Part shown: positions 1 through 64,000 of the stretch, piece by piece
How positions within the stretch are numbered: position 1 is the stretch's first letter
Layout of the letters: each line of letters starts with the position of its first letter
Source of the DNA: Oceanimonas smirnovii ATCC BAA-899
GTDB lineage: Bacteria; Pseudomonadota; Gammaproteobacteria; Enterobacterales; Aeromonadaceae
NCBI RefSeq assembly: GCF_000381965.1
Contig: NZ_KB908459.1
Coordinates: 1 to 64,000, forward strand
Length of the DNA: 64,000 bases
Direction: 5' to 3'
Made by a program: the position numbers and the translations under genes
The notes under the pieces: model-generated
What the model saw: only the letters and a program-made list of their open reading frames with translations
What the model was told of the DNA's origin: nothing
The model's database searches: none

Positions 1-148
1 TAAGCGGGAAGCGAGCCTCGAGATGAGTCATCCCTAGGTACTTGATACCTCTAAAGGGCCGTCCGAGACCAGGACGTTGATAGGCAGGGTGTGGAAGCGC
101 TGTGAGGCGTGCAGCTAACCTGTACTAATGACCCGTGCGGCTTAACCA
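1..148 (+). rRNA. rrl: 23S rRNA, 3' end (partial)
   Basis: The window opens inside a 23S rRNA gene. Positions 113-148 carry the characteristic 3' end (GCTAACCTGTACTAATGACC followed by GTGCGGCTTAACC). The 5' part lies outside the window. The 85 bases between here and the 5S gene show no other gene and are presumably processed spacer. Confidence 0.95.
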
Positions 149-233
149 TACAACACCCAAGAAGTGTGAGAGACTTGCGGTCTCGAGAACAAAACAGATT
201 CATCAAAACAGCTTTTTTCGAATTCAAGTTTAA

Positions 234-351
234 TGCCTGGCGGCCATAGCGTTGTGGAACCACCTGATTCCATGCCGAACTCAGGAGTGAAACGCAACCG
301 CGCCGATGATAGTGTGGCAGCTGCCATGTGAAAGTAGGTCACTGCCAGGCA
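234..351 (+). rRNA. rrf: 5S rRNA, first copy
   Basis: This is a 118-nt 5S gene with the usual internal motif CCGAACTCAGGAGTGAAACG. The ends pair as helix I: TGCCTGGCG at the 5' end with TGCCAGGCA at the 3' end, one G-U pair included. It follows the 23S gene directly and precedes tRNA-Thr. It differs from the second copy at three of four pairs in the inner terminal stem and at a few internal bases. Confidence 0.95.
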
Positions 352-360
352 CCCAATTTT

Positions 361-436
361 GCTGATATAGCTCAGTCGGTAGAGCGCACCCTTGGTAAGG
401 GTGAGGTCCCCAGTTCAAATCCGGGTATCAGCACCA
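361..436 (+). tRNA. thrV: tRNA-Thr (anticodon GGT)
   Basis: This is a 76-nt cloverleaf with acceptor stem GCTGATA/TATCAGC, encoded CCA end, D-loop AGCTCAGTCGGTAGAGC, and T-arm loop TTCAAAT. The anticodon stem CACCC/GGGTG frames the loop TTGGTAA, giving anticodon GGT for ACC/ACU codons. It lies between two 5S genes, the arrangement known from the rrnD operon of E. coli (5S, thrV, 5S). Confidence 0.97.
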
Positions 437-441
437 AAATT

Positions 442-559
442 TGTTTGACTGCCATAGCGTTGTGGTACCACCTGATCCCTTGCCGAACTCAGAAGTGAAA
501 CGCAACCGCGCCGATGATAGTGTGGCAGCTGCCATGTGAAAGTAGGTCACAGTCAAACA
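442..559 (+). rRNA. rrf: 5S rRNA, second copy
   Basis: This 118-nt 5S gene follows tRNA-Thr. The core matches the first copy almost throughout, including an identical run from GTGAAACGCAACC through GGTCAC. The terminal helix is different: TGTTTGACT pairs with AGTCAAACA. Each changed base is matched by a change on the other strand, so pairing is preserved and the gene is probably functional. It is the last gene of the rRNA operon. Confidence 0.94.
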
Positions 560-570
560 CTCTATTAGAA

Positions 571-602
571 AAGCCCGATACTGATGTATCGGGCTTTTTT
601 CG
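571..602 (+). terminator. Rho-independent terminator of the rRNA operon
   Basis: The stem AAGCCCGATAC/GTATCGGGCTT has a short TGAT loop and is followed by a run of T. It closes the 23S-5S-tRNA-5S transcript just before cueR. Confidence 0.93.
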
Positions 603-620
603 TTATGGCTGATAATTGGC

Positions 621-651
621 TTGACCTTTACCCAAGGGGAAAGGTTATGGT
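621..651 (+). promoter_or_regulatory. MerR/CueR-type promoter with 19-bp spacer
   Basis: The -35 TTGACC (621-626) and -10 TATGGT (646-651) are separated by 19 bp, the overlong spacing that MerR-family activators correct by distorting DNA. The spacer holds the dyad ACCTTT...AAAGGT (624-645), close to the CueR operator CCTTCC-N7-GGAAGG. It sits 32 bp before the cueR start, so cueR is probably self-regulated. Confidence 0.82.
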
Positions 652-682
652 TGAAACATGTTTAGTGTCTGCGGAGCCAGCC

Positions 683-1096
683 ATGAATATCAGCAAGGTC
701 GCCAGGTTAACCGGCCTGACTGCCAAAACCCTTCGCTATTATGAATCCATTGGTCTTATTCCTGAACCGGAACGGGCAGATAACGGTTATCGCAGTTATA
801 ACGACAGCCTGCTGCGTCGTATTCGTTTTATCAAAAATGCCCGGGAAGCCGGTTTTAACCTTGATGAGTGCCGGGAACTGTTGATACTGCATGATAATGA
901 ATGCAGAACCAGCGCAGAGGTAAAAGCGCTGACCTTGGCTAAAATCGCTGAACTTGAACAGCGGATTGCTCAGATGCAACAACTTCTGCAGGGTTTACGC
1001 TGTTTGGCTGATCAATGTCATGGAGATCAGCAACCAGAATGCCCTATCATGGAAGCACTGGATGGATACAAGGAAGTCCGTTCAATAGAAAAGTGA
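683..1096 (+). CDS. cueR: Cu(I)-responsive MerR-family regulator CueR
   Basis: This encodes a 137-residue copper-sensing transcription activator. The N-terminal winged HTH begins MNISKVARLTGLTAKTLRYY and is followed by a long dimerisation helix (about 80-107). The metal loop has Cys112 and Cys120 spaced as CHGDQQPEC, and Ser77 is present. That combination marks monovalent Cu/Ag/Au sensors of the CueR type and matches E. coli CueR numbering. I chose ATG 683, which has GGAG upstream; an in-frame ATG at 584 lies inside the rRNA terminator and is not credible. No copA or cueO is adjacent, so its other targets lie outside the window. Confidence 0.9.
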   Translation: MNISKVARLTGLTAKTLRYYESIGLIPEPERADNGYRSYNDSLLRRIRFIKNAREAGFNLDECRELLILHDNECRTSAEVKALTLAKIAELEQRIAQMQQLLQGLRCLADQCHGDQQPECPIMEALDGYKEVRSIEK

Positions 1097-1225
1097 TCCC
1101 GGTCACCTTTTAGCCTTCGTTTTTGACGCAAAATGCGCCATAAGTAGCATTTTATCTGCATGTTAACAAGGGGTTACATCTTGTGGCAGATCCAGACAAC
1201 AACTGAAGCAACGATGTGAGCAGCA

Positions 1226-2644
1226 ATGACTGATAAAAAAAGCAGAATTGACGTTAAAGACGTCACTCCCAAAAAACGTTCTCACCGACCAGCTGATGAC
1301 GGTCATATTTATGTCAGGGCACAAACCGGTAAATGGCAGCGTGTGCGCAAGCAGATGGGCTGGCTGTTGATGCTGGTGTTCCTGGTAGGACCCTGGATTC
1401 AGTGGAATGGCAGTCAGGCAATATTGCTGGATGTAGAGCAGCAGCGATTCCATATTTTTGGAACTACGCTATGGCCGCAGGATCTCACTCTGTTGGCGTT
1501 GCTGTTTATGATAGCTGCCTTCGGTCTGTTCTTTATGACTACTTTTCTTGGCCGGGTCTGGTGCGGTTATCTGTGTCCGCAAACGGTATGGACTTTTATC
1601 TTTATCTGGTTTGAAGAAAAGTTTGAAGGCAGCGCCAATAAACGTCGTCAGCTCGACAAGGCACCCTGGAGCTTTAACAAAATCTGGCGCAAGGCTGCCA
1701 AACACACTGGCTGGCTGGCAGTATCGCTGCTTACTGGTTTCACCTTTATTGCCTACTTTGTGCCGGCTCAGGAGCTGGCATGGGGGCTGCTCACCTTTTC
1801 CGCCAGCTTTTGGGTAGGATTCTGGGTGCTGTTCTTTGCTTTTTGTACCTATGGTAATGCGGGCTTTATGCGCACCATTATGTGTACTCATATGTGCCCG
1901 TATGCTCGTTTTCAGTCAGCCATGTTTGATAAAGACACCTTTATTGTCAGCTATGATGCTGAACGTGGCGAAAACCGGGGCCCGCGTCCACGCAAGAAGG
2001 ATCCTAAAGAGCTGGGCCTGGGAGACTGCATTGATTGTGATATGTGTGTGCAGGTATGTCCGTCGGGTATCGATATTCGTGATGGCCTGCAATATGAATG
2101 TATCAACTGTGGTGCCTGTATCGATGCTTGTGATCAGACCATGGAGCGGATGGGCTATGAGCCGGGTCTTATCAGCTACACCACAGAGCATAAGCTTAAG
2201 CATAAAGAAACTCATGTAGCCAGGCCCAAGCTGATTGGCTACGGCGTTGTTATGCTTATCATGCTTTCTGCCTTTGCGTTTATGGCTACCCGCATCATGC
2301 CCATGGGGCTGGAAGTGATTCGTGACCGAAATCAGCTTTACCGTGAAACGTCGGAAGGGCTGATTGAAAACACCTATACGCTCAAACTGCTCAACAAGAC
2401 ACTTGAGCCTGCTACTTATCAGCTTAGCGTGGAAGGCATGGACGAGATTGACTGGATTGGCCCGACTGAAGTCAGTATTGAAGGCGGTGAAGTGATGAGC
2501 CTGCCAGTCAGCCTGTCTGTTGACCCTTATCTGCTCGACGCACCGGTGAGAGACATTACCTTTGTGATGAGTCGCAAAAATGCTGATGAAAGTGACAGCA
2601 AATCATCTGTGCGCACCGAGAGTAAGTTCTTTAACGAGTTCTGA
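1226..2644 (+). CDS. ccoG: cbb3 cytochrome oxidase accessory protein CcoG (RdxA/FixG family)
   Basis: This is a 472-residue membrane protein with polyferredoxin-type Fe-S motifs. It has transmembrane segments near residues 38-60, 85-110, 165-190, 195-215 and 330-350, and a first cysteine pair in CGYLCPQTVW. Two [4Fe-4S] motifs follow (GDCIDCDMCVQVCP and YECINCGACIDACD). The C-terminal third is an Ig-like periplasmic domain. The family is linked to copper reduction for assembly of cbb3-type oxidase. CcoNOPQ/ccoSI genes are not next to it, but cueR upstream shares the copper theme. A terminator follows directly, so it is probably transcribed alone or with cueR. Confidence 0.93.
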   Translation: MTDKKSRIDVKDVTPKKRSHRPADDGHIYVRAQTGKWQRVRKQMGWLLMLVFLVGPWIQWNGSQAILLDVEQQRFHIFGTTLWPQDLTLLALLFMIAAFGLFFMTTFLGRVWCGYLCPQTVWTFIFIWFEEKFEGSANKRRQLDKAPWSFNKIWRKAAKHTGWLAVSLLTGFTFIAYFVPAQELAWGLLTFSASFWVGFWVLFFAFCTYGNAGFMRTIMCTHMCPYARFQSAMFDKDTFIVSYDAERGENRGPRPRKKDPKELGLGDCIDCDMCVQVCPSGIDIRDGLQYECINCGACIDACDQTMERMGYEPGLISYTTEHKLKHKETHVARPKLIGYGVVMLIMLSAFAFMATRIMPMGLEVIRDRNQLYRETSEGLIENTYTLKLLNKTLEPATYQLSVEGMDEIDWIGPTEVSIEGGEVMSLPVSLSVDPYLLDAPVRDITFVMSRKNADESDSKSSVRTESKFFNEF

Positions 2645-2665
2645 TGATTTATGCATGCTAGAGTA

Positions 2666-2692
2666 AGCCGCAGCAGGTCTGCGGCTTTTTTT
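2666..2692 (+). terminator. Rho-independent terminator after ccoG
   Basis: Stem AGCCGCAG/CTGCGGCT with loop CAGGT, followed by T7. It separates ccoG from srkA, whose start is only 12 bases further on. Confidence 0.92.
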
Positions 2693-2703
2693 ATGGGAGT
2701 ATT

Positions 2704-3672
2704 ATGGATTATTACCAACTGACCCCGGATGTAATAGATGAAGCGCTGGCGAGCGCAGGCATTTATGTGGATCGTGGCCTGATGGCACTGAACAGTTATG
2801 AAAATCGGGTTTATCGTTTTCAGTCGGAAAACGACGGTATTCTGGTGGCCAAGTTCTATCGGCCTGAACGCTGGAGCCGTGAGCAGATTGAGCAGGAACT
2901 CGACTTTGTTACTGCCGCTGCAGCGCAAGGTGTTCAGGTGGCAGAGCCGCTGCAACGGAATGGAGTGTGCCTGTTTGAGTTTGGTGGTCTTTTGTTTTCG
3001 GTATGGAAGTCGGTACCGGCCCGTGCCTTTGAACAGGATAGCCTGGATCAGCTGGAAGCCCTGGGAGAGCAGCTGGCTCGCCTGCATTTGGTGGGAGAAA
3101 GCCATTCCTTAAGCCTGCGGCCTGGTATCGCACCAGAGGCAGAGTTATCAAAAGCCCGCAACATACTGGAGCGGCATGCGGTGATTCCTGCTCGCCTTCA
3201 GCATCGCTTCTTTGATGCGCTGACGTCTCTTGGCCGCGGAATTATTGAGTATTATCAGCCCAAAGAGCTGACAGGGCTGCACGGTGACTGCCATGCCGGC
3301 AATTTGCTATGGAATAACGGCCCTTGGCTGCTGGATTTTGATGACTGCCGGCGTGGCCCGGCAGTGCAGGATTTATGGATGATGCTGAGTGGGGACAGAC
3401 AAGAGCAATTGTTACAGCTTGACACCCTGCTCGCCGGTTATGAAACAGTACGTTCATTTAAATCTGCAGAACTTGCCCTGATAGAGCCGCTACGGGGGTT
3501 GCGTATGGTTAATTATATGGCCTGGCTGGCGTTACGCTGGAGCGACCCGGCATTTCCGGCAGCCTTTCCCTGGTTTAATACTGAAGAGTACTGGCAGCAG
3601 CAAATCACAGCTCTTAATGAACAAGCGGAAAGTCTCACGGCTCCGCCATTATCCTTGACCTTGTGGGACTGA
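2704..3672 (+). CDS. srkA: stress response kinase SrkA (YihE family)
   Basis: This encodes a 322-residue protein kinase of the APH/choline-kinase fold. The catalytic loop reads HGDCHAGNLLW (Asp about 195) and the metal-binding motif LDFDD is at about 211-214. In E. coli SrkA protects cells from MazEF-linked death under stress and is the first gene of a srkA-dsbA operon. The same order is present here with 41 bp between the genes. ATG 2704 lies just after the ccoG terminator, so the promoter must overlap or lie within the terminator region. Confidence 0.93.
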   Translation: MDYYQLTPDVIDEALASAGIYVDRGLMALNSYENRVYRFQSENDGILVAKFYRPERWSREQIEQELDFVTAAAAQGVQVAEPLQRNGVCLFEFGGLLFSVWKSVPARAFEQDSLDQLEALGEQLARLHLVGESHSLSLRPGIAPEAELSKARNILERHAVIPARLQHRFFDALTSLGRGIIEYYQPKELTGLHGDCHAGNLLWNNGPWLLDFDDCRRGPAVQDLWMMLSGDRQEQLLQLDTLLAGYETVRSFKSAELALIEPLRGLRMVNYMAWLALRWSDPAFPAAFPWFNTEEYWQQQITALNEQAESLTAPPLSLTLWD

Positions 3673-3713
3673 TTACTTAATTTTAAGCTGTCTGACATAA
3701 ACAGGACTACCTG

Positions 3714-4316
3714 ATGAAAAAGTTGATTTTTGCCTTTATTGCCATGTTTTTTGTGCCCGTGACCCAGGCTGCTTCCGAATTTAAGGAAGGGGTCGAGTAC
3801 ACAGTGGTCAGTGAAATCGCCAGTAGTAAGCGGGAAGTGACAGAGTTTTTCTCTTATATCTGTCCTCACTGCTATAGTTTTCAGCCATTGATGCAGCAAC
3901 TGGAAGAGCGGGTACCTGAAGCTGAAATAAATAAAGTACCAGTAGGCTTTCTCGGAAAGGAACTGGGACCGGTATTACAGCGTGCCTATGGAGCTGCCAA
4001 GCTGCTTAAGGTGGAAGATAAGCTGACTCCTGTGATGTTCGATCGTATTCATCGCCAGAAAAAAGTGCCCGGCTCCATCAATGATGTAAAAGAGGTATTC
4101 GTGGCCAATGGCGTAGATGCCAAGGATTTTGACGGTGTTATTAACAGCTTTGCCCTGAATGGCATGATTGCTAAATACGACCGGCAGACGGAACAGTTTA
4201 ATATTCGAGGTACTCCCACCTTAATTGTGCGTGGCAAATACCAGCTGAATATGAGTGAGATTGGCTCGGAAGACAGGTTTTACCGGGTTGTTGAATATCT
4301 GCTCTCCGCTGACTGA
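3714..4316 (+). CDS. dsbA: periplasmic thiol:disulfide interchange protein DsbA
   Basis: This is a 200-residue thioredoxin-fold oxidase that introduces disulfides into secreted proteins. A signal peptide (residues 1-19, ending VTQA) is followed by the active-site CPHC (Cys50-Cys53). The cis-Pro loop RGTPTLIV and the helical insertion typical of DsbA are present. The length matches the family (about 208 in E. coli). It follows srkA as in enterics and is closed by a strong terminator. Confidence 0.95.
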   Translation: MKKLIFAFIAMFFVPVTQAASEFKEGVEYTVVSEIASSKREVTEFFSYICPHCYSFQPLMQQLEERVPEAEINKVPVGFLGKELGPVLQRAYGAAKLLKVEDKLTPVMFDRIHRQKKVPGSINDVKEVFVANGVDAKDFDGVINSFALNGMIAKYDRQTEQFNIRGTPTLIVRGKYQLNMSEIGSEDRFYRVVEYLLSAD

Positions 4317-4338
4317 TACTGCCATCACTCAGTAACGG

Positions 4339-4363
4339 CGGCCGGTTATTACCGGCCGTTTTT
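4339..4363 (+). terminator. Rho-independent terminator after dsbA
   Basis: Stem CGGCCGGT/ACCGGCCG with loop TATT and a T5 tail. It lies between the convergent dsbA and comM genes. Confidence 0.92.
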
Positions 4364-4373
4364 GTACCAGAGG

Positions 4374-5885
4374 TTACTGACGAAGTCTTGTCAGTAACCG
4401 ATCCATGGCACGATAGCCCAGCGCTTCCATCAGGTGTTCTCGACCAATATGGCTATCACCGGCCAAATCGGCAATGGTGCGGGCAACCCTGATGAGCTTA
4501 TGCCATGCGCGAATAGACAGCTTCATGTGTTGCAGTGCCTGTTCCAGAAATTCTGCATCACTGGCCGCTAATGGGCACAGCTTGTCCAGTTCAGCGGCAC
4601 TCAGGCGTGCATTGGGTTTGCCCGCTCTTTGCTGTTGCCGCTCTCGGGCCGCCAGCACGCGAGCTCGTACCTTGGCTGAGCGTTCTGACTTTTGCCGGGG
4701 CCGGCTCAGCTCTCCGGGTGGCAGCAGAGGGAGCTCTACCGACAGATCAAAGCGATCAACAAAGGGGCCGGAGATTTTGCCGAGATAGCGCAAAATCTGC
4801 TCCGGTGAGCTGCGGCTCAGCCCGTCCTGATAATGGCCGCAGGGGCTGGGATTCATGGCACCAATCAACTGAAAACGAGCAGGAAAAGTGACACTGTGAG
4901 CAGCCCGGGAAATACTGATATTGCCGGTTTCCAATGGCTCGCGCAGCGCATCCAGCACCCGGCGTTCAAACTCGGTCAGCTCATCAAGAAACAGCACGCC
5001 ATGGTGGGCCAGAGAGATCTCTCCCGGTTTTGGGTAACTGCCTCCGCCTACCAGGGCTGCAGCTGAAGAAGAATGATGAGGCTGACGAAACGGCCGCTGC
5101 CGCCAGCGTTCAGGATCCAGTGGCTGACCACTGATGGAGCGAACAGCGGCGGCTTCCAGCGCCTCGGCTTCTGTCATGGGGGGCAGTAAATCTGATAACC
5201 GGCTGGCAAGCATGCTTTTACCGGTGCCGGGTGGCCCCAAAAATAACAGGTTGTGCTCACCGGCGGCAGCAATTTCCAGCGCCCGTTTGCCTGTTTCCTG
5301 GCCGATCACATCACTTAAACAGGTATTGCCGGCATGTTCGGTACAGATAACCGGCTCGGGATGTACTAGCTCTCCCTCCTGCTGCAGCCAGGCGGTAATG
5401 TTAAGCAGATGCCCTGCCAGCAAAGCTGGGCATGGAGTAAGCAGGCCGGCTTCGGGACCGTTGGCTGCAGGAATGATCAGTCTTCTGTCACTGTCTCTGG
5501 CGGCCAGTACGGCAGGCAAGACACCCTTGATACCACGTAATTCACCGGTCAGTGCCAGTTCACCAAGAAATTCCAGACCATCGAGGGAAGAATCGGGAAT
5601 TTGCTCCGAGGCCGCGAGAATGGCCATGGCGATAGGCAGATCAAAACGGCCACCATCCTTGGGCAGGTCTGCTGGTGCCAGATTAACGGTAATACGCCGG
5701 GCTGGGAACTCAAAGCCAGCATTAATCAGTGCACTGCGTACACGATCTCTGGCTTCCTTTACCGTGGTTTCCGGTAAGCCCACTATGTTGAAAGCCGGCA
5801 AACCATTGGCCAAATGAGCTTCAACCGTAACCAGTGGTGCGGATACTCCCAAACTGGCCCGGGCAAACACAACCGCAAGAGACAT
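4374..5885 (-). CDS. comM: YifB/ComM-type Mg-chelatase-like AAA+ ATPase
   Basis: This 503-residue protein has an N-terminal Lon-like domain (about 1-175, beginning MSLAVVFARASLGV) and an AAA+ domain with Walker A GPPGTGKS and Walker B GVLFLDEL. A C-terminal Mg-chelatase subunit domain follows. ComM homologues act as hexameric branch-migration helicases that help integrate DNA during natural transformation; that function is inferred from the family. It is transcribed toward dsbA and diverges from the ilv leader region. Confidence 0.93.
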   Translation of the reverse strand: MSLAVVFARASLGVSAPLVTVEAHLANGLPAFNIVGLPETTVKEARDRVRSALINAGFEFPARRITVNLAPADLPKDGGRFDLPIAMAILAASEQIPDSSLDGLEFLGELALTGELRGIKGVLPAVLAARDSDRRLIIPAANGPEAGLLTPCPALLAGHLLNITAWLQQEGELVHPEPVICTEHAGNTCLSDVIGQETGKRALEIAAAGEHNLLFLGPPGTGKSMLASRLSDLLPPMTEAEALEAAAVRSISGQPLDPERWRQRPFRQPHHSSSAAALVGGGSYPKPGEISLAHHGVLFLDELTEFERRVLDALREPLETGNISISRAAHSVTFPARFQLIGAMNPSPCGHYQDGLSRSSPEQILRYLGKISGPFVDRFDLSVELPLLPPGELSRPRQKSERSAKVRARVLAARERQQQRAGKPNARLSAAELDKLCPLAASDAEFLEQALQHMKLSIRAWHKLIRVARTIADLAGDSHIGREHLMEALGYRAMDRLLTRLRQ

Positions 5886-5999
5886 GGCAAATTCCTTGGT
5901 TTTATATTTTGCCTTTGAATTAATGTATGGTTTTTTAAACTGGTTATGACGAAGCTTTAATCAGCATTTTTTGTGATCCTTATTCAATAAAGTCTTGTG

Positions 6000-6014
6000 T
6001 AGTGTAGAACACTA
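6000..6014. promoter_or_regulatory. 15-bp perfect palindrome upstream of ilvL
   Basis: TAGTGTAGAACACTA is a perfect dyad with a 3-bp centre, 66 bp before the leader peptide start. A second inverted repeat, TAGAAC (6005-6010) with GTTCTA (6020-6025), overlaps it. Its position in the promoter region of the ilv operon suggests an operator. I do not recognise the regulator, and no convincing -35/-10 pair can be assigned nearby. Confidence 0.4.
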
Positions 6015-6079
6015 TGCTAGTTCTATAGGCCTAACGCGCCGAGAGCCTCGGCAAGCAGCAATTATTTTAGGTTGGTTTT

Positions 6080-6175
6080 ATGAATTCCATCGTGCGTTTT
6101 GTCAGCATTATTGTGGTCCTAGTGGTGATTATTAAATCTCCGCTCGGGGCACTGTGGACTGACGAAAGCCGATAA
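6080..6175 (+). CDS. ilvL: ilv operon leader peptide IlvL
   Basis: This short reading frame encodes 31 residues, beginning [20 protein letters not shown]. Residues 4-18 are almost all Ile, Val and Leu, the three amino acids whose charged tRNAs control ilvGMEDA attenuation in enterics. It starts 105 bases after the upstream palindrome and is followed after 18 bases by a strong intrinsic terminator. The sequence differs from E. coli IlvL, but composition, length and position are as expected. Ribosome stalling on these codons would favour an antiterminator fold and read-through into ilvG. Confidence 0.9.
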
Positions 6176-6193
6176 CCGGCCAGCAGAAAACAC

Positions 6194-6225
6194 AAACCCT
6201 CGAGCAAGCTCGGGGGTTTTTTTTT
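6194..6225 (+). terminator. attenuator of the ilv operon
   Basis: Stem AAACCCTCGAGC/GCTCGGGGGTTT (one G-T pair) with a 2-base AA turn, followed by T9. It lies between ilvL and ilvG. Together with the Ile/Val/Leu-rich leader peptide this is a classical amino-acid attenuator. Confidence 0.92.
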
Positions 6226-6270
6226 ATAAAAACTTTGGCAGCAACCAGTAATACAGGGACAGAAAATCAC

Positions 6271-7920
6271 ATGAATGGCTCACAGTACATTGTCCAGGCA
6301 CTGAAACAACAAGGGGTAACCCAGATCTTCGGCTATCCCGGCGGGGCCATCATGCCGCTCTATGATGCCCTCTATGACGGCGGCGTGGAGCATCTGCTGT
6401 GCCGGCATGAGCAGGCCGCCGCCCTGGGCGCTGTGGGCTATGCCAGAGCCAGTGGTCAGGTAGGTGTGTGCATGGCCACCTCCGGTCCCGGCGCCACCAA
6501 CCTGATCACTGGTCTGGCCGACGCCATGCTTGACTCCATTCCGGTAGTAGCCATTACCGGTCAGGTGCCCATGGCGGCGATCGGTACTGATGCCTTTCAG
6601 GAAGTGGATGTGCTGGGCATGTCACTGTCCTGCACCAAACATTCCTATCTGGTGGAAAACGTGGAAGATCTGGGCGATATCATCGCCGAAGCCTTTGAAG
6701 TGGCCCGTTCCGGCCGGCCAGGTCCGGTATTGATTGATGTGCCCAAAAACGTACAAGTTGCCCTGGTTGAGCCGCGTCCCACCATACCCTGCACCACAGC
6801 CCCCAACGCTCTTGATGAGGCTGCGCTGACCAAAGCCAGGGCCATGCTGGCCGAAGCACGCCAGCCGGTCCTTTACGTTGGTGGTGGCGTTGGCATGGGA
6901 CATGCCGAGGCAGAATTACGTGCTTTTGCCGAGCAAAGCGGTATTCCGGCGGTAACCACCCTAAAGGGAATTGGCACGCTGAATCCCGACCACGAGCAGT
7001 TTTTGGGCATGCTGGGCATGCACGGAACAAAAGCAGCCAATCTGGCTGTTCAGCAGAGTGATCTGCTGATTGTAGTCGGTGCCCGTTTTGATGACAGAGT
7101 GACCGGTAAGCTGGATGCCTTTGCGGTTAACGCCAAGGTGATTCATCTGGATAAAGACGCCGCCGAGTTCGGCAAGGTGCGTCAGGCTCAGGTGGGTATT
7201 AACGCCGAGCTGAAAGAAGTACTGCCGCTGCTTACCGGTGAGCGCCTGGCCATCGATCCCTGGCGCGAACACTGCAAGGCACTCAAGGCCGAGCATCAGT
7301 GGCGTTACGATCATCCGGGTGAGGCTATCTATGCGCCGCTCATGCTCAAGCAACTGAGTGATGCCCTGGAAGACACCGCCATGGTCAGCTGTGACGTGGG
7401 TCAGCACCAGATGTGGGTGGCTCAGCACATGCGCTTTACCAGCCCGCGCAACCACCTCAGCAGTGCCGGCCTGGGCACCATGGGTTTTGGCCTGCCTGCG
7501 GCCATCGGTGCCAAGCTGGCCCGCCCCGGGCATGAGTCGGTACTGGTGTCCGGCGACGGCTCCTTCATGATGAACGTGCAGGAGCTGGGCACCCTCAAGC
7601 GTGCTCAGCTGCCGGTAAAAATGGTGCTGCTCGACAACCAGCGCCTGGGCATGGTGCGCCAGTGGCAGGAGTTGTTCTTTGACGGCCGCTTCAGTGAAAC
7701 CATTCTCACCGACAACCCGGATTTTGTGGCCATGGCTGCCGCCTTTGGCATTCCGGGCGAAACCATAACCCGCAAGGAGCAGGTGCAGCCCGCCATCGCG
7801 CGCATGCTGCAGGCCGACACTGCCTATCTGTTACATGTGCGGATTTCAGAGGAAGAGAACGTCTGGCCCCTGGTGCCGCCGGGCGTTGCCAACGATCAGA
7901 TGATGGAGAAAAAAGCATGA
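6271..7920 (+). CDS. ilvG: acetolactate synthase II large subunit
   Basis: This 549-residue thiamine-diphosphate enzyme condenses pyruvate or 2-oxobutyrate to acetohydroxy acids, the first shared step of Ile and Val synthesis. It shows the ThDP N-terminal domain ([13 protein letters not shown], Glu in RHEQ), the central FAD-type domain, and the C-terminal ThDP motif GDGSFMMN...[12 protein letters not shown] 6271 gives the MNGSQ start typical of IlvG; an in-frame codon 36 bases upstream lies in the attenuator tail. The gene is intact, unlike the frameshifted ilvG of E. coli K-12. It overlaps ilvM by 4 bp (ATGA). Confidence 0.96.
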
Positions 7921-8177
7921 ACCAGCATAATTTGCAGATAGAAGCCCAGTTTCGTCCGGAAGTGCTTGAGCGAGTGCTGCGCATGACCCGCCACCGTGGC
8001 TTTCGGGTGGATGACATGGAAATGTCCACCTCTGCCGATTGTCAGAATCTGAACATCAGAGTCACTGTCAGCAGTGAGCGTCCTATTCAGCTGCTGAGCA
8101 ATCAGCTTGAAAAGCTGATGAATGTGACCCGTGTAGAAGCATTCTGCATGGAGCAACCGCTGAAACAAACGGCCTGA
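7917..8177 (+). CDS. ilvM: acetolactate synthase II small (regulatory) subunit
   Basis: This 86-residue single ACT-domain protein has the length of E. coli IlvM (87). It starts inside the ilvG stop (ATGA), so translation is coupled and subunit ratio is probably set that way. The ACT fold is visible as the alternating pattern from [20 protein letters not shown] to the end. In E. coli the IlvGM enzyme is valine-resistant; whether that holds here cannot be read from sequence. Confidence 0.93.
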
Positions 8178-8188
8178 GGAAAACAATA

Positions 8189-9112
8189 ATGTCTACCGCC
8201 AACTATATCTGGTTCAACGGCAAGATGGTGCCCTGGGATCAAGCCCAGGTGCATGTAATGACCCATGCTCTGCACTATGGTTCGTCAGTGTTTGAAGGCA
8301 TTCGCGCTTACAACACGCCCAAAGGGCCGGTGATTTTCCGGCTGGAAGAACATGTGCAGCGGCTGTTCGACTCCGCCAAAATTTATCGTATGAAAGTCCC
8401 TTATACCAAAGCGGAGCTGATGGATGCCTGCCGGGCAGCGGTAGCCGACAATGATCTCGACAGCGCCTATCTGCGCCCGCTGGTGTTTATCGGCAACGTA
8501 GGCATGGGGCTGAATGCTCCCAAGGACGTGCCCTGTGATGTGATCATCGCCGCCATTCCCTGGGGTGCCTATCTGGGTGAAGAAGGGCTGGAAAACGGCG
8601 TGGACGTGTGCGTGACCTCATGGAACCGGCTGGCCCCCAATACCATGCCCACCGGTGCCAAGGCGGGGGGCAACTATCTGTCGTCCCAGCTGATTTCCGG
8701 TGAAGCCAAGCGCCACGGCTACAGCGAAGGTATTTCCCTCGACGTACACGGCCACCTCAGTGAAGGTGCCGGAGAAAACCTCTTCCTTATCAAAAACGGT
8801 GTGCTCTACACGCCGCCGGTCACCGCCTGCATACTGCCGGGCATCACCCGTGATACCCTGATGACTCTGGCGCGGGAAGCCGGCTATGAAGTGCGGGAAG
8901 AAGCCATTGCCCGTGAGGCCCTCTATCTGGCTGACGAAATGTTCATGACCGGCACCGCCGCTGAAGTGACTCCGGTACGCAGTGTGGACGGTATCACTCT
9001 GGGAGAAGGCAAACGCGGCCCCATCACCAAGGAGCTGCAGCAGGCGTTTTTTGGCCTGTTTGACGGCACTACCCAGGACAAATGGGGCTGGCTTACCCCG
9101 GTAAAAGACTAA
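8189..9112 (+). CDS. ilvE: branched-chain amino acid aminotransferase
   Basis: This is a 307-residue fold-type IV PLP aminotransferase for the last step of Ile, Val and Leu synthesis. The PLP lysine lies in AKAGGNYLSSQL (about residue 160), and the family signature EGAGENLFLI and the C-terminal motif EDKWGWL are replaced or kept as expected (here QDKWGWL). It lies 11 bp after ilvM with AGGAAA upstream of ATG. The 67 bp between it and ilvD hold no clear terminator, so the operon probably continues. Confidence 0.96.
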   Translation: MSTANYIWFNGKMVPWDQAQVHVMTHALHYGSSVFEGIRAYNTPKGPVIFRLEEHVQRLFDSAKIYRMKVPYTKAELMDACRAAVADNDLDSAYLRPLVFIGNVGMGLNAPKDVPCDVIIAAIPWGAYLGEEGLENGVDVCVTSWNRLAPNTMPTGAKAGGNYLSSQLISGEAKRHGYSEGISLDVHGHLSEGAGENLFLIKNGVLYTPPVTACILPGITRDTLMTLAREAGYEVREEAIAREALYLADEMFMTGTAAEVTPVRSVDGITLGEGKRGPITKELQQAFFGLFDGTTQDKWGWLTPVKD

Positions 9113-9179
9113 TTCAAATTAATGGAGATGGGGCGCAGTCACGTCCCGTTGTTCTCAAGTAATATCAGGAGTAAAAGGA

Positions 9180-11030
9180 ATGCCAAGGTATCGTTCAGCC
9201 ACCACCACCCACGGTCGTAATATGGCCGGCGCCCGCGCCCTGTGGCGCGCCACCGGCATGACCGAGAATGATTTCGGCAAGCCGATTATCGCCGTGGTGA
9301 ACTCCTTCACCCAGTTTGTACCCGGTCATGTTCACCTGAAAGACATGGGTCAGCTGGTGGCCCGGGAAATTGAAGCCGCCGGCGGTGTGGCCAAGGAATT
9401 CAACACTATAGCGGTGGATGACGGTATCGCCATGGGTCATGGCGGCATGCTGTATTCCCTGCCCAGCCGGGAGCTGATTGCCGATTCGGTGGAATATATG
9501 GTGAATGCCCACTGCGCCGATGCCATGGTGTGTATCTCCAACTGTGACAAGATTACTCCCGGCATGCTGATGGCCGCTCTGCGGATCAATATTCCGGTGA
9601 TCTTTGTCTCTGGTGGCCCCATGGAAGCGGGCAAGACCAAGCTGTCCGATCAGCTGATTAAGCTGGATCTGGTGGACGCCATGATTCAGGGGGCCGATCC
9701 CACCGTTTCTGACGACCAGAGCGAACAGGTTGAACGCAGCGCCTGCCCTACCTGTGGTTCCTGCTCCGGCATGTTTACCGCCAATTCCATGAACTGCCTG
9801 ACCGAAGCGCTGGGTCTGTCTCAGCCCGGTAACGGCTCCCTGCTGGCCACTCACGCCGATCGTGAGCAGCTGTTCAAGACCGCCGGTAACCGCATTGTGG
9901 AGCTGACCAAGCGTTATTACGAAGGTGACGACGCCAGCGTGCTGCCGCGCAATATCGCCACCAAGGCCGCGTTTGAAAACGCCATGGTGCTGGATATCGC
10001 CATGGGTGGCTCCACCAATACTGTGCTGCATCTGCTGGCCGCTGCTCAGGAAGCGGAAACGGACTTCACCATGGACGATATCGACGCCCTGTCGCGCAAG
10101 GTACCTCAGCTGTGCAAGGTAGCCCCGTCCACTCAGAAGTATCACATGGAAGACGTGCACCGTGCCGGCGGTGTGATGGGCATTCTGGCCGAGCTGGCCC
10201 GGGCAGATTTGCTCAACACCAATGTGAATACCGTGCTGGGCATAACCCTGGCGGAGCAGCTGGCCGAATACGACATCATGGTGACCGGTAATGAAGCGGT
10301 GAAAACCATGTTCCGCGCCGGCCCGGCAGGCATTCGTACCACCAAGGCCTTCAGCCAGGACTGCCGCTGGGACACCCTGGATGATGACCGTACCGAGGGC
10401 TGTATTCGTAGTTTTGAGAACGCCTACAGCCAGGAAGGCGGTCTCGCCGTGCTGGCCGGCAACCTGGCCATTGACGGCTGTATCGTCAAAACCGCCGGCG
10501 TGGCCGACGACAACCTCACCTTCCGTGGTCCGGCCCGGGTTTATGAAAGCCAGGACACCGCTGTGGCCGGCATTCTCGGCGGCGAAGTGAAGGCCGGTGA
10601 GGTGGTGGTGATTCGCTACGAAGGTCCTAAAGGCGGCCCGGGCATGCAGGAAATGCTGTATCCCACCACCTACCTCAAGTCCATGGGACTGGGTACTCAG
10701 TGCGCTCTGATCACCGATGGTCGTTTCTCCGGCGGTACTTCCGGTCTGTCCATCGGTCACGTTTCTCCGGAAGCAGCCAACGGCGGTACCATTGGTCTGG
10801 TGCAGACCGGCGATATTATCGAGATCGACATTCCGGCCCGCAAAATCGAGCTGGCGGTATCCGGGCAGGAGCTGGCGGCCCGCCGCGAAGCCATGGATGC
10901 CAAGGGTGAACAGGCCTGGCGTCCGGTAGATCGTGAGCGGGAAGTCTCTTTTGCCCTGCGCGCTTATGCGTCGCTGGCTACCAGCGCCGACAAGGGCGCG
11001 GTGCGTGATCGCAGCAAACTGGGAGGCTGA
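9180..11030 (+). CDS. ilvD: dihydroxy-acid dehydratase
   Basis: This 616-residue Fe-S enzyme converts 2,3-dihydroxy acids to 2-oxo acids in Ile/Val synthesis. Cluster-ligand cysteines are seen in [10 protein letters not shown] and in [11 protein letters not shown]. The C-terminal [14 protein letters not shown] signature is present. Length equals the E. coli enzyme (616). It is separated from ilvA by 3 bp. A 615-codon open frame on the opposite strand is a codon-bias shadow. Confidence 0.97.
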
Positions 11031-11033
11031 TCC

Positions 11034-12590
11034 ATGGCACAACCGGCATTGAAAGAAGAGAAAGGCACGCCCCGTTCGGCTACCGAGTATCTGCGTCGCA
11101 TTCTGTTATCGCCGGTGTATGAGGCTGCCCGGGTAACACCATTGACCCCGCTCAAAAAGATTTCCGAGCGGCTGGGGCACCCGGTGTCGCTCAAACGGGA
11201 AGACATGCAGCCGGTGCATTCTTTCAAGTTGCGGGGTGCCTACAACAAAATTGCCGGGCTTACCCCCGAGCAGCAGCAGCACGGCGTTATTGCTGCCTCT
11301 GCCGGTAATCATGCTCAGGGGGTGGCGCTGTCGGCGGCCAAGCTGGGCATAGATGCGACCATCGTCATGCCCACCGTCACCCCCGACATCAAGGTGGAGT
11401 CGGTGCGCCGCTTTGGCGGCAAGGTAGTGCTGCACGGCAACAACTTCGACGAAGCCTATGCCCGTTGTCTGGAGCTGATGCAGGAAACCGGTGCCACCCT
11501 GATACCGCCCTTTGATGACGAAGACGTGATTGCCGGTCAGGGCACAGTGGGCCGGGAGCTGCTGGAGCAGGATACCCGCCTGACCCATGTGTTTGTGCCC
11601 GTGGGCGGCGGCGGCCTGGCCGCCGGCGTGGCGGTATACATCAAGCAGTTGCTGCCCCAGGTTAAGGTGATAGGGGTGGAAGCCGAGGGCTCCGCCTGTC
11701 TCAAGGCGGCGCTCAACGCCGGTGACATCGTCACTCTCGACCGGGTCAGCCTGTTTGCCGACGGCGTGGCGGTAAAGCGCATTGGCACTGAGACCTTTCG
11801 CCTGTGCCGGGAATTTCTGGATGGTGTCATCACGGTTACGACCGACGAGATCTGTGCTGCCCTTAAGGATATCTTTGAAGATACCCGCGCTATTGCCGAG
11901 CCTTCCGGTGCATTGTCTTTGGCAGGTCTGAAGAAATACAGCCAGGCCGGGGATTATTCTCATGCCCGTATGGCGGCGGTACTGAGTGGTGCCAACGTCA
12001 ACTTCCATTCCCTGCGTTATGTGTCCGAGCGATGTGAGCTGGGAGAAAAGCGGGAAGGGGTGCTGGCGGTGACGATTCCGGAGCGCAAAGGCTCGTTTCT
12101 GGCGTTCTGCGAGGTGCTCGGCAACCGCATGGTGACCGAGTTCAACTACCGTTACTCTTCCGACGACAAGGCAGCATTGCTGGTGTCGGTGCGGCTGTCC
12201 GACGGCGATCGGGAGCTGGCGCAGATCATGGCGGAGCTTGAGCAGGCCGGTTATCCGGTGGCCAATATGACCGACAATGATCTGGCCAAATCTCATGTTC
12301 GCTATATGGTCGGTGGCCGTACGCCCAAGCCGCTGCAGGAGCGGCTGTACAGCTTTCGTTTCCCTGAGCAGCCCGGTGCCCTGATGCGCTTTTTGCACAC
12401 CCTTGGCACTCGCTGGAACATCAGCCTGTTCCATTATCGTAACCATGGTGCCGAGTTTGGCCGGGTGCTGTGCGGCTTTGAATTGCCCGACAGCGACATG
12501 GCATCTTTTGAGCAGCATCTGGCGGAGCTGGGTTACACCTGGTACGACGTAACTCAAGATCCCGCCTATCGCTTTTTTCTGGCCAGCTGA
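11034..12590 (+). CDS. ilvA: biosynthetic threonine ammonia-lyase
   Basis: This 518-residue PLP enzyme makes 2-oxobutyrate from threonine and commits carbon to isoleucine. The PLP lysine is in HSFKLRGAYNKI near residue 65, and the glycine-rich phosphate loop is VGGGGLAAGV. Two C-terminal ACT-like domains (about 330-420 and 425-515) indicate isoleucine feedback control, distinguishing it from catabolic TdcB. It is the last gene of ilvLGMEDA and is followed by a terminator. Confidence 0.96.
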   Translation: MAQPALKEEKGTPRSATEYLRRILLSPVYEAARVTPLTPLKKISERLGHPVSLKREDMQPVHSFKLRGAYNKIAGLTPEQQQHGVIAASAGNHAQGVALSAAKLGIDATIVMPTVTPDIKVESVRRFGGKVVLHGNNFDEAYARCLELMQETGATLIPPFDDEDVIAGQGTVGRELLEQDTRLTHVFVPVGGGGLAAGVAVYIKQLLPQVKVIGVEAEGSACLKAALNAGDIVTLDRVSLFADGVAVKRIGTETFRLCREFLDGVITVTTDEICAALKDIFEDTRAIAEPSGALSLAGLKKYSQAGDYSHARMAAVLSGANVNFHSLRYVSERCELGEKREGVLAVTIPERKGSFLAFCEVLGNRMVTEFNYRYSSDDKAALLVSVRLSDGDRELAQIMAELEQAGYPVANMTDNDLAKSHVRYMVGGRTPKPLQERLYSFRFPEQPGALMRFLHTLGTRWNISLFHYRNHGAEFGRVLCGFELPDSDMASFEQHLAELGYTWYDVTQDPAYRFFLAS

Positions 12591-12610
12591 CAGGCTGAGG
12601 CTCTGTTTTA

Positions 12611-12635
12611 ATGCCGGGGTTTTCCCGGCATTTTT
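12611..12635 (+). terminator. Rho-independent terminator of the ilv operon
   Basis: Stem ATGCCGGG/CCCGGCAT with loop GTTTT and a T5 tail, 20 bases after the ilvA stop. Confidence 0.92.
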
Positions 12636-12670
12636 GTTTGTCTGCCTGCTGTTTTTACATTTTACTAACA

Positions 12671-12696
12671 ATGAGGTTTTCTGTTGAAACCCTCAT
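12671..12696. repeat. 26-bp inverted repeat before the urea-channel gene
   Basis: ATGAGGTTTTC and GAAACCCTCAT form arms of 11 bp with one mismatch around TGTT. No T-tract follows, so it is not a terminator. It lies 108 bases before the next gene in an AT-rich stretch and may be an operator or mRNA leader hairpin. The rest of the 12636-12803 gap shows nothing else I can name. Confidence 0.5.
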
Positions 12697-12803
12697 AACC
12701 TTTAATACAAAACTGTTTACAATTATTTATTGACCAGTTTTCGTTCAGCTGTTTTAATCGCGCCGTCTCTGTTTTCTTCCCTTTTGGTACAGGAGTGTCT
12801 TTC

Positions 12804-13646
12804 GTGGCGCTGTTGTCTTCTCTGCTGGCCGCCATCGGCCAGATATATTTTATAAACAACCGCCTTGCCGGTGCGCTGATAGTGGCGGGTGTGCTCTGGG
12901 TTTCTCCCTGGATGGCCGCCACCATGATGCTGGCGACCCTGGCTGCCACTTTGCTGGCGCTGGTTTGTAAGTGGGAGCCGGACGCCTGGCGCGACGGCTT
13001 GTTTGGCTTTAACGCCGCCCTGGTGGGGCTGGCCTTTGGCCTGTTTGCCGAGCACACGTCGTTCTGGCTGATGATGTCAGCACTGGGTGGCATGGTTTCA
13101 GCCTGGCTGTATTACCGGCTGCGCCGGCTGGCCGCCATTCCCTGGTATACGCTGCCGTTTAACCTGGTGGTACTGCCCTGGCTGTATTTTGTGGGGCAGC
13201 GGGTGGCCGATGAAGTACCGCAGGGTTACAACTTTTCACTGTCGGCCATTGGCCAGGTGATCTTTCTGCCAGATACGGTGCCGGCGGTATTAATTTGTGT
13301 CGCTCTGTTACTGGTTGGCATAGAGATGCTGGGCTGGGCCTTTGTGGGTGCCATGGTGTCCAGTGGTGCAGCACTGCTGTTGCTGGTGAACCCGGACTAT
13401 ATCAACTTTGGCCTTACCGGTTATAACGGTGTACTGGCCGCCATTGCCATGTTCTGGGGTGGCCACAAACAAATCTGGATGCTGCTGGCACCGGCTCTGG
13501 CCGGGTTGATGACCGCCGTCATGCTCAAGCTTGGCCTGCCCATGCTGACCATGCCTTTTGTGCTCAGCTGCTGGCTGTGCCTGGCATTGCAGAAAGGCCT
13601 GTGTTATTACCGGTGCGCAAATTCCACAAACAGGGAGAAGGTATGA
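12804..13646 (+). CDS. urea transporter (UT) family channel
   Basis: This encodes a 280-residue polytopic membrane protein. It shows the internal duplication of urea channels: GLFGFNAALVGLAFG in the first half and GLTGYNGVLAAIAMF in the second, each lining the pore. About ten hydrophobic segments are present. I chose GTG 12804 because AGGAG (12791-12795) lies 8 bases upstream; an in-frame GTG at 12795 overlaps that ribosome site. No urease genes are nearby, so the physiological substrate (urea or a similar small amide) is uncertain. It overlaps the next gene by 4 bp (ATGA). Confidence 0.85.
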   Translation: MALLSSLLAAIGQIYFINNRLAGALIVAGVLWVSPWMAATMMLATLAATLLALVCKWEPDAWRDGLFGFNAALVGLAFGLFAEHTSFWLMMSALGGMVSAWLYYRLRRLAAIPWYTLPFNLVVLPWLYFVGQRVADEVPQGYNFSLSAIGQVIFLPDTVPAVLICVALLLVGIEMLGWAFVGAMVSSGAALLLLVNPDYINFGLTGYNGVLAAIAMFWGGHKQIWMLLAPALAGLMTAVMLKLGLPMLTMPFVLSCWLCLALQKGLCYYRCANSTNREKV

Positions 13647-14512
13647 AACTGGGATTTATCGGCATTGGTCTGATGGGCAACCCCATGACTCAGCGGCTGC
13701 TGGCTGCCGGCCATGATGTCACTGTATGGAACCGCAGTGCTGACAAGCTGACCGAGGTGGCTGCCGCCGGTGCCAACGTGGCTGCCAGAATTGGTGAGCT
13801 GACCGAGCGGGTAGATGTAGTGATGTTGTGTCTGGCCAATACTGCTGTGGTGGAAGCCGTGGTGTTTGGCGAGGGCGGCGTGGCTGAGCATGGCCGGGCC
13901 GGCCAGCTGCTGGTGGACTTTTCCAGCTCCGATCCCGAGGCCACCAAAGACTATGCCAGGCGGTTGCAAGACGCCTGCGGCATGAGCTGGGTTGACTCAC
14001 CGGTGTCCGGCGGCGTGGCCGGTGCCGAGGCAGGCACCCTGGCCATTATGTGTGGCGGCGAAGAAGCTGATATTGAGCGCATTCGCCCGGTGCTGGCACC
14101 GCTGTCCCAGCGGGTAACCCGTATGGGCGGCGTGGGTGCCGGCCAGGTCACCAAGGTGTGCAACCAGATGATAGTGGGCTGTAACCTGATGGTGCTGGCA
14201 GAAATGATGGCGCTGGCCAAGGCCTGCGGCGTGGATGCCGAGCAGATCCCCACTGCCCTGGCCGGTGGTTTTGCCGACTCCAAACCCATGCAGATTACCG
14301 GCCCCCTGATGGCGGAAGAATCCGATCCTGATCCCAAGTGGCATGTGCGCACTTTGCTTAAAGATCTGGATATGGCAGTAGCTCAAAGCCTGCGCGCCGG
14401 CAGTGCTACCCCCATGTCCGGGCTGGCCGCCCAGCTGATGCGCCAGCACGGCAGCAAGGGCTTTCTGGAGCGGGACCCGGCAACCCTGATCAAGTTGTAT
14501 AAAGACGTCTGA
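13643..14512 (+). CDS. NAD(P)-dependent 3-hydroxyacid dehydrogenase-like protein (GarR/GlxR/MmsB superfamily)
   Basis: This 289-residue protein has an N-terminal Rossmann fold beginning KLGFIGIGLMGNPM and the superfamily substrate motif DSPVSGGVAGAEAGTLAIM. The catalytic lysine segment is GAGQVTKVCNQM, and the all-alpha C-terminal domain is present. The best guess is 2-hydroxy-3-oxopropionate reductase or 3-hydroxyisobutyrate dehydrogenase; sequence alone does not settle it. ATG 13643 with AGGGAGAAGG upstream overlaps the urea-channel stop, so the two genes are translationally coupled, an odd pairing. Confidence 0.8.
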   Translation: MKLGFIGIGLMGNPMTQRLLAAGHDVTVWNRSADKLTEVAAAGANVAARIGELTERVDVVMLCLANTAVVEAVVFGEGGVAEHGRAGQLLVDFSSSDPEATKDYARRLQDACGMSWVDSPVSGGVAGAEAGTLAIMCGGEEADIERIRPVLAPLSQRVTRMGGVGAGQVTKVCNQMIVGCNLMVLAEMMALAKACGVDAEQIPTALAGGFADSKPMQITGPLMAEESDPDPKWHVRTLLKDLDMAVAQSLRAGSATPMSGLAAQLMRQHGSKGFLERDPATLIKLYKDV

Positions 14513-14522
14513 TCCGCAATGT

Positions 14523-14636
14523 GAAGCAACAGCAGGGTTGCCTCCACCGACACGCTCCAAGCCCATCCTTGGGACGCTCGGCAAATGCCGTCCTTGGCAT
14601 TTGACGGTCGGTTCCGGCAAACCCTGCTGCTGCTTC
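14523..14636 (-). repeat. structured intergenic repeat, type A copy 1 (A1)
   Basis: The outer arms GAAGCAACAGCAGGGTT and AACCCTGCTGCTGCTTC pair over 17 bp with one mismatch. Read on the minus strand, the interior holds an ACCGAC/GTCGGT stem, a hairpin CAAATGCC-AAGGAC-GGCATTTG, and a second hairpin CCC-AAGGAT-GGG. It shares core sequence with copies at 26000-26112, 52548-52662 and 26930-27068. It does not look protein-coding, although a short frame crosses it. Confidence 0.85.
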
Positions 14637-14693
14637 CTGAAATATCGGTTCCGTTAGCTGGTCACTGATAGACAATTCAGTTCGTGATCAGGA

Positions 14694-14797
14694 GGGCAAA
14701 GGGTGTCTGCTTCGTCGTGCCCTCTGCGCCACGGATGGCGCAGCGGAGCCCCTATGGATGGGTTCACGGCGTGCCGAAGAAGCAGTGCCCTTTGCCC
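14694..14797 (+). repeat. structured intergenic repeat, type B copy 1 (B1)
   Basis: The outer arms GGGCAAAGGG (14694-14703) and CCCTTTGCCC (14788-14797) are perfectly complementary, with CTGCTTC/GAAGAAGCAG-type pairing just inside. The interior has a hairpin CTGCGCC-ACGGAT-GGCGCAG and a second CCC/GGG hairpin with TATGGAT in the loop. The same element occurs inverted at 25841-25938. It lies 57 bases from A1, and the intervening bases show nothing else. Confidence 0.85.
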
Positions 14798-14814
14798 GAC
14801 GAAAGTGCACGATC

Positions 14815-14843
14815 AAAAAAGAGGAGCCGAAGCTCCTCTTTTT
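14815..14843. terminator. bidirectional terminator between the dehydrogenase gene and hemY
   Basis: The stem AAAAAGAGGAGC/GCTCCTCTTTTT with tetraloop CGAA carries T-runs on both strands. It can end the rightward dehydrogenase transcript and the leftward hemCDXY transcript. Confidence 0.92.
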
Positions 14844-14860
14844 GCGTTTATAACACTGGC

Positions 14861-16039
14861 TCAGGCTGTTTGCAGTGCCAGGCTGTGTTTGTAGTAGTCA
14901 TTGGCCTGGGTCAGATCCTTGCGCTTTTCTGCCAGCTCAGCCAGCAGTATATAGTCCTGTGCATCGGGCTTTTGTGCCACTGCCTGCTGCAGGTGCGGCT
15001 CGGCCTGTTCATCTTTACCGGCCTTGATATAAAGGCGGCCAAGGGCGGAATGCAGCTCAGGCAGGTTTTCCTTTTTGGCTTTCTTTTCCAGCGCGGCAAG
15101 CAGCGGGTGATAGTCGCTAAGTTGCAGATGAGTCGCGCACAGCAGCAGGCCGGCATCGGTTTTCTTGTCGAGACCTTCCAGCAGCAGCTGCTGAGCTTCC
15201 TTGTGGGCCTTGAGGCTGATAAGCCGGTCACACAGGGGCAGCAGCAGCTCAGGATTGTATTTGTCTTTACGTGGCAGTGCCTGCCACACCTTGATAAGGC
15301 CATTGCTGCCTTCATCGTGAGCGGCCTGATCAAAACGGCCCAGCCAGGACTGATGACGCAACGCTTCTTTTTCTTCTGCGTCAATCAGGTTCTTGTTGGC
15401 CAGAGCATCCAGAATACCGAGCAGGGACTGCCACTGGCCGGTAGCCACATATACATCTTTTTGCAGTTTGAGCAGCGCCGGCTGCTGACCATAAGTGCTT
15501 TCCAGCTCCTGCACACCGGCCAGGGCCTGCTCAAACTCGCCCTGCTGATATTGCAGCCGGGCCTGAGTAATGCCCACCGCCAGGCCGGCAGCGGGGTGCT
15601 GCTCGCGGGCCTGTTGCAGATAGTCATCGCGCTTTTGGTCATTACCCTGAGCCTGAGCAGCACTGGCTGCATTCAGGTAGTTAAGCAGCGCCAGCTCGTT
15701 GCCCTTGGTACCTTTTAGCAGCATTTTTTCAGCATTGGCGTAATCTTCCGCCACCAGTGCCTGCATGCCGCTCTGGGTATAGTTCAGGGCCTTGCGGCGG
15801 CGGCGGCCCATAAACCAGCCCTTGGTGCGGTGGCTGATGCCAAAAATACGGCCCAGCAGCCATTCAATAAACAGCAGCAGCACATAAAACAGCACTGCCG
15901 CCACCAAAAATACGGTGACGGTGGTTTCAATGGTGTAATGGCCCAGGCTGAACAGTACATAACCCTGCTTGCCCATAAAGGCAGGACCATAGATCAAGCC
16001 GGCCGCCAGAAAGGCAACAATAACAGCAAGACGTATCAT
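14861..16039 (-). CDS. hemY: HemY, heme biosynthesis-associated TPR membrane protein
   Basis: This 392-residue protein starts with two transmembrane segments (about 1-20 and 40-62) and continues with TPR-like helical repeats to the end. It belongs to the proteobacterial HemY family, always found after hemX in hemCDXY operons; its exact role is not established. It should not be confused with the Bacillus protoporphyrinogen oxidase of the same name. It lies 9 bp after hemX and is followed by the shared terminator. Confidence 0.9.
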   Translation of the reverse strand: MIRLAVIVAFLAAGLIYGPAFMGKQGYVLFSLGHYTIETTVTVFLVAAVLFYVLLLFIEWLLGRIFGISHRTKGWFMGRRRRKALNYTQSGMQALVAEDYANAEKMLLKGTKGNELALLNYLNAASAAQAQGNDQKRDDYLQQAREQHPAAGLAVGITQARLQYQQGEFEQALAGVQELESTYGQQPALLKLQKDVYVATGQWQSLLGILDALANKNLIDAEEKEALRHQSWLGRFDQAAHDEGSNGLIKVWQALPRKDKYNPELLLPLCDRLISLKAHKEAQQLLLEGLDKKTDAGLLLCATHLQLSDYHPLLAALEKKAKKENLPELHSALGRLYIKAGKDEQAEPHLQQAVAQKPDAQDYILLAELAEKRKDLTQANDYYKHSLALQTA

Positions 16040-16048
16040 AAGTCCTCC

Positions 16049-17179
16049 TTAAAGGCCGGTGAGCAGGCGTTGCAGCCGGTCATCCAGCAGCTGCTGCAGA
16101 CGCTCCTGAGCGGCAAACTGCTCGGGGTAATCTACGCTTATCTGCTGGCCCTTGAGCTGGCCAATCTGCTCCAGCATAAACTGGCGCACGCTGTCGTCGG
16201 CAAAATAGTCGGTCAGCCACTGCTCGGACTGGGCCAGAGCACTGTCGTAAATTTCCTGCTGCTCGCGATAGACTGCCAGCTGCGCCTGCAGCAACTTGCC
16301 CTTGAGGTTTTCACTCAGATACCAGTGTTGCTGAGGAGAGAGCAGGGCTTCCACATTACCGTCACGGCGGCGGACGGTAACAAAGTTTTCGCTGAAGCTG
16401 GCCCAGCTCTTTTTCAGGTTTTCCTGCCAGTCATCTACAGACTCTGACAGCGTCAGATCGGGCTCTTCGGCCCGCGCCATAATAATGCCGGCCAGCTTGA
16501 GCTTGTCGACCTGATCGTTAATGCTGTTCAGCTTGATGACCAGACCTTCGCGGTCGACTTTTTTCACCGATTTGATGCTGGCAATATCATCGGCCAGTGC
16601 TTTTCGTATCGGTACCAGAGTGGGATCATTGACAGCGGCCAGGCGCTCGTCGGCATTGGCCAGCATCATGGCGGCAGACACGGCGTCCTGTTCCAGCCAC
16701 AGTTTGCGGCCGGCCATGCGCACCAGATATTCGGCTTCTGCCAGCATCCAGTCATTGGGGCGCTTGGTATCCAGATCCAGCACCTTGCGGGACAGACCTT
16801 CCACCTGCTCGGTCACGCTGCTCTGAGCACGTTCAATTTCATTCAGGGCTGAGCTCTGCTGGCTTTTCAGTGAGCTGATGGTGGCTTGTTGCTCGGCCAG
16901 GCGACTTTCCATGGCAGCCAGCTGTGCGGCCTGGTTTTCACCCTGCTGATGACCGTGCCAGTAAAGGCCGCCGGTCAGTACCACTGCCAGCACGATGGCA
17001 ACGGTGGCCAGACCTTTACCCGATGAAGGCTGTTTTTCTTTGGCCGCTTGCTCCGCCTGGGTGTTGCCGGACTGCCCGGTCTGAGTGGTGTCTTCGTGGT
17101 TAGACTCGGCAGAGGAGGACGCCGGTGTGGTATCAGCGACCAGTTTGTCGTCCTGTTGCTCTTGTTTTTTGTCAGTCAT
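16049..17179 (-). CDS. hemX: HemX membrane protein
   Basis: This 376-residue protein has an acidic, Gln/Ser-rich cytoplasmic N-terminus (1-55), one transmembrane segment (LATVAIVLAVVLTGGLYW) and a long coiled-coil plus helical periplasmic domain. HemX proteins are often labelled uroporphyrinogen-III methyltransferases, but no such catalytic domain is visible. I chose the ATG at 17179 (MTDKK) because AGAGG lies 7 bases upstream; an ATG 15 bases earlier overlaps that site. Confidence 0.88.
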   Translation of the reverse strand: MTDKKQEQQDDKLVADTTPASSSAESNHEDTTQTGQSGNTQAEQAAKEKQPSSGKGLATVAIVLAVVLTGGLYWHGHQQGENQAAQLAAMESRLAEQQATISSLKSQQSSALNEIERAQSSVTEQVEGLSRKVLDLDTKRPNDWMLAEAEYLVRMAGRKLWLEQDAVSAAMMLANADERLAAVNDPTLVPIRKALADDIASIKSVKKVDREGLVIKLNSINDQVDKLKLAGIIMARAEEPDLTLSESVDDWQENLKKSWASFSENFVTVRRRDGNVEALLSPQQHWYLSENLKGKLLQAQLAVYREQQEIYDSALAQSEQWLTDYFADDSVRQFMLEQIGQLKGQQISVDYPEQFAAQERLQQLLDDRLQRLLTGL

Positions 17180-17190
17180 TCCTTTTCCTC

Positions 17191-17922
17191 TCATCCAAGT
17201 GCGCCGATCAACGCCGTGTTGGATGCACCTTTTGCATTGATGATGTGGGTAAAGCCCAATTGTTTCGCCTGCTCAACCACGCGAATGCTGGGCACTATCA
17301 ATATGCGGCTCAGCAGCCAGTTTTTTGCAGTGTGCTCAGCAAGCATAAACAGATGCTGTAGCAGGCCACCACTGGTGATGATAATACTGTCCACGCCCTG
17401 CTGCTGCCAGCGTTGCACCAGAGTTCCGTCAGTGTCCTGGCGATAACAGCGGCGATACACTTCACAATAGCTGACCTGTGCCCCCCGTGCTGCCAGACCA
17501 GGGGCCATCATGTGGCGACCGCCATCGCCGCGCAGGATCAGGACTCGGCAGCCATCGGGATGCTGCAGCTCGGGCAGACTTATCATCCCTTCCGAACGCG
17601 GATCGTCGGGCACCAGCGCATTGGTTATACCTGCGGCAGCAAACGCCCTACCGGTAGCCTCACCCACAGCCACATAGGTGACGTCAGGCCAGCCCGAACT
17701 CTGACTTTTCAGTGCATTATCAGCGAAATTAACCGCTTGTACGCTGACCGCTATCACATAATCCTTGCTGCCAAGCTCGCTAAGCAACGCCGGCACCCGG
17801 CTCAGTTCAGCACCGGATTCAAAGGTCAGCAGCGGGGTGGCCACCGGCTGATGGCCGGCCCGGCGCAGTGCCTCGCACAAGCTGTGGTTTTGCGGCTCGG
17901 GCCGGACCACCAGCGGGATCAC
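17191..17922 (-). CDS. hemD: uroporphyrinogen-III synthase
   Basis: This 243-residue enzyme cyclises hydroxymethylbilane with inversion of ring D in tetrapyrrole synthesis. The family is weakly conserved. The recognisable parts are the N-terminal VVRP, the central [13 protein letters not shown]-type loop and [11 protein letters not shown] near the C-terminus. It starts with GTG overlapping the hemC stop (GTGA), and hemX begins 11 bases after its end, so the four hem genes form one operon. Confidence 0.92.
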
Positions 17923-18848
17923 GACGAATAGACCTCGGCCAGAATTTGATCAGCACCGGCGGCCAGCAAACGTTTGGCAAGCTCGGCACCCAGAGTCCGG
18001 CCCTGTTCGGCGGGGCCGCGAATCTCATCATAGAGTACTTTGGTACCATCGGGGCGGCCGACCAGACCCCGCAGCCAGAGCTGATCGCCTTCCAGCAGGG
18101 CATAAGATCCGATAGGCACCTGGCAACCCCCTTGCAGGCCATGGTTCATGGCTCGCTCTGCTTCTACCCGCAGCTGAGTGTCGCGGTCATTGAGCGGTGC
18201 CAGCAGCTCCAGCAACTCGGCATCGTCCAGGCGGCACTCGATGCCGACGGCACCCTGACCGTTGGCAGGCAGGCTGTCTTCCGGGCTCAGCAAGCCGGCA
18301 ATACGGTCGTCCAGTTCCAGTCGCTTGAGGCCGGCTGCTGCCAGAATAATGGCATCATACTCGCCGTCATCCAGCTTACGCAGCCGGGTCTGCACGTTGC
18401 CGCGCAGGGTTTTTACTTCCAGGTGCGGATAGCGGGCGCGGATCTGGCACTCCCGGCGCAGACTGGCGGTGCCCACAACGGCACCGGCAGGCAGCTCAGC
18501 CAGGGTTTGATAATGGTTGGACACAAAGGCATCCCGCGGATCTTCGCGTTCGCAAATCACCGTCAGACCCAGTCCTTCGGGAAACTCCACCGGTACGTCT
18601 TTCATGGAGTGCACGGCAATATCGGCCCGGCCATCGAGCATGGCCTGCTCCAGCTCCTTGATAAAGAGCCCCTTGCCGCCAATTTTGGACAGCGGAGTAT
18701 CGAGCAGCACATCTCCTTTGGTGGTCATGGGGACCAGTTCAACGGTGACGTCGCTGTGCAGTGATTCCAGGCGTTCCTTTACATAATGAGCCTGCCACAA
18801 AGCCAACAGGCTTTTACGGGTGGCGATACGAATGATGCGATTAGCCAT
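17919..18848 (-). CDS. hemC: porphobilinogen deaminase (hydroxymethylbilane synthase)
   Basis: This 309-residue enzyme joins four porphobilinogens into hydroxymethylbilane. The dipyrromethane cofactor cysteine is in [13 protein letters not shown], and the N-terminal [14 protein letters not shown] and the catalytic Asp region [10 protein letters not shown] are present. I chose ATG 18848 ([13 protein letters not shown]) with GAGAG upstream; the frame is open 14 codons further. It is the first gene of hemCDXY and diverges from cyaA, as in enterics. Confidence 0.95.
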
Positions 18849-18978
18849 AAAACTCTCGTTGTTTGTGAGTATTGCGCCCGATGTTATCACTGTTGTCTGA
18901 GCGTTTCAGGCAAAGAGCAAAGGTTAAACGGCGGGCCATGACTCTGTCTTGCCGGTTATTGTTCATTTACTGACTAAT

Positions 18979-18994
18979 TGTTACCATGATCACA
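18979..18994 (+). promoter_or_regulatory. CRP-cAMP binding site upstream of cyaA
   Basis: TGTTA-CCATGA-TCACA matches the CRP consensus TGTGA-N6-TCACA at 9 of 10 positions, with AT-rich flanks. A possible -10 TTATAT (19013-19018) would put transcription start near 19025. The CRP centre would then be about 39-41 bp upstream, an activator-like distance. In E. coli CRP represses cyaA from a site overlapping the promoter, so the arrangement may differ here. Confidence 0.65.
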
Positions 18995-19044
18995 CTTTTG
19001 ACCCGTGTCGGGTTATATGTCGGTCCAACGAAGGCCAGAACCTT

Positions 19045-21573
19045 TTGCACGCTAATTTTCATCAGCTCGTTGAACGGTGTGAGCAATTTAATCAGCAGAA
19101 GCTGACGCGAGCCTCGGCGGTGATGAATCGTCAGGGCCAGCAGGTATTTGAACTGTTGCCCTTATTGCTACACTACCATCATGCTTTGTTGCCGGGCTAT
19201 GTTCCCGGTGACGTGCCTGCAGGCATTTGTCAGTTTGTGCCCAATGACTGTCAGCGGGAGTTTATTGAGGAGCTGTGCCGTGCCGCCCACGAACATCAGG
19301 GCCTGGAGCAGCACGAATGTGACATTCTAGGTCTCTATTCCATGGGCAGCACCTCTTCCATCGGTCAGGGCCATCGCTCCGATCTGGATATCTGGGTGTG
19401 TCATGCGCACACGCTGGCACCGGCCCGGGCCGCCTTGTTGCAGCAGAAGTGCCTGTTGATCTCCAAATGGGCCGATCAGCGGGGAGTTGAGCTGAACTTT
19501 TTTCTCATTCCCGATAACAAGTTTCGCACCGACAATCAGCAGTCGGTACAAGGGGAGAGCTGCGGCAGCGCTCAGCATCTGCTGCTGCTGGATGAGTTTT
19601 ACCGCAGCCACCTGCGCATTGCCGGCAAACGGCTGGTGTGGATGTTTGCCCCCGGCAAGCTGGGGCCCGGCTATGATCAGTTTGTGGCGGAGCAGTTTGC
19701 CAGCGGTACCCTTAACCACGATGAGTGGCTGGACCTGGGCGGATTTGCGCGCATTCCTGCAGAAGAATATTTTGGCTCGGCGCTGTGGCAGCTCTACAAA
19801 AGCATCGACTCCCCCTACAAGGCGGTGCTGAAAACCGTACTGATGGAAGCCTATTCCCATGAATATCCCGACACTCAGCTGTTATGCCGTCAGCTGAAGG
19901 GGGTCTTTCAGACTGCTGAAACACTCGATGAAACCCAGGATCACTATGTGCTGATGCTGGAAAAAGTGACCGATTATCTGAAATCCATCGGGGATGAAAA
20001 GCGCCTGGATCTGGTGCGTCGCTGTTTTTATCTGAAAGTGTCGGAAGCCCTGATGCCGGAGCAGGAAAACGATGAGTCTCTGGCCTGGCGGCAACAGATC
20101 ATGGACCGGTTAATTGGTTTGTGGGGCTGGCCGGCAGAAAAACTGGCCAGACTCGATAACAGGGCCAACTGGAAGGTAGAAGAGGTCAAGGCTGCCTACG
20201 GCGAACTGCTGGAAGCCCTGATGCAGAGCTATCGCAGTCTGATCCAGTTTGCCCGGCGCAATAACATCAGTGAGTCCATTAACCCGGAAGATATCGGCAT
20301 TTTGTCGCGCAAGCTCTATGCTGCCTTTGAAAACCTGCCGGGCAAGGTACAGCTGATTAACCTGCGTATTGCGCCGGATTTGAGCGAACCCGATATCAGT
20401 CTGGTGCAGGTGCCTCAGGGCCGGGTCAATCAGGCCGGCTGGTATTTATATAAATATGGCCTTAACCCCGCCGATATTCTGGGCCGCAGTGCCATAGAGC
20501 ACAGCGACTATGCCAGCAAGCTGGTAGCCTGGGCGCATTTTAACGGTTTGCTGACAGAGCAAAGCCGGTGGCACCTGTTTAATCAGAGTACGGATCTGAA
20601 TCTGCAGCATTTGCAGGAGTTCAGCCGTGATCTGGCGGCTCTGTTTCCGGCACGGCTGCCGGAGCCGAGCAATCTGGCGCTGAGCCGGCCCTGTGAAGTG
20701 CGCCACCTGGCTATCTTCCTTAATCTGGAAGAAGATCCTACTGCCCACCGGCGGGACAGAACCCTGGAATTTGGTGCCAGCACCAGTAACCCTTTCAGTT
20801 TTGGCCGTCAGCAGGAAAACCTGGCGGGCTCAGTAGATATTATTTACCGCAACTCCTGGGATGAGGTGCGTACGCTGCATTTTGGCGGCAGTACCGCCGT
20901 GGTGGACTCGCTGACTGCCATGCTGGGCAAGATGCATCAGGGTGCCAGTCCGCCGGAAACCCTGAATGTGTATTGCTACAGCCGGCATTTGCGCAGTTTG
21001 CTGCGCACCCGTTTTGAACAGCTGGTGCAGGAGTGCATTGAATTACGGCTGGGTCCGGTGAACGGTCATCGGCTCAAGCGGTTACAATTGGGGCTGGAGC
21101 AGTTTGGTATTTTCTTTGAGCGCCGGGGTGTGAGTGTGAAACGCATGGAACCAGAGCGTACCAGCGTGCCCGCAACCAAGGGGAATGCTCAGGGAAATAA
21201 TGCACTGAGCTATGCCCTGCGGCTGGACCAGCATCAGCGTCAGCCGGTGCCCGAGGTAGTGGATGCCTATGCCAGTGAAGGCCTGGTGCAGTTTTTCTTT
21301 GAAAGCAGCGGCGAGGGCTACAACCTGTACATACTTGACGAGGCCAACCGCACCGAGGTCTATCATCAGGTGGCAGGCAGCAAAGACGAGCTGGTGCAGA
21401 GTATTAACCGGCTCTACACCGCCAATCAGGAGCAGAAAGAGGGGCAAAGTCATTTTAGTCACTTTAACCTGCCCCAGTATTATGAAATTGTGCGCACCGA
21501 CGGCGAGGTGCGGGTGCTGACCTTTCGCACCAGCAAGGACGACCGGGACCCGCTGCCGGCGGATCCGGTCTGA
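19045..21573 (+). CDS. cyaA: class I adenylate cyclase
   Basis: This enzyme makes cAMP from ATP and so feeds CRP regulation. The catalytic domain occupies the N-terminal half and includes [20 protein letters not shown], with the metal-binding Asp pair. The C-terminal regulatory domain, glucose-responsive in E. coli, extends to the end. I favour TTG 19045, with GAAGG ten bases upstream, giving 842 residues against 848 in E. coli, whose cyaA also starts with UUG. A longer frame from TTG 18951 minus 2 (18949) adds 32 residues that do not resemble the family and would cover the CRP site. Confidence 0.9.
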
Positions 21574-21615
21574 GATACCAGCAACCCCACTGCTGCCCGC
21601 GCTATATTGATTCTG

Positions 21616-21927
21616 TTACAGCGGCAGTTCGACGTCACCCTGACGTTTGGCCTGCAGGGTCAGCCAGCTCAGCAGCTCATGGCCCTGACGGTTATCTATC
21701 CACTGGTCGCCCTGCAGGGCAAAGTGGTGGCCGTTTTCCCGGGTGGCCAGCCAGATCTGATGCAGCGGCTCCTGCCGGTTAATGACAAACTGGACGCCGT
21801 TCTCAAAGGTCAGGTTCATGACGCCGCCCACGGTTTCACATTCAATGTCTTCACCGCTTTCATCAATACGTGCCTCAATATGCTCATAAATGGCATCCGC
21901 CAGAGCATGAAATTCACTGTCGTTCAT
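21616..21927 (-). CDS. cyaY: frataxin-like iron donor CyaY
   Basis: This is a 103-residue frataxin with the acidic first helix (EFHALADAIYEHIEARID) and the conserved sheet segments GVMNLTFENG and QIWLATRENGHHF. It modulates Fe-S cluster assembly by binding iron and IscS. The start ATG 21927 gives MNDSEFH; the frame remains open upstream without homology. It is convergent with cyaA and divergent from lptM, as in E. coli. Confidence 0.94.
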   Translation of the reverse strand: MNDSEFHALADAIYEHIEARIDESGEDIECETVGGVMNLTFENGVQFVINRQEPLHQIWLATRENGHHFALQGDQWIDNRQGHELLSWLTLQAKRQGDVELPL

Positions 21928-21999
21928 TGCCCGCTTCCTATTGCTTTTGAGAATGTGAATGCGATTATAAGAGCCCTGAACCATATTCACAGTCATACG

Positions 22000-22122
22000 A
22001 TGAACAAATTCAAGCTGACCGCACTGGTTGCGCTGGTTCTGGGCCTGTCGGCATGTGGCCTTAAAGGCCCGCTGACCCTGCCCGAAACCGAGCAGCAGCC
22101 CACTCAGGTTGAGCAGTCGTAA
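22000..22122 (+). CDS. lptM: LPS assembly lipoprotein LptM (YifL)
   Basis: This 40-residue lipoprotein has a signal sequence with lipobox LSAC, giving acylated Cys19, followed by GLKGPLTLPE, the conserved family motif. LptM helps oxidise and activate the LptDE translocon in E. coli. It sits immediately upstream of lysA-dapF (11 bp), the usual family context. The frame is open upstream on the same strand, but only this part matches the family. Confidence 0.92.
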   Translation: MNKFKLTALVALVLGLSACGLKGPLTLPETEQQPTQVEQS

Positions 22123-22133
22123 AGGAAACAACC

Positions 22134-23390
22134 TTGGATTATTTCAATTATCAGGATGATGGCCGCCTTTACGGTGAAGCCTGCGATCTCACCCGTCTGG
22201 CCGAGCAATACGGCACGCCGCTTTATGTGTATTCCCGCGCTACTCTGGAGCGCCACTGGAACGCCTTTGATCAGGCCGCCGGCGAGGTGGATCATCTGGT
22301 GTGCTATGCAGTGAAGGCTAACTCCAACCTGGCGGTGCTGAATGTGCTGGCGCGGCTGGGATCGGGCTTTGATATTGTCTCCGGTGGCGAGCTGAGCCGG
22401 GTTATTGCCGCCGGCGGCGATCCGAAAAAAGTGGTGTTTTCCGGGGTGGGCAAGCGCGAAGACGAAATTCGTCTGGGTCTGGAAAAAGGCATCTTCTGCT
22501 TTAACGTGGAGTCGGTAGCCGAGCTGGCGCGCATTAACGGTGTGGCTGCTGCCATGGGGGTAAAGGCCCCTGTGTCCATTCGGGTAAATCCGGATATCGA
22601 CGCCGGCACTCATCCCTATATTTCCACCGGCCTGAAGGAAAACAAGTTCGGCATTCCCATCGAACAGGCGCGGAATATCTACCGCCAGGCCGCGGCCATG
22701 AGTCACCTCGATATTCACGGCGTAGACTGCCATATCGGCTCTCAGCTGACCGAGCTGTCGCCTTTTCTGGAGGCGGTCGACAAGCTGCTGGTGCTGATTG
22801 ACGATCTCGCCGAAGACGGCATTCACATTAAACATCTGGATGTGGGCGGTGGTCTGGGCGTGCGTTACGACAACGAAACGCCGCCGGAGCCGCGCCATTA
22901 CGCCGAAGAGCTGAAAAATCGCCTGCAGGGCCGCAATCTGACCCTGGTATTTGAGCCAGGCCGGGCCATTGCCGCCAACGCCGGTGTGCTGCTGACCAGA
23001 GTGGAGCACCTCAAGCCCGGTGAAGCCAAGAACTTCGCCATTGTGGATGCGGCCATGAACGACCTGATCCGGCCCGCACTTTACAGCGCCTGGCAGGCCA
23101 TTATTCCGGTAGACAGCACTCTGGAGCGTCAGTCTGCGGTGTATGACATCGTTGGTCCCATCTGCGAGACCGGTGACTTTATCGGTAAAGACCGCGAACT
23201 GGCCATTACCGAAGGGGATCTGCTGGCGGTACGCTCTGCCGGTGCCTACGGCTTTGTGATGGCCTCCAACTACAACAGCCGCCCCCGGGCCGCTGAAGTG
23301 ATGGTAGACGGTGAACAGGCCTTTGTGGTGCGTGAGCGCGAGCAGCTGGCGGACTTGTGGCGGGGCGAGCACCTGCTGCCCGAGGCCTGA
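22134..23390 (+). CDS. lysA: diaminopimelate decarboxylase
   Basis: This 418-residue fold-type III PLP enzyme makes L-lysine from meso-diaminopimelate. The PLP lysine is in CYAVKANSNL, with the phosphate-binding HIGSQL and GGGLGVRY loops and the dimer-interface CETGDF. It starts with TTG (MDYFNYQDDG), preceded by AAAGGA at 7 bases. Its product pathway overlaps that of dapF, 3 bp downstream. Confidence 0.95.
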   Translation: MDYFNYQDDGRLYGEACDLTRLAEQYGTPLYVYSRATLERHWNAFDQAAGEVDHLVCYAVKANSNLAVLNVLARLGSGFDIVSGGELSRVIAAGGDPKKVVFSGVGKREDEIRLGLEKGIFCFNVESVAELARINGVAAAMGVKAPVSIRVNPDIDAGTHPYISTGLKENKFGIPIEQARNIYRQAAAMSHLDIHGVDCHIGSQLTELSPFLEAVDKLLVLIDDLAEDGIHIKHLDVGGGLGVRYDNETPPEPRHYAEELKNRLQGRNLTLVFEPGRAIAANAGVLLTRVEHLKPGEAKNFAIVDAAMNDLIRPALYSAWQAIIPVDSTLERQSAVYDIVGPICETGDFIGKDRELAITEGDLLAVRSAGAYGFVMASNYNSRPRAAEVMVDGEQAFVVREREQLADLWRGEHLLPEA

Positions 23391-23393
23391 ACC

Positions 23394-24227
23394 ATGAGCA
23401 CGCTTCATTTCTCCAAAATGCAGGGGCTGGGCAACGACTTTATGGTGGTGGACGGCGTCACCCAGAAAGTCTTTTTCAATCCTGACGTGATCCGCCAGCT
23501 GGCGGATCGCAATTTTGGGGTGGGTTTTGATCAGCTGCTGCTGGTGGAACCGCCCTATGATCCCGAGCTCGACTTTCACTACCGCATCTTTAATGCCGAT
23601 GGCTCCGAAGTGGAGCAGTGCGGCAACGGTGCCCGCTGCTTTGCCCGTTTTGTGCGGCTCAAGGGCCTGACCAACAAGGATCGCATTGCCGTCAGCACGC
23701 AAAAGGGCAACATAGTGCTGCAGCTGGAAAAGGACAATCAGGTCACCGTCAATATGGGGGTTCCCGAGTTTGATCCGGCCAATATTCCGTTCAAGGCCCA
23801 GAAGGCGGAAAAAACCTATCTGGTGCGCGCCCAGGACCAAACTGTGCTCTGTGGTGCCGTGTCCATGGGCAACCCCCACTGCGTGGTGGAAGTGGATGAT
23901 ATCAACACCGATCAGGTAGCCACCCTGGGGCCCGTGCTGGAAAACCACGAGCGCTTTCCGGCCCGGGTGAACGTGGGCTTTATGCAAGTTATCAACGCCC
24001 GTGAAATCAAGCTCAGGGTACACGAGCGCGGTGCCGGCGAAACCCTGGCCTGCGGCACCGGTGCCTGTGCTGCGGCGGTCATGGGCATGAGCTGGGGCAA
24101 GTTGTCGGAGCGGGTAAAGGTAGCGCTGCCCGGCGGCAGCCTTACCATCGCCTGGCAGGGCCCGGGCAAGCCGGTATTCATGACAGGCCCGGCCACTCAT
24201 GTGTTTGACGGACAGATCTCCCTATGA
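23394..24227 (+). CDS. dapF: diaminopimelate epimerase
   Basis: This 277-residue cofactor-independent racemase converts LL- to meso-diaminopimelate for lysine and peptidoglycan. The two catalytic cysteines are in CGNGARC and in [10 protein letters not shown]. The N-terminus [14 protein letters not shown] is typical. It overlaps the next gene by 4 bp (ATGA). Confidence 0.96.
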
Positions 24228-24907
24228 CCGATAAAAGCGCCCTGGCCGAGGCGGGGCTCGATGAAAGCCACATTGCCGATTACCTGGCCAGCCAGCCGGA
24301 CTTTTTTGTGCGCCACCCCGGCCTGCTTGAGCAGCTGCGGCTGCCCCACGAGCAGCGGGGCAGTGTGTCGCTGGTGGAAGCCCGTATGGAGCGCCAGCGC
24401 CAGCGTATTCATCAGCTGGAAGAAGAAATCACTCAGCTGATGTCGGTGGCGGGCGAGAACGAGCGTATTTTTCGCGTTTACCTCGATATGTATCCTCGCC
24501 TGTTTGACTGCCGCACCCCAGCGGAGCTGGAGCAGCGCATTGCCCATGCTTTGCGGGAGCGGCTTCGTGTTACGGCGGTGCGGCTGGTGCCGGATGCCCG
24601 CTGGTGCAATCTGCCCAAAGCCCGGCCCGGCGAGCAGCTGGAAAAGCTCTATCGCGAGCGCATGGCAGGGCAGGACGTGTATCTGGGCCGGCTGGGCCGG
24701 GAAGAAAAACAGCGGCTGTTTGGTGATTCTCTGGTCAATTCCTGCGCCCTGATCCGCATTGGTCAGCAGGGCGAAATGGGCCTGCTGGCCTTTGGCAGTG
24801 CCGACAGCAGTCACTACCGCTCGGGCATGGATACCCTGATTATTCGCCAGCTGGCCGGCTTTCTGGCGCTGCTGCTGCCGCGCATGGTGGAACATGGCCA
24901 CGCCTGA
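24224..24907 (+). CDS. yigA: DUF484 family protein (YigA)
   Basis: This 227-residue protein is of unknown function. It begins with a helical region rich in charged residues ([20 protein letters not shown]) and a coiled-coil (residues 45-80), followed by a GAF-like domain to the C-terminus. The family is consistently found between dapF and xerC in gammaproteobacteria, as here, where it overlaps dapF by 4 bp and xerC by 14 bp. Confidence 0.88.
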
Positions 24908-25808
24908 ACTGGCTTCAGCCATTGATGACTTTCTCGATTATTTGCGGGTGGAGCGTCAGCTCAGCCCGCACACTCTGGACAACTACCGCCGGCACCTTAC
25001 TGCCATCAGTGAGCAGCTGACCGAGCTGCATCTTGCCGGCTGGGGCGAACTGTCGGTGGCCCATGCCCGGGGGCTGGCCACCCGCATGCACAAACAGGGG
25101 CTGTCGCCCCGTTCCATTGCCGCCAAACTCAGCGCCCTGCGCAGTTTTTGCGACTGGCTGGTGCTGAATGGCCGGCTGGTGGCCAATCCCGCCAAGGGCG
25201 TGAGTGCGCCCAAGCAGGGCCGGCCCCTGCCCAAAAACCTGGATGTGGATGAACTGCATCAGCTGATGAACCTGGACGAGTCCGATGCGCTGGCGGTGCG
25301 GGACAGAGCCATCATGGAGCTGATGTATTCTTCCGGTCTGCGACTGGCGGAGCTGGTGGATCTTAATCTGAATGATGTGCAGTTTGCCGAACGTCAGGTC
25401 AGAGTCACGGGCAAGGGCAACAAGGAGCGCATTCTGCCGGTGGGGCGCATGGCGCTGGACTGGCTGCAAAAATGGCTGACGGTACGCCCCGAGCTGGCCG
25501 GCCCCGATGAGCCGGCCTTGTTTGTCAGCAAGCAGCGCCGGCGCATTACCCACCGCAGTGTGCAGCTGCGCCTGGCCAAACGGGGTCAGCAACAGGCACT
25601 GGCCGGTCATGTGCACCCCCACAAGCTGCGCCACTCCTTTGCCACCCACATGCTGGAGTCCAGCGGCGACCTGCGCGCGGTGCAGGAGCTGCTGGGCCAC
25701 GCCGATCTGGCCACCACCCAGATTTACACCCATCTCGACTTTCAGCATCTGGCCAATGCCTACGACCAGGCCCACCCGCGCGCCAAACGTCGTAAGGATG
25801 AGGAGTAA
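24894..25808 (+). CDS. xerC: tyrosine recombinase XerC
   Basis: This 304-residue recombinase resolves chromosome dimers at dif together with XerD. The N-terminal SAM-like core-binding domain (IDDFLDYLRVERQLSPHT) is followed by the catalytic domain with Arg150 (SSGLRLAEL), HKLRHSFATH (His243, Arg246), LGHADL and Tyr278 in TQIYTHLD. Its place in the dapF-yigA-xerC-yigB chain identifies it as the housekeeping gene, not a phage integrase. Confidence 0.96.
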   Translation: MATPELASAIDDFLDYLRVERQLSPHTLDNYRRHLTAISEQLTELHLAGWGELSVAHARGLATRMHKQGLSPRSIAAKLSALRSFCDWLVLNGRLVANPAKGVSAPKQGRPLPKNLDVDELHQLMNLDESDALAVRDRAIMELMYSSGLRLAELVDLNLNDVQFAERQVRVTGKGNKERILPVGRMALDWLQKWLTVRPELAGPDEPALFVSKQRRRITHRSVQLRLAKRGQQQALAGHVHPHKLRHSFATHMLESSGDLRAVQELLGHADLATTQIYTHLDFQHLANAYDQAHPRAKRRKDEE

Positions 25809-25840
25809 GGCGGCCATTAAGTCCGTGCAATCACGTCGGT

Positions 25841-25938
25841 CAAAGGGCACTGCTTCTCCGGCACGCCGTGAACCCCTCCATGGGGGCTCCGCTGCGCCAT
25901 CCCTGGCGCAGAGGGCGCGGCGAAGCAGACACCCTTTG
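25841..25938 (-). repeat. structured intergenic repeat, type B copy 2 (B2)
   Basis: The outer arms CAAAGGG/CCCTTTG and CTGCTTC/GAAGCAG are complementary. Read on the minus strand, the interior holds CTGCGCC-AGGGAT-GGCGCAG and CCCC-CATGGA-GGGG hairpins. It is the inverted counterpart of B1 (14694-14797). It lies 32 bases after xerC and 61 bases before A2; nothing else is recognisable between them. Confidence 0.85.
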
Positions 25939-25999
25939 CCCTCCTTGTTCACCACCGAGTTGCCAAATGACTCGCTGACAACCGACGCCAAGGCCAAAC

Positions 26000-26112
26000 G
26001 AAGCCGCAGCTGGGATTGTGAAGCCGACCGTCAAATGCCAGGGATGGCATTTGCCGAGCGTCCCATGGAGGGGCTGGAAGCGTGTCGGCGGAGGTAACCC
26101 AGCTGCTGCTTC
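26000..26112 (+). repeat. structured intergenic repeat, type A copy 2 (A2)
   Basis: The outer arms GAAGCCGCAGCTGGG and CCCAGCTGCTGCTTC pair with one mismatch. The interior is a GCCGAC/GTCGGC stem enclosing the hairpins CAAATGCC-AGGGAT-GGCATTTG and CCC-ATGGAG-GGG. Core sequence matches A1 and A3, while the outer arms differ from theirs in step. The 95 bases to yigB show no further feature. Confidence 0.87.
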
Positions 26113-26207
26113 GCCGGCGAGGACGCTCAGACGGTTTTCGAGGCGTGAAGGGAAAGACGAAAGCAGGTTAGAATTCCTGCACTGACTTTTGAAACCGGAA
26201 CTCATGC

Positions 26208-26915
26208 ATGCGCTTTTACAAACGAATGGCACCGGTCAAGGTGCTCAGCTTTGATCTGGACGACACCCTCTACGACAACGTGCCGGTAATGACAGCAGCC
26301 GAGAACTGGCTGCTGCAGGCGCTGCGTAACGATTACCCGGAGTCCACTCTGCTGGGCAAGGACAATCTGGCGGCGATCAAACGCCGGCTGATTGCCGAAG
26401 AGCCGGCCCTGGCTCACGATGTCAGCGCCTGCCGGCTGCGTGTGCTGGCAGAAGGTCTGTGTCAGCAGGGGTTACCAAAAGATAAAGCGGAACAGCTGGC
26501 CGAGACCTTTTATCAGGGCTTTCTCGCCGAGCGGGGCAAAATAGTGGTGCCTGAGGCCACTCACAGAGTGCTGACCGCGCTTAAGGAAAAGTACCGGCTG
26601 GCGGTGATCACCAACGGCAATATGCCGCTGGAGCATACCGAGCTGGCACCCTATTTCGACATCGTGCTCAAGGCCGGCCCCCATGGCCGCATGAAGCCGG
26701 CACCGGACTTGTTTGACCGGCTGGCGCAGCAGGCCGGGGTGGACCACGGCGAGATTCTGCATATCGGCGATCATATTCGCACCGATGTGGCCGGTGCCGT
26801 GCACAGCGGCTGTCAGGCGGTGTGGCTCAACGACAACGGCCGCACCGAAGCGGATCTGCAGTGTTTGCCCCAGGTGGCCCTGACGCGGTTGGAGCATCTG
26901 CTCGAGCTGTTATAA
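26208..26915 (+). CDS. yigB: HAD-family phosphatase YigB
   Basis: This 235-residue haloacid dehalogenase-type phosphatase has motif I LSFDLDDTLYDN (nucleophile in DLDDT), motif II ITNGN and motif IV LHIGDHIRTDV. E. coli YigB dephosphorylates 5-amino-6-(5-phospho-ribitylamino)uracil in riboflavin synthesis. The gene order xerC-yigB-uvrD supports orthology. ATG 26208 gives MRFYKR, as in the E. coli start MRFYRP; an inner ATG six codons on is possible. Confidence 0.9.
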   Translation: MRFYKRMAPVKVLSFDLDDTLYDNVPVMTAAENWLLQALRNDYPESTLLGKDNLAAIKRRLIAEEPALAHDVSACRLRVLAEGLCQQGLPKDKAEQLAETFYQGFLAERGKIVVPEATHRVLTALKEKYRLAVITNGNMPLEHTELAPYFDIVLKAGPHGRMKPAPDLFDRLAQQAGVDHGEILHIGDHIRTDVAGAVHSGCQAVWLNDNGRTEADLQCLPQVALTRLEHLLELL

Positions 26916-26929
26916 TCGCCGGCTTACAG

Positions 26930-27068
26930 CAATACACGATATTCGGGAAGGGGAAGGGGTAGCCTTAGCCAACCGTCGATGGCAGGGATGCCATCGTCGA
27001 GCATACATGGATGTACGTGCTGCGTGTTGGCGTTGGCTGCCTTTCCCCCTCCCGGCTGCACGGTATTG
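26930..27068 (+). repeat. structured intergenic repeat, diverged type A copy (A4)
   Basis: This element shares the architecture of A1-A3 with changed stems. Its outermost pairs are CAATAC/GTATTG, then GGGAAGGGGAAGGGG against CTTTCCCCCTCCC, then GCCAAC/GTTGGC. The two hairpins are CGATGGC-AGGGAT-GCCATCG and TAC-ATGGAT-GTA. The loops are nearly the same as in the other copies, but the stems have changed on both sides. It fills the gap between yigB and uvrD. Confidence 0.82.
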
Positions 27069-27094
27069 TCTTCAAATGAAAGACAGGAGTTGTG

Positions 27095-29263
27095 ATGGAT
27101 GTATCCAGCCTGCTTGACGGCATGAACGACAAGCAAAGAGAGGCGGTGGCCGCCCCTTCCCAGAATATGCTGGTGCTGGCCGGTGCCGGCAGCGGCAAGA
27201 CCCGGGTGCTGGTGCATCGCATTGCCTGGCTGATGCAGGTGGAACAGGTGCCGGCCTCGGGCATACTGGCGGTCACCTTTACCAACAAGGCCGCCGCTGA
27301 AATGCGCAGCCGGGTGGAGCAACTGCTGGGCGGCCGCCTGTTCGGCCTCTGGCTGGGCACCTTTCACGGTCTGGCGCACCGGCTGTTGCGGGCGCACCAT
27401 CTGGACGCCAACCTGCCCCAGGATTTTCAGATCCTCGACTCGGATGACCAGCTGCGCCTGCTTAAACGTATTCTCAAAAGCCTGAACCTGGATGAAAAGC
27501 AGTGGCCGCCGCGTCAGGTGGCTGGCTACATCAACGGCCGCAAGGACGAAGGTCTGCGCCCGGGTGATATTCAGGTGCTCAACGACCCGCTGCAAAAGAC
27601 CTATCGCCAGATCTATCAGGTGTATCAGGAGACCTGTGACCGGGCCGGTTTGGTCGACTTTGCCGAGTTGCTGCTGCGCGCCCATGAGCTGTGGCTGTAC
27701 AAGCCGCACATTCTGGCGCACTACCAGCAGCGCTTTCAGCACATTCTGGTGGACGAGTTTCAGGATACCAACAATATTCAGTATGCCTGGCTGCGCATGC
27801 TGGCAGGCGACAGCGCCCGGGTCATGATAGTGGGGGACGACGATCAGTCCATTTATGGCTGGCGCGGTGCCCGGGTGGAAAATATCTCCCGTTTTCTGCA
27901 AGACTTTCCCGGTGCCGAGACGGTGCGGCTGGAGCAGAACTACCGCTCCACCGGCACCATTCTCAAGGCCGCCAACCGGCTGATTGCCAACAATGCCGAG
28001 CGCATGGGCAAGGAGCTGTGGACCGAGGGCACCGAAGGTGAGCCCATTGCCGTGTACAGCGCCTTTAACGAGGTGGACGAGGCCCGCTTTGTGGTGGAGC
28101 GCATCAAGCAGTGGCGCAATCAGGACGGCAGCCTGAGCGACAGCGCTATTCTCTACCGCAACAACGCTCAGTCCCGGGTGCTGGAAGAAGCGCTTATTCA
28201 GGAGCGTATTCCCTACCGCATTTATGGCGGCCTGCGCTTTTTTGAACGGCAGGAAATCAAGGACGCCCTCGGCTACCTGCGGCTGATTAACAACAGAGGT
28301 GACGAGGCCTCGTTTGAGCGCATCGTCAACACGCCTACACGAGGCATTGGCGAGCGCACTCTAGGGCTTATTCGCGAGGCGGCCCGGGATCGGGAAGTGA
28401 CCCTGTGGCGGGCGGCCTGGGTGCTGGTGGAGGAAAAGGTGCTGACCGGCCGGGCCGCTGCGGCGGTGAGCCGCTTTATCAATTTGATCAACCAGCTGGA
28501 AGACGACACTCGCGAGCTGCCGCTGCATGTGCAGACCGACAGGGTGATTGAGCTGTCGGGCCTCAAGGCCATGTATCAGGCCGAGAAGGGCGAAAAGGCC
28601 CAGTCCCGGGTGGAAAACCTCGAGGAGCTGGTCACCGCCACCCGCCAGTTCAGCCCGTCGGAAGAAGAAGACATGTCGCCGCTGTCGGCGTTTTTGTCTC
28701 ACGCGGCGCTGGAGGCGGGCGAGGGCCAGGCGGATCAGTTTGACGATGCCGTACAGCTGATGACGCTGCACTCCGCCAAGGGGCTGGAGTTTCCGCTGGT
28801 GTTTATGGTGGGGGTGGAAGAGGGCATGTTCCCCAGCCAGCTGTCGGCGGAAGAAAGCAGCCGGCTGGAGGAAGAGCGCCGGCTGGCCTATGTGGGCATG
28901 ACCCGGGCCATGGAAAAGCTCTACATCAGCCATGCCGAAAGCCGCCGCCTCTATGGCCGGGAAATGTTTCACCGCCCCAGCCGTTTTATCAAGGAGCTGC
29001 CCGCCGACTGCCTGGAAGAAATCCGGCTCAAGGCCAAGGTGACCCGTACCATTCCCAACGGTCGTTTCAGTCAGGATAGAGTGCAGGACACCTTTAACCA
29101 GACCGGCTTTCGCCTGGGCCAGCGAGTGCTGCATCCCAAGTTTGGAGAAGGAGTGGTGCTCAACTATGAAGGTGCCGGTGCTCAGAGCCGGGTGCAGGTC
29201 AACTTCGACGATGGCGGATCCAAATGGCTGGTCACCGCCTACGCCCGGCTGGAAGCCTTATAA
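27095..29263 (+). CDS. uvrD: DNA helicase II
   Basis: This 722-residue SF1A 3'-5' helicase acts in nucleotide excision and mismatch repair. Walker A is GAGSGKTRVLVHR, motif II is VDEFQDTN, motif III GDDDQSIYGWRGA, and motif VI VGMTRA. The start MDVSSLLDGMNDKQREAV matches E. coli UvrD. ATG 27095 is chosen over GTG 27092 because of spacing to AGGAG (27085-27089). It ends just before the convergent rarD, with no terminator visible in the 23-bp gap. Confidence 0.97.
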   Translation: MDVSSLLDGMNDKQREAVAAPSQNMLVLAGAGSGKTRVLVHRIAWLMQVEQVPASGILAVTFTNKAAAEMRSRVEQLLGGRLFGLWLGTFHGLAHRLLRAHHLDANLPQDFQILDSDDQLRLLKRILKSLNLDEKQWPPRQVAGYINGRKDEGLRPGDIQVLNDPLQKTYRQIYQVYQETCDRAGLVDFAELLLRAHELWLYKPHILAHYQQRFQHILVDEFQDTNNIQYAWLRMLAGDSARVMIVGDDDQSIYGWRGARVENISRFLQDFPGAETVRLEQNYRSTGTILKAANRLIANNAERMGKELWTEGTEGEPIAVYSAFNEVDEARFVVERIKQWRNQDGSLSDSAILYRNNAQSRVLEEALIQERIPYRIYGGLRFFERQEIKDALGYLRLINNRGDEASFERIVNTPTRGIGERTLGLIREAARDREVTLWRAAWVLVEEKVLTGRAAAAVSRFINLINQLEDDTRELPLHVQTDRVIELSGLKAMYQAEKGEKAQSRVENLEELVTATRQFSPSEEEDMSPLSAFLSHAALEAGEGQADQFDDAVQLMTLHSAKGLEFPLVFMVGVEEGMFPSQLSAEESSRLEEERRLAYVGMTRAMEKLYISHAESRRLYGREMFHRPSRFIKELPADCLEEIRLKAKVTRTIPNGRFSQDRVQDTFNQTGFRLGQRVLHPKFGEGVVLNYEGAGAQSRVQVNFDDGGSKWLVTAYARLEAL

Positions 29264-29286
29264 AAGCAGCCGTCAGCTGTAAGTTG

Positions 29287-30216
29287 TCAGACTTTGTTGA
29301 CCGCTTTTGAGTTGCGGTGTGGTTTTACTTCACGCTTTACCCGCCGCCGCTGGCGCAGGCCATCGGCAGAGTAGATGGCCAGTGCGGTCCAGATCAGGGC
29401 AAAGGTAATGACCTTGTCGGTGGTAAAGGCTTCGTCATAGACCAGCACCCCCAGCAGCAGCGCCAGGCTGGGGGCCAGATACTGAAAAAAGCCCAGGGTC
29501 GACAGCCGCAGCCGGCTGGCGGCACCGGCAAACAGCAACAGCGGCACGGTAGTGACCAGACCGGCGGCCAGCAGCAGCAGGTTGAGATCGGCGGGGTTGG
29601 CGGTGAGGTTGCCGGTAGCGGACTCAAACCCCCACAGCCACCACAGGGCAGGCACCAGCAGCACAGCCGTTTCCAGCAGCAGGCCGGTAAAGGGGTCCAC
29701 CGGCACCTGCTTGCGAATCAGCCCATAGGTGCCGAACGACAATGCCAGCACCAAGGCCACCCAGGGCAGACTGCCAAATACCAGTAACTGCACCAGCACG
29801 CCAACGGCGGCCAGCGCTACCGCCAGCCACTGCAGTGGCCGGTAGCGCTCCTGCAGAAACACCATGCCCAGCACGATATTCAGCAGCGGATTGATGTAAT
29901 AGCCCAGGCTGGCATCGAGAATATGGTTGTTGTTCACCGCCCAGATAAACACCAGCCAGTTGGTGCCGATCACCAGTGACGATACCAGCAGTAACAGCAA
30001 TAACTTTGGCCGGCGCAGCAGCGCCCGCACCCGGGTCCAATAGCCCAGGGCGGTAATCAGCCCCAGCAACAACAAACAGGACCACACCACCCGGTGTGCC
30101 AGAATTTCCGGGGCCGGCACTTCGAGCAACTGCTTGAAATAAACAGGGGCCAGGCCCCACAGTAAATAGGCACACAGGGCGAGCAGAGCGCCGCGAGCGG
30201 ATTGATCCTGTTCCAT
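29287..30216 (-). CDS. rarD: EamA/DMT-family transporter RarD
   Basis: This 309-residue integral membrane protein has ten hydrophobic segments arranged as two EamA repeats. The N-terminus GALLALCAYLLWGLAPVYFK is characteristic of RarD, the chloramphenicol-sensitive-protein family. The transported substrate is unknown. The C-terminus is basic (RRRVKREVKPHRN). It is convergent with uvrD and divergent from recQ. Confidence 0.9.
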   Translation of the reverse strand: MEQDQSARGALLALCAYLLWGLAPVYFKQLLEVPAPEILAHRVVWSCLLLLGLITALGYWTRVRALLRRPKLLLLLLVSSLVIGTNWLVFIWAVNNNHILDASLGYYINPLLNIVLGMVFLQERYRPLQWLAVALAAVGVLVQLLVFGSLPWVALVLALSFGTYGLIRKQVPVDPFTGLLLETAVLLVPALWWLWGFESATGNLTANPADLNLLLLAAGLVTTVPLLLFAGAASRLRLSTLGFFQYLAPSLALLLGVLVYDEAFTTDKVITFALIWTALAIYSADGLRQRRRVKREVKPHRNSKAVNKV

Positions 30217-30367
30217 TTCGTATCATTAAAAATGAGTCAATAATGCAGTTTAATACCAGCTGTCACCGGCAACCAGTAACAAATGCAACTTTGTCGGCCG
30301 GGCTTGCGGTTTATTGTTTTCGCCCCCTGCCTTACAATGCCTGTTCATTTTTGCCCGGCTGACCGAG

Positions 30368-32194
30368 ATGAATCCCGAAACCGAAGACACCGCTTCCGTC
30401 CCCATTCCCGACACTCCTCATGGTGTACTGCAACAGGTGTTCGGCTACCAGGACTTTCGCAAAGGTCAGCTGGAGATAGTCAAAGCCGCAGTGGCCGGGC
30501 GGGATGCCATGGTGATTATGCCCACCGGCGGTGGCAAGTCGTTGTGTTATCAGATACCGGCACTGTTGCGGCCCGGGCTGACGGTGGTGGTATCACCGCT
30601 GATCTCGCTGATGAAGGATCAGGTTGATACGCTGGTGGCCAACGGCGTGGCGGCGGCCTATATCAACAGCTCTCTCAGCCGGGAAACCATGCTGCGCCAT
30701 TTTACTGCTCTGCGCCGGGGCGAGATCAAGCTGCTGTATGTGTCACCGGAGCGGTTGCTGCAGCACGAATTTATGGAGCGCCTCGGTGAGCTTGAGCTGT
30801 CCATGTTTGCCATCGATGAGGCGCACTGCATTTCTCAGTGGGGCCACGATTTTCGCCCCGAATATGCCGAGCTGGGCCGGCTTAAGCAGTGGTTTCCACA
30901 TATTCCCATTATGGCGCTCACCGCCACCGCCGACGAAGCCACCCGTCAGGATATGCTGGGCCGGCTGAACCTGACCGAGCCGCTGATCCACATTGCCAGC
31001 TTTGACCGGCCCAATATTCGCTACACTCTGGTGGAAAAATTCAAGGGGCTGGATCAACTGGTGCGCTATGTGGCGGATCAAAGTGGTCAGTGCGGCATAG
31101 TCTATTGCTCCAGCCGCAAGCGGGTGGAAGAAGTGGCAGAACGGTTGTTGGCCCGGGGTCACAAGGCGGCCAGCTATCATGCCGGCCTGCCCCTGGAGCT
31201 GCGCCAGTCGGTGCAGGAGCGTTTTATTCGTGACGATCTCGACATAGTGGTAGCCACGGTGGCGTTCGGTATGGGCATCGACAAGCCCAATGTACGCTTT
31301 GTGGTGCACTACGACATTCCCAAAAATATCGAGTCCTACTATCAGGAAACCGGCCGGGGCGGGCGCGATGGTCTGCCGTCGGAAGCCATGCTGCTGTACG
31401 ATCCGGCCGATGTGGGCCGGGTGCGCCGGCTGCTGGAAAACAGCGACAACGAACAGCAATTGCAGGTGGAGCTGTACAAGCTGAATGTGATGGCGGCCTT
31501 TGCCGAGTCACTTACCTGCCGGCGTCAGGTGCTGCTCAACTACTTTGGTGAATATCAGCGCGAGCCCTGCGGCAACTGCGATATTTGTCTGGATCCGCCC
31601 AAACGCTACGACGGCACCGAAGACGCGCAAAAGGCGCTGTCCTGCGTCTATCGCACCGGCCAGCGCTTTGGCGTGCTCTATGTGGTGGAAGTGCTGCGCG
31701 GTGCCGATACTCAGCGGGTGCGGGAACACGGTCACGATAAACTATCGACCTACGGCATTGGTAAGGATAAAAGTCAGGAGCACTGGGTCAGCGTGCTGCG
31801 CCAGCTTATTCACTCCGGCCTGCTCACTCAGAATATTACCCGCAATATGGTGTTACAGCTGACCGAGGCGGCAAGACCGGTGCTGCGCGGTGAGGTGCGG
31901 CTTGAGCTGGCCGAGCCCCGGCTGGTGCGGGTGAAGCAGAAAGACAAGGCCGAAGCCGGTCTGTCCCGGGCGGAAGACAGGGCTCTGTTCAAGGCACTGA
32001 GACAGTTGCGCAAGCAGCTGGCAGAAGAAGCCGATGTGCCGCCCTATGTGGTATTTAATGACGCCACGCTCACTGATATGGCCCGTTACCGGCCTAAAAC
32101 CGAGAGTGAACTGCTGGGCATTAACGGTGTGGGGGTGCGCAAGCTGGAACGTTTTGGTGAGGCGTTTCTTGAGCTGCTGCGGCGGGAAGGCTGA
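30368..32194 (+). CDS. recQ: ATP-dependent DNA helicase RecQ
   Basis: This 608-residue SF2 helicase (E. coli 609) has motif [16 protein letters not shown] box [15 protein letters not shown] and motif [12 protein letters not shown]. The zinc-binding RQC region has cysteines in CRRQ...[13 protein letters not shown]. The HRDC domain covers the last 80 residues. ATG 30368 (MNPETED) fits the family length; upstream in-frame residues show no homology. Confidence 0.96.
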
Positions 32195-32197
32195 GGC

Positions 32198-32226
32198 TAA
32201 AAATAAAGGTCCGCATGTGCGGACCT
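32198..32226 (-). terminator. terminator of the small cytochrome c gene
   Basis: The stem AGGTCCGC/GCGGACCT with loop ACAT (minus strand) is followed on that strand by TTATTTTTA. It lies between convergent recQ and the cytochrome gene and has a T-run only for leftward transcription. Confidence 0.8.
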
Positions 32227-32247
32227 GTCGCCTTGCAGAATGAGCGA

Positions 32248-32550
32248 TTACAGGCTGGCGTAGTAGGCCGCCAGATCTTCCATATCCTGCTCGGACAGTG
32301 GCATGGCCATGGGTGCCATGATGGCGTTATTACGCTCACCGTTTTTGAATGCTTTCAGCTGGCTTACGATATAAGCAGCTTTCTGACCGGCCAGGTTAGG
32401 GTAGATATCCATCTGAGAAATACCTTCGGCACCGTGGCAGGCTGCGCAGACGGCAGACTTGGCTTTGCCGGCTTCGGCATCACCGGCGGCAAAGGCCGGG
32501 GCACTGATCATGGCCATTACAGCGGCAGCTGTCATCAGTTTCTTCATCAT
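32248..32550 (-). CDS. periplasmic monoheme class I cytochrome c (c4-domain-like)
   Basis: This 100-residue precursor has a signal peptide (residues 1-21, ending AFA) and one heme site CAACH, with Met ligand candidates in MAPMAMPLS. The mature part closely resembles the N-terminal domain of the diheme cytochrome c4 encoded at 54171-54788 (shared [11 protein letters not shown], [10 protein letters not shown] and DLAAYYA). It is probably a soluble electron carrier, perhaps to a cbb3 oxidase. It faces selO with 83 bp between. Confidence 0.9.
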
Positions 32551-32633
32551 AGAACTCCGTTATTATTAATTCACTAATTGCTTCCGGGCTCAGCTTTTGA
32601 GCAGTGGCAGTATACGTTAAGCTGAGGCGAACA

Positions 32634-34100
32634 ATGAAACCCTTTGACGAGTCTCAAGGTGATAATGTGCTAATAGACAACCAATATGCAAGTTTTGAGT
32701 GGGCCGGCTCCAGAGTTGCACCCACATCACTGGATTCTGCCAGGTTGTTGCTGGTTAACTATGACCTTGCTGATGAGCTGGGGCTTTCATTAAGCGACCA
32801 GCAGTGGCTGGAGCTGACCAGTGGTCAGCAGCTGCTGCCGGGCATGGTGCCTTTTGCTCAGGTATACGCCGGCCACCAGTTTGGCGGTTTCAGCCCGCGG
32901 CTGGGAGACGGGCGGGCCCTGCTGCTGGGGGAAGTGATCACGCCGGCCGGTGAGCGCTGGGATCTGCATTTGAAAGGCGCAGGCAAAACCCCTTATTCCC
33001 GCTTTGGTGACGGTCGTGCCGTGCTGCGTTCTTCGCTCAGGGAATATCTGGCCTCGGAAGCCATGCACCATCTTGGCATTCCCACCACCCGGGCGCTGTC
33101 TTTGGTAGGCAGTGACGAGCCGGTATACAGAGAGCAGACTGAAACCGGTGCTGCCCTGTTGCGTACCGCGGCCAGCCATCTGCGCTTTGGCCACTTTGAA
33201 TACTTTTATTACAGCAGCCAGCCCGAGCGTATTCCCGAGCTGCTGAACTATCTGATAGACACTCAATGGCCGGATCTGGCCAAAAGCCCGCAAGGCTACG
33301 CCGAGCTGTTTGAGCGGGTGGTGATGCGCACCGCCGGGCTGATTGCTCAGTGGCAGGCGGCCGGCTTTTGCCACGGGGTAATGAATACCGACAATATGTC
33401 GATGCTGGGCCTGACTCTGGATTATGGCCCTTATGGTTTTCTTGATGCCTATGATCCCGATCATATCTGTAATCATTCCGATCACGGTGGCCGCTATGCC
33501 TACGATCAGCAGCCGGCGGTGGGGCTGTGGAATTTGCAGCGGCTGGCCCAGGCGCTGTCTGGCCATATTGAGCTGGAAACCCTGCAGCAGTCGCTGGGCA
33601 AATATGAGCATGCCTTGCTGAGCCGCTATTCTGAACTGATGCGACAAAAACTGGGGCTTGAGCAGTGGCGGGAAGAAGATCCGGCCCTGTTCCGGGACAT
33701 GTTCAGCCTGATGGCCGAACATAAAGTGGATTACAGCTGCTGGTTTCGGCGGCTGGCGCTGCTTGAATCCGAGGGCGAGCTGCCGAAAAGCTTGCTGGCC
33801 TTGTTGCCCGCCCCTGATGCCTGGCAGGACTGGTTTGCCCGCTACCGGGCAAGACTGGCGCAGGAAAACCTCACTCAGGCCGAGCGTCGGGCAGCCATGG
33901 ACGCGGTCAACCCCAAATACGTGTTGCGCAACCATCTGGCTCAGCGCGCCATTGAGCAGGCGGAGCAGGGCGATATGGCCGAAGCCGATACCCTGTTGCA
34001 GCTGCTGGCCGCGCCCTTTGATGAGCAGCCGGGGTTTGAGCACTATGCCGAGCCGGCCCCGGAGTGGGCGGCATCCCTTTGTATTTCATGCAGTTCCTGA
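32634..34100 (+). CDS. selO: SelO/YdiU pseudokinase-type protein adenylyltransferase
   Basis: This 488-residue SelO protein transfers AMP to target proteins during oxidative stress, by family knowledge. It shows PFAQVYAGHQFGGFSPRLGDGRA, the nucleotide-binding LHLKGAGKTPYSRFGDGRA and the NTDNMS plus LDYGPYGFLDAYDP active-site loops. The C-terminus CISCSS keeps the redox-active cysteine region. ATG 32634 with GAGGCGA upstream is preferred to a longer in-frame extension. Its stop overlaps the start of the next small gene. Confidence 0.94.
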   Translation: MKPFDESQGDNVLIDNQYASFEWAGSRVAPTSLDSARLLLVNYDLADELGLSLSDQQWLELTSGQQLLPGMVPFAQVYAGHQFGGFSPRLGDGRALLLGEVITPAGERWDLHLKGAGKTPYSRFGDGRAVLRSSLREYLASEAMHHLGIPTTRALSLVGSDEPVYREQTETGAALLRTAASHLRFGHFEYFYYSSQPERIPELLNYLIDTQWPDLAKSPQGYAELFERVVMRTAGLIAQWQAAGFCHGVMNTDNMSMLGLTLDYGPYGFLDAYDPDHICNHSDHGGRYAYDQQPAVGLWNLQRLAQALSGHIELETLQQSLGKYEHALLSRYSELMRQKLGLEQWREEDPALFRDMFSLMAEHKVDYSCWFRRLALLESEGELPKSLLALLPAPDAWQDWFARYRARLAQENLTQAERRAAMDAVNPKYVLRNHLAQRAIEQAEQGDMAEADTLLQLLAAPFDEQPGFEHYAEPAPEWAASLCISCSS

Positions 34101-34360
34101 TGATGAACCCATTAAAAAGCGATACCAGTTTAAGCATTGAAACCTTTCCCGACTGGGCCAATGCGTTGGCCCGGGCACTGGAGCTGATCGTGCTGGAGCG
34201 GGAAGCAGGTGCCGATTATCACCAGTGGCTGGTGGATTTTGAAGGCAGCCGGCTGTTTCTGTGCTTTCAGCATTATAGCGATTGCGCCTGGCTGGAAGCA
34301 TTAAGTGCACAGGATGAAGCCGTGGCGCTCTGGCTCACCGCACAGTGGAACCGCAGGTAA
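34100..34360 (+). CDS. small conserved protein, possibly DUF3630
   Basis: This 86-residue protein has no export signal or membrane segment. It is mainly acidic, with a central stretch WLVDFEGSRLFLCFQHYSDCAWLE. The pattern resembles DUF3630 proteins of gammaproteobacteria, but I am not certain. Its ATG overlaps the selO stop (TGATGATG), so translation is coupled to selO. A terminator follows at 34401. Confidence 0.6.
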   Translation: MMNPLKSDTSLSIETFPDWANALARALELIVLEREAGADYHQWLVDFEGSRLFLCFQHYSDCAWLEALSAQDEAVALWLTAQWNRR

Positions 34361-34400
34361 TCAGGCCGGGCTTTTTACTTCAAATGAAGACAAGTGGCTA

Positions 34401-34427
34401 AAAAACCGCTAGAATGCGGCGGTTTTT
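34401..34427 (+). terminator. terminator after selO and its partner
   Basis: Stem AAAAACCGC/GCGGTTTTT around a 9-base loop with T-rich 3' arm. The complementary A-run suggests it could work in both directions. Confidence 0.8.
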
Positions 34428-34441
34428 CATTGCTTACCCGC

Positions 34442-34475
34442 AATGGGTTCCCTAACCCCATTTATCAAAAAGGTG
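34442..34475 (+). promoter_or_regulatory. preQ1-I riboswitch controlling yhhQ translation
   Basis: The stem AATGGG/CCCATT encloses the loop TTCCCTAAC and is followed by the A-rich tail TTATCAAAAAGG. This closely follows the compact preQ1-I aptamer, whose Thermoanaerobacter example has the same CCCAG-UUAACAAAAC organisation. The loop bases CCT can pair with AGG in the tail to form the pseudoknot. That AGG is the ribosome-binding site of yhhQ, 6 bases before ATG, so ligand binding should block translation. Confidence 0.85.
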
Positions 34476-34479
34476 ATAC

Positions 34480-35139
34480 ATGATCTCCGCTCAACAGTAC
34501 CGCTCGGCGCTGATACGCCTGTCTTTGTTCCATATTGCCGTGATTGCTGCCAGTAACTATCTGGTGCAGCTGCCCTTTACCCTGTTTGGTTTTCATACCA
34601 CCTGGGGCGCACTCAGCTTTCCTTTTATTTACCTGGCCACGGATCTGACGGTGCGGATTTTTGGTGCTGATCTGGCCCGGCGTATTATTTTTGCGGTCAT
34701 GCTGCCGGCGCTGGTCAGCTCTTATGTGCTGTCGGTGCTGTTTTTCGAGGCCAGCTATCAGGGCCTGGGATCGCTGACAGAATTCAATCTGTTTGTGGCC
34801 CGTATCGCCCTGGCCAGCTTTATGGCCTATGTGCTGGGGCAGATTATGGATGTGTCGGTGTTTAACCGGTTGAGGCAAATCAAGGCCTGGTGGGTGGCCC
34901 CCACCTGCTCCACCATTTTCGGTAACCTGGTTGATACCCTGGCCTTTTTCAGCCTGGCATTCTGGCGCTCGCCGGATCCCTTTATGGCCGAGCACTGGGT
35001 AGAAATAGCCTGGGTGGACTACGGCTTCAAGCTGGTGTTCAGCCTGGGCCTGTTTGTGCCCGCCTATGGTCTGCTGCTGAAATACCTGAGCCGTCGCATT
35101 CTTGGCGACGACCAAGCGGCACTGCAAACCAGCCGTTAA
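34480..35139 (+). CDS. yhhQ: queuosine precursor transporter YhhQ (VUT family)
   Basis: This 219-residue inner-membrane protein has six hydrophobic segments and belongs to the COG1738 family. In E. coli YhhQ imports preQ0 and preQ1 for queuosine tRNA modification. Recognisable family features are SFPFIYLATDLTVRIFG and the Trp/Pro-rich STIFGNLVDTLAFF region. The riboswitch immediately upstream independently supports the substrate assignment. Confidence 0.93.
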   Translation: MISAQQYRSALIRLSLFHIAVIAASNYLVQLPFTLFGFHTTWGALSFPFIYLATDLTVRIFGADLARRIIFAVMLPALVSSYVLSVLFFEASYQGLGSLTEFNLFVARIALASFMAYVLGQIMDVSVFNRLRQIKAWWVAPTCSTIFGNLVDTLAFFSLAFWRSPDPFMAEHWVEIAWVDYGFKLVFSLGLFVPAYGLLLKYLSRRILGDDQAALQTSR

Positions 35140-35177
35140 TTACTGTGCAGAAGAATACAGGAATAGGGGTTGCAATA

Positions 35178-35196
35178 AGTAATGATAACGATTATC
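35178..35196 (+). promoter_or_regulatory. Fur box over the ryhB promoter
   Basis: AGTAATGATAACGATTATC matches the 19-bp Fur consensus at 15 positions. It lies inside a promoter with -35 TTGCAA (35170-35175), 17-bp spacer and -10 TATCGT (35193-35198). Iron-loaded Fur bound here would block transcription of the sRNA that begins near 35205. Confidence 0.85.
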
Positions 35197-35204
35197 GTTA
35201 ACTT

Positions 35205-35315
35205 GCTTTCCAAACAAGGCCCCATTCAGCAGTAGGGCGCGACCGTTTTTGAAGGCACGACATTGCTCACATTGCTTCCAGAGTATTTAGGCCGGCTTAT
35301 TGCCGGCCCTTTTTT
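35205..35315 (+). ncRNA. ryhB: RyhB iron-responsive small RNA
   Basis: Twenty-seven consecutive bases (35255-35281, beginning GCACGACATTGCTCACATTG) are identical to the E. coli RyhB core that pairs with target mRNAs. A terminator hairpin GGCCGGC/GCCGGCC with T6 follows at 35290-35315, and a Fur-controlled promoter precedes it. The predicted RNA is about 111 nt, slightly longer than the 90 nt of E. coli; the 5' 50 nt are not conserved. RyhB represses iron-using proteins when iron is scarce, with Hfq. The 5' end is approximate. Confidence 0.93.
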
Positions 35316-35324
35316 GTATTGTAG

Positions 35325-35385
35325 GCCCGAATTTATTCGGGCAAGCGGGCTAACAGGCGATACGGGTGTCCCGACAAATCGGGAC
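35325..35385. repeat. two adjacent short hairpins between ryhB and elbB
   Basis: GCCCGAA/TTCGGGC (35325-35342) and GTCCCGA/TCGGGAC (35368-35385) are perfect short inverted repeats. Neither has a clear T-tail on the plus strand. They may serve as a weak end for the leftward elbB transcript or be remnants of a repeat element; the sequence does not decide. Confidence 0.6.
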
Positions 35386-35403
35386 TGGAGCAAGAGGCTG
35401 GGG

Positions 35404-36051
35404 TTACATTTCTAAAAGGCGCTTCACCAGTTTGCCAATGCCGGTGTCGGCTTCGGTAATGTTTTTTGCCAGCATATAGGCGGGGGTGGAAATCACCTTG
35501 TGGCGTTCGTCTTCCACCATATCCGTCACGGCACAGCCGATATGCTCACCGCCCATGGCCATAAAGGCGTCTGCCACGGCAGCATCTGTGCCTGCCGTTC
35601 CTTTTACTCCGGCCGGATACACTTTTGGGATCAGCACAGGAGCAATGCAGCAGTAGCCGGCAGGCTTGCGGGCACGAGCAAAGGCTTTGCATACCGCCAG
35701 TACTTCCTTGTCGACCTCACATTCCGCCCCTTTAAAGGCAAAATTACACAGATTTTTAGCTACGCCAAAGCCACCGGGCAGCAGCAGAGCATCAAAGTCG
35801 TCGGCATTGAGTTCGCTCAGGGGCTGAATATCGCCCCGGGCGATGCGGGCGGCTTCGGTCAGCACATTGCGCTGTTCACTACTTTCTTCACCGGAAGCAT
35901 GGTTCAGCACATGATGCTGAGGCTTGTCGGGAGCAAAGCACTGATAGCGGGCACCATTGCGGGCCAGGTGCAGCAGGCACAGTACCGCCTCGTGAATTTC
36001 TGCGCCGTCATACACGCCGCAGCCGCTCAGAATTACGGCAACTTTTTTCAT
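35404..36051 (-). CDS. elbB: glyoxalase-type DJ-1/PfpI-family protein ElbB
   Basis: This 215-residue protein belongs to the class I glutamine amidotransferase-like/DJ-1 superfamily. It begins KKVAVILSGCGVYDGAEIHE and has the nucleophile-elbow segment KPAGYCCIAP. E. coli ElbB (217 residues) has weak glyoxalase activity and is named for a supposed isoprenoid link that is not firmly shown. It is transcribed away from polA. Confidence 0.92.
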   Translation of the reverse strand: MKKVAVILSGCGVYDGAEIHEAVLCLLHLARNGARYQCFAPDKPQHHVLNHASGEESSEQRNVLTEAARIARGDIQPLSELNADDFDALLLPGGFGVAKNLCNFAFKGAECEVDKEVLAVCKAFARARKPAGYCCIAPVLIPKVYPAGVKGTAGTDAAVADAFMAMGGEHIGCAVTDMVEDERHKVISTPAYMLAKNITEADTGIGKLVKRLLEM

Positions 36052-36156
36052 GTTGTGCTCCTTACTGGTGTGAAATTAATGATGCCGGCAGCAAAACCGC
36101 CGGCTTGTGCTAGCCTTATTGCGTTTAATCCTGATGCAATATTTCATTACTGTCGA

Positions 36157-36277
36157 TTTTCCACAATTCAGGATCTGTTATCAATACGCTGCTTAACAAT
36201 ATAAGCTTATGAAATAAAACAACTAATTTAAATTCCCCGGATCCAGATCGGATCATCCTTTCACAGAGTTATCCACA
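36157..36277 (+). promoter_or_regulatory. two DnaA-box-like sites upstream of polA
   Basis: A perfect DnaA box TTATCCACA lies at 36269-36277, 78 bp before polA, and an 8/9 match TTTTCCACA at 36157-36165. The 303-bp gap between elbB and polA is AT-rich and contains no gene that I can see. Two sites alone do not make an origin; they may regulate polA. Function is unproven. Confidence 0.5.
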
Positions 36278-36354
36278 GGATCAACCGGCATTGCCGTGGA
36301 GTCCGGCGGCCTGCTGTGGCATGCTAGCGGCCAACGCAATAACGAGAAGACGCC

Positions 36355-39087
36355 ATGGTTGCCATTCCTGCCAAACCCCTGATCCTGGTTGATGGATCCT
36401 CTTATCTTTATCGTGCCTATTTTGCTTCTCAGCAAGCGGATCTGCGCACCAGCGATGGCCGGCCCACCGGTGCCATTCGTGTGGTTACCAATATGCTGCG
36501 CAGCCTGCACAAGCAGTTTCCCGACTCAAGAGTAGCAGTGGTATTCGACGCCAAGGGCAAAACCTTTCGCGATGAGATTTATTCGGAATACAAGGCACAC
36601 CGGCCGTCCATGCCGGATGATCTGCGTGAGCAAATTAAGCCCATTCACGACATTATCCGTGCCATGGGATTGCCCCTGCTGATCGAAGAAGGAGTGGAAG
36701 CAGACGATGTGATTGGTACCCTGGCCCGGCAGGCCACCGAGCAGCAGCTGGATGTGGTGATCAGTACCGGTGACAAGGATATGGCCCAGCTGGTATCGAA
36801 TCATGTGCTGCTGATGGATACCATGAAGAACAGCTTTCTCGATCGGGACGGCGTGGTGGAAAAATTTGGTGTGCCGCCGGAGCTGATTATCGATCTGCTG
36901 GCGCTGGTAGGCGACAAGGTAGACAACATTCCCGGCATGCCCGGTGTGGGTGAGAAAACGGCACTGGCGCTGCTGCAGGGGCTGGGCTCCATCAACGACA
37001 TTGCCGCCAATACCGACAAAATTGCCGAGCTGGGCTTTCGCGGATCCAAGTCGTTTGCCGCCAAGTTCGTCGAGCACGAGCAGCAGGTACGGCTGTCTTA
37101 TACCCTGGCTACCATCAAGACTGATGTGGAGCTGGACGTGGGGCCGGCGGATCTGCAGCAAAGCGAGCCCGATACCGAGGCCTTGCGCGCTCTTTATCAA
37201 GAGTTTGAATTCCGTAATCTGCTGGCTGAGCTGGATCCCGCCACTCAGGAAGAAGCGCCAGTGGCGGCGGCCATGGAAACCGATTATCAGCTGGTGACCG
37301 AGCAGGCGCAGCTGAATGCGTGGATTAAAAAGCTGGAAGCCGCGCCTCTGTTTGCCTTTGATACCGAGACTACCAGTCTCAGCTACCGGGATGCCCGTGT
37401 GGTAGGGGTATCATTTGCAGTAGAAGCCGGACAGGCGGCCTATGTGCCTTTTGGTCACGATTATCTGGATGCACCCGAGCAGCTGAGCGAAGAAACCGTG
37501 CTCGGTGCGCTCAAGCCGTTACTGGAAGATGAGAGCCGCATCAAACTGGGTCAGAATCTGAAGTACGATATCAATGTGCTGAAAAATCACGGCATTCACA
37601 TGAAGGGCACGCTGCTCGATACCATGCTGGAGTCTTATGCTCTCAACTCGGTGCAGACCCGGCACGATATGGACAGCCTGGCGGCATTTTTCCTTAATCA
37701 CAGCACCACACCGTTTGAAGCCATTGCCGGCAAGGGAGCCAAGCAGCTGACCTTTAACCAGATCCCACTGGAGCAGGCCGGGCCCTATGCGGCGGAAGAT
37801 GCTGACATTACTCTGCGGCTGCACCATCATCTGGCGGAAAAACTGGCTGCCGAGCCGTCTCTTGAAAGCGTATTTAATGACATTGAAATGCCGCTGGTAC
37901 CCATTCTTGCCGGAATGGAATACACAGGCGTGCGCATCGACGGCAAGCTGCTGGCCATTCAGAGTGATGAAATTGCCAAACGGCTGAAAGAGCTGGAGCT
38001 GGAAGCCCACGAACTCGCCGGTGAGCCCTTTAATCTCAGCTCTCCCAAGCAGCTTGGCGAGATTCTGTTCACCAGGCTGGAACTGCCGGTGATCAAAAAA
38101 ACGCCCAAGGGTGCGCCTTCTACCGCCGAAGAAGTACTGCAGGAGCTGGCGCTGGATTACCCTTTGCCCAAATTACTGATGGAATACCGGGTACTTAGCA
38201 AGCTCAAGTCCACTTATACCGACAAGCTGCCCCAGATGATGAATGAGCACAGCGGCCGGGTGCATACCTCTTATCATCAGGCTAATACTGCCACCGGCCG
38301 GTTGTCGTCGTCAGATCCCAACCTGCAGAACATTCCCATCCGCACACCGGAAGGACGCCGCATTCGCCAGGCCTTTGTGGCTGAAAAGGGCTACAAGCTG
38401 GTAGCGGCAGACTACTCCCAGATAGAGCTGCGCATTATGGCGCATCTGTCTCAGGACAAGGGACTGCTCACGGCCTTTGCTGAAGGTCAGGATATTCACA
38501 GGGCCACCGCCGCCGAGGTGTTTGGTGTGGATCTTGAAGCGGTGACCAGCGAACAGCGCCGCCGGGCCAAAGCCATTAACTTTGGCCTGATCTACGGCAT
38601 GAGCGCTTTTGGTCTGGCCCGCCAGCTGGGCATTGGCCGGAATGAAGCCCAGGAATACATGAATATCTACTTTGAACGTTATCCGGGTGTGCTGCGCTAT
38701 ATGGAAGAAACCCGCGAGCAGGCCAGCGAGCTGGGCTATGTGTCCACCCTGTTTGGCCGTCGCCTGTATCTGCCGGAGATCAAATCCAAAAATGGTGCCC
38801 GGCGCAAGGGCGCTGAGCGCGCCGCTATCAACGCTCCCATGCAGGGCACGGCGGCCGATATCATTAAAAAAGCCATGGTGCTGGTAAACGACTGGATAAC
38901 ACAGTTACCCGAAGACGATGTGCGTATGCTGATGCAGGTTCACGATGAACTGGTATTTGAAATTCGCGAAGACAAGGCAGAAGATTACCGGCAGAAAATT
39001 TGCGAACTGATGCAGCAGGCGGCCAGTCTGGATGTGCCGCTGCTGGTGGAAGCCGGTGTGGGTGATAACTGGGATCAGGCTCACTAA
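36355..39087 (+). CDS. polA: DNA polymerase I
   Basis: This 910-residue enzyme repairs DNA and removes RNA primers. The 5'-3' exonuclease domain (1-320) starts [16 protein letters not shown]. The 3'-5' exonuclease domain keeps its metal ligands in [10 protein letters not shown] and [13 protein letters not shown]. The polymerase domain has motif [15 protein letters not shown], motif [21 protein letters not shown] and motif [11 protein letters not shown]. All three activities therefore look intact. An sRNA-like gene follows, as in E. coli. Confidence 0.97.
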
Positions 39088-39135
39088 TGCGATAAAAAAT
39101 AACGATAGTGAAATAAACTTACGTTATAGTGGCAG

Positions 39136-39234
39136 CAGGTACAGAGGCAGTAGTCCATGCTGCCAAGCTTTTTGCATTTTATTAATATGCTGCTCAGGCC
39201 GCCTTCAGCGTTTTTAGCTGAGGGCGTTTTTTTT
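39136..39234 (+). ncRNA. spf: Spot 42-like small RNA
   Basis: The gene lies directly downstream of polA, where spf is found in enterics and vibrios. A -10 TATAGT (39125-39130) precedes GGTACAGAGG, which is shared with the 5' region of E. coli Spot 42. A 5' hairpin GGCAG/CTGCC (39146-39164) corresponds in place to the enteric one with different bases. The terminator CGCCTTCAGC/GCTGAGGGCG with T8 ends it at 39234. The middle is diverged, so targets may differ. The 5' end could be 2-3 bases earlier. Confidence 0.8.
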
Positions 39235-39357
39235 GCCTGCAATCCACCTCTTCTTTTGTATACAACAAAAAATTTATGTTACTAAATTACAGTTGGTGTG
39301 TTTCAACTCTGCCGGCTGGCAATTAAACGGTGGGCTGGGTATGATTTCTGTCATTGG

Positions 39358-39438
39358 TCGGGGTGCCGAAAGGCCGAGATGGCAATTATTGCCGAACCCG
39401 TTGAACCTGATCCAGCTCATACTGGCGTAGGGAACCGA
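39358..39438 (+). promoter_or_regulatory. TPP (THI-box) riboswitch upstream of thiD
   Basis: P1 arms TCGG/CCGA enclose GGTGCC, GGCCGAGATGG and the highly conserved TTGAACCTGATCCAG and GGCGTAGGGAA elements of the thiamine pyrophosphate aptamer. The start of thiD lies 49 bases downstream. No strong terminator lies between, so control is probably at translation. The stretch 39235-39357 before it has no other recognisable feature. Confidence 0.95.
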
Positions 39439-39486
39439 TGGCTGTGGCCTTATGGTTTTCGCGCCCAGATAAAGGACCATAAGGAC

Positions 39487-40293
39487 ATGCACAGCAGCAA
39501 AGCCATTATTCTTTCCATTGCCGGCTCCGACAGCGGCGGCGGTGCCGGCGTTCAGGCCGACATTAAAGCCATCTCCGCCACTGGCGGTTACGCTTGTTCG
39601 GTGATTACCGCCATTACCGCTCAGAACACGCAAAAAGTCTCGGCGGTACATCCGGTTCCCCAGGATATGATTCGCGCCCAGCTAGAGGCGGTATTCAGTG
39701 ATCTGCCGGTAGCCGCGGTCAAGGTAGGTATGCTGGGTGATGCGGATACCATTAATACGGTGGCTGACGCGCTTGAGGCCTACCGGCCTCAGCACCTGGT
39801 GGTGGACCCGGTCATGGTCAGTGCCAACGGCGATATGCTGCTGGCTCCTGACGCAGTGAACAGTCTCAAACAGCGGCTGTTGCCGCTGGCGGATGTGATC
39901 ACCCCCAATCTGCCGGAGGCTGCCTGCCTTACCGGCAGGGACATACCCGCGTCACTGCGGGAAGTGGAGCCGCTGATCGCTGCCCTGATCGAGCTGGAGT
40001 GCCGGGCTGTGCTGCTGAAAGGTGGTTTTTTGCAGCAGGAGCCGCGCAGCCCCGACTGGCTGATCAACGGTGCCGATGTGCGCTGTTTTGATACTCCCCG
40101 CGTGATTACCGCCAACACCCATGGCACCGGCTGCACCCTGTCCGGCGCATTGGCGTCCTATCTGGCTCAGGGCCTGGAGCTTGAGCTGGCGGTAGCGTCT
40201 GCCAAGCATTATATCGAAAGAGCCATTGAAGCCGGCGCTCGTCTGAAAGTAGGGCAGGGCCGAGGGCCGGTGGAGCATTTTTTTGCCCGCTGA
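39487..40293 (+). CDS. thiD: hydroxymethylpyrimidine (phosphate) kinase
   Basis: This 268-residue ribokinase-family enzyme phosphorylates HMP and HMP-P for thiamine synthesis. The N-terminus ILSIAGSDSGGGAGVQADIK binds the pyrimidine, and the anion hole and catalytic Asp region is NTHGTGCTLSGALA. ATG 39487 is chosen; the frame upstream runs through the riboswitch. It stands alone here, without thiE or thiC. Confidence 0.95.
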   Translation: MHSSKAIILSIAGSDSGGGAGVQADIKAISATGGYACSVITAITAQNTQKVSAVHPVPQDMIRAQLEAVFSDLPVAAVKVGMLGDADTINTVADALEAYRPQHLVVDPVMVSANGDMLLAPDAVNSLKQRLLPLADVITPNLPEAACLTGRDIPASLREVEPLIAALIELECRAVLLKGGFLQQEPRSPDWLINGADVRCFDTPRVITANTHGTGCTLSGALASYLAQGLELELAVASAKHYIERAIEAGARLKVGQGRGPVEHFFAR

Positions 40294-40491
40294 ACACAGT
40301 GCAAATGTCCCGGCCCGCTTGCGTCCGGCCGGGGCGGCTTGTAGTATTCCTTGCGATGATAATCAATAACAACGAATTAACGCATTGATCGTTAATCGAA
40401 ATAAGTCACTGCTATAGTCTGCATTCTAAGTCTCTCCTTTCTATTTGCCGATCCTTACGCCCCTGAACGGGCCTGAAAAGGAGCCTTGCGT
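40294..40491. other. intergenic region between thiD and mrpA
   Basis: A GC-rich inverted repeat CCCGGCC/GGCCGGG (40309-40333) lacks a T-tail but may weakly terminate thiD. TATAGT at 40413-40418 could be a -10 for the mrp operon, but I find no fitting -35. A 13/19 Fur-like match at 40352-40370 is too weak to call. The mrpA ribosome site AAAGGAG is at 40477-40483. Confidence 0.5.
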
Positions 40492-42789
40492 ATGCTTGTT
40501 GCCGTTTTGGCAGGTTTTGTTCTCGCCGCCCTGGTGCCCATGTTGAGCTCCCGGCTGGGCCAGTATATTGGCTGGTTTCTGGCGGTATTACCCGCGAGTC
40601 TGTTTGTTTATTTTGCCGGTTTCTGGCCTCTCATTACCGCGGGTGAGACGCTTCAGTTTCACTATCAGTGGATTCCCAGTCTTGATATCGGCCTGAGTTT
40701 TCTGCTCGACGGCCTCAGCCTGATGTTTGCGCTGCTGATCACCGGTATTGGTACCTTTATTCTGATCTACGGCGGCCGCTATCTGGAGGGCAACAAGGAC
40801 AGGCACAAGCTGCTGATGTACCTGCTGGCCTTTATGAGCGCCATGCTGGGAGTCGTGCTCTGTAGCAATTTGATCGGGTTGTTTGTGTTCTGGGAGCTGA
40901 CCAGTATTACTTCCTATCTGCTGATTGGTTTTAACCATGAGCAGGAAAAGTCGCGCAAGGCGGCACTGCAGGGCTTGTTTGTCACTATGGGTGGCGGCCT
41001 GGCACTGATGACAGGCCTGATCATGCTGGGCTGGATGGCCGGCAGCTATGAGCTGACCGAGGTGCTGGCGCAGGGCCCTGCACTGCAACAGCATCCGCTG
41101 TTTTTGCCCATGATGATATTGATCCTGGCGGGCACCTTCACCAAGTCGGCGCAGTTCCCGTTTCACTTCTGGCTGCCCAATGCCATGGCCGCGCCCACGC
41201 CGGTCAGCGCCTATTTGCATTCCGCCACCATGGTTAAGGCGGGCGTGTTTCTGATGGCCCGGCTGCAGCCGGTCATGGCGGGCCATGATGCCTGGATGCT
41301 GACGCTGTCGGTGTTGGGGGCTGTTACCATGACGGTGGGTGCCCTCATGTCGGTATGCAGCACAGATCTGAAACGCATTCTGGCCTATTCCACCATTATG
41401 GCGCTGGGCACCCTGACCATGCTGATTGGCATCGGCACGCCGGTGGCGCTGAAAGCGGCCATGATTTTTCTGCTGGCTCATGCGTTGTACAAAGGTGCGC
41501 TCTTTATGGCTGCCGGTACCCTGGATCATGCCACCGGTACCAAGGATGTGCGCGAGCTGGGCGGGCTGGCCCGGCTGATGCCACAAACGGCCCTGTTTTT
41601 GTGGGTGGCGGCCTTGTCACTGGCGGGTATACCGCCGCTGTTTGGTTTTATTGCCAAAGAGCTGATGTTTGAGGCGGCCTTGGGTGCCCGCGCCCTGTCT
41701 GTGCTGCTGGTGGTGCTGGCATTGGTCACGGCTGTGGCTATTGTGGCTGCCAGTGCCCTGGTGGCCATCAAACCTTTCTTCGGCAAGCTGAAACCCACTC
41801 CAAAAACGCCTCACGAAGCTCCCCTTGCCATGCGTCTGGGCTTTAGTGCGCTGGCAGTCTTAAGTCTGGTGCTGGGGTTGTTGCCCGGTTTGGCTGAGCC
41901 GCTGCTGACGGCGGCGGTCACTGCCATCAGCGGGGCACCGGCGGGAAATCTGGATCTGGCGCTGTGGCACGGCATTAATCTGCCGCTGCTGTTCAGTGCT
42001 GCCGCGCTGGTGGCCGGTGCTTTGCTGTACCGTCGCTGGAGCCGTATTTATCAGCCGCTGGGCAAGGTGCTGTATCCACTGGCCTACGGTCCGGAACGGG
42101 GCTATGAGCATATGATGGACGGCCTGGTGCGGCTGGCCCGCTGGCAGACCCATGTCCTGCAGAACGGCTACATGACCAACTACATCATGACCATACTGCT
42201 GACTACCATAGGTCTGCTGATATATGCCTTCTGGGCGCATGACGCCTTTATCTACTCACTGTCGTTTGAAGGGGTTTATCTCTACGAAGTGGTGATCAGT
42301 CTGCTGATGATGGTGGCGGTCATTTATGTCTGCTCCACTCATCTGCGTCTGGGAGCCGTGGCCGCGGTAAGTGTGCTGGGCTTTTCCATGGCGCTGATTT
42401 ATGTGTTTTTCAGTGCGCCGGATCTGGCTATTACTCAGATATTGGTAGAAACCCTGACGGTCATTCTGCTGGTACTGGTGCTGTTCCGTCTGCCCGGTTT
42501 TCAGGATCTTTCCAGCACGCGCACCCGCTGGCGGGATGCGACTGTAGCCGGTGTATTTGGTGTGCTGGTGACCATGATGGTGTTAACCGTGAACCAGTCT
42601 TCGCTGGGCGAAGGCATCAGCAGTTACCTGATAGCTAACAGCTATGACATAGCCCATGGCCGCAACATAGTGAACGTGATCCTGGTGGACTACCGGGCGC
42701 TGGATACTCTTGGAGAAATTTTTGTGCTGGCGCTGGCAGCCATCGGTGTGAACGCCATGATCCGCTTTCGTTGGGAGGAACACCGCTGA
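40492..42789 (+). CDS. mrpA: Mrp Na+/H+ antiporter subunit A
   Basis: This 765-residue membrane protein is the large NuoL-like subunit of the Mrp cation/proton antiporter. It includes the proton-channel helices with [16 protein letters not shown] and the Lys/His-containing [20 protein letters not shown]. The C-terminal extension has the MbhD-like [22 protein letters not shown] and ends with the MrpA tail. ATG 40492 has AAAGGAG 8 bases upstream; a TTG two codons earlier overlaps that spacing. It starts a seven-gene coupled operon for Na+ export and pH homeostasis. Confidence 0.94.
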
Positions 42790-43217
42790 TGATAGGCTCG
42801 TCTCTGATATTACAGACCGCCACCCGCTTTCTGGTGCCGTTATTGCTGCTGTTTGCGGTGTATCTGCTGCTGCGCGGCCATAACGAACCCGGCGGTGGCT
42901 TCATTGCCGGCCTGGTGGCATCCGGGGCCTTTGCTCTGCATATGTTTGCCTTTGATGCCAGCAGCACCCGCAAGCTGATGGGAGTGGAAAGCCAGCTGCT
43001 GATGGGTTGTGGTCTGCTGCTGGCGCTGGCCAGCGGTGTGGTGGGCATGGTGCTGAAAGGTCAGCCGTTTTTGTCCAGCCAGTGGTGGACAGTGTGGCTG
43101 CCTGGCATTGGTGATCTCAAGCTGAGTACGCCGCTGTTTTTTGATATCGGTGTATTTTTGGTGGTTATCGGTGTGGTGACCACCATTATGCTGTCCCTGG
43201 CCAAGGTGGAGGAATAA
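42789..43217 (+). CDS. mrpB: Mrp Na+/H+ antiporter subunit B
   Basis: This 142-residue membrane protein has four hydrophobic segments and the MrpB/MnhB motif [17 protein letters not shown]. Its ATG overlaps the mrpA TGA by one base, with GGGAGGA nine bases upstream inside mrpA. Upstream in-frame codons belong to mrpA's other frame and are not part of the protein. Confidence 0.94.
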
Positions 43218-43565
43218 ATGGAAAACCTGTTTGCCTTTGTGGTGGGCGGCCTTTATGCCACCGCGCTTTATATGATGCTGCGACGCAGCGTAGTGAAACT
43301 GGTGATCGGCCTTATTATTCTGTCTAATGCCGCTAACCTGCTGATCTTTACCAGCGGCGGTCTGGTGCGGGGCGCGCCACCTCTGATTCCGCAGGGGCTG
43401 AGCGTACCGGTGAAAGCCATTGCCGATCCGCTGCCGCAGGCGTTGATCCTGACCGCCATTGTGATCAGTTTTGGGGTGCTTGCCTTTGCCGTGGTGTTGA
43501 TCCACCGGGCATATGAAGTGATTGGCGCCGATGATGTTAACGAAATGAAGAGCACCGATTCGTGA
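43218..43565 (+). CDS. mrpC: Mrp Na+/H+ antiporter subunit C
   Basis: This 115-residue NuoK-like subunit has three transmembrane helices. The family motif is [17 protein letters not shown] followed by [16 protein letters not shown]. It begins immediately after the mrpB stop and overlaps mrpD by 4 bp. Confidence 0.95.
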
Positions 43566-45064
43566 AACCAGAAGTCGTGATACCCATCCTTATTCCCATG
43601 CTGGCAGGGGCCTTGTGTCTTACCTGCTGGCGCTGGCGCAATGTGCAGCGCTGGATTTCCGTATTCTCCGGTGCCGGTTTGCTGGTGGCCTCTGTGGTAT
43701 TGCTGCAAAAGGTACAGACAGACGGCATTCAGGTGGCCCATATGGGCAGCTGGCCGGCCCCCTATGGCATCAGTCTGGTGGCCGATCTGCTCAGTGCCAT
43801 TATGGTGGTGGTCACCGGTATTATCGGTCTGGCAGTGGCGGTGTATTCGCTGGCCACCATGACCCGCAGCCACGAAGCCTTTGGTTACTATCCTCTGCTG
43901 CATCTGATGCTGGCAGGCGTAGTAGGGGCTTTTCTTACCGGAGATATCTTCAACCTTTATGTGTGGTTCGAGATACTGCTGATCGCCTCTTTTGGTCTGA
44001 TGATTCTGGGGGGTGAGCGGGCCCAGATGGAAGGGGCCATCAAGTATGTGACCCTGAACCTGATTTCCTCGGCCATGTTCCTTACCGCAGTCGGGCTGCT
44101 CTATGGCTATGCCGGTACCCTGAATATGGCGGATCTGGCAGTAAAGCTGAACGGTGCCGATCAGGCCGGGCTGGTGACTGTCATAGCCATGCTGTTTCTG
44201 GTGGCCTTTGGCATCAAGGCGGCGGCGTTTCCGCTGTTTTTCTGGCTGCCGGCGTCCTACCACACACCACCGGTGGCCATTTCGGCGGTGTTTGCCGGTC
44301 TGCTCACCAAGGTGGGGGTGTATGCGCTGTATCGAGTGTTCAGTCTGATTTTTGTGCAGGATACCGGCTTTACCCACGGCACAGTGCTGATGGCCATGGG
44401 TATTTTCACCATGGTAACCGGCGTACTGGGGGCGGCGGCCCAGTTTGAAGTGCGGCGCATTCTCTCGTTTCACATTATCAGTCAGATTGGTTACATGCTG
44501 GTGGGGCTGGCGCTGTTCACGCCGCTGGCCATTGCTGGCGGGGTGTTCTATATCTTTCACCACATCATAGTGAAGACCAATCTGTTTCTGATCAGCGGCA
44601 TTATGTATCGCTATCACGGCAGTTATGATCTGGCTCATCTGGGGGGCCTGTATCGCTCGGCTCCCTGGCTGGCGGCGCTGTTTCTGGTACCGGCCATGTC
44701 ACTGGCGGGGCTGCCGCCGCTGTCGGGCTTTTTTGCCAAGTTTACCGTGATCAAGGCCGGCGTGATTGAAGGCCACTGGCTGATGGTGACCATGGCGCTG
44801 ATAGTGGGTCTGCTGACGCTGTATTCCATGATCAAGATCTGGGCTGAAGCGTTCTGGAAAAAACTGCCCAATGACGCCAAGCCACTGCGTGGTGAGCGGG
44901 ATCCGCATCTGTATGTGCTGTATGCGCCTGTTGCCGTGCTGGCGCTGATGACCCTGACCATCGGTTTTGGTGCCGAGTGGTTTGTGCAGCTGGCCATGGC
45001 CACGGCGGAGCAACTGACGTCACCGTCGGTCTATATCAATGCCGTGCTGGGAGGAAGCCAATGA
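43562..45064 (+). CDS. mrpD: Mrp Na+/H+ antiporter subunit D
   Basis: This 500-residue NuoN/NuoM-like subunit carries about fourteen transmembrane segments. The proton-path signature is [17 protein letters not shown] with [20 protein letters not shown]. It uses a GTG start overlapping the mrpC stop (GTGA) and overlaps mrpE by 4 bp. Confidence 0.95.
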
Positions 45065-45534
45065 AAGCCTTTGGATGGAATATGCTGCTGGCGCTGGCCT
45101 GGGTTGCGCTGTCCGGTAATTACACCATCAGCAATCTGGTAATTGGAGTGCTGCTCAGCTATCTGGTGCTGGCCTATGTGGGCCGGGACAAACCCACCTT
45201 TGCCCGCTATTTCGGCAAGGCACCACGTATTATCAGCTTTGCGCTTTTCTTTATCTGGGACCTGATAAAGTCTAATGCCCGCGTGGCTTACGATGTGCTG
45301 ACGCCCACCCACTTAATGCGCCCGGGCGTGATTGCCATTCCGCTGGATCTGAAAGATGAAGGGGGCATTACCATTCTGGCCAACCTGATCACCGCCACGC
45401 CGGGCTCGCTGGCGCTGGATGTCTCCAGTGACCGCCGAGTGCTGTATGTGCATCTGATGTATCTGGAAGATGAGTCCCGCCAGCTGGCGGAGTTCAAGGC
45501 CCTTGAGGCCCGTGTTATTGATTTGCTGGGATAA
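45061..45534 (+). CDS. mrpE: Mrp Na+/H+ antiporter subunit E
   Basis: This 157-residue protein has two to three N-terminal membrane helices and a cytoplasmic domain with [15 protein letters not shown] and [10 protein letters not shown] typical of MrpE/MnhE. ATG 45061 follows GGGAGGA and overlaps the mrpD stop. Confidence 0.94.
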
Positions 45535-45537
45535 GCC

Positions 45538-45813
45538 ATGTTTGAACTTGCTCTTACCCTGTCGTTTGTGTTTTTGAGTCTGGGTCTGGTACTGGCCACG
45601 GCACGACTGCTGATTGGCCCCACACTGCCGGATCGGGTGGTGGCGCTGGAGGTCATTGCCTCCATGACCATTGGTTTTATTCTGCTGTACAGTGTGGCCT
45701 TTGATGAGCCGGTATTGATTGATGTGGTGATCGTGCTGGCGCTGACCTCCTTTATGGCGGCAGTAGGCTTTGCACGATATCTGGAGCGGGGAGGCCAGCG
45801 TGATGATGACTGA
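45538..45813 (+). CDS. mrpF: Mrp Na+/H+ antiporter subunit F
   Basis: This 91-residue protein has three transmembrane segments and the MrpF motif RLLIGPTLPDRVVALEVI. It starts 3 bp after mrpE and overlaps mrpG by 11 bp. Confidence 0.94.
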   Translation: MFELALTLSFVFLSLGLVLATARLLIGPTLPDRVVALEVIASMTIGFILLYSVAFDEPVLIDVVIVLALTSFMAAVGFARYLERGGQRDDD

Positions 45814-46177
45814 GATAATGACCGGTGCCTTGCTGTTGCTGGGATCCTTTCTGATGCTGCTGGCGGGGGTGGGCATCATGCGCATGCCCGATCTGCTTAC
45901 CCGCATGCATGCTACCAGTAAGGCCGGTGCGCTGGGCGCGGGCCTGATGGCCTGTGCCTTTGCGGTCTATTTTCCTCAGGCCAGCCTGGTGGTGCGGGCG
46001 CTGGCGGTGGTGGTGTTTGTGATTATGACCGCTCCGGTAGCCGCCCATGTGCTGGCCCGGGCCGGTTATTTTGTGGGCATCAGACTATGGGAAGGCACGG
46101 TAAAAGACGTGATTAAAGAGCGCTACGATCTGAAAACCCACAAGCTCGGCAGCTCGGCGCGCAAGCACGACGACTAG
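45803..46177 (+). CDS. mrpG: Mrp Na+/H+ antiporter subunit G
   Basis: This 124-residue protein has three transmembrane segments and the PhaG/MnhG motif GVGIMRMPDLLTRMHATSKA. ATG 45803 is chosen because GGGGAGG lies 8 bases upstream inside mrpF. It completes the A-G operon and is convergent with the receiver gene; no terminator is visible in the 8-bp gap. Confidence 0.93.
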   Translation: MMTEIMTGALLLLGSFLMLLAGVGIMRMPDLLTRMHATSKAGALGAGLMACAFAVYFPQASLVVRALAVVVFVIMTAPVAAHVLARAGYFVGIRLWEGTVKDVIKERYDLKTHKLGSSARKHDD

Positions 46178-46185
46178 CCCGTTAT

Positions 46186-46581
46186 CTATGCCCCGGCAGC
46201 GCGCCAGATAGCCCGAATCTGCTCTGGCAGTGCCATGGGATCAAAGGGTTTGGCAATTACATCAACGGCACCCAGTACCTTGTAGGCGGCAATTTCCTGA
46301 GGCTGCATTTTGGCGGTCATAAAAACGGCGGGAACCTGTGCCAGCGCAGGTTGCCGGCGCAGGGCCGCCAGGGTGCCGGGGCCGTCCATGCCCGGCATCA
46401 TGACATCCAGCAGTATCATGTCCGGCGCAAAAGCGGCAGCCTCGGCCAGTGCCTGCTCACCCGAGGCACACAGCAGCACCGTAAAACCGCCCACCATTTC
46501 CAGCGTCAGCCGGGCAATGTCGCCAATGTCCTCGTCGTCTTCGACATATAAGATGCGTTCAAGTATCCCTGTATTTTTCAT
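46186..46581 (-). CDS. CheY-like single-domain response regulator
   Basis: This 131-residue receiver domain has acidic residues EDD at 14-16, phospho-acceptor Asp59 in MILLDVMMPGMDGPG, Thr in VFMTAK and Lys in AKPFDP. There is no output domain, so it may pass phosphate on or act by protein contact. It is the third gene of a leftward signalling operon, 18 bp after the HDOD gene, and probably belongs to the phosphorelay with the divergent kinase. Confidence 0.9.
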   Translation of the reverse strand: MKNTGILERILYVEDDEDIGDIARLTLEMVGGFTVLLCASGEQALAEAAAFAPDMILLDVMMPGMDGPGTLAALRRQPALAQVPAVFMTAKMQPQEIAAYKVLGAVDVIAKPFDPMALPEQIRAIWRAAGA

Positions 46582-46599
46582 TGATCTTCCTGATAAGTG

Positions 46600-47754
46600 T
46601 CAGGCTTTGTTCAGCCATTTGTCGGGATTCAGTCCGGCCCGGCGCAATAACCGCTCCGCTTCCGGACCATGGAGTCGGGAGGAAACCCGCAGACCTGCCA
46701 GATGCATCACCAGCAGCGCCTTGCGGGTAGTCTGGGTGGGCGGCACATGGACAGCGCCAATCAGCTCTCTTAGCGGTATGGGCAACTGCCACTGAATTTT
46801 AAGACGGTTGCCATAGCGCGGCCCCCACCGTTTGAGTATGTCTTCAATCTTGTGGTCGTCGATCTTGCCGCCCTGATCAAGATAGTCCTGCAGCGTGCGC
46901 AACAGCGCCAGCTCACCGCAGCGGCATAGCAGGCCGGCAGCATGGCAGCTGGCGCCGTCCAGCTCAATGCTCAGCGCCATGGCCCGGGCAATGGCCGCCA
47001 CCTGCTCGGCATGGGCCTGATACAGGGCTGCCTGCTGCTTCAGCACCGGATGGCTCAGCCCCCGGGCACTGTTCAGGGCCATGGCCATGGCACAGTTCAG
47101 TGACATGGCCACCCCCAGAATGGAAATGGCATCTGCCGGCCGGGAGATGGCGTTGCCGCTGCGCTTGAGGGAAATATTGTTGGCCAGCTGCAGCAACCGG
47201 GTGACAAGGGCGGTTTCATTTTTCCAGCGGGCAGCCAGTTCGGTGGGCGTTAAGGGGGCTGGCTGATTCAACAGTGGCGTAATTGTCTCTGCGCCAAGCT
47301 CGCCGGGCAGCTGCAGCTTTGCTCCCAGTGCCTGCTCCAGCCAGTAGTCCAGAAGGGGTAATGAGGGACTGTCAGACAGTTCGGCAGCATTAATGCGTTC
47401 AAACACCGGCAATAATCGCTGGTGCAGGGTACTGACATCAAAAGGCTTGGCAATAAAGTCGATCACGCCCAGGTGCAGCGCCCGTTTTACGTTATCCCGA
47501 TCGGAGCTGGCACTGACAATAATCACAGGGGTGTGCTCGCTGGACTGCCGAATGGTTCGCACCAGATCCAGGCCATAGCCGTCGGGCAGGTTCCAGTCGC
47601 ACAATACCAGATCGGCCCCCTGGCGCTGCCAGATATGACGGGCAGCGGTCAGAGTGGCAGCATGGTGGACATGAATGTCCGCCGCCAGTCCGGTGAGAAC
47701 GGCTTCTATCAGACTGGCGACCAGTTCATCATCTTCAAGCAGTAATACCTTCAA
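46600..47754 (-). CDS. receiver-HDOD response regulator
   Basis: This 384-residue protein has an N-terminal receiver with acidic EDDE and phospho-acceptor Asp53 in LVLCDWNLPDG. A HDOD domain follows (about 130-340), with helical segments around LTPTELAARW and AHAEQVAAIARAMALSIE. HDOD proteins often link signalling to cyclic-di-GMP or stress responses, but activity here is unknown. It overlaps the GGDEF gene upstream by 4 bp. Confidence 0.88.
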   Translation of the reverse strand: MKVLLLEDDELVASLIEAVLTGLAADIHVHHAATLTAARHIWQRQGADLVLCDWNLPDGYGLDLVRTIRQSSEHTPVIIVSASSDRDNVKRALHLGVIDFIAKPFDVSTLHQRLLPVFERINAAELSDSPSLPLLDYWLEQALGAKLQLPGELGAETITPLLNQPAPLTPTELAARWKNETALVTRLLQLANNISLKRSGNAISRPADAISILGVAMSLNCAMAMALNSARGLSHPVLKQQAALYQAHAEQVAAIARAMALSIELDGASCHAAGLLCRCGELALLRTLQDYLDQGGKIDDHKIEDILKRWGPRYGNRLKIQWQLPIPLRELIGAVHVPPTQTTRKALLVMHLAGLRVSSRLHGPEAERLLRRAGLNPDKWLNKA

Positions 47755-49376
47755 TCGGTCACCTGTGTGTCTGTTGCCGGCGAGCTGAGTTCAGCATAGT
47801 CAGTGACACCGTTTCGTCCGCGTTGTTTCTGAGCATAAAGAGCCGTGTCTGCGGCATAGAGAGCCTGCTCTGCATGGTCAAATTCATTGAGCGTGGCCAG
47901 CCCGATACTCACCGTCACTCTGAAGGTGCGACAGGGGCCGTGAAAATCGAGCTCGGCAAAGTCCTGACACAGTTTCTGAAAAAGAGCCCTTGCCTTGCCG
48001 GCGTCACAGCCCGGCAGCACGACGACAAATTCCTCACCGCCATAACGGCCCAGCGAATCGGTGTTGCGCAGTCGTCGTTTCAGCAAATGGGCAAGCGTGC
48101 GGATCACCTGATCGCCACTGGCATGGCCATGGGTATCATTCACTGCTTTGAAGTGATCCAGATCCAGCATGGCCACCATGGCCTGATGGCCCAGCCGGCG
48201 GGAGATGCCGTGTTCATGAATCAATGCCTGTTTGATATGAGGATGATTAAGCAGGCCGGTCAGACCGTCACTGGAAACCAGCCGTGATAACTGGCGGGCC
48301 CGCCGGCACAAAATGCCAACGGTACGCACCAGCCGGGCATCGGAAATGGGCTTACAGATAAATTCATCCGCGCCCTGTGCCAGAGCGTTGAGCTGACGAT
48401 CCTGATCCTGTTCTGATGACAGATAAATAATGGGCAGACTGAGCCACTGAGGGTGAAACCGCACCATACGCGCAATAATGGTGCCGGACCAGGGCGGCAT
48501 ATGAATATCCATCAGCAGAATATCGGGTCTGAACTCGGTCAGCGCGGCCATCAGGGTATCGGGTTGGATCAGCACTTTCGTCTGTATGCCGGCAGCAGCC
48601 AGCACCAGCCGGTAGTGCTCTGCCAGTGCTTCATCATCGTCCAGCAAAAGTACCCGGGCTTTGCTTATCTGCTGATGCTCACTGCGCAGCCGCTCGATAT
48701 GTTCAGCCAGCTCAGGCACATCTGCAGGCAGGGTGAATACGCCGTCAACTCCCTGTTCTGCCAGCTGATATTGTTGCTCAAAGCGGGTTTCTGTTGTGGC
48801 ACACAGCAGGGTGGCGGTCTGGGCATCGCCGGCCGAGTCCTGATTCCAGCTGATGGCCGCGGCAAGCTGGCCGGCACTGGTCAATATCATCAGCTGTGGA
48901 TGCCAGAATCCGGCGGGCAGATTGGTGCATTCATTTACATGGTGCAGTTTAAAACCGTAGTGTGAGAGTGCCTCGGCAAGAGCGGCCAGTTCATGCCCTG
49001 CCACCAGCAGCTCGCACTGAGCCTGGGCCGGCAGGGTAACGGCAGTGCCAGGCGTCTCTTCGGGAGTAAGATGTTGTGTCAGTTGCAACAGCTGTTCACG
49101 GAGCTTTGCCTGCAGGGCGGTGAACGGCAGCCCGGCGGCCTGCTGTTGTTTCAGCCATTGCTCTGCCAGGGCGGCCTGCTCACCCAGAGTGCGCAGGCCA
49201 AAAGTGCCTGATGAACCGGCCAGCCGGTGCAGCAGCTGCTGGCAGTCCTGCAACAAGTCATCCTGCTGTTGGGCATCAAGCCGGTTCAGTATTGCCGTCA
49301 GCTCACCGGCAGTGCGGCTGATAAAGCGCTCCCGCAGCATCACCAGTTGTTGATTGAGCTGTGTTGTTTCGGACAT
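47751..49376 (-). CDS. Hpt-receiver-GGDEF diguanylate cyclase
   Basis: This 541-residue protein begins with an Hpt domain whose His50 is in LLHRLAGSSGTFG. Residues about 120-230 resemble a receiver fold that lacks the phospho-acceptor Asp. A full receiver follows (240-355; DDD at 246-248, Asp290, Lys342). The GGDEF domain has active-site GGEEF (446-450) and an inhibitory RxxD site (Arg437-Asp440) five residues before it. It should make cyclic-di-GMP with product feedback. It is the first gene of the leftward operon. Confidence 0.9.
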   Translation of the reverse strand: MSETTQLNQQLVMLRERFISRTAGELTAILNRLDAQQQDDLLQDCQQLLHRLAGSSGTFGLRTLGEQAALAEQWLKQQQAAGLPFTALQAKLREQLLQLTQHLTPEETPGTAVTLPAQAQCELLVAGHELAALAEALSHYGFKLHHVNECTNLPAGFWHPQLMILTSAGQLAAAISWNQDSAGDAQTATLLCATTETRFEQQYQLAEQGVDGVFTLPADVPELAEHIERLRSEHQQISKARVLLLDDDEALAEHYRLVLAAAGIQTKVLIQPDTLMAALTEFRPDILLMDIHMPPWSGTIIARMVRFHPQWLSLPIIYLSSEQDQDRQLNALAQGADEFICKPISDARLVRTVGILCRRARQLSRLVSSDGLTGLLNHPHIKQALIHEHGISRRLGHQAMVAMLDLDHFKAVNDTHGHASGDQVIRTLAHLLKRRLRNTDSLGRYGGEEFVVVLPGCDAGKARALFQKLCQDFAELDFHGPCRTFRVTVSIGLATLNEFDHAEQALYAADTALYAQKQRGRNGVTDYAELSSPATDTQVTD

Positions 49377-49661
49377 ATTTGGCTCCAGGCGCTTATCTTG
49401 CTTTTGTTATGTCATGACCGGCATATACTGATAATGCTTTATTTAAGTCTATGTCGTCGTTTTGTTGCCATAACTGCAAGGTATCCGTGACAGGGTTCTT
49501 GCTCTGAAAAGAGCGAATGGCGCTGCTTACGTTTGCCGGTACCTCGTTTATTGTGCTGGTCACGGCTCATAACGTCTTGCCGCACTATGGTGAACAGCTA
49601 TACAACCAGCATTCGTTTAATGTAACCGTCAGGGCCGGCTATCTGCAACGAGAGAACAACC
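49377..49661. other. intergenic region between divergent signalling genes
   Basis: These 285 bases hold the divergent promoters of the GGDEF gene and the histidine kinase gene. I find no clear promoter hexamers, palindrome or conserved RNA motif. A short frame from 49518 encodes a hydrophobic stretch but has no recognisable relative. Confidence 0.5.
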
Positions 49662-52505
49662 ATGAAAATACCCCCTCTGCCATTTAATGAGTTGCAGCGG
49701 CTGCAGGCGCTGCTGGATACCGGTTTGCTGGATACACCGGCAGAAGCCCGTTTTGACCGGCTTACCGGCATGGCACAGCGATTATTCAGGGTAGATATCG
49801 CTCTGGTCTCTCTGGTGGATGACAGCCGGCAGTGGTTCAAGTCGGCTCAGGGGCTGGGTGTGTGTGAAACCGGCAGAGATATTTCCTTCTGTGGCCATGC
49901 CATTCTGGATAACAGTGTACTGGTGGTAAGTAATGCCCTGGAAGATGAACGCTTTGCCGATAATCCGCTGGTCACCGGCGAGCCACACATACGCTTTTAT
50001 GCCGGCGCGCCACTGCATACTGAAGATGGCTACCGTATTGGCACGCTGTGCGTGATTGATAGCCAGCCCCGGCAATTTGATGTGCAGCAGCAGAGCCTGC
50101 TGCGGGAACTGGCTGACTGTGTAGAAGAGCTGCTGGGCTATCAGCGGCAGGAGCGGTTACGTAACAGTCTGGCAGAGAGTGAGTACAGAGCACAGATGCT
50201 GATTGAGGCCGCTAACATCGGTACCTGGCAGTGTGAGCTTAAAACAGGCCGCTGCCACTTTAACGAAAACTGGGCGGGCATGCTGGGTTATCAGCTTAGC
50301 GAGCTGGGTAACACCAGCCTGGCTACCTGGCAGAGCCTGGTGCACCCGGAAGACCTGGTCATGGCCGAAACCATGCTTGACCGGCACATCAAGGGGCTGG
50401 AGCCGGTATATGAATGCCGGGTAAGAATGCGTCATAAATCGGGCCACTGGATTTGGGTGCACACGCAGGGCCGGCGGTTAAATGGCGAGTTTGATACACG
50501 GCCCGATGTGATTTACGGCACTCATATTGATATCAGCCATGAGCGTGAAACACTGGAGCAGCTGGAGCGGCGTAATCAGGCGCTGACGCTGCTCAACCAG
50601 ATGGCATTTAAGCTGGAAGGCACCGTGCATGAACGTATTACGCAGGCACTGGCTCTGGGTAAGGAGTTTTTGCAGCTGGACCAGGGCATTGCCAGCGAGA
50701 TTATCGGTAATGTCTATGTGGTGCGCTGGGTGTCGGCCCCGGTGGAGGCGGGCATAGCACCCGGGCTGAAATTTGAAGTGGCACAGACGTATTGCCGGCT
50801 GATGCTGGAGCAAAGGGGCGTGCTGGCCATTGACCATATGGGTCAGTCGCACTATGCCGACGCCGACTGCTACCGGGCCATGGGGCTGGAAGCTTACATT
50901 GCCACCCGGCTGATGGTGGACGGTGAGCTGTGCGGTACGCTCAACTTTTCTTCCGTCACGCCGCGAGTCCGGCCGTTTGATGACACCGACCGTATGTTCC
51001 TGTCATTGATGGCACACTGGCTTGGCGACTTGCTGGGCCGGCAGCGACATCAGGAGCGGCTGAACAAGCTGGCCAACCAGCTGCCGGGCATGATTTATCA
51101 GTATCGCCGCTGGCCTGACGGCCACAGTGCTTTTCCCTACAGCAGTGCCGGTATTGAGCATATTTACCGGGTATCTCCCGAGGTGGTGCGGGAAGACGCC
51201 GGCATTATTTTTGATCGCATTTATGCTGATGATCTGCCAAAAGTCGTTCGCAGCATCACCCGCTCCGAGCAGGCACTGTCGGAATGGCACGCCCAATATC
51301 GCGTATTGCAGCATGATGGCAGCACTCATTGGGTAGAAAATCGGGCTCGGCCTGAGCGTCTGGAAGACGGCAGCACCATCTGGCATGGCTATCTCACTAA
51401 TATTGAGCACGAGAAGCAGGCAGAGCTGGCGCTGGCCGCCAGCGAGCAACGGCTGCGCGGGCTGTTTGAGCTGTCTTTCATCGGCATTACGTTAAGTGAT
51501 GCCGGCAGCGGCGATATTCTGGATGCTAATCCGGCTTTTCTGGAGGCCACCGGCTACAGCAAGGCCGAACTGCAGCAAATGCCGCTGACGGCACTGACGC
51601 CAGCGGAGCATGCCGCTGCCGATCAGCAGGCCCGGCAGCAGCTGCAGGCACAGGGGCGCAGCACTGCTTTTGAAAAAGAGCTGCAGCGGCGCGACGGCAG
51701 CCGTTTTCCGGTGCGCCAGCAAGCTATGTTTTTGCAGGATGCCAGTGGCCGTTCACTGTGCTGGACCCTGACCGAAGATATTACCGAGCTGAAAAAGGTG
51801 GCGCAGCTGCAAAAGGAATTTGTGTCTGTGGTCAGTCACGAACTGCGCACTCCGCTGACAGCCATTACCGGATCGCTCGGGTTGCTGGCACAGGGGGCCA
51901 TGGGCGAGCTGACTCCGCAGATCAGCAAACTGATAACAGTGGCCTACAACAACAGCCGGCGGCTTAATCTGCTGATTAACGATCTGCTGGATATGGAAAA
52001 GCTGGTGGCGGGCAAAATGCATTTTGAGCTGCAGCCAGTGGCTTTGGTGGCGCTGGTGCATGACGCGCTGGAAAGTCATAAACCTCTGGGCCAGAGCCGG
52101 GGGGTGCAACTGGTATTTACCACTCCGGCGCAAGAGGTGACCGTACTGGCAGACAGAGACAGACTGTTTCAGGCTCTGGCTAATTTATTGTCTAATGCAG
52201 TGAAGTTTTCTCCGGATGGTGGTGAGGTAAGTATTGATATCATACCGGCGGGCCATGAGCGGGTTTGTTTGCGAGTGCAGGACCAGGGCGAAGGTGTGCC
52301 GGAAGCGTTTAAGCCGCGTATTTTTGAAAAATTTGCTCAGGCTGACAGCTCCGACACCCGCAAAAAAGGTGGCACCGGCCTGGGTCTGGCCATTACCCGT
52401 GAGCTGATGCAGCGCATGAACGGCGACGTTGGGTTTGACTCAACGGAAGGCGAAGGTGCCTGCTTCTGGCTGGAAATCCCCGTAACACAAAGCTTTAAGC
52501 CGTAA
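49662..52505 (+). CDS. multi-sensor hybrid-type histidine kinase (GAF-PAS-GAF-PAS-PAS-HisKA-HATPase)
   Basis: This 947-residue protein lacks transmembrane segments and is probably cytoplasmic. A GAF domain (20-165) is followed by PAS (175-300), a second GAF (310-465), PAS (475-595) and PAS (600-720) domains. The dimerisation domain has phospho-acceptor His726 in SVVSHELRTPL, and the ATPase has N box NLLSNAVKFS, G boxes and GGTGLGLAI. There is no receiver or Hpt domain. The divergent genes supply these, so a shared phosphorelay is likely. The sensed signal is unknown. Confidence 0.9.
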   Translation: MKIPPLPFNELQRLQALLDTGLLDTPAEARFDRLTGMAQRLFRVDIALVSLVDDSRQWFKSAQGLGVCETGRDISFCGHAILDNSVLVVSNALEDERFADNPLVTGEPHIRFYAGAPLHTEDGYRIGTLCVIDSQPRQFDVQQQSLLRELADCVEELLGYQRQERLRNSLAESEYRAQMLIEAANIGTWQCELKTGRCHFNENWAGMLGYQLSELGNTSLATWQSLVHPEDLVMAETMLDRHIKGLEPVYECRVRMRHKSGHWIWVHTQGRRLNGEFDTRPDVIYGTHIDISHERETLEQLERRNQALTLLNQMAFKLEGTVHERITQALALGKEFLQLDQGIASEIIGNVYVVRWVSAPVEAGIAPGLKFEVAQTYCRLMLEQRGVLAIDHMGQSHYADADCYRAMGLEAYIATRLMVDGELCGTLNFSSVTPRVRPFDDTDRMFLSLMAHWLGDLLGRQRHQERLNKLANQLPGMIYQYRRWPDGHSAFPYSSAGIEHIYRVSPEVVREDAGIIFDRIYADDLPKVVRSITRSEQALSEWHAQYRVLQHDGSTHWVENRARPERLEDGSTIWHGYLTNIEHEKQAELALAASEQRLRGLFELSFIGITLSDAGSGDILDANPAFLEATGYSKAELQQMPLTALTPAEHAAADQQARQQLQAQGRSTAFEKELQRRDGSRFPVRQQAMFLQDASGRSLCWTLTEDITELKKVAQLQKEFVSVVSHELRTPLTAITGSLGLLAQGAMGELTPQISKLITVAYNNSRRLNLLINDLLDMEKLVAGKMHFELQPVALVALVHDALESHKPLGQSRGVQLVFTTPAQEVTVLADRDRLFQALANLLSNAVKFSPDGGEVSIDIIPAGHERVCLRVQDQGEGVPEAFKPRIFEKFAQADSSDTRKKGGTGLGLAITRELMQRMNGDVGFDSTEGEGACFWLEIPVTQSFKP

Positions 52506-52547
52506 GCTGTAAGTGGCATCGTCTTGCAGACAACGTCGATGCTGCTC

Positions 52548-52662
52548 GAAGCAGCAGTGGGGATTGCCAAAGCCGACCGTCAAATGTCAGGGATGACATT
52601 TGCCGAGCGTCCCATGGATGGGCTCGAAGCGTGTCGGCGGAGCGCAACCGCACTGATGCTTC
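52548..52662 (+). repeat. structured intergenic repeat, type A copy 3 (A3)
   Basis: The outer arms GAAGCAGCAGTG and CACTGATGCTTC pair with one mismatch. The interior holds AAGCCGAC/GTCGGC, hairpin CAAATGTC-AGGGAT-GACATTTG and hairpin CCC-ATGGAT-GGG. The first hairpin has a T-A pair where A1 and A2 have C-G. It lies between the kinase gene and rsuA, without a partner B element. Confidence 0.87.
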
Positions 52663-52703
52663 GCATTACGTTGTATTAGGAGGCTTAAAGCTTCCGGCTG
52701 CTT

Positions 52704-53390
52704 TTAGACGGACGCCACTTCCTCGGCGGTCAGGTGCCGCCACTCTCCCTCGGCGAGGGCGGCATCCAGCTTAATATCGCCAATTTGTAGCCGGTGCAAG
52801 GAAGTAACCCGGTTGCCAACAGCGGCGAACATGCGCTTTACCTGATGGTATTTGCCTTCCTGTATGGTCAGCAGCACTTGGGTGGGTGAGATGATTTCAA
52901 GGGTGGCAGGCAGGGTTGCCTTGTCTTCACCGTGCAGCAGCAGGCCTTCGGCAAAGCGTGCAGCAGCATCGGCGGCCAGGGGCTCGGCCAGCTCTGCCCG
53001 GTAGGTTTTGTGGCAGGCCCGTTTGGGCGAGCGCAGCCGGTGAGACCACTGGCCGTCATCGGTCAGCAGCAGCAGGCCGGTGGTGTCCAGGTCCAGCCGG
53101 CCGGCGCATTGCAGGCCTGAGGTCAGCTCAGGGGGAAGCAGCTGCAGCACACAGGGGTGTACCTCGTCCTGAGTGGCGCTGATATAGCCCTCAGGCTTGT
53201 GCAGCATAAGGTAGCGGGGCGGCTGCAGACTCAGCAGGCGGCCATCCAGGTGCACCTGCTGAGCGTCGATTTTAATATCGCCCTTTTTAACCAGCTCGTC
53301 GTTCACCGTGACCTCGCCCCGGGCCAGCGCCTTTTTGGCTAAAGAGCGGGTCAGACCGGTGGCCTCACACAAAAAGCGATCCAGGCGCAT
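52704..53390 (-). CDS. rsuA: 16S rRNA pseudouridine(516) synthase RsuA
   Basis: This 228-residue enzyme has an N-terminal S4 RNA-binding domain ([16 protein letters not shown]) and a catalytic domain with Asp in AGRLDLDTTGLLLLTDDG. The C-terminal motif EGKYHQVKRMFAAVGN is typical of the RsuA subfamily, as opposed to RluB/E/F. The start overlaps the engB stop by one base, so the two are co-transcribed. Confidence 0.88.
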   Translation of the reverse strand: MRLDRFLCEATGLTRSLAKKALARGEVTVNDELVKKGDIKIDAQQVHLDGRLLSLQPPRYLMLHKPEGYISATQDEVHPCVLQLLPPELTSGLQCAGRLDLDTTGLLLLTDDGQWSHRLRSPKRACHKTYRAELAEPLAADAAARFAEGLLLHGEDKATLPATLEIISPTQVLLTIQEGKYHQVKRMFAAVGNRVTSLHRLQIGDIKLDAALAEGEWRHLTAEEVASV

Positions 53391-54028
53391 CAGGCGGGTT
53401 CTTCTTCAGTGGTGTTGTCATCATCCTGCGTCAGCCACTCGGTCAGCACTTCCTTGGCCTGATCCACGCCCAGCCCCTTGAGCGAGCTGAAGGCTTCAAC
53501 CCGAATGCTGCCACCAAAGATGGCCACGGCTTCGCGCACTCTGAGCACTTCTGCCTTGCGGGCACCGGATTTCAGCTTGTCGCACTTGGTCAGCAGCGCC
53601 AGTACCGGCAGCTCGCAGTCGCTGGCCCATTGCAGCAGCTGCTGATCGATGTCTTTCAGCGGATGGCGAATATCCATCAGCACCACCAGCCCCTTGAGGC
53701 TGTCCCGTTGCTGCAGATATTCCGACAGCGCCTCCTGCCATTTCAGCTTCATTTCTTCCGGCACCTTGGCGTAGCCGTAGCCGGGCAGGTCGATCAGGCG
53801 CTTGCCCTCGCTCAGCTCAAACACATTGATCAGCTGAGTGCGGCCGGGGGTTTTACTGGTGCGGGCCAGTGATTTGTGCTGGGTGATTGTGTTTAAAGCA
53901 GAGGATTTGCCGGCATTGGAGCGGCCGGCAAAGGCAATCTCCACACCGGTGTCTTCCGGCATCTGCCGTATGTTGGGTGCGCTGGTAACAAAGCGGACGG
54001 CATTAAAGTTTATCTTGTTGTTGTTCAA
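53390..54028 (-). CDS. engB: ribosome-biogenesis GTPase EngB (YihA/YsxC)
   Basis: This 212-residue essential GTPase has G1 [13 protein letters not shown]3 [12 protein letters not shown]4 TKCDK and G5 SSLKG. It acts in 50S subunit assembly. It is found next to polA-spf in E. coli; here about 14 kb separates them. It diverges from cytochrome c4. Confidence 0.96.
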
Positions 54029-54170
54029 TGTGAATTCCCCGAGGTTATGACGTCGCCCTGATTACTTTCCGGCAAAATTGTGTAGAATAGTGCGGTTTTT
54101 TGAATCGCATTGTAACATGCCCTTGCAGGTATGTGATCTGGAAGCTCTAACAACGAGAAGTCGGAACGTC

Positions 54171-54788
54171 ATGAAAAAAATTGTTTTCACGCTAGCCTTA
54201 ATGCTCGGAGTGGCCGGTACCGCACAGGCCCAGGGCGATGTCGAAGCCGGAAAGGCCAAATCCGCCACCTGTGTTGCCTGCCATGGCAGCGACGGTAACA
54301 GCCCGACCGACATGTATCCGAAAATTGCCGGACAGCACGCCTCTTACCTCGAGAAGCAGCTGGCCGAGTTCAAGGCTGCCGCCACTGGTGGCACCGGTCG
54401 TGCCAACGCCATCATGGGTGGCATGGCCATGCCGCTGTCCGAGCAGGACATGGCCGATCTGGCCGCCTATTATGCGACTCAGGCCATTACGCCGGTACCG
54501 GTTGCAGAAGAGGTGGTTGAGCGTGGTTCTGCCCTGTATCAGGGTGGTGACATCGAGCGCGGCATTACTGCCTGTATTGCCTGCCACGGCCCCCGCGGCG
54601 AAGGCCTGGAGTCTGCCAAATTCCCCAGCCTGAGCGGCCAGCACCCGGCTTACATCAAGTCTCAGCTGGAAATGTTCCGCAGCGGCGAGCGCAATAACGA
54701 CCCCAACGGCATGATGCGCGATATCGCCACCAAGCTGACCGACGACGATATTGCCGTGCTGTCACAGTATGTGGCTGGCCTGCACTGA
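54171..54788 (+). CDS. diheme cytochrome c4
   Basis: This 205-residue precursor has a signal peptide (1-20, ending AQA) and two class I cytochrome domains with heme sites CVACH and CIACH. Met ligands are probably in MGGMAMPL and NDPNGMMRDIA. It carries electrons in the periplasm toward oxidases such as the cbb3 type. The gene sits beside engB in many gammaproteobacteria. ATG 54171 is chosen because the signal peptide starts there. A possible -10 TAGAAT lies at 54083-54088. Confidence 0.94.
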   Translation: MKKIVFTLALMLGVAGTAQAQGDVEAGKAKSATCVACHGSDGNSPTDMYPKIAGQHASYLEKQLAEFKAAATGGTGRANAIMGGMAMPLSEQDMADLAAYYATQAITPVPVAEEVVERGSALYQGGDIERGITACIACHGPRGEGLESAKFPSLSGQHPAYIKSQLEMFRSGERNNDPNGMMRDIATKLTDDDIAVLSQYVAGLH

Positions 54789-54832
54789 TTGATGACGGGG
54801 GCCGGACGGCCCCTCACTTTTCTGGTTTGTTG

Positions 54833-55492
54833 ATGCCCCCTCTTTCCCTCAGCGTTTGCTGTCCGCTTTGTGCTGCCCCCGACCACAGTTTGTTTTATCA
54901 GGATCACCGAGCCTACTATCAATGCGCCCGCTGCCGGCTGATTTTTGTGGATCCTGCTGCCCGGCTGACTCAAAATGCAGAAAAAGCCGAGTATGATCTG
55001 CACCAGAATGATGCTCAGGACGCTGGTTACCGGCGCTTTTTAAGCCGGCTGGCCAGTCCGCTGATGGCACGCCTGGGCGCGGGCAGCAAAGGGCTGGATT
55101 TTGGCTGTGGACCCGGGCCGGCGCTGGCGGCCATGTTTAACGAGGCGGGTTTTACGGTCACTACCTATGACCCTTACTATGCGGATTACCCTGCACGGTT
55201 GCAGCAGCAGTATGATTTTGTAACCTGTACCGAGGCAATCGAGCATTTTTATCAACCCGGGCGGGAATGGCAGCGCTTGCTGACCATGCTCAAGCCGGGC
55301 GGCTGGCTGGGAATCATGACCAAGCTGGCCCGGGACCAGGCGGCTTTTGCCACCTGGCACTATAAACAGGATCCTACCCATGTCTGCTTTTTCAGCCGCG
55401 ACACCTTTATGTGGCTGGCAGAACGGGACGGGCTCGGCATCGAATTTATCGGTGCCGATGTTATTCTTCTGCACAAACCGGAGTTGTTATGA
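54833..55492 (+). CDS. class I SAM-dependent methyltransferase with zinc-ribbon N-terminus
   Basis: This 219-residue protein has two CxxC pairs (CCPLC and CARC, about residues 10-33) that could bind zinc. The methyltransferase domain has motif I GLDFGCGPGPAL and motif for acidic residue TYDPYY, then CTEAIEHFYQPG and LKPGGWLGIMT. The substrate cannot be read from sequence. It overlaps yihI by 4 bp, so the two are coupled. Confidence 0.85.
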   Translation: MPPLSLSVCCPLCAAPDHSLFYQDHRAYYQCARCRLIFVDPAARLTQNAEKAEYDLHQNDAQDAGYRRFLSRLASPLMARLGAGSKGLDFGCGPGPALAAMFNEAGFTVTTYDPYYADYPARLQQQYDFVTCTEAIEHFYQPGREWQRLLTMLKPGGWLGIMTKLARDQAAFATWHYKQDPTHVCFFSRDTFMWLAERDGLGIEFIGADVILLHKPELL

Positions 55493-56040
55493 CACGTATC
55501 AAAAAGGCCCGCACTCCGGGTCGTATCGGTGCCCGCAAGGAAAACCGCGAAACCGCCGAGCAAAGCAGGGAACGCAAGCGCAAGGCCAAGCGTAAAGGCC
55601 TGGCCCCGGGTTCACGCCATAATGTAGAGGGCGGCAAGCAGAGCGGCCACAACCAGAAATCTGCTCAGGATCCACGCCTGGGCTCCCGCAAGCCGGTGGC
55701 ACTGGTGCAGGAAGATAACCAGCAGCAACAGGCGGCAGTGGCTCGTGCCCGGCCTGTGGCCAGGCCCAAACTCAGCCCCGAGCAGGAGCTGGAACAGCTG
55801 GAAAATGACGAGCGGCTCAACACCCTGCTCGACAGAGTGGAAGAGGGCGACAAGCTCAGCAAGGAAGACAAAACCTGGCTCGACCGTACCCTGGCCCGCC
55901 ATCAGCAGCTGCTCGAGCAGCTCGGCCTGCTGGATGAAGAGGAAGAAGACGACGGCGAACCCGGCGATGACCTCTGGGATCGCTTTATGGATGCCGAGCT
56001 TGATCCTGCTCAATATCGCAAAGAGGAAGACAAGTCATGA
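55489..56040 (+). CDS. yihI: Der GTPase-activating protein YihI
   Basis: This 183-residue protein is highly charged. The basic N-terminal half (TRIKKARTPGRIGARKENRE) is followed by a helical region and an acidic tail rich in Glu and Asp (DEEEEDDGEPGDD). E. coli YihI activates the Der GTPase to control ribosome assembly. Context beside engB and hemN agrees. It overlaps the previous and next genes by 4 bp each. Confidence 0.9.
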   Translation: MTRIKKARTPGRIGARKENRETAEQSRERKRKAKRKGLAPGSRHNVEGGKQSGHNQKSAQDPRLGSRKPVALVQEDNQQQQAAVARARPVARPKLSPEQELEQLENDERLNTLLDRVEEGDKLSKEDKTWLDRTLARHQQLLEQLGLLDEEEEDDGEPGDDLWDRFMDAELDPAQYRKEEDKS

Positions 56041-56495
56041 TCTCACCCTGGCTGATTGCCGCCCTCGCGGGCGGCGTCATCATAGTGGGGCTGGCCGTAT
56101 ATGCAGGCAGTTTGCTGGCGCGCTTGCGCCAGCAAACTCAATTCCGGCAGCAGGCCATTGCCAAACGCAACGACCGCATTCTGGAAAGTGTGCGAGTGAT
56201 TGCCAAGGCGGTAAAAGAAGACCAGTGCAACCTGTCGGAAGGGGCCATTCGTCTGACCAACCTGCTGAATGCCCTGCAGTTTGACCAGCCCAGAAACTTT
56301 GCCGAGGACTATCCCGGCCTCTACGATCTCTATGACAGAGTGAAAGAGCTGCCGACCCACGAGGCCCGCAAGCAACTCAAACGCAATGAGCGCATGCGCC
56401 AGGACCTGCAGCGGGCCGGCCATGAAGGCGAGCTGGAAGCCACCATAAAAATTGAGGTCGAGCGACTGGCAACGATGGAACTGCCCGGTCGCTGA
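56037..56495 (+). CDS. DUF2489 family membrane-anchored protein
   Basis: This 152-residue protein starts with one transmembrane segment (LIAALAGGVIIVGLAVYAGSL) and continues as a cytoplasmic helical domain containing IAKAVKEDQCNLSEGAIRL. The family has no known function. It sits between yihI and hemN, as in several gammaproteobacteria, and overlaps yihI by 4 bp. Confidence 0.85.
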   Translation: MISPWLIAALAGGVIIVGLAVYAGSLLARLRQQTQFRQQAIAKRNDRILESVRVIAKAVKEDQCNLSEGAIRLTNLLNALQFDQPRNFAEDYPGLYDLYDRVKELPTHEARKQLKRNERMRQDLQRAGHEGELEATIKIEVERLATMELPGR

Positions 56496-56508
56496 CCGGG
56501 GAGGAGAA

Positions 56509-57876
56509 ATGTCAGTCATCGAGTGGGATCAGTCCCTCATCGAAAAATATAATTACTCGGGGCCGCGGTATACTTCTTATCCTACCGCCCTCGAGTTTAA
56601 CAGCGACTTTGGCATGGCTGAGTTCGACGCGGCCGCCGCCCGCTACCCGGAACGCCCGCTGTCACTCTATGTGCATATTCCGTTCTGCCATAAGCTTTGT
56701 TACTACTGTGGCTGCAACAAGGTAATCACCCGACATCAGAGCAAGGCCGATATCTATCTGGACTATCTGGAGCGGGAAATTACCGCCATGGCCCCGCGCT
56801 TTGCCGGCCGCACCGTGACCCAGCTGCACTGGGGCGGTGGCACCCCCACCTTTCTCACCGCACCGCAAATTCAGCGGCTGAACGGCCTGCTGCGCCGGCA
56901 TTTTCACTTTGCCGATGAAGGCGAGTTCAGTATTGAGATCGATCCCCGCCGCATTGAGCTGGAGTTGCTTGATGTGCTCAAGACGGAAGGCTTTAACCGC
57001 ATCAGTCTGGGGGTGCAGGACTTCAATAAAGACGTACAAAAGGTGGTTAACCGGGAGCAGGATAACGACTTTATCAAGGCGCTGGTGGCCCGGGCCACGG
57101 AGCTGGGGTTTGTCTCTACCAACCTGGACCTGATCTACGGTCTGCCGCTGCAGACTCCGGAAAGCTTTCACCACACCCTGGAGCAGGTGGTGGCCATGCA
57201 GCCGGCGCGGCTGTCGGTGTTCAACTACGCTCACCTGCCCAGCCGCTTTGCCGCCCAGCGCAAGCTGAAAGACGAAGACATGCCGGCACCGGCGGTGAAG
57301 CTGTCCATGCTGCAGGACAGCATTCGCTACCTGACCGGGCAGGGCTACCAGTTTATCGGCATGGATCACTTTGCCCTGCCCGACGACAGCCTGGCGGTGG
57401 CCCAGCGCAGCGGCGAGCTGCACCGTAACTTTCAGGGCTACACCACTCAGGGGGAATGCGATCTGCTGGGGCTGGGAGTCTCGTCCATCAGCATGATTGG
57501 CGATGCCTACTCCCAGAACCTCAAGGAGCTGAAAGAGTATTACGCTCAGCTTGATGAACTGGGTCATGCCCAGAGTGTGGGATATGCCCTGAACCAGGAT
57601 GACTGCCTGCGCCGGGATCTGATCAAGACCTTAATCTGTAACTTCGAGCTGGAGTTCGCGCCCCTTGAGGCGCAATACGGCATCATCTTCAATGACTATT
57701 TCGCCGAGGATTTCGAGCTGCTGCAGACTTTTGTGGACGACGGTCTGGTGGTACGTGAAGCCGGTCGCATCAGCGTGACTCCCAAAGGCCGGCTGCTGAT
57801 CCGCAATATCTGCATGTGCTTTGACGTGCACTCCCGCAAACAGGCCCGCCGCCAGCAGTTTTCCCGGGTGATCTGA
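56509..57876 (+). CDS. hemN: oxygen-independent coproporphyrinogen III oxidase
   Basis: This 455-residue radical-SAM enzyme (E. coli 457) decarboxylates coproporphyrinogen III without oxygen. The cluster motif CHKLCYYC gives Cys60, Cys64 and Cys67, with the nearby GCNK. HWGGGTPTFL and the C-terminal HemN domain follow. ATG 56509 has GAGGAG upstream. Together with hemCDXY elsewhere in the window, heme synthesis is well represented. It is convergent with the LacI-type gene, 1 bp away. Confidence 0.96.
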   Translation: MSVIEWDQSLIEKYNYSGPRYTSYPTALEFNSDFGMAEFDAAAARYPERPLSLYVHIPFCHKLCYYCGCNKVITRHQSKADIYLDYLEREITAMAPRFAGRTVTQLHWGGGTPTFLTAPQIQRLNGLLRRHFHFADEGEFSIEIDPRRIELELLDVLKTEGFNRISLGVQDFNKDVQKVVNREQDNDFIKALVARATELGFVSTNLDLIYGLPLQTPESFHHTLEQVVAMQPARLSVFNYAHLPSRFAAQRKLKDEDMPAPAVKLSMLQDSIRYLTGQGYQFIGMDHFALPDDSLAVAQRSGELHRNFQGYTTQGECDLLGLGVSSISMIGDAYSQNLKELKEYYAQLDELGHAQSVGYALNQDDCLRRDLIKTLICNFELEFAPLEAQYGIIFNDYFAEDFELLQTFVDDGLVVREAGRISVTPKGRLLIRNICMCFDVHSRKQARRQQFSRVI

Positions 57877-57877
57877 T

Positions 57878-58909
57878 TCAGTTCGCCGAAGAAGGGCGCA
57901 CAATCAGCTCGGGCGGCGGACATTGCACTATGTCCGCCGTCGCCTTGCCGCCGATATGGCCCAGCAACAGGCCGATGGCCTGGCTGGCCACCTCCGCCAG
58001 ATGCAGATTGACCGCCGTCAGCGGCGGCTCGCACTTCTGGGCACGCAGCCCGTCATAGCGGGTGACCACCCGCACGTCTTCCGGTACCCGCTTTCCGGCT
58101 TGCTGCAGGGCCCGCACCGCACCCACCGCAAAGGCATCCACCGGCGCACAAATGGCGTCCAGTTCGGGATGGTCGGCCAGCAGCCGGCGGCAGGCTTCGG
58201 CACCGGCGTCTTCACCGCCGGTTTCGTCCGCCTTGATGGTCAAACAGGGCAGGCCGTGACGTTCGCTAAAGTCCCGGTAGGCCTGCTCCACATCCACGTA
58301 GGAGTGACGGGACTGTTGACCGATCAGCAGCGCAATATGGCGTGCGCCCTGATCTGCCAGGTGCTCCAGCAGCAACCGGCCGGTGACGCCGGCCTGCATG
58401 TCCACATAGGGCACGGCGGGCCCGGCCTCGGGCTGGCGGCCGATGGACACCACCTTGATGCCCCGGCGCTGCAACTGGGTCACCTGGGGGTCATGGGCCA
58501 CCGGCTCGATAATGATGGCACCGTCCACATCCAGCTCATCCAGCAGGCCCCTGGCTTCTGCCAGCGGCGGCACCAGCACCAGGGCCAGCCCCTGTTTCAG
58601 CGCCGCTTCTGCTGCCGACGCCGCCACCTCCATCATAAAACCGAGCCGGGACGGCCCGCCGGCCACCGCAAAGGGCATGGAGGAGAGCAGGGCGATGGTG
58701 TGGGTGCGGCCGGTGCGCAGCCGCTGGGCGCGCAGGTTGGGGCTGTAGCCCAGCTCGCGCGCCACCTGCTTGACCCGGGCCCGGGTCTGGGGATCAACCT
58801 GGCCCCGGTCGTTGAGGGCGTGGGAGACGGTGGTGCGGGACACCCCGGCGGCGGCGGCAACATCGGCGATGGTCAGGCGACGCCGGGCGCCGGCTTTGGC
58901 TGAACTCAT
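57878..58909 (-). CDS. LacI-family transcriptional regulator
   Basis: This 343-residue repressor has the LacI HTH (LTIADVAAAAGVSRTTVSHA) with hinge helix NLRAQRLRTGRTHTIALL, followed by a periplasmic-binding-like effector domain (65-335). It diverges from an NCS2 permease operon. Three CAAATCGATTTG-type palindromes lie in the shared upstream region, the expected operator shape, so it probably controls itself and that operon. The effector may be a purine or related heterocycle; that is inference. Confidence 0.9.
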   Translation of the reverse strand: MSSAKAGARRRLTIADVAAAAGVSRTTVSHALNDRGQVDPQTRARVKQVARELGYSPNLRAQRLRTGRTHTIALLSSMPFAVAGGPSRLGFMMEVAASAAEAALKQGLALVLVPPLAEARGLLDELDVDGAIIIEPVAHDPQVTQLQRRGIKVVSIGRQPEAGPAVPYVDMQAGVTGRLLLEHLADQGARHIALLIGQQSRHSYVDVEQAYRDFSERHGLPCLTIKADETGGEDAGAEACRRLLADHPELDAICAPVDAFAVGAVRALQQAGKRVPEDVRVVTRYDGLRAQKCEPPLTAVNLHLAEVASQAIGLLLGHIGGKATADIVQCPPPELIVRPSSAN

Positions 58910-58970
58910 GTGAATTTCTGCGAACTGAAGAGCGATGCGCCGAGTATACCATTGCTGAGTTTGAGCGAGG

Positions 58971-58984
58971 CCAAATCGATTTAC
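58971..58984. promoter_or_regulatory. LacI-type operator 1
   Basis: CCAAATCGATTTAC contains the palindrome AAATCGATTT with a one-base asymmetry in the flanks. It is the closest operator to the regulator gene, 62 bp from its start, and probably serves autoregulation. Confidence 0.75.
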
Positions 58985-59044
58985 CCAGCATTTTCGATTG
59001 GGAACCGTCGCCTTGACAGGCCATTCAACTTTGAATATTGTTCG

Positions 59045-59058
59045 CCAAATCGATTTGG
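59045..59058. promoter_or_regulatory. LacI-type operator 2
   Basis: CCAAATCGATTTGG is a perfect 14-bp palindrome, 74 bp from operator 1 and about 101 bp from operator 3, measured between centres. Confidence 0.85.
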
Positions 59059-59140
59059 TTGCGGTTTTCCGCCGAAATCGTCCGGTGTGGTTGTGCCGGA
59101 GTCACCGTGGTCCCTTGCGGATGGCGGTTTATTATTTGCC

Positions 59141-59164
59141 CTAACCCAAATCGATTTGGGTTAG
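59141..59164. promoter_or_regulatory. LacI-type operator 3
   Basis: This is a perfect 24-bp palindrome whose central 16 bp are CCCAAATCGATTTGGG. It is the strongest of the three and lies 54 bp before the permease start, where repressor would block transcription of the permease operon. Confidence 0.88.
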
Positions 59165-59217
59165 GGTTTGGAGTGCCGGTTCCCCCCATGACGGCCATGT
59201 TTTTCCAGGAGTCCACC

Positions 59218-60570
59218 ATGTCCCAAGTCCACAAGGACGTTATTCCGCCCGTTGATGAAAAGCTGCCCCTGAAAACCCTGCTGGCCTTTGGTCTGCAGCA
59301 CGTACTGGTGATGGCGGCGTCGCCCATCGCCTCGGTGTTTCTGATGGCCACGGCGCTGGATTTTTCCCCCGAGCTGACCATCAATCTGCTGAGCGCCACC
59401 TTTATCGTCTGCGGTCTCGGCACCCTGTTGCAGTCCGTGGGCTGGCGCGGCTTCGGTGCCCGCCTGCCGTTTATCATGCTGCCCGGCGGCGCCCCCATTA
59501 TCCTGTTTATTCTGGTGGCCCAGCAAACCGACGTGGCCACCGCCTCGGGGGCGGTGATCCTGACGGCGCTGTTCTATTTTCTGGTGTTGCCGCTGTTTCG
59601 CCGGCTGCTGCGGTTTTTTCCGTCCGTGGTGGTGGGCACCATGCTGCTGCTGGTGGCCATCAACCTGATCAAGATTTCGGGCTTTCTGGTGGTGGGCAAG
59701 GCCGGTAGCGAGGGCTATGCCGATCCCCTCAACCTGCTGTTGGCCTTTGCCACCATCGGCTTTACCCTGCTGTTTGCCCGGGTGCTCAAGGGCATGCTGG
59801 GCCAGCTGGCGATCCTGCTGGGCCTGCTGGGCGGCACTCTGGTCGCGGTGCTGTGCGGTGCCGTTGCCCTCGACGGCCTGGCGCTGTTTCCGCTGTTCAG
59901 CCTGCCGACCCTGCTGCCCTTTGGCATGCCCAAGTTTGATCTGGTGGCGTCGCTGCCGCTGATGATTTTCTGCCTGATCTCCATGGTGGAAGCCACCGGC
60001 CAGACCCTGGCCATCGGCGAGGTGGTCGACAAGAAGCTGGATCCGGAAGTGGACGTGGCCAAGACCATTCGTGGCGACGCCGCCGTGTCCCTGCTCGGTG
60101 GCCTGTTCGGCACTTCGCTTATCATCACCAGCGGCGAAAACATCGGCGTGGTGCGGGCCACCGGCATTCGCTCTCGCTATGTCACCCTGATGTCCGGCCT
60201 GTTGCTGATCCTTTTTGCCCTGCTGGCCCTCCTGGCACGGGTGATCCACGCCGTGCCCGAGGCCGTGGTCGGCGGCACCGGCATGGTGGTGTTCGCCATC
60301 GTCGGCACCATGGGCATCGACATGCTGCGCCGGGTCGACCTGCGCCAGCACGGCAACATGTATGTGGTGGCGGTAGCGCTGGCGGTGGGCCTGTTCCCCA
60401 TTCTGGTGCCCGGTGCCTACAGCCAGTTCCCGTCCGGCCTGGCCTCCCTGCTGGGCAACGGCGTGGCCATGGGGGCACTGACCGCCGCCCTGATGAACGC
60501 CCTGTTTCATTGCCGATCCACTGGGGCGGACGCCGGGCCGGCAGACAAGGCGCGGCTGCAGGGCCGCTGA
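59218..60570 (+). CDS. NCS2-family nucleobase:cation symporter
   Basis: This 450-residue membrane protein has about fourteen hydrophobic segments. It shows NCS2 features such as LAFGLQHVLVMAA, LPFIMLPGGAPII and the signature-like SMVEATGQTLAIGE followed by TSGENIGVVRATGIRSR. Substrates in the family are xanthine, uracil or uric acid. I chose ATG 59218 (MSQVHKD) with AGGAG six bases upstream. An in-frame ATG at 59188 and a longer frame back to 59038 would run into the operator. Confidence 0.88.
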   Translation: MSQVHKDVIPPVDEKLPLKTLLAFGLQHVLVMAASPIASVFLMATALDFSPELTINLLSATFIVCGLGTLLQSVGWRGFGARLPFIMLPGGAPIILFILVAQQTDVATASGAVILTALFYFLVLPLFRRLLRFFPSVVVGTMLLLVAINLIKISGFLVVGKAGSEGYADPLNLLLAFATIGFTLLFARVLKGMLGQLAILLGLLGGTLVAVLCGAVALDGLALFPLFSLPTLLPFGMPKFDLVASLPLMIFCLISMVEATGQTLAIGEVVDKKLDPEVDVAKTIRGDAAVSLLGGLFGTSLIITSGENIGVVRATGIRSRYVTLMSGLLLILFALLALLARVIHAVPEAVVGGTGMVVFAIVGTMGIDMLRRVDLRQHGNMYVVAVALAVGLFPILVPGAYSQFPSGLASLLGNGVAMGALTAALMNALFHCRSTGADAGPADKARLQGR

Positions 60571-60620
60571 TTTTCCCGGGCGGCCAGCGGCGGCCCGGCC
60601 AAGCACAGTAAAGGAGAAAC

Positions 60621-62033
60621 ATGAACACCCAACTTGCTCCCGAACAGTTCGAACAACCCTGCCTGCTGGCACCCGAGTGGCTGATGCTGGCCGAAGGGCC
60701 GGTACGCGATCACGCCGTGCTGCTCGACGGCGAGCACTTCAAAGATGTGGGCCCGCTCGCCACCCTGCGTGCCGCGCATCCTGAGGTGGCGGTGGTGACG
60801 TTGCCGGGCAAGCTGGTCATGCCCGGCTTTGTCGACAGTCATCACCATCTGACCCAGGCCTTTGGCAAGGCGCTGGTGTTTGGCGAGCCGTCGGAAATTT
60901 TTCGCCGGGTATGGGTGCCCATGGAGTCGGGGCTGACCCCGGACATGCTTTACCTGACCGCCAAGCTGGCCTCGCTGGAAGCCCTGCGTGGTGGTTTCAC
61001 CACCGTCTGTGATGCGGGCACCCGGGCCAGCGAGGGACTGGACGCCATCGCTCAAGCCACCACCGAAGCGGGGCTGCGCTGTATGCTGGGCCGGGTATGC
61101 AACGACAAGCGCGGTAACCAAGTGCTGGAGGCCGCGCCCATTCTGGCCGAGGCCGAGCGGCACATCGCCGGCTGGCAGTCCAACCCGCTGGTGACGCCGT
61201 CGCTGGCGGTGCCGATTCCGGAAATCGCCACCGATGCCATGCTGCACCGCATTTCTGCCCTGTGCGCCGAGGCGGGCATAGTGTTTCAGACCCACGTTAA
61301 CGAGCACCTGGTGGCGGTGGAACGCTCCCTGGAGCAGCGCGGGCTGCGTCCGTTGGAGCAACTGTACAAGGCCGGAGCCCTTGGGCCCCAGGCGCTGCTG
61401 GCCCACGCCACCCTTCTGACCCCTGACGAGCTGATGATGTTGCGCGACACCGACAGCGCCGTCAGCTACAACCCGGTGGCCAGCGCCTGGAAGGGCAACG
61501 CCGTGGCTCAGGCTCAGCTGATGCACAGCCTGGGTATTCGCGTTGCCCTGGGTACCGACGGCACCCGCAGCGATGGCTTTCGGCTGCTGGACTATGCCGA
61601 GGCGGCCCAGCGCTTTGCCTTTGGCATGGCGGTGGGCGACTCTTCCTGCGGCGGCGGCTGGCCCTGGCTGGATCAGGGCACCCGTGGCGGCGCTGGGGTG
61701 CTGGGGCTGAACACCGGCGAGATCGCTCCCGGCAAGGCGGCGGACTTTCTGCTGGTCGATCTTGAGGTGCCCGAGCTGCTGCCGTCCTGGGATCTGAGCT
61801 GGGAGCTGGTGCGGCTGGCGAACCGGGATCAGATCCAGGGGGTGTTTGTCGCCGGCCGGCTGCGGCTGTGGCAGGGCTGGCCGCTGGACTGGGACGCCCG
61901 GGCGCTGATGGCCGAGGTGAACGAGCTGGCCAAGGCAGTGGTGTCCGGGGCACCGATTCAGAAAATCCACCCTTATAGCGATGCCCACCGCCGCGACTGG
62001 CAGGCCGGGCGGCGTGAGGAGGGGCACGCGTGA
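60621..62033 (+). CDS. ATZ/TRZ-family amidohydrolase (heterocycle deaminase type)
   Basis: This 470-residue metal-dependent hydrolase has the HxH site DSHHHLTQ (about 75-77), the third ligand region QTHVNEH and LAHATLL, and the metal-binding Asp in ALGTDGTRSDG. The family deaminates or dechlorinates triazines, guanine and other ring compounds. The substrate is not readable, but the permease and regulator suggest a purine or pterin-like compound. ATG 60621 has AAAGGAG upstream. It overlaps the next gene by 4 bp. Confidence 0.85.
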   Translation: MNTQLAPEQFEQPCLLAPEWLMLAEGPVRDHAVLLDGEHFKDVGPLATLRAAHPEVAVVTLPGKLVMPGFVDSHHHLTQAFGKALVFGEPSEIFRRVWVPMESGLTPDMLYLTAKLASLEALRGGFTTVCDAGTRASEGLDAIAQATTEAGLRCMLGRVCNDKRGNQVLEAAPILAEAERHIAGWQSNPLVTPSLAVPIPEIATDAMLHRISALCAEAGIVFQTHVNEHLVAVERSLEQRGLRPLEQLYKAGALGPQALLAHATLLTPDELMMLRDTDSAVSYNPVASAWKGNAVAQAQLMHSLGIRVALGTDGTRSDGFRLLDYAEAAQRFAFGMAVGDSSCGGGWPWLDQGTRGGAGVLGLNTGEIAPGKAADFLLVDLEVPELLPSWDLSWELVRLANRDQIQGVFVAGRLRLWQGWPLDWDARALMAEVNELAKAVVSGAPIQKIHPYSDAHRRDWQAGRREEGHA

Positions 62034-62737
62034 CCGGTGACGTCTGGTTGTGGAGCGCCCTGGCGGTGGCCGCCGGCGCCTTTGTGCAGGGCTCCACCGG
62101 CATGGGCTTTGCGCTGATCGTGGCCCCGGTGCTGGGGCTGCTGGCCCCGGCGCTGCTGCCGGTCAGCCTGCTGGTGCTGATGCTGCCGCTCAATGCCATG
62201 ATCGCCTGGCGCGAGCGCAGATCCATCGATTTACTGGGCACCAGGTGGATTTCTCTGGGGCGGGTGGTAGGCACCTTTGGCGGGCTATGGGTGCTGGTGG
62301 TGCTGCCCCTCAATCAGCTCAATGTGCTGATCGGGGTGTCAACCATAGCCGCGGTGCTGGCCAGCTGGCTGGCACCGGCGTTTTCGCCCAACCGCCGGGC
62401 CTATGTGTCTACCGGGGTGATCACCGGCATCACCGAAACCGCCACTGGCATCGGTGGCCCGCCATTGGCGCTGGTGTACCAGCATATGCCGGTGGCGACC
62501 CTGCGCGCCTCGGTGGCTACCTGCTTTCTGATCGGCGAGCTGGTGTCGTTGCTGGTGCTGGCGCTGAATGGCCGGCTTCAGCCCGAGCTGCTGCAGCCGG
62601 TGGCCGGTTTGCTGCCGGCGCTGGCGGTGGGTCTGGTGCTGAGCCAGCTGGTGCACCGGCGGCTGGACGCACGGTCTCTGCGCCGCTTTGTGCTGTTGTT
62701 CGCCTTTACCTCCGGCACCCTGGTGCTGTTCCAGTAA
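62030..62737 (+). CDS. TauE/SafE-family membrane transporter
   Basis: This 235-residue protein has eight or so transmembrane segments and the TauE/SafE pattern AAGAFVQGSTGMGFALIVAP and GITETATGIGGPPLALV. Members export sulfite, sulfoacetate or other anions; the substrate here is unknown. It starts with GTG overlapping the amidohydrolase stop (GTGA), so it belongs to the same operon. A terminator follows. Confidence 0.86.
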   Translation: MTGDVWLWSALAVAAGAFVQGSTGMGFALIVAPVLGLLAPALLPVSLLVLMLPLNAMIAWRERRSIDLLGTRWISLGRVVGTFGGLWVLVVLPLNQLNVLIGVSTIAAVLASWLAPAFSPNRRAYVSTGVITGITETATGIGGPPLALVYQHMPVATLRASVATCFLIGELVSLLVLALNGRLQPELLQPVAGLLPALAVGLVLSQLVHRRLDARSLRRFVLLFAFTSGTLVLFQ

Positions 62738-62767
62738 TCCAGGGCCGGCAAGTAAGGAACATGAAAC

Positions 62768-62792
62768 GGGGCTGCGTCGGCAGCCCTTTTTT
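62768..62792 (+). terminator. Rho-independent terminator after the TauE-like gene
   Basis: Stem GGGCTGC/GCAGCCC with tetraloop GTCG and a T6 tail. It ends the permease-amidohydrolase-exporter transcript and touches the 3' end of the convergent add gene. Confidence 0.92.
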
Positions 62793-63795
62793 ATTCCCGC
62801 CCGGCGCAGGCCAGCAGCAGGGCGGCTTTTTCATCCGGGCTGATAAAGGCCATATTAAGGGCATTCTCCTGGCATTGGCGGCGTTGCTGCGAGGTGAGAC
62901 CGGCGGCGCTGGCAGCGCTGTGGTATTCATGGCGCAGCTCTATGCCTTCCACTGCCGGGTCGTCCGTGTTCAGGCAAACCGGAATGCCTTTTTCCAGAAA
63001 ACGGTGAATGGGGTGATGAGCGAGATCAGACACTGTGCTGGTCTGCAGGTTGGACGTCAGGCAAGACTCAATACCGATGTGGTGCTTGGCCAGATAATCG
63101 AGCAGCGCCTCGTCTTCCACCGCCCGCACGCCGTGACCAATGCGCACCGCGCCCAGCTCCCGCACCGCCTGCCAGACGCTGGCGCTGCCGGCGGCCTCAC
63201 CGGCATGCACGGTCACGGCGAGACCGGCGTCCCGCACCCGGTTAAAATGCCCGGTAAACAGCTCACCGGGAAAGCCGCCTTCGTCACCGGCCAGATCCAT
63301 GGCCACCAGTTTGCCGGCGTGAGCCAGACAGGCATTCAGCTCCTGCTCGCAGGCGGCTTTGCCAAAGGTGCGGCTCATAATGCCAATCAGTTTTACCGGC
63401 ACGCCAACATCCCGGCTGCCGGCCGCCACGCCGTCACATACCGCTTCCACCACCCCTTGGGGATCAAGCCCATGGTTCATGGCCATATAACCCGGGCTGA
63501 AGCGCAGCTCGGCATAGTCGATGCCGGCGCTGAGCAAATCTTCCACGTTTTCATAGGCCACCCGGCGGCAGGCATCATAATTGCCCAGCACCTTTACGCC
63601 CCAGTCAAGTTTGGCCAGAAACGACAATAAATCCGGCGTGTTGCCCTGCACCCGCACATGGGGCAGCAGCTCGCTCAGCGTATTGCCGGGCAGGCGAACA
63701 TCAAAGGCCCGGCCCAGCTCCAGTATGGTGGCCGGACGAATATTACCGTCCAGATGACGATGTAAATCGATAAGCGGCAGGCTGGGGTCGATCAT
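62791..63795 (-). CDS. add: adenosine deaminase
   Basis: This 334-residue amidohydrolase converts adenosine to inosine. Metal ligands appear in [10 protein letters not shown] and in VTVHAGEA, with the catalytic IGHGVRA and the final TDDPAVEG loop. Length matches E. coli Add (333). It is the housekeeping purine salvage gene, transcribed toward the purine-type island. Its 33-bp gap to glnG lacks a clear terminator. Confidence 0.94.
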
Positions 63796-63828
63796 AAAAA
63801 CTCCCGAGTAAGCATGACACTATACAGC

Positions 63829-64000
63829 TTACTCTTTGGTGGCCGATTCTTCCGGCTGCAGTTCTTTCAGCTTGCGGGTCAGGGTGTTGCGGCCCCAGCC
63901 CAGCAGGCGGGCGGCTTCCTGCTTGTGGCCGCCGCTTCGGGCCAGAGCGCAGTCGAGTAAAATACGCTCAAACTCCGGCATGGCTTCTGCCAGCAGATCC
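63829..64000 (-). CDS. glnG: nitrogen regulation response regulator NtrC, C-terminal end (partial)
   Basis: The last 56 codons are visible. They encode the Fis-type HTH ending with GHKQEAARLLGWGRNTLTRK, almost the same as the NtrC C-terminus, then an acidic tail. The start lies outside the window. hemN-glnG proximity is also found in E. coli. Confidence 0.93.
   Translation of the reverse strand, partial: DLLAEAMPEFERILLDCALARSGGHKQEAARLLGWGRNTLTRKLKELQPEESATKE

Follow-up and report, generated by a model that had tools for sequence, protein, structure and literature searches.

RyhB is a small RNA that is made under iron scarcity and shuts down iron-using proteins. The question raised by the interval between yhhQ and elbB in Oceanimonas is whether it encodes a functional, Fur-regulated ryhB and whether this RNA departs in structure or targets from its known relatives, both of which had been proposed from an inspection of the letters of the 64-kb stretch of DNA analysed here (the window, to which coordinates refer unless a contig is named). 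We put the probability at roughly 95 % that the interval is a functional ryhB, repressed by Fur, assisted by Hfq and with sodB as its best target; transcription, the binding of both proteins and repression are predicted here from sequence. The features of the locus are as follows.

34480–35139, plus strand: yhhQ, queuosine-precursor transporter (NCBIfam NF008406, 364 bits), the upstream neighbour, with conserved adjacency.
35170–35198, plus strand: predicted sigma-70-type promoter, with −35 TTGCAA (35170–35175), a 17-nt spacer and −10 TATCGT (35193–35198).
35178–35202, both registers: overlapping Fur boxes covering the promoter spacer and −10 element, conserved in relatives.
35205–35315, plus strand: predicted RyhB transcript of ~111 nt, its 5′ end predicted from an alignment with the ryhB promoter of E. 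coli.
35205–35256, plus strand: 5′ stem-loop directly before the core, closed by GCTTTC (35205–35210) with GAAGGC (35251–35256).
35255–35281, plus strand: conserved 27-nt core GCACGACATTGCTCACATTGCTTCCAG, the target-pairing region, identical (27/27) to that of E. coli ryhB taken from NZ_CP025849.
35290–35315, plus strand: intrinsic terminator GGCCGGC-TTATT-GCCGGCC-CTTTTTT, with seven G-C pairs, a loop of 5 and a T-run.
35404–36051, minus strand: elbB (NCBIfam NF008747, 324 bits), the convergent downstream neighbour, with conserved adjacency.
36355–39087, plus strand: polA (NCBIfam NF004397, 1210.9 bits), the next gene in the conserved block.

The Rfam RyhB model RF00057 (curated cut-off 55 bits) matched 35251–35315 on the plus strand over its full length (model positions 1–67; 72.8 bits, E=1e-11), and this was the one match in the whole 3.28-Mb assembly, indicating a single ryhB copy. 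The original prediction had expected such a gene to be easily missed; this holds for protein-only annotation, but a standard Rfam scan detects it at once, and RyhB of Aeromonas salmonicida was annotated by such a scan as part of ncRNA annotation (PMC8780938). Small ORFs of 20–55 codons within the interval gave no sign of an encoded protein. The run of 27 bases shared with E. coli, the terminator with its GC hairpin and T-run and the adjoining yhhQ, whose identity NF008406 confirms, were all as first described. The yhhQ protein is 93–95 % identical to those of named Oceanimonas species.

The boundaries originally given to the gene (35170–35315) stand at their end only, as position 35170 is the start of the −35 element and the 5′ end of the RNA probably lies near 35205. 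The promoter is weak: its hexamers carry 8/12 consensus bases, and it was not called by a consensus promoter scan with a threshold of 9/12. The ryhB promoters of relatives have equal spacing and similar hexamers. The 15/19 Fur box that had been noted inside the promoter is present (AGTAATGATAACGATTATC, 35178–35196, plus orientation) and is overlapped by a better box in the reverse register (GATAACGATTATCGTTAAC, 16/19, 35184–35202). The next best sites in the 64-kb window reach 13/19, and none of 20 first-order Markov simulations of the window yielded a site of at least 15/19. The Fur box is far above chance, and binding by Fur would be expected. Fur-family genes are encoded in the genome, as is Hfq (canonical gene on contig C10). 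We regard the original assignment, a ryhB probably under Fur control, as upheld because the covariance-model match, the conserved promoter and Fur box, the synteny set out below and the fact that the genome encodes Fur and Hfq all point to it. Two further sequences touch on these regulators: a sequence that agrees with the 7-1-7 Fur motif at 13/15 positions (40352–40371), which could be chance, lies upstream of an antiporter-like large ORF (40486–42789), and an extra Hfq-like gene (C8:23616–23798) passes TIGR02383 and falls below the NF001602 cut-off.

With sufficient iron, Fe-Fur would occupy the operator over the −35/−10 spacer and −10 element and block transcription. Under iron scarcity, the ~111-nt RNA would be made; behind its 5′ stem-loop it would present the 27-nt core in accessible form, followed by a terminator whose U-tail appears suited to Hfq. 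Assisted by Hfq, the core would then pair with mRNAs of iron-using proteins, lowering their expression and sparing iron.

Folding of the predicted 111-nt RNA was more stable than that of shuffled sequences (z-score −2.66). In 20 Aeromonadaceae sequences, the closing pairs of the 5′ stem (GCUUUC/GAAGGC) are maintained with few exceptions, and 7 of the 20 carry a compensatory change of one terminator stem pair from G-C to A-U on both sides. Copies at the yhhQ locus within the genus have a core with 0–1 mismatch or one 9-nt insertion. In two same-genus ryhB copies, the core includes one additional GCTCACATT unit, which makes the pairing region 9 nt longer.

The first 50 nt had been singled out as differing from the enteric RNA, possibly with a new structure and new targets. 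Their sequence does differ, with no close match to the enteric RNA and a BLAST alignment to E. coli confined to the 3′ part, and it is this divergence that could favour a RyhB whose 5′ region pairs with a new, lineage-specific target set. The structure, however, is the usual 5′ stem-loop before the core. The region has a predicted fold, and among members of the genus the apex of its loop is free to differ both in length and in sequence (predicted start-to-core offset 54–92 nt), unlike a selected pairing region. Variation of this kind speaks against the first 50 nt being a new, conserved pairing region; we consider a new target set unlikely and do not retain that part of the original prediction.

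Could the element instead belong to yhhQ as its 3′ UTR, so that Fur box and terminator would act on read-through transcripts? The two lie on the same strand, and we found no terminator between the yhhQ stop codon (35139) and the Fur box. However, the Fur box coincides in part with a promoter-like element whose spacing is conserved, and across relatives the core lies anywhere from ~110 to ~1190 nt from yhhQ without being separated from its promoter and terminator, which makes this explanation very improbable. Equally hard to credit is a decayed or silent remnant from which no working RNA is made. The genus does contain decayed copies, such as the second one in genome G022, which has a mutated core and lacks an evident Fur box, but the only copy in the present genome has kept an intact, conserved core, Fur box and terminator.

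The favoured reading, an independent ryhB gene, agrees with its distribution. We detected ryhB in all 22 same-genus genomes searched, three of which carry a second copy, and in a genus matching Aeromonas by sequence; the genomes sampled from three other Aeromonadaceae genera (g2, g3 and g5) gave no RyhB match. The order yhhQ-ryhB-elbB-polA is found in Oceanimonas, Zobellella, Oceanisphaera, Photobacterium, Grimontia and Enterovibrio, and Aliivibrio has yhhQ-ryhB-polA. In Aeromonas, yhhQ-ryhB is present, with elbB and polA not adjoining within the flank examined. As the block is common to Aeromonadaceae and part of Vibrionaceae, position alone can help to locate a divergent ryhB; in Shewanella oneidensis, ryhB was located through synteny with Vibrio cholerae, downstream of SO4716 (orthologue of VC0106), and no covariance-model search was used (PMC2964681).

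Among the second copies, those of two same-genus genomes (G011:C5:60500–64200, at ~1750–1900 of this segment, minus strand; G012:C76) have a Fur box and terminator and precede what looks like a metal ABC transporter operon, in which the gene for a substrate-binding protein is followed by that for an ATPase. The degenerate core of G022 (C3:3000–6600, around position 1783 of this segment, plus strand) directly follows a gene of ~300 codons and precedes one resembling a TonB-dependent receptor. In a genome from another family of the order (G048, minus strand), a second, weaker RyhB-like core with its own Fur-box-like sequence lies ~180 nt downstream, which suggests tandem ryhB copies.

Compared with known systems, the RNA is a genuine, ordinary new member of the RyhB family, its expression and regulation being predicted. 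It shares with E. coli RyhB the core, a Fur box in the promoter, the order of 5′ stem-loop, core and terminator, and a sodB gene carrying AGCAAUGUC; it differs in length (~111 versus 90 nt), in the sequence of the 5′ stem and in location, as E. coli ryhB lies between yhhY and yhhX. Aeromonas RyhB belongs to the same family, has yhhQ as its neighbour and has a similar 5′ stem-loop and sodB site, but has a different terminator stem and another sequence at the apex. The RyhB RNAs of Aliivibrio, Photobacterium and Vibrio share the locus (yhhQ-ryhB-(elbB)-polA or beside polA), core and Fur box, but in their 3′ regions the core is not immediately followed by the same compact terminator; the V. cholerae RNA is 215 nt long (PMC2964681), and that of Aliivibrio salmonicida was 43.7-fold up in a fur mutant (PMC5511505). 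S. oneidensis RyhB, like that of A. salmonicida repressed by Fur and 20-fold up in a fur mutant (PMC2964681), likewise has the core and a 15/19 Fur box but is 168 nt long (PMC2964681). A literature search found no paper treating RyhB together with Oceanimonas, and the present gene adds a well-supported ryhB for a little-studied marine genus.

For targets, we searched the whole genome for exact 9-nt antisense matches to the core and obtained 53 (31 AGCAATGTC and 22 AGCAATGTG), two of which are ryhB itself. Inspection of the surroundings of 52 antisense 9-mers revealed one clear 5′ UTR match, with a ribosome-binding site and start codon, and this was sodB; the others were inside genes, without a nearby start or at doubtful internal starts. 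The sodB site, AGCAAUGUC, is antisense to core bases GACAUUGCU and lies ~49 nt before the start codon. The exact 9-nt site AGCAATGTC is present upstream of sodB in 20/22 same-genus genomes, and of the two exceptions, AGTAATGTC pairs through G-U while AACAATGTC retains seven contiguous pairs. In Aeromonas, the equivalent upstream place is mostly taken by CGCAATGTC; Vibrio-like genomes carry CTGGAAGCAA at this place, a sequence antisense to the core's 3′ end. The RyhB site is missing from three sod paralogues, which come from three same-genus genomes; their upstream sequence is AT-rich, and they are possibly sodA-type genes under direct metal control.

When pairing was corrected for accessibility, sodB ranked first among 77 gene starts, a background sampled from the window and other genome loci and partly picked by the seed search itself. 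Plain RNA duplex energy, which is too noisy to single sodB out, placed it only 18th of 77. On the accessibility-corrected measure, sdhC ranked 12th and acnB 57th of 78 (start sites assumed from sequence), and the start of an iscS-like gene in the isc locus had no prominence. Such rankings do not support the classic TCA targets (sdhC, acnB), at least as far as computed pairing goes, and the picture resembles that in S. oneidensis, where RyhB represses sodB and leaves sdhA and acnA unaffected (PMC2964681). sodB is most likely the best-supported target, through accessibility and conservation only, and would be repressed.

The sole point of modest interest is that the conserved sodB pairing site is upstream of the start codon and not at it: in same-genus genomes it begins 49–56 nt before the start, whereas the identical 9-mer of E. 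coli overlaps the start codon. We give about even odds to the proposal that RyhB represses sodB by pairing ~50 nt before the start codon, at a site followed by a small hairpin, in Oceanimonas, Oceanisphaera, Zobellella and probably Aeromonas. If true, repression would work through decay of the mRNA, or through interference at a point before the ribosome site, and not by direct occlusion, and the relocated yet conserved site would offer a natural comparison of two routes by which one small RNA acts on the same target.

Elsewhere in the window, positions 1–558 hold the end of an rRNA operon (23S-5S-tRNA-Thr(GGT)-5S), the second 5S having altered ends, and a TPP riboswitch (39349–39450, 76.4 bits) lies ahead of a thiD-like gene.
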